A program made the translations under genes and the position numbers. Positions 1-30,031 of a DNA stretch of 30,031 nucleotides are shown in pieces. The notes beneath the pieces were generated by a model. That model ran no database searches and was not told the DNA's origin. It saw only the letters and a list, made by a program, of their open reading frames with translations. Origin of the DNA: a virus. The first letter of the stretch is position 1. Every line of letters starts with the position of its first letter. Location of the stretch: the IMG/VR virus record IMGVR_UViG_3300032293_000259, positions 1-30,031 of that record; one strand, written 5' to 3'.

Positions 1-180
1 CGGTCTACTATCGCCAGCCTGAGCCTGAGCCGGTCTACTATCGCCAGCCTGAGCCTGAGCCGGTCTACTATCGCCAGCCTGAGCCTGAACCTACCTACTC
101 CCGCCAGCCTGAGCCTGAGCCGGTCTACTATCGCCAGCCTGAGCCTGAGCCGGTCTACTATCGCCAGCCTGAGCCTGAAC
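1..180 (+). repeat. Six tandem 30-bp repeats (in-frame coding)
   Basis: Six contiguous 30-bp units begin at 1, 31, 61, 91, 121 and 151. Four are near-perfect; the unit at 91 differs at several positions, and those at 61 and 151 end in AAC rather than AGC. The unit is exactly ten codons, so copy number can change without breaking the frame. The array runs off the left edge, so the total copy number is unknown. Confidence 0.95.
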
Positions 181-596
181 CTGAGCCGTTCTATTACCCT
201 AGAGGGCGCGAGGTGCTTTCTCCGTTTGCTGAGTTCGGTGAAGGCGAGGAGCTTCAGTTCAACTACGGCGGTGCCGTGGGCGAGGATTACAACTTCGGCT
301 TCGCTCGTGGCGGTATGCCTAACGAGTATCAGGCAGGTGGTAAACTGCTTGACGGGCCGGGTGATGGTATGTCCGACGACATCCCTGCTGTGATCCGTGG
401 CAAGGGTGTGCAACGCGCTGCTTTGGCTGATGGCGAGTTCGTCATCCCTGCCGACGTGGTGTCGCATCTTGGCAATGGCTCCACCAAGGCTGGAGCGAAG
501 AAACTCTACGATATGATGGCACGAGTACGGCAGGCACGGACGGGCAAGACTAAGCAAGCCCCCGCTGTGAAGACCGCTCGTCTTCTTCCTGCTTAA
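3..596 (+). CDS. Virion-type protein with tandem decapeptide repeats (5' end outside window)
   Basis: The frame is open to the left edge, so only the C-terminal ~197 residues are seen; a GTG at 213 is in frame but the protein clearly continues upstream of it. The first ~60 residues are six near-identical copies of VYYRQPEPEP, one copy reading TYSRQPEPEP. They are followed by a Gly-rich stretch and a basic C-terminal domain containing GDGMSDDIPAVI, LADGEFVIPADVVSHLGNGS and a Lys/Arg-rich end. This C-terminal domain resembles one I associate with phage virion proteins encoded beside internal or ejection proteins, but its function is unknown to me. The Pro/Glu/Tyr repeat looks like an extended spacer. 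It is followed after 9 nt by the next gene, with an AAGGAG ribosome site between them, so the two are probably one operon. Confidence 0.8.
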   Translation, partial: VYYRQPEPEPVYYRQPEPEPVYYRQPEPEPTYSRQPEPEPVYYRQPEPEPVYYRQPEPEPEPFYYPRGREVLSPFAEFGEGEELQFNYGGAVGEDYNFGFARGGMPNEYQAGGKLLDGPGDGMSDDIPAVIRGKGVQRAALADGEFVIPADVVSHLGNGSTKAGAKKLYDMMARVRQARTGKTKQAPAVKTARLLPA

Positions 597-605
597 GGAG
601 CAAAC

Positions 606-1850
606 ATGGAACCGCAGAGAGTCATACAAGAAAATACAAACATCCCTGAATATGCAAAGCCTTATGCACAGCAGTTGCTAGGCAGCGTATTCGGTGGGCA
701 GGATCCGACCACGGGGCAGTTCATCCCCGGCCTTGTTGGACAGGGTTATCAGCCCTACGGCAGGCAGCGCACTGCCGGGTTTAGCCCCATACAGCAGCAG
801 GCTTTTGAAGGCTTTGCGGGGATGCAGGTCTCTCCCGAATTGGGAGAAGCAGCGGGGTTGGCGGGTCTAGCAGGTAGGCAAGCGGGGCAGCTTGGTATGT
901 CCTATCAGCCGATGCAGTATCAGCCGATGGGTATTGACTTTATGCGGACCCGTGCGCCGCGCCTTCAGCAGTACCAGATGGGTCCGGCGGAGCGTGTCGG
1001 GGCTGAGCGGTTCGGTGGTCAGGCAATGCAGGACTACATGTCGCCTTATATGAGCGGCGTGGTCGAACAGCAAAAGCGTGGTGCCATCCAAGACTACCGT
1101 AGACAGATGCCGAACATTGGCGCTGCCGCTGCCCGTATGGGTGGGCGTGGTGGTACCCGTGAAGCTCTGATGCGAAGCGAAGCCCAGCGGAATCTGCAGG
1201 GCCAGTTGCAGGGCATCGAGGCAACGGGACTTCAGAACGCGTTTCAGCAGGCTCAGCAGCAGTTCGGCGCTGACCGTGCGGCTCAGATGCAGGCAGCCCT
1301 TGCCAACCAACAGGCGGGTCTCACCACGGGTCAGCAGAACCTTGCGGCTCAGTTGGGCATTCAGCAGTTGGGTGCGGGGCAGCGCCTTCAGTCACAGCAG
1401 CTTAATCAGGCCGCGCAGTTGCAGGCTCAGCAGATGGGTCTTGGCCAGAACCAGACCGCGCAGCAGTTGATGGAGCAGTCCCGGCAGTTCGGTGCCAACC
1501 TTGGCCTTCAGGGTCTTCAACAGCAGTTGGCTGCAGCGGGTGCCTTGGGCGGGCTTGGCATGCAGGGCTATCAGCAGCGCATGGGCATCGGTCAGGCTCA
1601 GTTGGGCGCGGGTGGGCAGATGCAGGCTCTGGAGCAGGAGCTGCTTAATCAGCAGTATCAAGACTTCGTCAACCAGCAGCAGTTCCCGTACAAGCAGGCC
1701 GAGTTCGGTATGGGCATCCTGCGGGGTATTCCTGCAACAGGTGCTACGCAGACTCTGTATCAGCAGTCGCCTAGTATGCTTAACTCGATTCTTGGTGCGG
1801 GCGTGATGGGCATGGGTAGCCTCTTCGGCGGACTTGGAGGTAGCAAGTAA
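606..1850 (+). CDS. Q/A/G-rich probable internal virion (ejection) protein
   Basis: A 414-aa protein very rich in Gln, Ala, Gly and Met, with long amphipathic Gln-rich helical stretches from about residue 185 to 360 and a hydrophobic Gly/Met/Leu-rich end (residues ~390-414: SILGAGVMGMGSLFGGLGG). It has no enzymatic motif. Proteins of this composition, placed between other virion genes and a giant protein, are typical of podovirus internal core or DNA-ejection proteins; that role is inferred from composition and context. An AAGGAG ribosome site lies 7 nt before the ATG. Its TAA stop shares one base with the next ATG (TAATG), suggesting translational coupling. Confidence 0.8.
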   Translation: MEPQRVIQENTNIPEYAKPYAQQLLGSVFGGQDPTTGQFIPGLVGQGYQPYGRQRTAGFSPIQQQAFEGFAGMQVSPELGEAAGLAGLAGRQAGQLGMSYQPMQYQPMGIDFMRTRAPRLQQYQMGPAERVGAERFGGQAMQDYMSPYMSGVVEQQKRGAIQDYRRQMPNIGAAAARMGGRGGTREALMRSEAQRNLQGQLQGIEATGLQNAFQQAQQQFGADRAAQMQAALANQQAGLTTGQQNLAAQLGIQQLGAGQRLQSQQLNQAAQLQAQQMGLGQNQTAQQLMEQSRQFGANLGLQGLQQQLAAAGALGGLGMQGYQQRMGIGQAQLGAGGQMQALEQELLNQQYQDFVNQQQFPYKQAEFGMGILRGIPATGATQTLYQQSPSMLNSILGAGVMGMGSLFGGLGGSK

Positions 1851-3634
1851 TGATCGGTCCAGTCAGCGGTACAGGTCGTGCCATGATGGCTTCGCTTCAG
1901 CAGGCCATCCAGAAAGGTATGCCTCCTGATCAGGCTATCCAATACGTCAAGAGCATGGCTACGCAAGGCGTGGCTCCGCTGACTGATCTCTACGCGATGA
2001 TGAATCAGTTTCAGCGTCTGAAGCAGCAGCCGGTGCAGGCTCCGCAGACTCCGCCCACCATCCGTGATCAGTTGAACATGGCTGAACAGCAGCAGGCTCA
2101 GCAGCAGATGGCGATGCAGCAGGGGCTTGGTGGCCTCCCGGCTCCGGCTATGGAGCAGGCCCAGTTCGCAGGTGGCGGCATCGTGGCGTTTGATAATGGC
2201 GGGGCTGTTGGAGGGGCTAAGCCGTACGAGTTTGACGATGAGCTGGCAGCCCTCATCCCTGCAGGGCTTACCGAAACCACGGATATCGTATCTTTTGTTA
2301 GAAAGCAGAATCCAAAATTTGATTTGCTGTCGCCAGAGGAGAAGCAGCAGGTCTTGAGTAGTTTTGAGCCTATGTATATGAGAGGCAGGGAGGCGCTACT
2401 TAAACTCAAAAATCGTGAGCGTGCCTCTACTATTCCAAATGCTCCCACGGCCACTGCTCGCACTGCCACTACGCCGTTTAGTGATACCTCTGTTTCGCCT
2501 GATGAAGGGACGTTTATGCGGCGTCCTGCTGCGAATGTTCTTGAGCTTATGCAAGACGAGAAACTGGCTGCTGAGCGGGGACAAGAGCGTGCATCACAGG
2601 ACCGTGCAAGTAACATAGTCCCCACGACCACGCGCCGTGAAGTTGCCCGTCCTGCGCCTGCGCGAACGGAAGCTGCGCCGCAAGGCGATATGTTCTCGCG
2701 ATTTGAGCGAACTCCGCCTACCTTGGAAGCGGAGCGTACTGCGCGTCTTGAGCGGCAGCGTGCGGCTAAGACTGGTGAGTTTAGTCAGGCCGATGAAGAT
2801 CTTGCCGCGTATATCAAGGAACAGAAGGCGCAGGGTGGTGATACCAAGGAGGCTTATCGCAACTTCTGGGTCATGACCGGGGCTTCGTTGATGGCGAACA
2901 AGAGTCCTAGTTTCTTGCAGGCGCTCGGCGAAAGCGTCAGGGAGAACTATGGTGGCCTTGTCAAAGACCTAAAGGACCTTAAGGACGACACTAAGTCCCT
3001 TCGGCTGCAAGAGATTCAGCTTCGTCGTGCTCGGGAACAGGCGATGGAGTCGGGATCTACAGCGGACCAAGAGCGCGTGGACAGGCTCAGTGAAAAAGCA
3101 GACGCTACAAATCTTGCTATTACCCTTGAGCGAAATAAAATTAAACGGGAACTACTCGAACGGCAACATGACTTTGCTTTGGAAAGGTTGCGTGCTTCAA
3201 ACAAGCCGCAGGATCGGAGCATATCTGAACAGTTGATAGATATGTATGACGCCATACAGAAAGAGCCTGACCCGAACAAACGGCAGATGCTTCAGGATGA
3301 TTATGAAAGACGGCTTAATGCGGTTGAGGACATTACTCGTGCTTCCACGGCAGCGGGCGTTGGAGCACCTGCAAGACAAGCCACTATCATGCAAACTGAG
3401 GTTCAAAAAGCCAGAGAAGGCTTTGCTTATAGGGCTGCGGCGCGGGCATATAACGCCGCTGTAAATTCTAATGACGCGGCTGGGGCGCAGGCCGCTAAAA
3501 TGCGGATGGATCAGATAGACTCCGAGGCTAGACAGCGGGCTTCAAGTTATTTTGATCCTAACAGTACTAGCTCTGTACCAACGATGGGCGGTGAGGCGTA
3601 TACTGGGCCATACTCAACGAGCGGCTGGAACTAG
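1850..3634 (+). CDS. Phage virion-associated protein with coiled coil
   Basis: A 594-aa protein I cannot name. Residues 1-100 are Q/M-rich. A glycine motif, FAGGGIVAFDNGGAVGG, follows at ~105-122; such GGGIVAF/NGG patches are common in phage internal virion proteins. The middle is Pro/Thr/Arg-rich and probably disordered (~190-310). A helical segment, NFWVMTGASLMANKSPSF, begins near residue 340. A charged coiled coil covers roughly 375-450, and the C-terminus is Ala-rich. Part of the gene (about 2280-2620 and 3060-3560) is more AT-rich than its neighbours, hinting at mosaic origin. It overlaps the upstream gene by one base and ends 2 nt before the giant gene, so the three are co-transcribed. 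A structural or ejected role is inferred. Confidence 0.75.
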   Translation: MIGPVSGTGRAMMASLQQAIQKGMPPDQAIQYVKSMATQGVAPLTDLYAMMNQFQRLKQQPVQAPQTPPTIRDQLNMAEQQQAQQQMAMQQGLGGLPAPAMEQAQFAGGGIVAFDNGGAVGGAKPYEFDDELAALIPAGLTETTDIVSFVRKQNPKFDLLSPEEKQQVLSSFEPMYMRGREALLKLKNRERASTIPNAPTATARTATTPFSDTSVSPDEGTFMRRPAANVLELMQDEKLAAERGQERASQDRASNIVPTTTRREVARPAPARTEAAPQGDMFSRFERTPPTLEAERTARLERQRAAKTGEFSQADEDLAAYIKEQKAQGGDTKEAYRNFWVMTGASLMANKSPSFLQALGESVRENYGGLVKDLKDLKDDTKSLRLQEIQLRRAREQAMESGSTADQERVDRLSEKADATNLAITLERNKIKRELLERQHDFALERLRASNKPQDRSISEQLIDMYDAIQKEPDPNKRQMLQDDYERRLNAVEDITRASTAAGVGAPARQATIMQTEVQKAREGFAYRAAARAYNAAVNSNDAAGAQAAKMRMDQIDSEARQRASSYFDPNSTSSVPTMGGEAYTGPYSTSGWN

Positions 3635-3636
3635 TA

Positions 3637-6600
3637 ATGGCTAGAAATGTAACCGTCTATTTTGCGGACGGTTCGAGGCACGAGTATCAAGGCGTGCCTG
3701 ATGACGCTATGCCTGAGCAAATCGCTGCTCGGGCTGGTCGTGACTTTCAGGGTAAGCAGATCCGGCATCTTGAGCGTGCCCCTGCGCCTGAACCCGAGCG
3801 CACTCTTGGTGGCTACACCAAGGAAGCCTTTAAGGGTTTGATCCCCGGCCTTGTTGGGCTTGGTGAGACTGCGATTACTGGTGCCGCCTCTTTGCTGCCT
3901 GAAGGGGCTGAGCAGGCCGTGCGTAAGCCTGTCGAAGAATTTGCTACCGGTGTACGTGAGACGTTTGCCCCTGCGCCGGGCTATGAAGATACGCTTGTAC
4001 GCAAGATCAGCGAAGGCGTCGGTTCTACGTTGCCGTTCCTTCCGCTTGGTGCGTTGGGCTTGGCTGGTCGTGTTGGCGCAGCGGGACTTGGTGTATCTGT
4101 TGGTGCAGGTGAGGCCCGGCAACGGGCTGAAGAGTCTGAGGCTACTGAGGGTCAACGCGGTGTTGCTACCGCGCTAGGTACGATCCCCGGTGCATTGGAA
4201 GCCTTGCCGCCTATCCGCATCCTGCGGCGCTTTGGCTTTGGCGATGAGGCCATCAAAGAAGTGGCAGGTGTGGCTCCGGCTTTGGGGCGTATTGCCAAGT
4301 CCGGCGGTGAAGAGGCACTGCAGGAAGCTAGCAGCCAAGTCCTTCAGAACCTTATTGCCAAGGGCGTCTATGCACCTGACGAAGCCGTGTTCGGCGGTGT
4401 GGGCGAGGCTGCTACCGTGGGTGGCGGCGCTGGTGCTGTAGTCAGTGCCATTGCTGAGTTGGCTTTGGGACGCAGACTGCGTGGCCCGGAAGGTGAGCCG
4501 ACTACCAAAGAAGCCCCGCCTGAAGAACCCCCGCCGGATCTTACGCCGGAACAGTTGGCCCCCAAGCCGGGGCGTGCTGCTAAGACTTCGCCTGTCCGTG
4601 CCAAGACGCTTGATGAGTTGCGTGGACAGATACCGGCTGCGCCTGTTGCAGAAGTAAAAACACCGAAAGGAAAGGCTCCGGTTGAATCCCGTGAGCCGAT
4701 GGCGTTTGAGCGTACCAAGGAGCCTACGCCCGAGGCATTGCAGGAAGCGGCTGAGTTTGTCACGCAGTTTCCTGAAGGCAGCAAGAACTTCGACCTATTC
4801 AAGGCCAAGTCCATCGCCAAGAAGCTTGGTTACGAAGGCATCCCAAAGAAGGGCGTGTTCCGGATAGATATCGAGCCGTTACTGCGTAGAGCGATAACCC
4901 CACGTGAAACCATCACCCCGGCTGAAGACACGGTAGTTGGGCAGAACGCTGCCGGAGAACAGCTTTATGAGCGCCAAGATGGCAGTCGCTATCGGATGCG
5001 GCTTGATAGGCCGGACCGTACTGCCGGGTATCCTGACTTTGGTGGGGATCTCGCCCCCGTAGAAACTACTCTTGCGGCTGTTACGCCTGTTTCGCCTGCG
5101 GAAACGGTTACCCCCACCACGCCCCCGGCTGCGCCTGTTGAGCCTGCTAAAGTACAAAAAGCACCGAGTCAAGGAATTGTTGGCGAAGAGTCACCGGAAG
5201 CAATCGCTTCTTTACGTGCTGCGGCAGAAAACCCTGACACGCCTATTCTCGAATCAAGTGGGTACAAGCCTCCACCGTGGGACGAACTGCCAAACGGTTT
5301 TGGCGTAAGGCAGTATATTTTAGAGGGCAAAGAAGGGCGCTCAGTCGTCCAAGAAATTCGTGCTCCCGTAGTAGGCGAAAAAGAGCCTGCTGTGATCCGC
5401 CGTGGAATCGACTACGACGGCACCCCGTTTGGGGAAAAAGAAGCGACTGGCACACTTGACGAGATCTATTCTGGCGTAGCCTTCTCAGATTTTAACGACT
5501 ACTTTGCAGCAAAAAACCGTACTGCTATTGCTCCACCCACCACGCCCCCGGAGGCACCTCGTGGAACTGAACCCGTTGCTAGTGAGACTGTCGGTGGAGC
5601 AGGTGCAAGAGGCGCTGAACTGCCTGTATCACGAGCATCCGCCGAAGGACGAGGCCCTGCAGGGATTGGAACTGAGGGACTGGGCGTTCCTAGTGCACCT
5701 GCTGCACGGGTTGATGAACGAAAGGAAGGTGTCAAACCTGCACTAAAAAAAGCTAGATATAAAGAAGAAGGCGAACCTTATGACCAAGGTATTAGCTTCA
5801 ACTATGGTAATCGCCATTTTGAGTTAGGTGCGGCTGCTGGGATGTTCTCAAGACCAATTCTTATTGTGACAAGTAAGAACGGTGACCGCATTGGAGATCA
5901 CTATGCCAACAATGAACGTAGGCAAGTAGATGCTAGAGTTGGTGATGCTAGTCAAATCGGGCAATACGATCTACCGCCTGATATTGCTAACGCAATTAAT
6001 GACTATCTTTTCTCTTATAGCAAAGGAAAAGAGGCTGTTACCGCTGCAGGAAGAAAAATTGCTGATTCAATAAACAGCGAAATGGCCAAGTATGAACCCG
6101 CTGCACGGGTTGATGAACGAGAGAAAGGTGTCGAACCTGCACTGAAGTCTAAGGCAACTCCGCCTGCTAAAACCCTTCCGCAAAAAGAAAAACTTGAGTC
6201 TTTGCGTAAGAAACAAGAAGTTTTGCGTGAGCAGCAAGCTCCTTTACTTAAGCAAAGAGCCGATAGGGACGTAGAATGGAAAAAAATGTTGGATCAGTGG
6301 AACGCTGCGGATGAAGCGCAGCGGGCAACATTGCGTCCAGTTATGGACGCAATGATCTTAGAAGGACGAAAACTTAAGCGTCGTATAGATAGGCTGGGAG
6401 AGCGAATCGGTTTATTAGACCCTAGATACAATAGCATCGACGTCCTGAACCGTACTGCGCCGGATCTGGCAGAGCAGACGCGTGATCGCGCCCCGTCGTT
6501 GCGAGTTGGATTGAAGAAGGCCAAGAAGGACTACGATGCTGGCGTATTGACCGGCGACCAGTTAGCCGAGACCACGGGCAACCTGCTCCTCAAGACCCAG

Positions 6601-9600
6601 AAGGAGCGCATCGTTCAACCGCGCAAGCGTGGTGCGGACTATATCCGCGAACGGCTCATGAATGCCCGGCGTACTGGGGCTATTTCGCAGGAAGGTGTTG
6701 ACCTTGCCGAGTGGTTCATCCGGCAGAACCCGTTGCTTGTCGATGACTTGGGTATCTCGATCCGTCAACAGCCTACTGAAATGGAAGGCACGGCGGGGTT
6801 TTATAACAACATCAGCCGCGTCATCACTTTGTTCAAGGGTGCGGGCGATAGCCAGACCGCTACCCACGAGATCCTGCACCATCTTGAACGTTTGATGCCA
6901 TCCAATATCCGCTCGGGTATCCTCAAAGCCTATGTCAAGCAACTGACCAAGGCGGCAAAGAACGCGAAGACCGATGCTGAAAAGGCGTTCTTCGAGGCTA
7001 TTACGAATTATCACTACTTTAGCGAAGCAAATAAAAACGCTGAGTACAAGAAGGCCCTTGACGCTATTGAGAGCGGTAAAGTCCCCGCGTCGTACTATCA
7101 GTACGTCAATCCGTCCGAGTTCTGGGCGGTCAACGGTGCCCGTATCGTGCAGGGGCGCTATGGCATACCGCCGGGTATCGTTGGTCAACTCAAGCGTTGG
7201 CTGCGTGACTTCCTTGAAAAGGCTAAGGACGTATTTGGTCTGAAGTCTGATGCAGCCATCATCCGTGCATTGGATAGCCTTGCCAAGGCAGACGGTAAGT
7301 ACCAGACCGACAGGATGCTTGCGGAAGCACCGGGTTACCGATCTGTTGGGCCGACCAAGACGGGCAAGGCTAAGCCTACGAAGCCTAAGAAGAGCATGGC
7401 GGAACTGCGCCGTGAAGCTAGCGCCAAGATGATGAAGCCGGGTATCGTCCGGCAGGCTATCAATTCGCTGACGGGGCCTACGGCTAATTTTGAAACGGTT
7501 GCAAAAAACTTTCAGAACGTCAACCGTATGGTCAAGAAGATTCAGGAAGACCTGCGAGTTCTAGGCAGGCTTGTCTACGTTGGTGACAAAAAGAACAACA
7601 TCGACGATCAGATGAGTGCGGCTGCTAACCGGGCTTCTTATATCGTAGCAACGGAAGTTGAGCCGGTTACCAAGCGGCTTCGCGAGTCTATAGCGTCTTA
7701 TGCCCGCGTGATGGAAGGCACCATCAAGGACGCGCTTGAGAAGATAGACAGCTACCGTATCGCGCTACATGAGCCGGAGCGCCGTGAAACCAAGTATCTT
7801 CGTAACGTCCCGCTGAACAACACGACGAAAGAAGAGTTTTTGCCGGGTGAGCCTGCCATGACGGCAGCGGATGCCCGTGCTGCGTTGGAAGAGCGCCGTA
7901 GCCTTGCCAAGGACAAGGCGCAGGCCGAAGCCATTCAGGACATGATGCGGTATCTCGCGGCCAATTATGCCGATCCTCGTGGGTATAGCCCGGTCAAAGC
8001 CCGGCTGGAAGAGGCAGGCAAACCCTCGCCTGAAGAGATGACAACGGACTTCTATGATGACATCTACAACGTCATAGGCACCGAGTACACGCAGGAAGAA
8101 CTAGACGCTGCACGGGAGGAGTACGAGGGACTTGATCCTGAAACCAAGTCTGCTGTGGATACGGTATTCGCGGATCTTGATGCGCTGCATGAACTGAACA
8201 AGAACCTGAACCGCCGGGCTAATTACTGGACGGACAAGGTGGATCGTGTCGTTGAGTCGTACGGTTGGAAACACTATGTACCGTTCAAGGGTAGCCCGAG
8301 AGCAGACAAGACCTTCGATACCGATACCGAGTACCTGAGCGGTGAGTTGTCTGAAACAGCGGAGTCCTTCGAGGGGCGGCGTACAAACTTTGACAGTCCG
8401 GTACTGCAGAGCATCGCGGAGTCTTACTTTGCGGCAAGTCGAGCGGGGCGCGGTACGGATGTAACTACGACGATCAAGAACCTCATCGAGCTGGGTGTCA
8501 TCGACTCCAAGAAGATGAAAAAGTTCTCGTTTGAAGAACGTAACGCGTTGGACTTTGACTACAACCAAGTACGTGGCCGGGACAAGGTGCTGCATTACAA
8601 CGAGGACGGCTCGGTCGAGGTCTATACCATCAAGAATCCTGACCTGCTTGAGGCCATCAAGACGCCGTTCCGCGAGATGAACTGGGCAGTCAAGGCAGGC
8701 AACGCACTGACTAGTGCGCTTGGGCAGTCCCACACTCGGTTCAACCCGGCGTTCCCGCCGATGGACTTTATCCGCAACAGCATCACCAATGCGGGGTTGA
8801 TCAGTGCCCGTGAGGGCGGCAAGCAAGCTCGGGAGTATCTGACTGCAGTTGCAGCAAGCGTAGCGCGACTGGGTTTTTTCAAGGCCGGTAAATTGTCCAA
8901 TCGGTTGGCTAAAAACGATACAGTAGAACTGGACCGGTTGGCAAAGAAACACCCGTTCTATCGTGATGCTTTGGAGATGATGAAGTACGGCGGTCGTACG
9001 ATGTATCGCATGTCGTTCAATATCAGCGACACGATGGAAGAACTACAGAAGCAAGTTGGGCCTAAGAAGATCCTGAGCGAAGGCAATCAAGTCTGGAAAT
9101 GGTTCACTAAATGGGTCGATGCTTACAACGACGCGTTTGAAATGACGAGTCGTGTTGCGGCGTATACCGTCCGCAAGCAGCAGAATATTGCAGAAGCTAA
9201 GGCTAAGAACCTGAATGTAGCTGATCCTAAAGTCATGGAAGACATCAACAAGGAAGCCGCTGCGTTTGCCTTGAGCCTGATGGACTTCCGCAAGATCGGT
9301 AAATACGGTAGAGAACTGGGCGCTTGGTTCATGTTCATCCGTCCTGCATCTACGGGTGCTGTGGATGCAATTGATGCTTTGCGTCCGGGCTTCTTCCTGA
9401 AGCCTGAAAGCGCGGTTGAAAAAGGACTCGCTCGGCTTGAGCCTGAAATAAAGGAACTGTTCGAGACTCAGAGCTTGGCTGAAGAGATCAAGCGGATTCA
9501 GGGCAACAAGCGGCCTGACAAGAAAAAGATTGCTGCGCTGGAGCAAGAGATTGCTACCCGTGAAAAGTCCTTTGATACGTTTGAAAAGAACCAACTGACC

Positions 9601-10647
9601 CGTGCTAAGAACGCCCGTAACACGGCACTGTTTACGCTTGCAGCAGGTGCGGCGCTGTATGGCATGGCAGCTTCAATTGCTGGAGATGACGACGAGGGGC
9701 GCAACCGAGTCACGACCGACGATATGTCTCGATGGACGCGATACCTGCGCCTGCCTGTGATTGGTGATGATGGGTTCTTCCAGATCCCGTGGGGCTTCGG
9801 CGTTAGTGCATTGATGTCAGCCGGTGCCCAGACGGCGGCAGTGGCAAGTGGGGCTTCGTCCTTTAAGGACTACGCGGGCAACATGGTTGAGATCGGTATG
9901 GACTCGTTCCTGCCTATCCCGACTTCACGTATCAATCCGATTGAATCTTTTGAGAACTTTGGTGCGTGGTTGATCGACAGCGCCACGCCATCTGCGGCAC
10001 GGCCCTTGGTGGAGTTCGTCCTGAACGTTGATGCGATGGGTAATCCTATCTATAACTCTCGCTCAGGTAAGTACGCCGATGCCTTCTCTGGTAGTACACG
10101 CCCGTCCGAATTGCATCGGCAAATCACTGAAACGGTATTCAATATCACAGATGGCAAAGTCAGCGTCTCGCCGGACACTGTTGCGTTCGTCTTGAACAAC
10201 TACGCTGACGCGCCAAATCATATAGCGGATAACAGTTACAACTTGTTCCTGACGGCAACGGGCGATAAAGAGTTTGACGCCAAGAAAGATACGATGCTTC
10301 TTCGTAGCTTCATCGGACGTAATTCTAACTACGATGCCCGGCAGTTCTCTGAGGCAGAGAAAGATGTCAAGAAGCTGGCGCAGCAACTTAAGACCTTCGA
10401 GGATCTTGGTACGCCTGAGCAAGTGGATAAGTTTTTCCGCAAGAACCCGAACGCCGACATCCTCGTCGAGATCTACAACAAGGGAAATGGCAGCCTTAAC
10501 AAACTGCGAAATGAACGTAAGCAGATCATGTTGGACCGCAGCCTCACACCCAAGCAGCGTGACCAGATGGTCGATCTTCTCCGCATAGAAGAGAACTATA
10601 TCAAGAAGCTGTTCGTTGACGACTTCAAAGCCTACAGCGGTAGCTAA
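3637..10647 (+). CDS. Giant polyvalent (multidomain) virion/ejection protein with zincin motif
   Basis: A 2336-aa protein. It starts with a short domain of the type VYFADGSRHEYQGVP...PEQIAARAGRDF (residues 5-36). Next is a hydrophobic Gly/Ala-rich region (~65-270), then several small modules joined by Pro/Thr-rich linkers (~290-830), and a charged coiled coil (~850-930). A metallopeptidase-like motif HEILH lies at 1077-1081, with a candidate third ligand Glu1161 (PSEFWA). Long helical regions follow, then a segment with NPAFPPMDFIRNSITNAG near 1700 and MDFRKIGKYGRELGAWFMF near 1880 that resembles the LPD38 domain of phage polyvalent proteins. A hydrophobic helix is near 1995-2010, followed by IPWGFG. 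Such giant proteins are thought to be packaged and delivered with phage DNA. Domain names rest on motif recall; protease activity is an inference. Confidence 0.8.
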   Translation: MARNVTVYFADGSRHEYQGVPDDAMPEQIAARAGRDFQGKQIRHLERAPAPEPERTLGGYTKEAFKGLIPGLVGLGETAITGAASLLPEGAEQAVRKPVEEFATGVRETFAPAPGYEDTLVRKISEGVGSTLPFLPLGALGLAGRVGAAGLGVSVGAGEARQRAEESEATEGQRGVATALGTIPGALEALPPIRILRRFGFGDEAIKEVAGVAPALGRIAKSGGEEALQEASSQVLQNLIAKGVYAPDEAVFGGVGEAATVGGGAGAVVSAIAELALGRRLRGPEGEPTTKEAPPEEPPPDLTPEQLAPKPGRAAKTSPVRAKTLDELRGQIPAAPVAEVKTPKGKAPVESREPMAFERTKEPTPEALQEAAEFVTQFPEGSKNFDLFKAKSIAKKLGYEGIPKKGVFRIDIEPLLRRAITPRETITPAEDTVVGQNAAGEQLYERQDGSRYRMRLDRPDRTAGYPDFGGDLAPVETTLAAVTPVSPAETVTPTTPPAAPVEPAKVQKAPSQGIVGEESPEAIASLRAAAENPDTPILESSGYKPPPWDELPNGFGVRQYILEGKEGRSVVQEIRAPVVGEKEPAVIRRGIDYDGTPFGEKEATGTLDEIYSGVAFSDFNDYFAAKNRTAIAPPTTPPEAPRGTEPVASETVGGAGARGAELPVSRASAEGRGPAGIGTEGLGVPSAPAARVDERKEGVKPALKKARYKEEGEPYDQGISFNYGNRHFELGAAAGMFSRPILIVTSKNGDRIGDHYANNERRQVDARVGDASQIGQYDLPPDIANAINDYLFSYSKGKEAVTAAGRKIADSINSEMAKYEPAARVDEREKGVEPALKSKATPPAKTLPQKEKLESLRKKQEVLREQQAPLLKQRADRDVEWKKMLDQWNAADEAQRATLRPVMDAMILEGRKLKRRIDRLGERIGLLDPRYNSIDVLNRTAPDLAEQTRDRAPSLRVGLKKAKKDYDAGVLTGDQLAETTGNLLLKTQKERIVQPRKRGADYIRERLMNARRTGAISQEGVDLAEWFIRQNPLLVDDLGISIRQQPTEMEGTAGFYNNISRVITLFKGAGDSQTATHEILHHLERLMPSNIRSGILKAYVKQLTKAAKNAKTDAEKAFFEAITNYHYFSEANKNAEYKKALDAIESGKVPASYYQYVNPSEFWAVNGARIVQGRYGIPPGIVGQLKRWLRDFLEKAKDVFGLKSDAAIIRALDSLAKADGKYQTDRMLAEAPGYRSVGPTKTGKAKPTKPKKSMAELRREASAKMMKPGIVRQAINSLTGPTANFETVAKNFQNVNRMVKKIQEDLRVLGRLVYVGDKKNNIDDQMSAAANRASYIVATEVEPVTKRLRESIASYARVMEGTIKDALEKIDSYRIALHEPERRETKYLRNVPLNNTTKEEFLPGEPAMTAADARAALEERRSLAKDKAQAEAIQDMMRYLAANYADPRGYSPVKARLEEAGKPSPEEMTTDFYDDIYNVIGTEYTQEELDAAREEYEGLDPETKSAVDTVFADLDALHELNKNLNRRANYWTDKVDRVVESYGWKHYVPFKGSPRADKTFDTDTEYLSGELSETAESFEGRRTNFDSPVLQSIAESYFAASRAGRGTDVTTTIKNLIELGVIDSKKMKKFSFEERNALDFDYNQVRGRDKVLHYNEDGSVEVYTIKNPDLLEAIKTPFREMNWAVKAGNALTSALGQSHTRFNPAFPPMDFIRNSITNAGLISAREGGKQAREYLTAVAASVARLGFFKAGKLSNRLAKNDTVELDRLAKKHPFYRDALEMMKYGGRTMYRMSFNISDTMEELQKQVGPKKILSEGNQVWKWFTKWVDAYNDAFEMTSRVAAYTVRKQQNIAEAKAKNLNVADPKVMEDINKEAAAFALSLMDFRKIGKYGRELGAWFMFIRPASTGAVDAIDALRPGFFLKPESAVEKGLARLEPEIKELFETQSLAEEIKRIQGNKRPDKKKIAALEQEIATREKSFDTFEKNQLTRAKNARNTALFTLAAGAALYGMAASIAGDDDEGRNRVTTDDMSRWTRYLRLPVIGDDGFFQIPWGFGVSALMSAGAQTAAVASGASSFKDYAGNMVEIGMDSFLPIPTSRINPIESFENFGAWLIDSATPSAARPLVEFVLNVDAMGNPIYNSRSGKYADAFSGSTRPSELHRQITETVFNITDGKVSVSPDTVAFVLNNYADAPNHIADNSYNLFLTATGDKEFDAKKDTMLLRSFIGRNSNYDARQFSEAEKDVKKLAQQLKTFEDLGTPEQVDKFFRKNPNADILVEIYNKGNGSLNKLRNERKQIMLDRSLTPKQRDQMVDLLRIEENYIKKLFVDDFKAYSGS
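5113..5551 (+). repeat. Module flanked by 16-bp direct repeats inside the giant gene
   Basis: The 16-mer CCCACCACGCCCCCGG occurs at 5113-5128 and 5536-5551, 423 nt (141 codons) apart, in the same frame. Each encodes part of a Pro/Thr linker (PTTPP followed by AAP or EAP). Between them lies a folded-looking module with LPNGFGVRQYILEGKEG and TLDEIYSGVAFSDFNDYFAAK. The arrangement fits gain or loss of a module by recombination in the linker. Confidence 0.6.
5701..6146 (+). repeat. Module flanked by ~47-bp direct repeats inside the giant gene
   Basis: Near-identical copies at 5701-5747 and 6100-6146 (first 21 bases identical, about 42 of 47 overall) are spaced 399 nt, exactly 133 codons. They encode AARVDERKEGVKPAL and AARVDEREKGVEPAL. 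The enclosed module (FNYGNRHFELGAAAGMFSRP...DLPPDIANAINDYLF) is noticeably more AT-rich than the surroundings, which suggests a separately acquired domain. Confidence 0.7.
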
Positions 10648-10850
10648 CGCATCCGCCAGCAGCGTACGCCAAGAAGACCGTCCTTGGTCGAGGCGAACGC
10701 TTTGATCTTGACTCCGGCTATCTTGGACCGCGTATCTATGATGTAGATCATCTCAGCAGGCTTCAACGTCGGGATAAAAAAGCTATCCCCGACAGACATC
10801 GCATCAAACGGTAGATACCACTCGGGTTCAGTCAGACGAGGACTTGTCAA
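10644..10850 (-). CDS. Small conserved-looking phage protein, unknown function
   Basis: A 68-aa protein starting at TTG (10850) behind a strong GGAGG site 6 nt upstream; an ATG at 10799 would cut into what looks like the conserved start of the domain (PFDAMSVGDSFFIP). The pattern VGDSFFIP...ASTKDGLLGVRCWRM resembles small phage proteins of unknown role that often sit next to replication genes. It overlaps the end of the primase-helicase gene by 23 nt, so it is the last gene of the leftward operon. Its TAG stop overlaps the TAA of the + strand giant gene within the same four bases. Confidence 0.65.
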   Translation of the reverse strand: MTSPRLTEPEWYLPFDAMSVGDSFFIPTLKPAEMIYIIDTRSKIAGVKIKAFASTKDGLLGVRCWRMR

Positions 10851-13653
10851 GGTAATCCTCCGGCAACCCCTCGGTGTTGAACACATAGCAAGACACGGCG
10901 GACTGGTGCGTACCGACCTTCCACCCCGTAGTCAGCCGCTGACGCCGAACCTCTTTAAGAACCCCGCTCTTGAGCCATGCTTTTTCGGCAGCACTGCTAC
11001 TGATCTGGATACCCGGTGTAGCCAGATACTTCTGAAACTCCGTCTTGCTGATGTACTGCACGCTGTTATGCACCTCGATGCGCCCGACGATGGCACTGCG
11101 GGGATCGTTGACGACCCTGCTCTCGTCGAAGATCAGGAACCCGGTATGGTACTTATTGAAGAAGTCCGCAATCAAGGACTTGTAATCCATGTCATTGAGG
11201 TTGAATACCTGCTTCTTCATGTCGTTCATAGTCCGCATAACCACGCGGTAGATGCGGGAGATATCCAAGTCCACGATACCTGCCTCGACTGCCATCTCAC
11301 CCCCGGCGAAGCAGCATGAAAGCATGTTCTCGTAGAACCGGTATGCAGGGTTACGACCGTAGTCGTCACGGAACTTCTCCGCCCATTTCTCAATGATGGC
11401 ACGAAGCTCTGCCTCGCTTTTAGTATAGAGATGCTTGACATATTGCGGACCGGCATGGCCGTAGTTGAACCGCAGCGGATCCACTATGCGCTTGCTCAGC
11501 CCCGGATCGTCAATAAATGCTTGCGGCATCTCCAACCGGAACTCGATAGTACGGGCAATCTCGCCGTCCGGACTCTTCTTCACCTGCTTAAGCTTGTCGT
11601 ATAGCGACTGGTTCGTCGTCATGATGGCGATGAGTGCCGCGCCCATCTCGATTTCGCGCTCGGCATTGACCGACGACTGCATACGAGCCTTGGCCCGACC
11701 TTGTGAGATGCGGTGAATGAGGCGAGACAAGATCTCGCTGTCGATATTCGACACCTCGTCCAGCCCGAACAACAGGTTCTTGATGGCAAGATATCGCCCC
11801 GTCAGCGCGTTATCCGTCGCTGATCCATCTGCCAAGCTGATGTAGTAGGGGTCACAAAACACACTAAGTCCGGCATACATGCACCCCGTTTTACCAACGC
11901 CTGTCTCGGGACTCATGTAGCTGATGACGCCGCCCGGCGTCGAGGTCATACGCATCAAGGGCGAGCCGAACCCGGCAAGCAGTCCAAGTGCGTGAAGCTC
12001 AAGGCTCGGTGCGTTGAAGGCATTGGCAGACTGCTGCCACTTCTCGTAACTGCCCGTAGGCCGGAACAGCTTGGACACGTTCTTGACCAACGGCGACGTT
12101 GCTGCCGGGCGTTCTTCACCCGACGACAATATCTCTGTAGCGCCTGTTACAAAGGCGTCGAAATTTTCAGTCCATCCCATCTGCATACGTATGATCTCCG
12201 CGCTTTTTACTTGTTGCAAAAATTCATCCCACTTCCTGAAGTACTCACCTACATACTTGGTCAGCTCGACCGGGAAGTTCACACTGTTGGATGCCAACAG
12301 TTCCTTCATCTTGTCGTAAGCATAAGCGTACTTCATCGGAAACAAAAACTCTTTCGTCGGGTCTTTCGGCATGATGTGCCGCATCAGCAAGCTCTCGCCA
12401 TCAGTAGGGCTGAACATGCGCTTGACCGGGAAGAAGTCATTACCGATAAGCTGAAACGGCTTAGGCTGGTCGATGTTCCCGTCTTCATCTACTTCGGCTT
12501 TAGGCTTGTACCAGACTCCTCCGTTGGCTCCTCGTACATAGGGCAGGATCGCTGTAGGAAATAACGGAATTTCTTCGGGATTCTGAGCGACCCGAATTGC
12601 GTCCTCTTCACTAATCGTTTCGGTTGACGGGGCTTCCTTGAGTCGCCGCCCGAGTTGGATGGGTCCTGCGTCTCCGAACTTGGTTCGGAACGGGCATCCT
12701 TCACATCCTTCTGGGTTAAGTTGCTCGAACTTGTCACATCCGTAAGCCCATTTTGCTGCGAGTGTTGCATTAGCTTTAACCTCTGTCTGCTCCGGGGAAT
12801 AGCCCGGATGCTTGTTGGACATCTGATGGATGGAGTCTTTGCTGTCGCTGCAGCGGACGGCCACAGAAAGCCCCGCCCTCCATAGCGGCTCCTCGACTGA
12901 TGCCTGCTCGATAACGATGCGCTTGATCTGATTGCAGCCCTGTCCGGTCAGGCTCTTAACCACGATGTCACTGAAGACATACTCGAAGTTGTCGGGCTTA
13001 GGAGGCAGGTCGGGTTCGATGGATGCAAGGATCTCCTCGACAGTCGGGGGGATCACGCCCAAGAACTCTTGGATATGATGAAAACTGTACTGCCCGAAGT
13101 CCTCGTCCAATAACTCTGTCGGACGTGGCGGGTCAGTCTTATAGTTAAAAGTGTCCGGGCAGCGCAGAACCCGTGCGGCATCTGCCGTCACTGCCGTGTC
13201 AATCTTCATGTACTCCAGACAAAACTTTTTGAATTTGTCCGCGTACTTCTTCCACTCCGCGATGGGGATGTCTTGGTCCAATAGCCAATAGGCATGCACG
13301 CCACCGCCCGAATCCACACGGATAGGCGGAGCGAACTTACTGATCTGGACAAAGTCCTCTAGCGCAGCAAGGGCTTCTTCCTTACTGCGATACTTCTTCG
13401 GATTCTCTGGGTCTACATCGAGGTCGATGAACAACGACCGCGAGAACAAAGCATTGTCGGCTTTGCGGCTATGGTTGTTGAACGAACTGAGCGCGACGAA
13501 GACATTGAACTGGTCTGACTTTAACTCATCTATGATCTCGATAAGTTGATCGAGCGTTTCTGCAAACCGATTGACAGCCCTGCCATCTTTGATACCGGTC
13601 ACACAGTACACGCCCTGCGATGGCAATGCTTTTTCGTAAAATTGTCTTAACAT
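10828..13653 (-). CDS. Primase-helicase: archaeo-eukaryotic-type primase fused to D5-like helicase
   Basis: A 941-aa replication protein. The N-terminal ~200 residues carry the three AEP primase motifs: FIDLDVD (metal-binding Asp77, Asp79), SGGGVH (115-120, His120) and RVLRCPDTFNYK (161-172). A cysteine group (Cys306, Cys317, Cys320, perhaps Cys240) probably binds metal, as in primase C-terminal domains. The C-terminal half is a superfamily 3/D5-type ATPase: Walker A PETGVGKT (582-589), Walker B LLFGLDE (Asp632, Glu633), and a sensor-like IMTTNQS further on. Expected role: prime DNA synthesis and unwind the phage genome. The start ATG lies just 17 nt after the U-tract of a strong terminator, so expression needs read-through or a promoter I cannot see. 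Confidence 0.9.
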   Translation of the reverse strand: MLRQFYEKALPSQGVYCVTGIKDGRAVNRFAETLDQLIEIIDELKSDQFNVFVALSSFNNHSRKADNALFSRSLFIDLDVDPENPKKYRSKEEALAALEDFVQISKFAPPIRVDSGGGVHAYWLLDQDIPIAEWKKYADKFKKFCLEYMKIDTAVTADAARVLRCPDTFNYKTDPPRPTELLDEDFGQYSFHHIQEFLGVIPPTVEEILASIEPDLPPKPDNFEYVFSDIVVKSLTGQGCNQIKRIVIEQASVEEPLWRAGLSVAVRCSDSKDSIHQMSNKHPGYSPEQTEVKANATLAAKWAYGCDKFEQLNPEGCEGCPFRTKFGDAGPIQLGRRLKEAPSTETISEEDAIRVAQNPEEIPLFPTAILPYVRGANGGVWYKPKAEVDEDGNIDQPKPFQLIGNDFFPVKRMFSPTDGESLLMRHIMPKDPTKEFLFPMKYAYAYDKMKELLASNSVNFPVELTKYVGEYFRKWDEFLQQVKSAEIIRMQMGWTENFDAFVTGATEILSSGEERPAATSPLVKNVSKLFRPTGSYEKWQQSANAFNAPSLELHALGLLAGFGSPLMRMTSTPGGVISYMSPETGVGKTGCMYAGLSVFCDPYYISLADGSATDNALTGRYLAIKNLLFGLDEVSNIDSEILSRLIHRISQGRAKARMQSSVNAEREIEMGAALIAIMTTNQSLYDKLKQVKKSPDGEIARTIEFRLEMPQAFIDDPGLSKRIVDPLRFNYGHAGPQYVKHLYTKSEAELRAIIEKWAEKFRDDYGRNPAYRFYENMLSCCFAGGEMAVEAGIVDLDISRIYRVVMRTMNDMKKQVFNLNDMDYKSLIADFFNKYHTGFLIFDESRVVNDPRSAIVGRIEVHNSVQYISKTEFQKYLATPGIQISSSAAEKAWLKSGVLKEVRRQRLTTGWKVGTHQSAVSCYVFNTEGLPEDYLDKSSSD

Positions 13654-13670
13654 TTTTTACTCGCAGAGAC

Positions 13671-13699
13671 AAAAAAGGCGGGGGCACCAAGCCCCCGCC
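13671..13699 (-). terminator. Strong intrinsic terminator upstream of the primase-helicase gene
   Basis: On the - strand a perfect 9-bp stem GGCGGGGGC / GCCCCCGCC with a 5-base loop is followed directly by TTTTTT. It sits between the helix-turn-helix gene (stop at 13716) and the primase-helicase ATG (13653). It lacks a U-tract in the + direction, so it should act only on leftward transcription. Confidence 0.9.
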
Positions 13700-13715
13700 A
13701 GCCGGGGCAGTCAAA

Positions 13716-14027
13716 TCAAATCTTGACCCCTACCATAGACTCAATGTACATCTTGGCATCTAGTGTAGTCGGAGCAGGGAGATAGCCCGCCTTCATGTCC
13801 TGCCTTACAAGATCCATGAAGACTTCAACGACTCTGCGCTTATTCTCGCGGATGCCGCCGCCTCGGAACCAGTTATATATACTGATACGCGAAGTCTCCA
13901 ACGCCTTGGCAACATAAGCTGCAGGCAGATTAGCTTCTACACACAGTCGGCCAAGCTGCACCCCAAGACGGGTGTTGTCAGCCTTCTGTAGATTCAGCAA
14001 AAATTTTTCACCGTATGGGCGAGCCAC
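13716..14027 (-). CDS. Small helix-turn-helix DNA-binding protein, probable regulator
   Basis: A 103-aa protein with a likely HTH around residues 32-56 (EANLPAAYVAKALETSRISIYNWFRGG), in the style of Cro/XRE or resolvase-type HTH domains. The C-terminal part is helical and then extended. The GTG start at 14027 follows the stop of the previous gene (14035) by 7 nt, with a GAGG-like site overlapping that stop. Lying last before a strong terminator and just before the primase-helicase, it may regulate replication genes; the target is unknown. Confidence 0.75.
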   Translation of the reverse strand: MARPYGEKFLLNLQKADNTRLGVQLGRLCVEANLPAAYVAKALETSRISIYNWFRGGGIRENKRRVVEVFMDLVRQDMKAGYLPAPTTLDAKMYIESMVGVKI

Positions 14028-14034
14028 ACCTACC

Positions 14035-14883
14035 TCACTTCTTAGTCCATTCCTTCAAGACATCAGCCGCGTCGATTGCCCCCGCTTGGGCGGGCTTCTT
14101 CGGCTTGGATGCAACGACCGGCTCAGCGATGGCCGGAGCAGACGGCGCGGCAACAGCCTCACCTTCATCCTGTTGATATACCGACAGCTTGACTGCGTTC
14201 TCAGCGGCGGGCTTCTTAGCCTGAGCCGTCAACACATCAATGGTATCTGCCGATACGCCAGACACAGGTGAGAACAGCACACGAGGGGCCGTAGCCTTGG
14301 TGTCGAACTGCATCTTGGTCACGACCCGACCCGCCGAGATGTTGTGATTCGCAAGCATCTTGACATAGGCACGGAACGGCCAACGCCCGTTATCCTCTTC
14401 ACCAAATGTAGACGTAGCCGGGAGGACCAACTGCATGATGTCGCCGCCCGGATCATTTGGCAGCACGACAGCAGTGCGCCATGACAGACGGCAAGCCGCG
14501 CCCATACCACCCTGACCAGAACCCTTGACGCTGAACTGGCACTTATCGCACGCCGAAGCCTGCGGATTCTTGACCTCTGGGTCAGGCACCTTAGAGTCCG
14601 AGGACCAGCATGCCGGGCTGACCTTCTCGCCTTCCTTGAACGCCCCGGTGTAATAAGTGCGACTCGGATTGTGGGACATCTTTACGAAGATGACATTCAT
14701 GTGCCGATCTTCGATGGCCCCAACTTCCTTACCGCCTGCCATCTTGCGGAACACACCGCCCTTGATAGAGATACGCTTGTTGGCACCAACTCCACTACCT
14801 GCAATAGCTTTTGTATCCTCATCAAGCCCGTACTCGGCGTTGGCGAGCTGGTTTTGGATGTTTGCAATAATATCTTTACTCAT
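14035..14883 (-). CDS. Probable ssDNA-binding protein of the replication cluster
   Basis: A 282-aa protein starting at ATG 14883 with AAGGA 7 nt upstream; a longer in-frame start would overlap the previous gene. It has a central beta-rich domain and a cysteine group (ACWSSDS..., ACDKCQFS..., AACRLSW) that may bind zinc, then a low-complexity Ala/Pro/Lys tail (~235-270). Proteins of this type are found beside phage polymerases and primases and are usually considered ssDNA-binding; I base that on context and general resemblance, not on a diagnostic motif. The tail ends DVLKEWTKK, so it lacks the acidic C-terminus typical of T7 gp2.5 and bacterial SSB. Confidence 0.6.
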   Translation of the reverse strand: MSKDIIANIQNQLANAEYGLDEDTKAIAGSGVGANKRISIKGGVFRKMAGGKEVGAIEDRHMNVIFVKMSHNPSRTYYTGAFKEGEKVSPACWSSDSKVPDPEVKNPQASACDKCQFSVKGSGQGGMGAACRLSWRTAVVLPNDPGGDIMQLVLPATSTFGEEDNGRWPFRAYVKMLANHNISAGRVVTKMQFDTKATAPRVLFSPVSGVSADTIDVLTAQAKKPAAENAVKLSVYQQDEGEAVAAPSAPAIAEPVVASKPKKPAQAGAIDAADVLKEWTKK

Positions 14884-14893
14884 GTTTGATTCC

Positions 14894-15295
14894 TTAGTTA
14901 CTTGCCTTACGAACCGTGATGCCATACTCACGCATCACACTGACACCGGGCGGCAGTCCATCGCCTTCATGGTCAGCCATGAACTGCTTGAAATTGCCCT
15001 GATGAATCCGCTTCTCAAAAAGTTCAAGTGCCTCGTTCTCAAGAATGAACTTCTTAAAGTTCTCCCAGTCTTGGCAGAAAAACCGCTCGTTGAGCTTACG
15101 CATGATCGTGCCGTGACTCGTCCGGATGCTATCTGCATTGATGTTGTTGCAGACCTCCAGAAGCAATGCCTCGATCTTCGCCATATCTTCTTTGAGCTTC
15201 GCATCCTTAGCTTCGTACTCGCGGAGGATTTTCTCACGCTCCGTACGGATATTCAGATACGCACTCACCACCTCTTCAGTATTGACGTTACTCAT
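14894..15295 (-). CDS. Conserved-looking phage coiled-coil protein, unknown function
   Basis: A 133-aa protein starting at ATG 15295 with GGAGG 7 nt upstream and overlapping the end of the SNF2 gene (stop at 15288). Residues ~10-50 form a charged coiled coil; the C-terminal part has SIRTSHGTIMRKLNERFF, DWENFKKFILENEALELFEKRIHQGNFKQF and LPPGVSVMREYGITVRK. I recognise this pattern from phage proteins encoded next to SNF2 helicases and ssDNA-binding proteins, but I know no established function. An accessory recombination or replication factor is plausible from its place in the operon. Confidence 0.75.
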   Translation of the reverse strand: MSNVNTEEVVSAYLNIRTEREKILREYEAKDAKLKEDMAKIEALLLEVCNNINADSIRTSHGTIMRKLNERFFCQDWENFKKFILENEALELFEKRIHQGNFKQFMADHEGDGLPPGVSVMREYGITVRKASN

Positions 15296-16880
15296 CATCA
15301 CCCTCCAGCTCTTGTTTGTACAGATCAACTAACTTCTGATGGCTATCGACTTTGCCTTGCAGCATGCGATACATCTTCCTCTCCACCTCACTGCCTTGCA
15401 GATGCACGACCGTCATGCTGTTCTTCTGACCCACACGGTCGATACGCGCTACGCACTGCAGATAAATCTCTACGCTCAGCACAGGTGACCAGAACACCAC
15501 CGTGTCAGCAGCAGTCAAAGTAATGCCATGCGCTGCCGATTGCGGCTGCACAACAAGGACACGCGGTTCTGGTTGCTTTTGAAAACGCTCGATGATCTGC
15601 GAACGCTCACGAGCGGAGACTGAACCTTGTATGACTTCATTACTGATACCTTGACTAGCTAAATACTTTGTCACTACCCCGATGGTGTGGAGGTAGTTCA
15701 CGAATACTACAACTTTGTTTAACGTCTCATCAAGCACTTCTTTCAGCGCGTTGAGACGCGGTGAGACATCGAACTCCAACGTCTGACCTTGGTCCGTGTA
15801 AACGGCACCACCGGAAATCTGTAGTAGTTTGTTGAGCGCAGACGCTGCGTTGACCGCGCTGATCTGCTCCCCTGCTGCCTCCACAAGTAGTTGAGATTTA
15901 AGGTTTTTGTAGAACTGCGTGACCTGTGGCGTCAGCGGTACATCGCGTGTCTGGTATACAACGTCCGGTAGATCAAGGCACTCCTTCTTGGTGTAGCGGA
16001 TGGCAGGCTGTAGCGCCTCATGCACCCGACGCTCCGAGTTAAGCCGGGGCTTCCACGTGAACCGGCTGACCTGATACATGACCATATCCTTCCACGCCCC
16101 GGTGAAGCGTGGAACACGGGTCGGTGCAACAAGTCGAGCAAGTCCGAACGCATCTATCGGTGACTGAGCAGCAGGTGTACCCGTCATCATCCAAAGTCGA
16201 GTGCTCGGTTTCAAAAGCTTCGCCAAGGTTTTCCATCGCTTAGTAGTCGCGCTCTTGTAGCTAGTCGCCTCATCTACGATGATCAAATCAAATCCGCCGT
16301 TGTAGATATCATCAAATACAGTCTGCACCCCATCGAAATTGATGACGATAAACTCATAGTCTGCGGCAATCAGCTTCTTACGCTTCGTCTGCGAGCCGTG
16401 CGCCACACCGCAAGTCCTGTGCATAGCCGTATTAAAGATGTCGTTCTGCCACGCCGAGTACATGATCGAGAGCGGACAGATGACCAAGACCCGCTTGACC
16501 AATCCGATGTTCATCAAATAGTCAGCAGCCCAGATTGCTGCGGAGGTCTTGCCTGTACCTGCTTCGTTGAAGCAGAACGCCCGTTGCCGGAGCGACAGGA
16601 ACGACGCTGTGTCCTTCTGGTGCTCGAACGGCTTGTAGATACCGGGCCAGTTGTAATCCCGTAGCATCGGGCACGGCACGTTCGGCATCGCCGAATCTGG
16701 AGCCTTCTCGTCTACAAAGGATGCCAAGGCCGACGCTTCTGGATAATCCCAGAACATCAACAGTTCTTTAGACTGCGTGTCGCCTGACAGCTCCTTACTT
16801 CTCGAAACATACGACAGCACTCTGTCCGCAACCGGTGCGGGCAACGTCATACGCAAAGCTTTGTTGTCAATGATGTCCAT
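15288..16880 (-). CDS. SNF2-family DNA helicase/translocase
   Basis: A 530-aa protein starting at ATG 16880 with AGGA 7 nt upstream; the upstream frame extension has no good start. Helicase motifs are in order: motif I EAGTGKT (106-112), motif II VDEAT (202-206), motif III MTGTPA (232-237), and motif VI CVARIDRVGQKN near residue 490. The family uses ATP to move along duplex DNA; phage members are thought to help replication, recombination or displacement of bound proteins. It lies directly downstream of the Cas4-like nuclease with a 174-nt gap, the largest gap inside the replication cluster. Confidence 0.93.
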   Translation of the reverse strand: MDIIDNKALRMTLPAPVADRVLSYVSRSKELSGDTQSKELLMFWDYPEASALASFVDEKAPDSAMPNVPCPMLRDYNWPGIYKPFEHQKDTASFLSLRQRAFCFNEAGTGKTSAAIWAADYLMNIGLVKRVLVICPLSIMYSAWQNDIFNTAMHRTCGVAHGSQTKRKKLIAADYEFIVINFDGVQTVFDDIYNGGFDLIIVDEATSYKSATTKRWKTLAKLLKPSTRLWMMTGTPAAQSPIDAFGLARLVAPTRVPRFTGAWKDMVMYQVSRFTWKPRLNSERRVHEALQPAIRYTKKECLDLPDVVYQTRDVPLTPQVTQFYKNLKSQLLVEAAGEQISAVNAASALNKLLQISGGAVYTDQGQTLEFDVSPRLNALKEVLDETLNKVVVFVNYLHTIGVVTKYLASQGISNEVIQGSVSARERSQIIERFQKQPEPRVLVVQPQSAAHGITLTAADTVVFWSPVLSVEIYLQCVARIDRVGQKNSMTVVHLQGSEVERKMYRMLQGKVDSHQKLVDLYKQELEGDDE

Positions 16881-17054
16881 AAGTTTTCCTATAAAACCCC
16901 TTACGGGGGTCAGTCGGCCAAGACTCGCTGCAAAAATGAGGTGAATACAATGATCTTGGCAGACATGGTTACGCGCCGTTAGGTGAGCGCAGAAGAGTCG
17001 GGAGGTGAACACGCCTCTTCCATTCCTACACACTCATGCCTTGTGCGGAATACT
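16881..17054 (-). other. 174-nt gap before the SNF2 gene with a short GUAA-capped hairpin
   Basis: No credible gene is seen: the longest ATG-led frames on the - strand are 10, 14 and 18 codons. At 16897-16909 the - strand reads CCCCC-GTAA-GGGG followed by TTTTAT, a 4-bp GC stem with a GNRA-type loop and short U-run, directly before the SNF2 ribosome site. It could be a weak terminator or attenuator. The gap may also hold a promoter, but none is clear. Confidence 0.35.
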
Positions 17055-17708
17055 TCATCGCTCCTTGTAAAACTCACAGGTTGCTACAGGGCACCACCCG
17101 CAGAGCGGTGTCGGCGTGGCGGGCCACAGATCACGTTCATAGGCGGTGCTCAACCGGATGGTCGGTGCATCGAACGCTGCCCATAGTCGCGGGATGTCGT
17201 CCCGCTTGTAGTCCTCGAAGACGAACGCATCGTGTGCAACGAAGAGCAACGCACCCTTGATACGCTCGACCTCGGGGAAGATGGCGTAGATCATCAGCCC
17301 CATCAGTTTCAACTGACGCGGGTCAGGGTAGCGTGCGCTACCCGTCTTGTAGTCCACGATGTAAGCCATGTCGCCGTCGATGACCACGAGGTCCGCGATG
17401 CCCCGCACCCAATAGTCCGGGCTATTAAAGTCACATGGCTGCCTGTTGCTATCGAGCGCCATCTCGAACTCGGGGTACTTGTCGCCGGGCATAGCGAGGA
17501 GCGGATCGACAAACTTCGCGAACCGTGCGTAGTTCTTAACAAGAGGAGTGCCGTCCCGCACGTAGTCCTCAAGCGCCTTATGCACTTCCTTACCGTATCG
17601 GATTTGCTCGGTCTCTTTGATGGCAAAATTCCGCCGGACCTTGACCTCGTGGTATTGACGAGGGCAATTCAGGAACTGCTTCAAGCCGCTGAAGGACCAC
17701 TTAATCAT
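17055..17708 (-). CDS. Cas4/RecB-like PD-(D/E)XK nuclease with Fe-S cysteines
   Basis: A 217-aa protein starting at ATG 17708, overlapping the previous stop (ATGA). The nuclease core is visible: RGIAD (Asp106), VDYKTG (Asp119, Lys121) and the downstream Gln of motif QLKLM (Gln132). One N-terminal cysteine (Cys15, in NCPRQY) and three near the C-terminus (Cys203, Cys206, Cys211, in CGWCPVATC) make the four-cysteine pattern that holds a 4Fe-4S cluster in Cas4 and AddB-type nucleases. Expected role: DNA end processing in phage recombination or replication. No CRISPR array or cas gene is nearby, so a CRISPR role is not supported. Confidence 0.88.
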   Translation of the reverse strand: MIKWSFSGLKQFLNCPRQYHEVKVRRNFAIKETEQIRYGKEVHKALEDYVRDGTPLVKNYARFAKFVDPLLAMPGDKYPEFEMALDSNRQPCDFNSPDYWVRGIADLVVIDGDMAYIVDYKTGSARYPDPRQLKLMGLMIYAIFPEVERIKGALLFVAHDAFVFEDYKRDDIPRLWAAFDAPTIRLSTAYERDLWPATPTPLCGWCPVATCEFYKER

Positions 17709-17905
17709 CGAGACGCAACCGTAGACTTCGACAATTGGAACCACTCACGATACTGCTTACCATCATAAAAGCGCGTCCAAATATCTCCGTGCTCATCAAG
17801 CGCAAACAAAGTCAGATGCTTGTGCTTAGGGCCGCCATACGGGTCGTTGTAATACGCTTCGGCGCTAGTGATCTGAACAAACTTGGGGGCTTTATTTTCA
17901 TTCAT
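17705..17905 (-). CDS. Small phage protein, unknown function
   Basis: A 66-aa protein starting at ATG 17905, one base after the stop of the polymerase C-terminal gene; GGAG lies 9 nt upstream. Longer in-frame starts would run into that gene. The C-terminal half reads LTLFALDEHGDIWTRFYDGKQYREWFQLS, a beta-rich pattern with a repeated W..F/W spacing often seen in small phage proteins. No function can be assigned. It is coupled by ATGA overlap to the Cas4-like nuclease. Confidence 0.65.
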   Translation of the reverse strand: MNENKAPKFVQITSAEAYYNDPYGGPKHKHLTLFALDEHGDIWTRFYDGKQYREWFQLSKSTVASR

Positions 17906-17906
17906 G

Positions 17907-18884
17907 TTAGCAATCTCCATAAGATTCTCCATATTTAGCCTCACAGGCCACGGGTAGACCTGCCGCCCATACAGGGGGTGCAGACATGATCTTCGTTACC
18001 TTGTCCAACACGGGGGTGATGTCTCCCTTCTTCACTACAACCACAGCCGCGTCATGCACAGTCAAGACAGGACGCAGCCCCTGCTTCGACAACTCTAGCA
18101 TCTGTTCCCCGACTATGATACGAGCGAGGGCTTGGACCACGTTCTCAACAACGGCTCCGCCCCACAAGGACTGGACCCCCTTGCGCGAGGTGTAGATAAA
18201 GCCCTTCTCGCCGCGCTGCAACTTCGGGTATTTGATGTACAGACCATTCGGCAAGCGCAGACCCTGCGGGGTGACCCATACGCATTTATGCATGCCAAGC
18301 GAATATTCTTTGGACCCAGACGGCCACGCCATCAGGTGACTGAGGGCTAAGTCACACTCCCGCCAGAGCGCAGGGATCTTGTCGTTCTCCTGCCGGTAAA
18401 GATCGACAATGCGTTTGCATTCCGCTTCAGGCAGGTCTGCACCGGGGGGCTGTGTCTTGAGGGTATGCTGCAACTTCTTAGCACCCGTGCCGTACCCAAG
18501 ACTCAAAACCGAACATTTTCCGATGAAGCGAAGGTCTGGGGTCGCCTTACTCACCGGCCTCCTAAATACCTTTTCAGCAAAAATCGAATACACGTCCTCG
18601 TTGTTGGCGAACTGCTTGACCACATCGTTTTGTCCTGCAAGCCACGCCAAGACACGCGCCTCGATCTGTGATGAGTCGCAGTTGATGACGTAGTGACCTG
18701 CCGGGGCCATGATGGCGTTCTTCAACGCCTTCTTTTTCTTGTCACGGCTCGGTAAATTCTGGAGGTTTACGGAGTCAGAATTGTGTACGAGTTTTCCATT
18801 CGCAACGAACCGGTGGCGCGGACCACAATCAACAATGTCATAAACTGGAACGAGCATACTTTTTCCTTTGAATAATTTCGTCAT
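17907..18884 (-). CDS. Family A DNA polymerase, C-terminal half, preceded by split-intein C-segment
   Basis: From ATG 18884 this encodes 325 aa. Residues 1-35 form an intein C-segment: VYDIVDCGPRHRFVANG (block F) and KLVHN (block G, terminal His-Asn), followed by Ser as the +1 extein residue. The extein then runs SDSVNLQNLPSR, the conserved family A region just before motif A, and continues with motif A (CDSSQIEAR, catalytic Asp), motif B (KCSVLSLGYGTG) and motif C (VLTVHDAAV). Motif C reads HDA where most family A enzymes have HDE. An ATG at 18857 has a better ribosome site (AAAGGA, 6 nt) but would leave only a 26-aa C-segment. It is useless as a polymerase without the N-terminal half, so trans-splicing is expected. 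Confidence 0.93.
   Translation of the reverse strand: MTKLFKGKSMLVPVYDIVDCGPRHRFVANGKLVHNSDSVNLQNLPSRDKKKKALKNAIMAPAGHYVINCDSSQIEARVLAWLAGQNDVVKQFANNEDVYSIFAEKVFRRPVSKATPDLRFIGKCSVLSLGYGTGAKKLQHTLKTQPPGADLPEAECKRIVDLYRQENDKIPALWRECDLALSHLMAWPSGSKEYSLGMHKCVWVTPQGLRLPNGLYIKYPKLQRGEKGFIYTSRKGVQSLWGGAVVENVVQALARIIVGEQMLELSKQGLRPVLTVHDAAVVVVKKGDITPVLDKVTKIMSAPPVWAAGLPVACEAKYGESYGDC
18780..18884 (-). other. Split-intein C-segment (IntC)
   Basis: About 35 residues, the usual length of a natural split-intein C-fragment. It contains block F (VYDIV...HRF) and ends in HN, with the splice junction before Ser (codon 18777-18779). Asn is encoded at 18780-18782. Confidence 0.88.
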
Positions 18885-19602
18885 CGGATGCGCCCTGCAC
18901 AATCCAAAGCCGTATAGTTTCGTAAGTTAAGTCTGGACGTAAATTTTTGATCCGTCTTATTCGCTCACCATTTTTAGTCCGCTTGTAAGCACGCTTGTTC
19001 CTAGCCTGCTCGGAACGTGATGCCCACCGTAAATTGCCCGGTTCGTAATGCCGATCATTATCAACCCTATCAAGACTATGAAATGGGGATGGGCGAACAC
19101 CTAAATTGTCTAACGCCCATTCAGCAAATGCCCGCACACCGGGGAACTTGAATTCGATCCCCCGCCCGCCATAATTTAAAAACCCCAAACTGTTTGGGTT
19201 AGTGCAGCGTTGTTTTGCACCTGCACCAGTACTCAACACTGTTTTTAAATCTACTCCGTATTTAACTCGATAAGGATCAACACGGGTCGTCAACTTTATT
19301 GCTGCTGCTATAGATGCTTTTTTCGCTATTCGCACGCGGTCTTCAACCGGAATTGCCGCCATTTTTAATTTAGATGCACATGATCGACAGCAGCGGCTTT
19401 TACCGTCTAGCAACTCCCGAACACGAACCTCACTCCGCTTCCCGCACTTACACTCACACAGAATCTTCTGTTTGGTGGTTGTAAAAGTGCTGCTGAGCGG
19501 TGTCCACATCACGTTCTTCAGGGCTTCTTGCAACTTCAATTGCGTGATTTCCCTGCATCGCTTCTCGTAGGCTAATCTGTCCGGCGTCTGTATATACGGC
19601 AT
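18838..19602 (-). CDS. HNH homing endonuclease nested between the two halves of the polymerase gene
   Basis: A 254-aa protein from ATG 19602 (AGGGA 9 nt upstream); an ATG at 19509 would give 223 aa and avoid most overlap with the intein N-segment, and the usual start of the family (WTPLS..., then CECKCGKR) favours it. A cysteine ribbon (C..C.CG ... CCRSC) is followed by NYGGRGIEF and the HNH core FHSLDRVDNDRHYEPGNLRWASRSEQARNK. This is the pattern of free-standing phage HNH enzymes, not the LAGLIDADG type. It is in a frame different from both polymerase halves and overlaps each. Likely role: cutting a polymerase allele without the insertion, so that the element spreads. Confidence 0.88.
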   Translation of the reverse strand: MPYIQTPDRLAYEKRCREITQLKLQEALKNVMWTPLSSTFTTTKQKILCECKCGKRSEVRVRELLDGKSRCCRSCASKLKMAAIPVEDRVRIAKKASIAAAIKLTTRVDPYRVKYGVDLKTVLSTGAGAKQRCTNPNSLGFLNYGGRGIEFKFPGVRAFAEWALDNLGVRPSPFHSLDRVDNDRHYEPGNLRWASRSEQARNKRAYKRTKNGERIRRIKNLRPDLTYETIRLWIVQGASDDEIIQRKKYARSSL

Positions 19603-19789
19603 GATCTTCGGTCCCTGTTATCCCGTCCCACGTAATGACTTCAGCAAATCCACTGAACTTGACACCCTTGTGAGGCACAAATTCTGCTCCGTCCCACACC
19701 AAGTCGTCAGCGAGTACGTCAACAATCCGCTTCTGTACTACGCCGGTATCAGGATGATAGACAAATACCAAAGTACCGTCAACTAAACA
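19454..19789 (-). other. Split-intein N-segment (IntN)
   Basis: 111 residues from Cys1 (codon 19787-19789) to the stop. Block A is CLVDGTLVFV; block B is GTEDHAVYT with the TxxH pattern. The core probably ends near NHAIEVARS, leaving a ~20-residue tail. The segment is fused directly to the extein ending GRWSG. No endonuclease domain and no C-terminal splicing block are in this frame. Confidence 0.9.
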
Positions 19790-20779
19790 ACCGCTCCACC
19801 GGCCTGTGTGTGCGCCGTAATACTTCAGCGGGATGGGCAGCAACCCCTTGTTCCTAGCACCGATGCCGATGAACCGCTCGACACGCGACTCCTCGATGGT
19901 GGACTTAGTACCCAGACGCACCGCACAAAGGTGTTGCACGACGGGGTTATCGTGTTCCGATAACTCGATGAAACCTTCATCGTTCTTGGCAAGGGCATAG
20001 GTCTCCTTGCCCGTGGTCAGGCTCGTCTTCATGGGCGGCTCGATACCGAACGAGCGCAGCACCTCAGCGAACTGCGGATTGCTTGCCAACTTGGCGCGGA
20101 CTTCTTCCTCTGTACCAACCTTCAGCACGTCCATGAGGCTACGCAAGAGCGTGGCCTTTTCATGCCTGATCTCATCCAAGCGGTCTACGAGCAGCGCGTC
20201 GTTGATACGCAGCACGGGTTGGGTGTACATACGCAGAGTCATGTCAATCAGGTCAAGCTCGTTCGACGGGAAGCCCTCGTCCAGAAGCGCAGCAAACAAC
20301 TTGAAGGTCAGCTCCACGTCGTTGATGCAGTATGCACCGTAACGCGCCAAGTCTTCTGGCGTGAAGTCCTTGCGGTACTTGCCCAGAGCGTTGATGACCT
20401 CGGTACCCTTCTCGCCCAACTGATACCGCTCAGCCAGAGCCTTGAGAGAGCCACCCGCATCCACGCCATGAATGGCACGGGCCATGCACAGCGTATCGAA
20501 ATACTTAGCCGGGACGATGCCGAACGTGAACGCCAAGATAGCCCCATCAAAGAGCATGTTATGGCAGAGCAGGGCGCTGTTCGCCCAGTCGATCTTGTCG
20601 AGATACGCCTTGATCTCAGCGTGAGTACCGCTGAACCACTCAGGCTCACCATCGTCAATCTTTACGCCGACACCGATGACCTCAAAGCGCGGGTCACGGA
20701 TGTACTCCTCCGTTGTAAGATTTTTTAAACTATATTTTTGATCATAATAAGTTTCTAGGTCCACAGTCACAAAACTCAT
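19454..20779 (-). CDS. Family A DNA polymerase, N-terminal half (3'-5' exonuclease) fused to split-intein N-segment
   Basis: A 441-aa protein. Residues 1-330 are extein and 331-441 the intein N-segment. The extein has a complete proofreading exonuclease: Exo I VDLET (Asp7, Glu9), Exo II CHNMLFDG (Asp78) and Exo III YCINDVELT (Tyr150, Asp154). It continues to IPLKYYGAHTGRWSG, the family A motif that in uninterrupted enzymes leads straight into SDxxNLQN. No polymerase catalytic motif is present here; these lie in the downstream half gene. ATG 20779 has GGAGG 7 nt upstream and overlaps the previous stop (ATGA). Joined to the other extein it would give a ~620-aa polymerase, a normal length for phage family A enzymes without a 5' nuclease domain. 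Confidence 0.95.
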   Translation of the reverse strand: MSFVTVDLETYYDQKYSLKNLTTEEYIRDPRFEVIGVGVKIDDGEPEWFSGTHAEIKAYLDKIDWANSALLCHNMLFDGAILAFTFGIVPAKYFDTLCMARAIHGVDAGGSLKALAERYQLGEKGTEVINALGKYRKDFTPEDLARYGAYCINDVELTFKLFAALLDEGFPSNELDLIDMTLRMYTQPVLRINDALLVDRLDEIRHEKATLLRSLMDVLKVGTEEEVRAKLASNPQFAEVLRSFGIEPPMKTSLTTGKETYALAKNDEGFIELSEHDNPVVQHLCAVRLGTKSTIEESRVERFIGIGARNKGLLPIPLKYYGAHTGRWSGCLVDGTLVFVYHPDTGVVQKRIVDVLADDLVWDGAEFVPHKGVKFSGFAEVITWDGITGTEDHAVYTDAGQISLREAMQGNHAIEVARSPEERDVDTAQQHFYNHQTEDSV

Positions 20780-20988
20780 AACACCACCTCCTCAAATTTA
20801 CCAAACCAAGATGAACCGTCGTGGGTCCACTGCACAGTCAGGATCTGATCTGACTCCTTCACGGCTCCTGCAATTACCCCATAGCAATGTCCGCACCGCA
20901 CCCTCCATCCGACGGTGCCACACCGTGCGTCTATCGCCGCGCAGTTTGATTCAAAGTCATCGAGGAAAATCTTGTGCTTGCAGGTCAC
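20776..20988 (-). CDS. Small cysteine-containing phage protein, unknown function
   Basis: A 70-aa protein whose likely start is GTG 20988, overlapping the previous stop (GTGA) with AGGA 7 nt upstream. A longer frame from GTG 21009 has a poorer ribosome site and would overlap the zinc-finger gene by 25 nt. Cysteines at TCKH, NCAA, ARC and RCGHC could bind zinc. It ends with WTHDGSSWFGKFEEVVL. It is coupled to the polymerase gene by an ATGA overlap. Confidence 0.6.
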   Translation of the reverse strand: MTCKHKIFLDDFESNCAAIDARCGTVGWRVRCGHCYGVIAGAVKESDQILTVQWTHDGSSWFGKFEEVVL

Positions 20989-21158
20989 GGCTTGATCCTG
21001 TTTATCCACTTCCCATCAATCTCGACGTAGCCTCGGGCTATCAGTCCTTCTACGGTCCTGCACCCGATACCTTTTAACTTGTGTGCACGAAACGATTCGG
21101 GGTTGGCGAACACCCGCTTGCACTCAGCGCACCTTTTTACCTTTTTCGGACCTAGCAT
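20985..21158 (-). CDS. 57-aa putative zinc-finger protein
   Basis: A short gene starting at ATG 21158 with a strong GGAGG 6 nt upstream. The protein has CAEC at residues 10-13, then FRAHKLKGIGC with His and Cys ligands, making a C2HC-like finger, followed by ARGYVEIDGKWINRIKP. It probably binds nucleic acid. It overlaps the preceding gene by 35 nt and its stop overlaps the next GTG start. Evidence is the ribosome site, the ligand pattern and the coupling. Confidence 0.65.
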   Translation of the reverse strand: MLGPKKVKRCAECKRVFANPESFRAHKLKGIGCRTVEGLIARGYVEIDGKWINRIKP

Positions 21159-21417
21159 TTTTCACCTCCACTTCCATTCGCTTTCTCCACCCTACATCCC
21201 GCGCAAACTCCCATGCAATGCACCACAGTTCGTAGTAACACCCGCCAAGCGGGAACCTAAATCCAAGTTCATCCTTCGGGAACCCATGGTCTCTCAAGTT
21301 TTTACCGTGACGGCTCCGTATAAGCCTGTCCCATGCCTTTTCCCGGTCAAGGTCGGCTATCGGGTATCGGACGCAATCCTCAACGGACTTTGCTTTGAGC
21401 CTTACTGCCTTTGCCAT
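21124..21417 (-). CDS. Small basic phage protein, unknown function
   Basis: A 97-aa basic protein starting at ATG 21417 with GGAG 7 nt upstream. It reads LGGCYYELWCIAWEFARDVGW near residue 57, and the C-terminus is highly basic (KNARSEKGKKVR), suggesting nucleic-acid contact. No family is recognised. It overlaps both neighbours by 35-38 nt, a normal pattern in this operon. Confidence 0.6.
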   Translation of the reverse strand: MAKAVRLKAKSVEDCVRYPIADLDREKAWDRLIRSRHGKNLRDHGFPKDELGFRFPLGGCYYELWCIAWEFARDVGWRKRMEVEVKNARSEKGKKVR

Positions 21418-21580
21418 TTTCCAACTCCTTCACTCGTCTACGTAGATAAACAATCTCATCACGGCACGCCCAGAGCACGCTGCCTACCGTCAGGAACTTC
21501 ATCTCTGTCGTGGTAGAGAAGTCGTTCAGTTCATCAGGCAGGACACGGATCAGATCAAGTATGTCTTCTTCTGTACCCAC
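21380..21580 (-). CDS. Small phage protein, unknown function
   Basis: A 66-aa protein whose likely start is GTG 21580: AAGGAGG lies 6 nt upstream, while the longer frame from 21628 would overlap the previous gene with no ribosome site. An acidic N-terminus (GTEEDILDLIRVLPDEL) is followed by a helical, charged second half (RDEIVYLRRRVKELENGKG) that could form a short coiled coil. Confidence 0.6.
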   Translation of the reverse strand: MGTEEDILDLIRVLPDELNDFSTTTEMKFLTVGSVLWACRDEIVYLRRRVKELENGKGSKAQSKVR

Positions 21581-21581
21581 C

Positions 21582-21824
21582 TCACTCCTCCTTCGGCAAC
21601 ATAAATATCGGGGTGTACTCACCCACATACGACCCGACCACGTTGTACTCCATCCACTCTATAGCCTCCTCGTGGGTCATGTCCTCACGCAAGATAAGTA
21701 TCTCCACGCACTTGTCGTAGTCATAGATGGCAATCAGTTTTGTATGCTGCCACCCAAGCCCGATGAGCGCGTCCTCAAAGCCATCTGCGTACAGCGTGTT
21801 CGGGTCAAGTGGTTCGTCGGTCAT
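21582..21824 (-). CDS. Small conserved-looking phage protein, unknown function
   Basis: An 80-aa acidic protein: DGFEDALIGLGW near residue 14, YDYDKCVEILILREDMTHEEAIEWMEYNVVGSYVGEYTPIFM near the end. I recognise this pattern from many phage genomes (an 'xxAxIGxG...YD...C...EAxEyxxxNvxGxYvGexTPiF' protein), but no function is established to my knowledge. The ATG overlaps the previous stop (ATGA). Confidence 0.75.
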   Translation of the reverse strand: MTDEPLDPNTLYADGFEDALIGLGWQHTKLIAIYDYDKCVEILILREDMTHEEAIEWMEYNVVGSYVGEYTPIFMLPKEE

Positions 21825-22039
21825 GATTTGTTTTCCTCACCCCTCGCCCGAATCGCGTTACTTACACCGCTTGGACAAACCTCACAGCGCGGCTCGTAGG
21901 ATTCGGCCACCTTCGCACACGCCTCGCGCTCATGGGCGGCAACGAGGGCGGCGAAATGGTAACGGATAAAATCCTCGCCTTCTTCGATGGACTGGCGCAT
22001 TGCTTGAAACCATAGCGTGTCAAGTTCATCGCGGTTCAT
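21821..22039 (-). CDS. Small phage protein, unknown function
   Basis: A 72-aa protein with HEREACAKVAES followed by CEVCPSGVSNAIRARGEE. The pattern REACAKV...C...AIRARG is common in small phage proteins of unknown role. AAGGAGG lies 7 nt before ATG 22039, inside the previous gene, and the start overlaps that gene's stop (ATGA). Confidence 0.7.
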   Translation of the reverse strand: MNRDELDTLWFQAMRQSIEEGEDFIRYHFAALVAAHEREACAKVAESYEPRCEVCPSGVSNAIRARGEENKS

Positions 22040-22410
22040 CGCGGCACCTCCTTCAACGCGGCTTCAATCCGGTCTAGTAAATCGTTGTCGTAGTTCATCC
22101 AAACCGCTTTTTGGGCCTCCGCTAACAACCCCCGCAGCCGCTCGTTCTCGGCGTGCTTGAGTTCTGCGATTTGTTTCCGCATCTGCTCCGTGGCACGCAA
22201 TGCAGTCACCTTACCGATCTGGTCGTACAACAGGTTTTGCAGCCGCTCAATCTCGGCCCGTTCCTTTTCCGGCTCCGGTCGCGGCGCGGCGAGGTGGGTG
22301 CGGAGTTTGATTGCCAACTGCGACATCCTCACCCCGCCCGCAAAAGTCCTCTGCGCGGCGTCGTGCGTCAACGCCTCAAGGCACTCGGTCAGCAGTTCAC
22401 GGTCGCTCAC
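22036..22410 (-). CDS. Coiled-coil phage protein, unknown function
   Basis: A 124-aa protein starting at GTG 22410 with AGGAGG 7 nt upstream. Residues ~45-105 are a strongly charged heptad-rich coiled coil (EKERAEIERLQNLL...RKQIAELKHAENERLRGLLAEAQKA). The C-terminus LLDRIEAALKEVPR is helical. No catalytic motif is visible. It probably works as an oligomer; function unknown. Confidence 0.7.
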   Translation of the reverse strand: MSDRELLTECLEALTHDAAQRTFAGGVRMSQLAIKLRTHLAAPRPEPEKERAEIERLQNLLYDQIGKVTALRATEQMRKQIAELKHAENERLRGLLAEAQKAVWMNYDNDLLDRIEAALKEVPR

Positions 22411-22421
22411 GGCTGCACCTC

Positions 22422-22625
22422 CTAATCCCGAATGATTCGTTTCGCGCCGAGTTTTTTTCCCGGTAGTGGCTGTACCAAATAACCCACGGGAATTTCCGCA
22501 GGGATAAAGCCCTTCATAAGGTGCAAGGCATGGATCTCTGCCCCGCCCATTTCATCCGCAAGTAATACAGCCTCCTCTCGGGTGGCCTTGATGAATGTGA
22601 CAAAATCTACAATTTTAGTTTCCAT
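22422..22625 (-). CDS. Small phage protein, unknown function
   Basis: A 67-aa protein, METKIVDFVTFIKATREEAVLLADEM at the start, then a short beta-rich second half (VGYLVQPLPGKKLGAKRIIRD). GGAG lies 7 nt before the ATG; the previous gene stops 3 nt upstream. It is not recognised. Confidence 0.6.
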   Translation of the reverse strand: METKIVDFVTFIKATREEAVLLADEMGGAEIHALHLMKGFIPAEIPVGYLVQPLPGKKLGAKRIIRD

Positions 22626-22628
22626 GTC

Positions 22629-22868
22629 TTATCTCCACTGCGTCACAGCAAACAAAAACCCAACGACGGACATAAGCAGCACCGCTCCAAGTATGACGCT
22701 CAGAGTATCAATCGTGCCGTCGGCTTCCTTCAGTTTCTCTTGTAGGACAATCAGTTCTTTATCCTTGAGGAACAGCGAGTTCTTGTGTAGCGAGTTCTCC
22801 CGCAGCAGACTCCGTATCTCCTGATTAAGCCGGTCCTTGGAGAACTCAGGTATTTTTTCGTTATCCAT
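22629..22868 (-). CDS. Small tail-anchored membrane protein with coiled coil
   Basis: A 79-aa protein: a charged coiled-coil N-terminal part (about residues 10-50) and one hydrophobic helix at about 54-75 (TLSVILGAVLLMSVVGFLFAV), ending in QWR. This predicts a C-terminally anchored inner-membrane protein with its coiled coil in the cytoplasm. A lysis role is possible, but nothing else in the neighbourhood is lytic, so this is only a guess. AAGGAGG lies 7 nt before the ATG, and the gene overlaps the previous one by 8 nt. Confidence 0.65.
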   Translation of the reverse strand: MDNEKIPEFSKDRLNQEIRSLLRENSLHKNSLFLKDKELIVLQEKLKEADGTIDTLSVILGAVLLMSVVGFLFAVTQWR

Positions 22869-23124
22869 GTCCCACCTCCTTCTTCACTTGTTCGCGGACA
22901 AGCACGAGCAGCTTACACAGTACATGCGTCTGCGGTTTGTCTTTACCTGCACGCAAGAGCGAGTCGAACTCAGTCGCGTACATATCAATGATGTCCCACC
23001 GCAGCACCTCCAACTGACCATCGTCACCGATCTTGGCCCACACCGTCTCGGGGTTCGCTATAACCTTTGTATGTTCCTGCGGGATGATGAGATACGCCTC
23101 ATCGTCATCTTTGATCTCACTCAT
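22861..23124 (-). CDS. Small phage protein, unknown function
   Basis: An 87-aa acidic protein with YLIIPQEHTKVIANPETVWAK and DIIDMYATEFDS, and a helical basic C-terminus (LLVLVREQVKKEV). No family is recognised. The ATG overlaps the end of the glycosyltransferase gene with an AGAGG site inside that gene, so it is translated in the same operon. Confidence 0.6.
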   Translation of the reverse strand: MSEIKDDDEAYLIIPQEHTKVIANPETVWAKIGDDGQLEVLRWDIIDMYATEFDSLLRAGKDKPQTHVLCKLLVLVREQVKKEVGHG

Positions 23125-23794
23125 AGGTCACCTCTTTGGCTACGTTCATCCACTCTTTACCGTATTCAACTTCAGTCCAGTCCTTGAACCACGGCCCACC
23201 TCGCGTGAAGTGCACCGCTTGCGGGTTCGGGCAGTCATCCTTGGTGTGCCACCCTTCCAAATAGTTGTAGGCAACCGGCAGGTTACCGATGCATGCGTCC
23301 CACAAGAACCTGAATTGATGTAAGTACATACCAGACTCACGGTTCACGACCTCGGGGGTCAGTGCCTTCACGTGCAGGTGCTCACAGTTCCACAGAATCA
23401 TGCTCGACCAATTCTTGCGCGGATACTGGTGCTGAAACTTGCCGTCCATCTTGGTGGCTTCCTTCGGCTTGTAGTCATGCTTGACCACAACTGCACCATA
23501 GTACGGGTTCATGTAGTCCTGCAGCGCAGCGACATCACCTCGCCACAAGAAGTCGCAGTCCATGAACACCGCCCACCCTTTGTACCCTGCAAGATGCGGC
23601 ACCAAGAAGCGTGTGAAGGAGAACTCCGTGGACGAAAGCGGGTCATGCTCACGCCAGTACAAGTTCTTTTCACGCATCTCCTGCTGCTTGATGGGTTGGA
23701 TATCGAGCGGCACAGACGTGTGCTTCTCCAACGACCGCTTGCAAGCACGATACGCAACGTCCTCGCGGCTATCCCAACCAATAAAGATTTTCAT
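23117..23794 (-). CDS. GT-A-fold glycosyltransferase (GT8-like)
   Basis: A 225-aa protein starting at ATG 23794 (TGATG overlap; GAGG 7 nt upstream). The start MKIFIGWDSREDVAYRACKRSLEKH is typical of GT8-like nucleotide-sugar glycosyltransferases. The DxD metal motif is FMDCDFLWRGD, near residue 90, and a conserved-looking acidic/aromatic region follows (LEGWHTKDDCPNPQAVHFTRGGPWF). It should transfer a sugar from a nucleotide donor; the acceptor is unknown. Its position directly after a second glycosyltransferase gene suggests joint work on one glycan. Confidence 0.85.
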   Translation of the reverse strand: MKIFIGWDSREDVAYRACKRSLEKHTSVPLDIQPIKQQEMREKNLYWREHDPLSSTEFSFTRFLVPHLAGYKGWAVFMDCDFLWRGDVAALQDYMNPYYGAVVVKHDYKPKEATKMDGKFQHQYPRKNWSSMILWNCEHLHVKALTPEVVNRESGMYLHQFRFLWDACIGNLPVAYNYLEGWHTKDDCPNPQAVHFTRGGPWFKDWTEVEYGKEWMNVAKEVTYE

Positions 23795-25662
23795 CACGAC
23801 ACCTCAAACAACTGCTTACGCGCTGCACCCTTGTAGTGCAGTATCTTCGCATCGTCGGTCTTGTGTTCGGGCAGACATCCGTAGATAAACTCAGGGAACG
23901 TCGCCACTTCGTTCGACTCAGCATAGACACGCAGAGCCTCTTGGTCGCCGTACCACTTGCGGTACTTCGGGTCGAGCGTATTGTAAACCGCTAACAAGTC
24001 CTCCCAGAACTTCGGGCCATCAGTCACCAAAGCACAGAAGACATACGGATACACTTGATCCATCGTCTTTCCCTTGTGCTCGTCAAAGACCAACCCGCGC
24101 AACTCTGTGTTGAATCCACCGTCACAGTTGAACGACCTACGACAAACGGCAACCTCGGCATCGGCAAGCATCATCGCGGGGTCTATCTCGCCCTGCACAA
24201 GCATGTCCGTGTCCAAGAATATCGCCGGACCTTCCATCGCCAACCTAGCGTAAGCCTTGATCCGACCGTGGATTAGCTCGTCCCGGTCTATCTCAATCTC
24301 AAACCTGTCCGACACCCCCATGACATCCGGTGTATCTGTATCTGTACACATGACGATGTACGCATTGGGGTTGTATCGCAGGACAGACTTGACCATCTTC
24401 TGCGGATGAGAGATGTCATCACCCACATGGAAAAACACCACGACCGGCGGGTCTACGTAGCCTCTACGGTGTATCACATAATCTAGTGCATCCTTGACCT
24501 GCTTCAACTGCAAGTCCCACGGCGCGTTCATGTTCTCGCGCTGATATATCCGTACACCGGGGTACCATAGACTCTGATTACCCGCACGGTTATTCCAGTA
24601 CCACAGTTTGTTGGCATCAAGCAGCAAGACCTCCTTGCCCATCGCCCCTGCCAGATGCACCGTGGCGCAAGATGGCGAGATGATGACGTTACATATCTCC
24701 ATGAGCGCAGCGACGTTCTCCAAGTCAAAGAACGTATCGATATGTGTGGTGATGAGGCTCGGGTGAAAGTCCCGCCCTTCCTCTTGCGCCTGACCGTACT
24801 GCAGGTTGATGAACTTGACCCCCGGCTCATCGAGGATGTGCCTGAAATCAGCCAAGGGGACAGACTTGTGTGGCCCGATGACAGGAGCGGTGCTCGTCCA
24901 AGACAGTCCAACGATGACATCGTCTTCCTTCAACCCGTACTCTTTACGCAGCCTCGCCACGCGCTCAGGGTCAGCCTTGACGTAGGAATGCTTCCATGTG
25001 TGAGGCGAAATGTCCCCAACTGAGTCGATGAAGTATTTACCCAGTGAGGCTATGGGGATGTGCGAGTCATGCTCGGACATCTTTACACGAGAGTTGTGCG
25101 TCAAGAACTTGACGTTGTCGGCTTTGCACCCCCGCTGCAACAGGTTCGTCAGGCGCAGGTCCACCATGACCGTGACCTCATCCACTTCCTTGGCAAGAGC
25201 CTCGATGAGCGATGCGTAGAGCAGTTGGTCCCCGATGCCTTGTTCACACCAGATGAGCGGTCGCTTCAAGCCCTTGCCACGCTCCCACTGCGGGTGCTTG
25301 GTGTGCAGCTTCGGAGACTTGAACGTCTTGCTCTGCCACCGTCGCTCGTAGCCTTCCCAACCCTTCTTGAAGTCGCCCATCTGCAGCGAGAGCAGACCCA
25401 TCGTCCACGCCGCATCTGCGTTGTTCGGCTCAAGTTGAGTAGCGATTTCAAAGTGCTGCCGTGCCGACTGCCAACGGTGCATCTCCCAGTGGCAACGACC
25501 GATCTGTAACTCAGCCGCTGTGAAGACTGGCAGTGCATTGTGGATGTTGTTAAGCAGCCCGATGGCCTCGTCATACCGACCTGTGTTGGCGGCATCGAGT
25601 CCTCGTTTGTACAGGTCCTGAGCAAACTCAGGTAGCGTGCGTTGTTTCGTTTCTTCGCTCAC
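23794..25662 (-). CDS. TPR - glycosyltransferase fusion (GT-B heptosyltransferase-like plus GT-A domain)
   Basis: A 622-aa protein from GTG 25662, whose start overlaps the previous stop (GTGA) behind a G-rich ribosome site. Three parts are visible. Residues ~10-115 hold tetratricopeptide repeats (AQDLYKRGLDAANTGRYDEA..., HFEIATQLEPNNADAAWTMG). Residues ~130-390 look like a GT9/heptosyltransferase-like GT-B domain (WCEQGIGDQLLYASLIEAL; later SPSCATVHLAGAMGKEVL). Residues ~400-620 form a GT-A-type domain with DxD (AIFLDTDMLVQGEID). Such TPR-GT fusions act in glycan or protein glycosylation. Having two transferase folds in one chain, followed by a separate GT8-like enzyme, suggests successive sugar additions. 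Specificity cannot be read from sequence. Confidence 0.85.
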   Translation of the reverse strand: MSEETKQRTLPEFAQDLYKRGLDAANTGRYDEAIGLLNNIHNALPVFTAAELQIGRCHWEMHRWQSARQHFEIATQLEPNNADAAWTMGLLSLQMGDFKKGWEGYERRWQSKTFKSPKLHTKHPQWERGKGLKRPLIWCEQGIGDQLLYASLIEALAKEVDEVTVMVDLRLTNLLQRGCKADNVKFLTHNSRVKMSEHDSHIPIASLGKYFIDSVGDISPHTWKHSYVKADPERVARLRKEYGLKEDDVIVGLSWTSTAPVIGPHKSVPLADFRHILDEPGVKFINLQYGQAQEEGRDFHPSLITTHIDTFFDLENVAALMEICNVIISPSCATVHLAGAMGKEVLLLDANKLWYWNNRAGNQSLWYPGVRIYQRENMNAPWDLQLKQVKDALDYVIHRRGYVDPPVVVFFHVGDDISHPQKMVKSVLRYNPNAYIVMCTDTDTPDVMGVSDRFEIEIDRDELIHGRIKAYARLAMEGPAIFLDTDMLVQGEIDPAMMLADAEVAVCRRSFNCDGGFNTELRGLVFDEHKGKTMDQVYPYVFCALVTDGPKFWEDLLAVYNTLDPKYRKWYGDQEALRVYAESNEVATFPEFIYGCLPEHKTDDAKILHYKGAARKQLFEVS

Positions 25663-25787
25663 CAATAGTTCCCCCCTCGTCCGATACTGCCCCGACTGCA
25701 CCGCCAATTAGGTGGCGGCACCCTGCTCCAAGCGTAATGAGCCTCGTGTTCACGACGCTTCCACCAGTTGATCAATGTACGGATCAT
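25659..25787 (-). CDS. 42-aa small gene between methyltransferase and glycosyltransferase
   Basis: A very short gene: ATG 25787 overlaps the methyltransferase stop (ATGA), has a perfect AGGAGG site 5 nt upstream, and its TGA overlaps the GTG start of the glycosyltransferase. The protein is basic and Trp-rich (MIRTLINWWKRREHEAHYAW at the start). Double coupling on both sides is the main evidence that it is translated; function unknown. It also secures the GTG start of the next gene. Confidence 0.6.
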   Translation of the reverse strand: MIRTLINWWKRREHEAHYAWSRVPPPNWRCSRGSIGRGGNYW

Positions 25788-26428
25788 ACGGCCTCCTGTG
25801 CTACGACTTGTAGCAGGGACAACGGGATGGACATAGCGGTCTTCCCGCCATGTGGGCGCGGATAGATGAGCACACGCCCCGGTGACTCCAACATCATCGC
25901 GTTGGCGACACCCTTCTCGATACCCTCAAAGTCATCAAGCACAAAGACCGTGTGCGGAGCCAAGATTTTGTTGAGCGGCTCTTCATCCTGCTGACTCAAG
26001 CGACCATCGAGGTAGACCAGATCGACCTTGACTTCTTTCGATGCCAAGTCAGCAAACATGTCGTGCGACATCGTTTTCGGGTACTGCCTGATATGCGATG
26101 GCAACCCCAACCTGATGTCGTTCGACCCGTCGCAGGTGTAGATATCCGCGTGCACTGAGAGCGCAGCGTCGATGACCCTTGTGGATACGCCGATGAACGT
26201 CCCCACTTCAGCCACCACGTCGGGCTTGAAGAACTTGACTATATTGTACAAGTCCCCCGCATCGTTCTCACCCAACGACCCTGTGTTGTAGTCGGCCTGT
26301 TCCCTGAGATGTTGCTGCTTCTGCACGATGTCTTGGATTTTGCTCCAATCCATGTCGGCCTTCTCGTCGATGATTTGCCAGATTATTTCGCTCAAGCGAC
26401 GGCGACTTAACTGTATGGGGCGAATCAT
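25784..26428 (-). CDS. SAM-dependent methyltransferase (class I, Rossmann type)
   Basis: A 214-aa protein from ATG 26428, overlapping the previous stop (ATGA); a longer frame to 26509 lies inside the upstream gene. The nucleotide-binding loop is VVAEVGTFIGVSTRVIDAAL (motif I). YTCDGSND gives the acidic post-motif, and VDLVYLDGRLSQQDEEPLNKIL corresponds to motif IV-V, followed by VFVLDDFEG. This resembles the methyltransferase/hydroxylase-like family found in glycan-modification clusters. With two glycosyltransferase genes downstream, methylation of a sugar is plausible, but the substrate is unknown. Confidence 0.75.
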   Translation of the reverse strand: MIRPIQLSRRRLSEIIWQIIDEKADMDWSKIQDIVQKQQHLREQADYNTGSLGENDAGDLYNIVKFFKPDVVAEVGTFIGVSTRVIDAALSVHADIYTCDGSNDIRLGLPSHIRQYPKTMSHDMFADLASKEVKVDLVYLDGRLSQQDEEPLNKILAPHTVFVLDDFEGIEKGVANAMMLESPGRVLIYPRPHGGKTAMSIPLSLLQVVAQEAV

Positions 26429-26934
26429 GCGCCCGTCCTCGCGTCTTTCGTCTTCTTCTCTTCTGGATTGCCTTGGTACCTGACCTCGACCTTGGCAACC
26501 GCGTCCCATACCTCGGACAACTCAATCAGGGTGTCGTACTTGCGACGGCACGCCCGAAGCTCAATGAGTGCAGTCTGAATCAGATTCAGCCGCAGCGCAT
26601 CATCACTCATCACATCGTTGATGTGACGGTATCCGGGGAAACCCGAACCCGCCTTGCGATCCTCGATGAGCGAGACCAATGCACGCACCGAAGGCTTCTG
26701 ATCATCGACCGGCTTCAACACAAACAGGCGAATGATCCTGCTTGCGTAAGACAACCGCGCCTGCTCTGCCGCATGACTGTCATCCCACAGACCTTGTTTC
26801 TCAAAGTCCTCCCACAATGCTGAGTCCGTATTGGCTCGGGCAAAGGCCACGATCTGTTCTTGTTTAAGAAACCCCCCGTGTGTTACACGGAGGGCGTCCA
26901 GTTCCTGATTAACTCGTTCACGCAGCGACAACAT
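26425..26934 (-). CDS. Phage protein, unknown function
   Basis: A 169-aa, mostly helical protein from ATG 26934, whose start overlaps the previous gene by 17 nt; the longer frame to 27018 lies within that gene. It reads VNQELDALRVTHGGFLKQEQIVAFARANTD at the start, GSGFPGYRHINDVMSDD in the middle and a charged C-terminus (RYQGNPEEKKTKDARTGA). I do not recognise the family. Overlap with the Cas7/RAMP-like gene upstream suggests they are made together. Confidence 0.65.
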   Translation of the reverse strand: MLSLRERVNQELDALRVTHGGFLKQEQIVAFARANTDSALWEDFEKQGLWDDSHAAEQARLSYASRIIRLFVLKPVDDQKPSVRALVSLIEDRKAGSGFPGYRHINDVMSDDALRLNLIQTALIELRACRRKYDTLIELSEVWDAVAKVEVRYQGNPEEKKTKDARTGA

Positions 26935-27577
26935 CGACCACCTCGCCTTGAATGTCAAACAGACCCCAACCCATGCCCGCACTATTCTTGGAGTCCGGGC
27001 GACCTTCACCGATACCAACCTGCTGACCGACTCGCATCATCAAGTTGATGATGTCATTGTGGCTGAACATATCGCCGTCGTATCGAACACGCACGGTCAT
27101 CTTCCAGTTCTTCCACATCGGACGCACACGGATATCGACCGAACCGTTGTCGTTGCGAGCATACGTCGTGTGACGTTGCGGCTCACCAAAGATCCGAATC
27201 AACGGCGTCTCATCGTCCACATCGTAACCATCCGCCAGAACGAACGCAGCGAGCTTGGCGTGCGTCATCTTGTATCCGACCGTACGACAGGCCGAAATCA
27301 TCGCGTTTCTGAATGCACCGGCTGGCACACCAGACCAACCCTCATGGGTCAAGTGCATCGCACCCGAATACACTTCGTCAAAGTTCTTCGGCTCACGCTT
27401 CTTCTTGCCCGTTGCACGGGAACCTTCCTTCTGCGTAGCAATGATCTGCTCACGCGCTTTCCGACTGAACTTGTTAATCACAAGCGGAGCCGCTCCCACA
27501 ATGTTGATCTCTGCAATCCGAAACTTCGGAGCCGGGATCTCTACCTTTTCAATCTTCGCATTTTCCTTCGTAGCCAT
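26918..27577 (-). CDS. Phage protein with RAMP/Cas7-like glycine-rich pattern, unknown function
   Basis: A 219-aa protein from ATG 27577 (AGAGG 9 nt upstream); a TTG at 27583 is less likely. It begins with a basic strand (KFRIAEINIVGAAPLVINKF). VPAGAFRNAMISACRTVGY follows near residue 88, then IRVRPMWKNWKMTVRVRYDGDMFS and finally VGQQVGIGEGRPDSKNSAGMGWGLFDI. The order 'IP-x-x-x-(L/F)-(K/R)-x-A' followed by a late G-rich G(L/I)G..R....G.G.(F) loop resembles the RNA-binding RAMP/Cas7 fold, and also a family of unnamed phage proteins I recall near replication genes. Remote similarity only; no cas genes are nearby. It stands first after a terminator, so it may have its own promoter in 27578-27626. 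Confidence 0.6.
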   Translation of the reverse strand: MATKENAKIEKVEIPAPKFRIAEINIVGAAPLVINKFSRKAREQIIATQKEGSRATGKKKREPKNFDEVYSGAMHLTHEGWSGVPAGAFRNAMISACRTVGYKMTHAKLAAFVLADGYDVDDETPLIRIFGEPQRHTTYARNDNGSVDIRVRPMWKNWKMTVRVRYDGDMFSHNDIINLMMRVGQQVGIGEGRPDSKNSAGMGWGLFDIQGEVVDVVAA

Positions 27578-27626
27578 TTTCAATTACCTCTGTTGTTAAT
27601 TACTAAACACACTTACTCAACACTCT

Positions 27627-27650
27627 AAAAAAGCCCGAACGATTCCGGGC
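27627..27650 (-). terminator. Intrinsic terminator at the end of the GG-phased tract
   Basis: On the - strand GCCCG (27646-27650) and CGGGC (27633-27637) form a 5-bp GC stem with an 8-base loop, followed immediately by TTTTTT (27627-27632). It would end leftward transcripts coming from the VRR-NUC/DUF3310 genes after they have passed through the repetitive tract. Confidence 0.8.
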
Positions 27651-28088
27651 GTTACCAAACCGTGCCACACCTAGCGTTGCCTGCGATGCTGAACCATGCC
27701 CCACCTTGCCAAACCGTGCCTCACCTCGCCTGCCCGTCCAAACCTCGCGCTGACTCACCTAGCCCGAAGCCGCCATGCCTGCGATTCCTTACCATGCCTT
27801 GTCCAACCGGAACTTGCCCGACGACTCCACGCCTTGCCCGTCCGAGCCTGACCGCGCCTGCGATTCCTTACCTCGCCCCGCAGCGCCAAACCAGTACGCA
27901 CCTCACCTCACCATGCCTGCGATGCCCAACCACACCGGAACATACCCCGCCTAACCGCGCCGCGACGGGCCTTGCCTGCGATACCAAACTGAACCCCACC
28001 ATGTCATGTCATGTCTCGCCACGCCTTGCCTTACCTGCGATGCCAAATCCCACCCTACCTAACCGGGCCTTACCGAACCTTGCCTGCC
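27651..28088 (-). repeat. ~430-nt non-coding tract with GG every five bases and six ATCGCAGG elements
   Basis: In the - strand (mRNA sense), GG or G-led pentamers recur at 5-nt spacing through most of the tract, for example GGCAA-GGTGG-GGCAT-GGTTC and GGCAT-GGTGA-GGTGA-GGTGC. Six copies of ATCGCAGG (+ strand CCTGCGAT at 27680, 27778, 27857, 27916, 27975 and 28034) are spaced 98, 79, 59, 59 and 59 nt. Each GGCATCGCAGG step is 9 rather than 10 nt long, which explains why spacings fall one or two short of multiples of 20. No gene in the operon direction is convincing. The + strand frame that stays open here is a by-product of the C-rich composition. Confidence 0.85.
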
Positions 28089-28091
28089 TTG

Positions 28092-28493
28092 TTACGCTCG
28101 CTTCCTCGCGTCGATCTCGCGCTTGAGATACCACGCAGCCTTCTCCAAGTCCTGCACCGGGTCGGAGTCCTTCTTACCTGCACGGCTCACATACTTCACC
28201 ACGTTACCCAAACGATAGTTCAAGTCCTTCGCTTCGATGAAGTCGATGACTTCAATGCCACCGGCCTTGTAGTGCGGAGGATGGTTCACGGGGTCGGGCT
28301 TCGTTTCACCCGCCCACTCCTCAATTGTCATCTGTTTCGCTTCGGGCTTTACCGCTTCGACTTCCTGCGACTTCTCGCGTTCCTTCCAGATGACAGTCCA
28401 GACATAATTCTTTGAAACACCAAGAGTCTTAGCGATGTAATCCGCGCTCTTACCCTTCGCCAAATAACGGCGAATCTTTGCACTTATTGTCAC
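28092..28493 (-). CDS. DUF3310 phage protein with N-terminal helix-turn-helix
   Basis: A 133-aa protein starting at GTG 28493, overlapping the nuclease stop (GTGA). Residues 1-35 look like a resolvase-type HTH (KSADYIAKTLGVSKNYVWTVIWK). The C-terminal ~65 residues match DUF3310: VNHPPHYKAGGIEVIDFIEAKDLNYRLGNVVKYVSRAGKK...DLEKAAWYLKREI. This domain is widespread in phages and is sometimes annotated as nucleotide-kinase-like, but its biochemical role is not settled. The fusion to an HTH suggests a DNA-binding or regulatory role. It is the last gene before the GG-phased tract and terminator. Confidence 0.92.
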   Translation of the reverse strand: MTISAKIRRYLAKGKSADYIAKTLGVSKNYVWTVIWKEREKSQEVEAVKPEAKQMTIEEWAGETKPDPVNHPPHYKAGGIEVIDFIEAKDLNYRLGNVVKYVSRAGKKDSDPVQDLEKAAWYLKREIDARKRA

Positions 28494-28768
28494 TTGATCA
28501 ACTCCTCTACTTTACTGATATTGGTTTCATCAACTACGAAGGCTCTGCCACCCGCATCTCTGATGCGTTGCATCGCCGCCTCTTGCAAAGCCGTGGGCTT
28601 GTTCCCACCCGCCTTACATTCAATCGCCACGAACGCACCCCGATAACAGACTAAAAAGTCCGGTGTGCCGCTCAATCCATATCCGCCGGTCGCAGGCATC
28701 GCGTAGTACGCGCCCAACTCGTGAAGAACCTTCTTCACCTTGATCTTGATTTTGGCTTCGGGAGTCAT
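28490..28768 (-). CDS. VRR-NUC domain nuclease
   Basis: A 92-aa single-domain nuclease from ATG 28768; an in-frame TTG at 28786 would add six residues. The PD-(D/E)XK core is visible: TGGYGLSGTPDFLVCYRGAFVAIECKAG, with the conserved Gly-Thr-Pro-Asp and Glu-Cys-Lys, then KPTALQEAAMQRIRDAGGRAFVV. Stand-alone VRR-NUC proteins of phages are structure-specific DNA nucleases, probably acting on branched replication or recombination intermediates. No clear ribosome site precedes the ATG, in contrast with most genes here. It overlaps the DUF3310 gene by 4 nt. Confidence 0.9.
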   Translation of the reverse strand: MTPEAKIKIKVKKVLHELGAYYAMPATGGYGLSGTPDFLVCYRGAFVAIECKAGGNKPTALQEAAMQRIRDAGGRAFVVDETNISKVEELIK

Positions 28769-28775
28769 GCCGTCG

Positions 28776-28805
28776 ACGATAAACAAATCTTTACTTACTT
28801 GTCAA
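28776..28805 (-). promoter_or_regulatory. Possible sigma-70-type promoter before the VRR-NUC gene
   Basis: On the - strand a consensus TTGACA (28805-28800) is followed after 18 nt by TATCGT (28781-28776), which matches four of six -10 positions. The ATG begins 8 nt after the -10, so a transcript from here would be nearly leaderless, in line with the missing ribosome site. The -10 is poor, so this is tentative. Confidence 0.3.
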
Positions 28806-28832
28806 CCCCGCTCGCACCGGCTCGCACACGGT

Positions 28833-29030
28833 TTAGAACGGGTCTAAACTCTGCGGCTGCACAGGCTCATCAAGCGGCAGCCCCAACTGTCTCGTCATCT
28901 GCTTGGGCCTACACCACCACTCGCGCAGTTCGTAAAGCTCGCACTCGTGGTCGAAGACCTGTTGCTGAATCCACCCATCGTCGTCCTCAACAGGAACCCA
29001 CCAATCGTTCTGAATCTCGATCATCTTCAT
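28833..29030 (-). CDS. Small acidic phage protein, unknown function
   Basis: A 65-aa acidic, Trp-rich protein (MIEIQNDWWVPVEDDDGWIQQQVF; then LREWWCRPKQM). It starts at ATG 29030 directly after the shared GTGCGAGC junction element, 10 nt after the stop of the upstream gene. It is followed by a ~64-nt gap containing two more copies of that 8-mer. No family is recognised. Confidence 0.6.
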   Translation of the reverse strand: MKMIEIQNDWWVPVEDDDGWIQQQVFDHECELYELREWWCRPKQMTRQLGLPLDEPVQPQSLDPF

Positions 29031-29039
29031 GCTCGCACT

Positions 29040-29312
29040 TCAAGGCTCGTCAATCGAAACCGCCGAGCCACCATCCAACTCCGCCGCCGCGTCCGAATAC
29101 AAGTCAGGCACAGCATCAGGGTCTACAGCAACCGGCTTGGGTAACTCGTAATATGTACCGTCCTTGCTGTGGATACCGACCAGACTCACCCACTCGACCT
29201 CTACTCCGTCGTCCAAGTAGAAATCGAGGGTTGCGCTGAATTCAGCCTTGAACCCCAACGCCCGACTTGTGAACTCGAACGGCGAATGATATTGACGCTT
29301 TTTGCGGCTCAT
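29040..29312 (-). CDS. Small phage protein, unknown function
   Basis: A 90-aa protein: a basic N-terminus (MSRKKRQYHSPFEF), a beta-rich middle (LGFKAEFSATLDFYLDDGVEVEWVSLVGI) and an acidic C-terminus. The ATG overlaps the previous stop within the junction GGAGGTGCGAGCATGA, giving a ribosome site 8 nt upstream. No family is recognised. Confidence 0.65.
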   Translation of the reverse strand: MSRKKRQYHSPFEFTSRALGFKAEFSATLDFYLDDGVEVEWVSLVGIHSKDGTYYELPKPVAVDPDAVPDLYSDAAAELDGGSAVSIDEP

Positions 29313-29485
29313 GCTCGCACCTCCTTTATTTCAACCGTTTCCTCGTCGTACCGCTCGTAGACCCCCGGTTCCGGCAGTACCGAAAACTGCTCATGCGCGG
29401 CCTCGTAAGCCTCGTCCTCGTTCTCCGCCTCAACCGTGAGGGTCTTGTATATCGTGGCTTTGATTGTCACCTCATAGGTTTTCAT
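29309..29485 (-). CDS. DpnD/PcfM-like small phage protein
   Basis: A 58-aa protein from ATG 29485 at a GGAGGTGCGAGCATGA junction. The pattern YEVTIKATIYKTLTVEAENEDEAYEAAHEQF (a beta hairpin followed by an 'A.nedEA.e.a' helix) resembles the small DpnD/PcfM-like proteins found in phages and plasmids, whose role is not established. The C-terminus is EVKEVRA-like because the junction element is translated at the end of the gene. Confidence 0.6.
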   Translation of the reverse strand: MKTYEVTIKATIYKTLTVEAENEDEAYEAAHEQFSVLPEPGVYERYDEETVEIKEVRA

Positions 29486-29670
29486 GCTCGCACCTCCCGG
29501 TTCTTCGGGTCTTGCTCGACCCACCGCATCCACTCACTCAAAGTCTTCCGCGCCTCGGCTCGACTGATCCCAAAAGCCCCTTCAAGATAGGGCGCAGCCC
29601 CGAACATATTGGTCGCCCCGCTCTCACGCAGCCGATTCAAAAACACAAACCGTTCGTCAGTTTCGTTCAT
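29482..29670 (-). CDS. Small phage protein, unknown function
   Basis: A 62-aa helical protein (DERFVFLNRLRESGATNMFGA, then GISRAEARKTLSEWMRWV) starting at ATG 29670 in a GGGGGTGCGAGCATGA junction. The C-terminal pattern is that of a short helical phage accessory protein in which FG(I/L)SRxEA(R)xxLxxWMxW recurs, as I recall from other phages. Its tail ends VRA, encoded by the next junction element. Confidence 0.65.
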   Translation of the reverse strand: MNETDERFVFLNRLRESGATNMFGAAPYLEGAFGISRAEARKTLSEWMRWVEQDPKNREVRA

Positions 29671-29864
29671 GCTCGCACCCCCAGTACTGTTTCAACCGAA
29701 CGCATAGCACGCCGAACCTCAAACTCGGTCAGGCTCGACGCAAAACCTTCAGCCAGTTGCTGCGCCTCACGCATCCTATCCTCACTCGGCGCAGTCACAG
29801 CCAAAAATAATGCTAGTTCCAACGCCTCACGCGGCGTCTGTGGCGTTTTTAATTCGATGGTCAT
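29667..29864 (-). CDS. Small helical phage protein, unknown function
   Basis: A 65-aa protein from ATG 29864 with GAGGG 7 nt upstream; a TTG at 29870 is less likely. Sequence TPREALELALFLAVTAPSEDRMREAQQLAEGFASSL is mostly helical and TPR-like in spacing. The tail ends GVRA within the junction element. No family is recognised. Confidence 0.65.
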   Translation of the reverse strand: MTIELKTPQTPREALELALFLAVTAPSEDRMREAQQLAEGFASSLTEFEVRRAMRSVETVLGVRA

Positions 29865-29866
29865 GT

Positions 29867-30031
29867 TCAACCCTCCCTCAAGAAATACTTGCGCCCGTTG
29901 TCGTCATCATGCAAGTCCTCGTCCTCGTAAAACTCGGTGTCGTAGTCCCAGATTTCCACATCCACACCGTCCGGTGCTTGGATAACCTCGGGGATGCCCC
30001 CGTTGATGGTGATGATCACTCGCTTCTTGTC
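29867..30031 (-). CDS. Partial small acidic phage protein (5' end outside window)
   Basis: An open frame from the right edge to TGA at 29867-29869 encodes 54 residues: KKRVIITINGGIPEVIQAPDG, then DVEIWDYDTEFYEDEDLHDDDNG and a KYFLREG end. The very acidic second half and the INGGIPEV start resemble a small protein I recall from other phages; function unknown. Its start lies beyond the window. The downstream ATG follows 2 nt after its stop. Confidence 0.7.
   Translation of the reverse strand, partial: DKKRVIITINGGIPEVIQAPDGVDVEIWDYDTEFYEDEDLHDDDNGRKYFLREG

What the first reader, a model, noticed from the sequence alone, without database searches (positions are those of the whole stretch)
17907..20779. 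Fractured DNA polymerase gene: two half genes joined by a split intein, with an HNH endonuclease gene between them
The exonuclease half ends GRWSG and continues into an intein N-segment (CLVDGTLVFV, GTEDHAVYT). The polymerase half starts with an intein C-segment (VYDIV...HRF...LVHN) and resumes at SDSVNLQNLPSR. The extein break falls exactly in the conserved family A stretch before motif A. The two halves and the HNH gene are in three different frames, each with its own start. This is the layout described as 'fractured genes' with split inteins in environmental phage sequences (Dassa and co-workers). I do not know of this arrangement described for a phage family A polymerase at this site with this HNH type. 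The phage's main replication enzyme would then depend on protein trans-splicing.
Basis: partly seen in the sequence, partly recalled or inferred. Interest (0 to 1): 0.9.

Follow-up and report, generated by a model that had tools for sequence, protein, structure and literature searches.

The report
Phage DNA polymerase in two pieces
In a large group of uncultured phages the gene for the DNA-copying enzyme is cut in two by a mobile element, so the enzyme must be made as two proteins that join themselves together; relatives that hide the same cutting enzyme in a shifted reading frame suggest how such split proteins arise.

Summary
On the minus strand, a family A polymerase is broken after residue 330 (GRWSG | SDSVNLQNLP). 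The pieces are N-half plus 111-aa intein N-part, then a 254-aa HNH endonuclease (+1 frame, 149-nt overlap), then 26-aa intein C-part plus 290-aa polymerase half (third frame, 20-nt overlap).

It is not an assembly error. More than 50 other IMG/VR contigs carry it, nearly all in the same three-frame layout. In 37 non-redundant copies the intein catalytic residues are invariant. The C-part has its own start codon at one fixed position in 34 of 37. Codon-position signals switch frame where predicted. L196 lost most of the HNH gene but stays split.

The cassette is mobile: flanks are about 99% identical to an empty relative, dipping at the insertion.

Unexpected: about 40 relatives at other sites are continuous inteins with an HNH hidden out of frame. 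Their splicing frame has 0 stops against 268 expected. The split form may derive from these.

Arrangement: "fractured gene" (known kind), a new variant with overlapping HNH in a phage PolA. Trans-splicing itself is inferred, not shown.

The parts
19790..20779 (-). N-extein: 330 aa, 3'-5' exonuclease domain and first part of the polymerase domain of a family A DNA polymerase, ends GRWSG
   Evidence: Pfam PF01612, phrog_17, aligns to intact relatives residues 1-330
19457..19789 (-). IntN: 111-aa N-terminal intein fragment (Cys1, block B TEDH), stop codon 19454-19456
   Evidence: C1 and TxxH invariant in 37 non-redundant copies; profile match to sister inteins hhalign 99.4%, which match solved inteins
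18838..19602 (-). HNH homing-type endonuclease gene, 254 aa plus stop, +1 frame relative to IntN; zinc-finger Cys pairs plus DRxDN...N.RW core
   Evidence: PHROG HNH families 7e-31; AF2 model pLDDT 89.7 incl. N-terminal helix; third-codon-position signal in this frame
19454..19602 (-). 149-nt overlap of IntN and HNH; HNH start ATG (19600-19602) made from the catalytic block-B His codon CAT (19601-19603) plus the next G
   Evidence: CATG start in 25 of 37 copies; first part of the overlap is conserved at all codon positions
18865..18869 (-). Shine-Dalgarno-like AAAGG for IntC, inside the HNH coding sequence
   Evidence: SD motif 4-13 nt upstream in 32 of 34 copies with the conserved start, background 12%
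18838..18857 (-). 20-nt overlap of HNH end and IntC start
   Evidence: conserved in both frames
18780..18857 (-). IntC: 26-aa C-terminal intein fragment MLVPVYDIVDCGPRHRFVANGKLVHN (blocks F and G)
   Evidence: start codon at this exact position in 34 of 37 copies against 5 of 40 continuous inteins; terminal HN in 37 of 37
17907..18779 (-). C-extein: 290 aa plus stop, fingers/palm of the polymerase, begins with the +1 nucleophile Ser (SDSVNLQNLPSR)
   Evidence: Pfam PF00476 2.4e-28; +1 residue Ser (34) or Cys (3) in all 37 carriers

Best explanation
A mobile three-gene cassette has split the phage polymerase gene. The mRNA is translated from three starts into (1) PolA-N fused to IntN, (2) an HNH endonuclease, (3) IntC fused to PolA-C. 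IntN and IntC associate into one HINT fold (111 + 26 = 137 aa, the size of the 139-aa continuous mini-intein in Moraxella phage Mcat21) and splice in trans, giving an intact 620-aa polymerase. The HNH enzyme cuts the intact polymerase gene of co-infecting phages at or near this site, and repair copies the whole cassette in. Shown: architecture, three frames under selection, conserved catalytic residues and starts, mobility. Inferred: trans-splicing activity, target cleavage, translation of each piece.
For: Same fracture in more than 50 other contigs. Cys1, TxxH, terminal HN and +1 Ser/Cys in 37 of 37, while +1 in empty relatives is also T/M/L/A/Q. Stops in the IntN frame across the HNH equal chance (window 20 against 20.3), so that frame is not translated through. 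IntC start at a fixed codon in 34 of 37 with SD in 32; start plus SD in 35 of 37 against 3 of 40 continuous inteins. Highest codon-position variability moves from IntN frame to HNH frame to IntC frame at the predicted borders. L196: most of HNH lost, fracture kept, IntN stop TAG overlapping the IntC SD. Mobility: closest polymerase is the empty L003 (100* support); flanks about 99% identical, dropping to 87/73% in the 30 nt either side; HNH of window, L082 and L078 form a clade (99*) against the polymerase tree; L082 and L078 share 90-97% nt in the cassette but 52-80% around it. Related intein model is a HINT fold.
Against: No splicing, cleavage or expression data. Standard Pfam and NCBIfam intein models do not recognise the joined IntN+IntC, and the IntN profile alone finds no solved intein; the link runs through the sister family. 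The SD of the HNH is weak. The HNH lacks the textbook first His (DRxDN), so catalysis is presumed from family. None of 50,697 deposited phages carries the fractured form in tblastn searches, so all evidence is metagenomic.
Confidence: 0.92

Rival explanations
1. Sequencing or assembly indels broke an ordinary intein with an in-frame HNH domain.
For: Single metagenomic contig; frames differ by +1 and +1.
Against: Same frame offsets in more than 50 independent contigs with cassette lengths 989-1031 nt, nearly all 2 mod 3; own conserved start and SD for IntC; a subgroup (L223-L233) reached a third offset and is still split.
Confidence: 0.01
2. Programmed +1 frameshifts fuse IntN, HNH and IntC into one polypeptide that splices in cis.
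For: Open frames overlap by 149 and 20-64 nt, so shifts are possible in principle.
Against: Start codon plus SD of IntC conserved in the split class only (35 of 37 against 3 of 40); the shift direction into IntC differs in L223-L233; L196 lost most of the HNH and its IntN and IntC open frames hardly overlap.
Confidence: 0.04
3. The two halves work as separate subunits without splicing; the intein parts are dead or only a dimerisation device.
For: Some phages have naturally split polymerase subunits (general knowledge, not tested here).
Against: All splicing residues invariant in 37 copies, including the +1 nucleophile that empty relatives do not keep; a dead device would not keep Cys1, His and Asn.
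Confidence: 0.03
4. A self-splicing intron interrupts the gene.
For: HNH endonucleases are common in phage group I introns (general knowledge).
Against: No Rfam match at E up to 1 in 17500-21200; the edges of the insertion are coding and intein-like on both sides.
Confidence: 0.01

Closest known systems
Fractured genes with split inteins (Dassa and co-workers 2009, NAR; from memory, the paper is not held)
   Same: Enzyme of DNA synthesis, phage context, two half genes each with half an intein, endonuclease gene between.
   Different: Endonuclease is HNH (half of the original loci had Vsr-like enzymes, from memory); the three genes overlap; host gene is family A polymerase before motif A; mobile in recent time; family includes continuous forms with hidden HNH.
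ShiLan domain: hidden out-of-frame HNH in a phage methylase (PMC11855218)
   Same: HNH gene in another frame than the host gene, mobile, inserted at a conserved spot.
   Different: ShiLan has no splicing domain and its host frame is open; here a full intein surrounds the HNH, and in the window the host frame is closed so the gene is split. The sister inteins combine an open host frame with splicing domains.
Canonical naturally split inteins (Npu DnaE, gp41-1, NrdJ-1; 4qfq, 6qaz, 8ubs)
   Same: IntN about 100 aa carries Cys1 and block B, short IntC carries blocks F and G; same HINT fold for the sister family.
   Different: IntC only 26 aa (usually 35-40, general knowledge); sequence below standard intein HMM thresholds; endonuclease still present and overlapping.
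Mini-intein in Moraxella phages Mcat20/21 (L086)
   Same: Same flanking extein motif AHTGR(Y/W)xG | S, 139 aa, intein blocks alignable.
   Different: Continuous, no endonuclease, sits in a chimeric gene with only about 20 aa of polymerase left.

Membership tests
Fractured gene with split intein | Conserved enzyme broken exactly at an intein insertion point | tested here: met
   Empty relatives continuous across residue 330/331
Fractured gene with split intein | Each half ends or starts with complementary intein parts holding the catalytic residues | tested here: met
   C1, TxxH, HN, +1 S/C in 37 of 37
Fractured gene with split intein | No continuous reading frame joins the halves | tested here: met
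   20 stops in IntN frame, as many as chance; different frames
Fractured gene with split intein | Endonuclease gene with its own start between the halves | tested here: met
   HNH, ATG conserved in 28 of 37, but overlapping both neighbours
Fractured gene with split intein | Protein trans-splicing | not testable with these tools
   Needs expression
Intein (HINT superfamily) | HINT fold | tested here: met
   Tested on sister intein L173: both ends pLDDT above 94, the top PDB hits are inteins; window IntN matches the sister profile at 99.4%
Intein (HINT superfamily) | Match to curated intein models | tested here: not met
   Pfam and NCBIfam miss the window intein: divergent family; a detection tool rather than a defining chemical feature
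HNH homing endonuclease | Family membership and mobility of its element | tested here: met
   PHROG; discordant trees and flank dip
HNH homing endonuclease | Cleaves the empty site | not testable with these tools
   Biochemistry
Hidden out-of-frame HNH insertion (ShiLan type) | Host frame stays open through the HNH | tested here: not met
   Not met by the window (20 stops); met by about 40 sister inteins
Group I/II intron | Intron RNA structure | tested here: not met
   No Rfam hit

The most novel reading that the evidence does not exclude
An HNH gene invades a mini-intein out of frame. At first the splicing frame is kept open through it, giving a class of inteins with an overprinted endonuclease in phage polymerases and helicases. 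Where that frame closes and the C-part gains its own ribosome site, a natural split intein is born; the polymerase cassette of this window is such a case, now spreading as a unit.
Probability: 0.5. Interest if true: 0.9.

Novelty: new variant of a known kind. Interest (0 to 1): 0.78.

Why it matters
The origin of natural split inteins is an open question. Here are, in one family, a mini-intein, inteins with the endonuclease hidden out of frame, split inteins with the endonuclease overlapping both halves, and a split intein that has lost most of it. The steps can be tested. The phage's replication enzyme seems to depend on protein trans-splicing in more than 50 uncultured phages. The family is missed by standard intein models, so hidden endonucleases and split genes are likely under-annotated. 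New split inteins with a 26-aa C-part are also useful tools.

Tried and rejected
Pfam/NCBIfam for the intein: no significant hit. PDB sequence search with IntN alone: only chance matches to fluorescent proteins. PDB sequence and fold search with the HNH: nothing. Rfam: nothing. DNA similarity of the locus to deposited phages: none. Dassa 2009 could not be read; literature searches found no hidden HNH inside an intein other than the ShiLan paper, which has no splicing domain. A tree of intein ends has few columns, so the direction continuous to split is suggested, not proven. The class 'continuous' was defined by zero stops, so the informative figures are the expectation (268 stops), the third-frame control (397 against 372) and non-intein HNH genes (62 of 64 have stops). 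The polymerase tree samples empty relatives only near the window, because they were found with the window's own polymerase. I did not fold the joined split intein, as it is not encoded letter for letter.

Full report
OBSERVATION. The window is a 30,031-base IMG/VR virus record. On the minus strand three ORFs lie in three frames. ORF 1 (20779-19454) is 330 aa of polymerase with the 3'-5' exonuclease domain followed at Cys1 by 111 aa of intein. ORF 2 (19602-18838) is a 254-aa HNH endonuclease. ORF 3 carries 26 aa of intein C-part and 290 aa of polymerase (DNA_pol_A). The nearest relatives without the insertion (L002, L003; 86-90% aa identity) and about 70 others have the two polymerase stretches abutting in one frame.

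NOT AN ERROR. Searches with HNH and IntN brought more than 50 further contigs with the same site occupied. In nearly all, HNH is +1 and IntC +2 relative to IntN, with cassette lengths 989-1031 nt, 2 modulo 3. A subgroup (L223-L233) has IntC back in the IntN frame but 9-22 stops between, so it is split as well. Polymerase identity to the window falls to about 35-47%, so the arrangement is old.

THREE FRAMES UNDER SELECTION. Among seven copies of equal length the most variable codon position is position 3 of IntN in the IntN-only part (0.53 against 0.17-0.20). All positions are low (0.11-0.21) in the first part of the IntN/HNH overlap. The third position of the HNH frame leads in the rest of the overlap and in the HNH-only part (0.61). 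Two of three positions are below 0.05 in the HNH/IntC overlap, and the third position of IntC leads after that (0.62). The handover points are those predicted from the ORFs. Stops in the IntN frame across the HNH are as frequent as in synonymous shuffles (window 20 against 20.3), so nothing keeps that frame open.

STARTS. In 37 non-redundant copies a start codon sits exactly 26 codons before the end of IntC in 34 (32 ATG), with a Shine-Dalgarno motif in 32 of these (background 12%). In 40 continuous sister inteins only 5 have a start codon there; a start plus SD anywhere 22-40 codons from the end is found in 35 of 37 against 3 of 40. In 25 of 37 copies the HNH start ATG is made of the last two bases of the block-B His codon and the next G. 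The AlphaFold model of the HNH (pLDDT 89.7) uses the N-terminal helix encoded in the overlap, which supports this start.

SPLICING COMPETENCE (inferred). Cys1, TxxH, terminal His-Asn and a +1 Ser or Cys are present in 37 of 37; empty relatives have S, T, M, L, A or Q at that position. IntN plus IntC is 137 aa, the length of the continuous 139-aa mini-intein of Moraxella phage Mcat21, so no piece is missing. The IntN profile matches that of the sister inteins (hhalign 99.4%), which match solved inteins by sequence. A sister intein (L173) models as a HINT fold whose best PDB matches are inteins. In L196 most of the HNH is deleted; IntN ends in a TAG that overlaps the SD of IntC, and the gene is still split. 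This argues that the split state itself is functional and does not need the HNH frame.

MOBILITY. In the polymerase tree the window is sister to the empty L003 (100*), and carriers L082 and L078 lie elsewhere among empty relatives. In the HNH tree the three form one clade (99*). L082 and L078 share 90-97% of bases in the cassette but 52-80% around it. Against L003 the window is 97-100% identical from -240 to -61 and 100% from +31 to +150, but 93/87% and 73% in the bins next to the insertion, and Leu has become Ser at +1. That is the expected trace of a recent homing event with co-conversion of the immediate flanks.

THE UNEXPECTED RELATIVES. The same intein family occurs at other sites of PolA (near C-extein residues 40, 88-98, 220, 252) and in ResIII/SNF2 helicases, in viral contigs, in bacterial contigs and in a deposited Streptococcus phage (Javan255). 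In these, IntN and IntC are in one frame and an HNH gene of the same family lies inside in the +1 (mostly) or +2 frame. In 40 non-redundant cases the splicing frame holds 0 stops where synonymous shuffles of the HNH give 268 in total; the third frame holds 397 against 372 expected, and 62 of 64 HNH relatives outside inteins have stops in the equivalent frame. The class is defined by zero stops; but single-locus probabilities of zero stops are mostly 0.001 or less, so the class cannot be a chance tail. The model of L173 is confident at residues 1-90 and 230-258 and disordered in the overprinted middle. These are therefore continuous inteins that tolerate a nonsense linker while a second frame encodes the endonuclease. 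A hidden HNH has been described in a phage methylase insertion without splicing domains (PMC11855218); I found no description of one inside an intein, though the library lacks many papers.

ORIGIN. In a tree of intein ends the split forms are mostly one group near continuous hidden-HNH inteins. Support is modest and the root is not known, so 'hidden HNH first, split later' is a hypothesis. L249 (another PolA site with an HNH) and L234 (a GIY-YIG-like endonuclease by eye) are further fractures in the family.

KNOWN OR NEW. The arrangement is a fractured gene in the sense of Dassa and co-workers (from memory; paper not held). New here: HNH rather than Vsr-like, overlapping genes with a start codon inside the catalytic His codon, family A polymerase at this site, evidence of recent mobility, and the sister class. 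None of 50,697 deposited phage records shows the fractured form in the searches made.

Noticed in passing
L056:3472-4359, L092:1797-2696, L079:5097-5939, L080:3249-4100: Polymerases that carry the split intein at site 1 and a second, continuous intein with a hidden out-of-frame HNH at another site.
   Followed up: yes
L196:4001-4407: Split intein whose HNH is reduced to an N-terminal remnant; IntN stop codon overlaps the IntC ribosome site.
   Followed up: yes
L234:4001-5230 (also L235, L240): Fractured PolA site with a GIY-YIG-like gene instead of HNH between the intein parts; identification by eye only.
   Followed up: partly
L241:3292-3892 and L212:4001-5363: Site-1 split inteins with other small ORFs in place of the HNH; in L212 no C-half was found before the contig end.
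   Followed up: partly
L087 (MK448719.1, Streptococcus phage Javan255, 2504-3430): Annotated 'DNA polymerase I' contains an unannotated intein with an HNH gene in the +1 frame.
   Followed up: partly
L086:2291-3223 (Moraxella phage Mcat21): Chimeric gene: ThyX-like start, about 20 aa of polymerase, mini-intein, then a DUF3310-like tail (by eye).
   Followed up: no
L127, L147: HNH genes with no recognised intein but an open frame in the intein-equivalent register; may be diverged inteins or ShiLan-like insertions.
   Followed up: no
window 17907-18779: Polymerase motif C reads VHDAA instead of the usual HDE, also in L056.
   Followed up: no
window 15288-17033: SNF2-type helicase next to the polymerase; in L253 an SNF2-type helicase carries a hidden-HNH intein.
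   Followed up: partly
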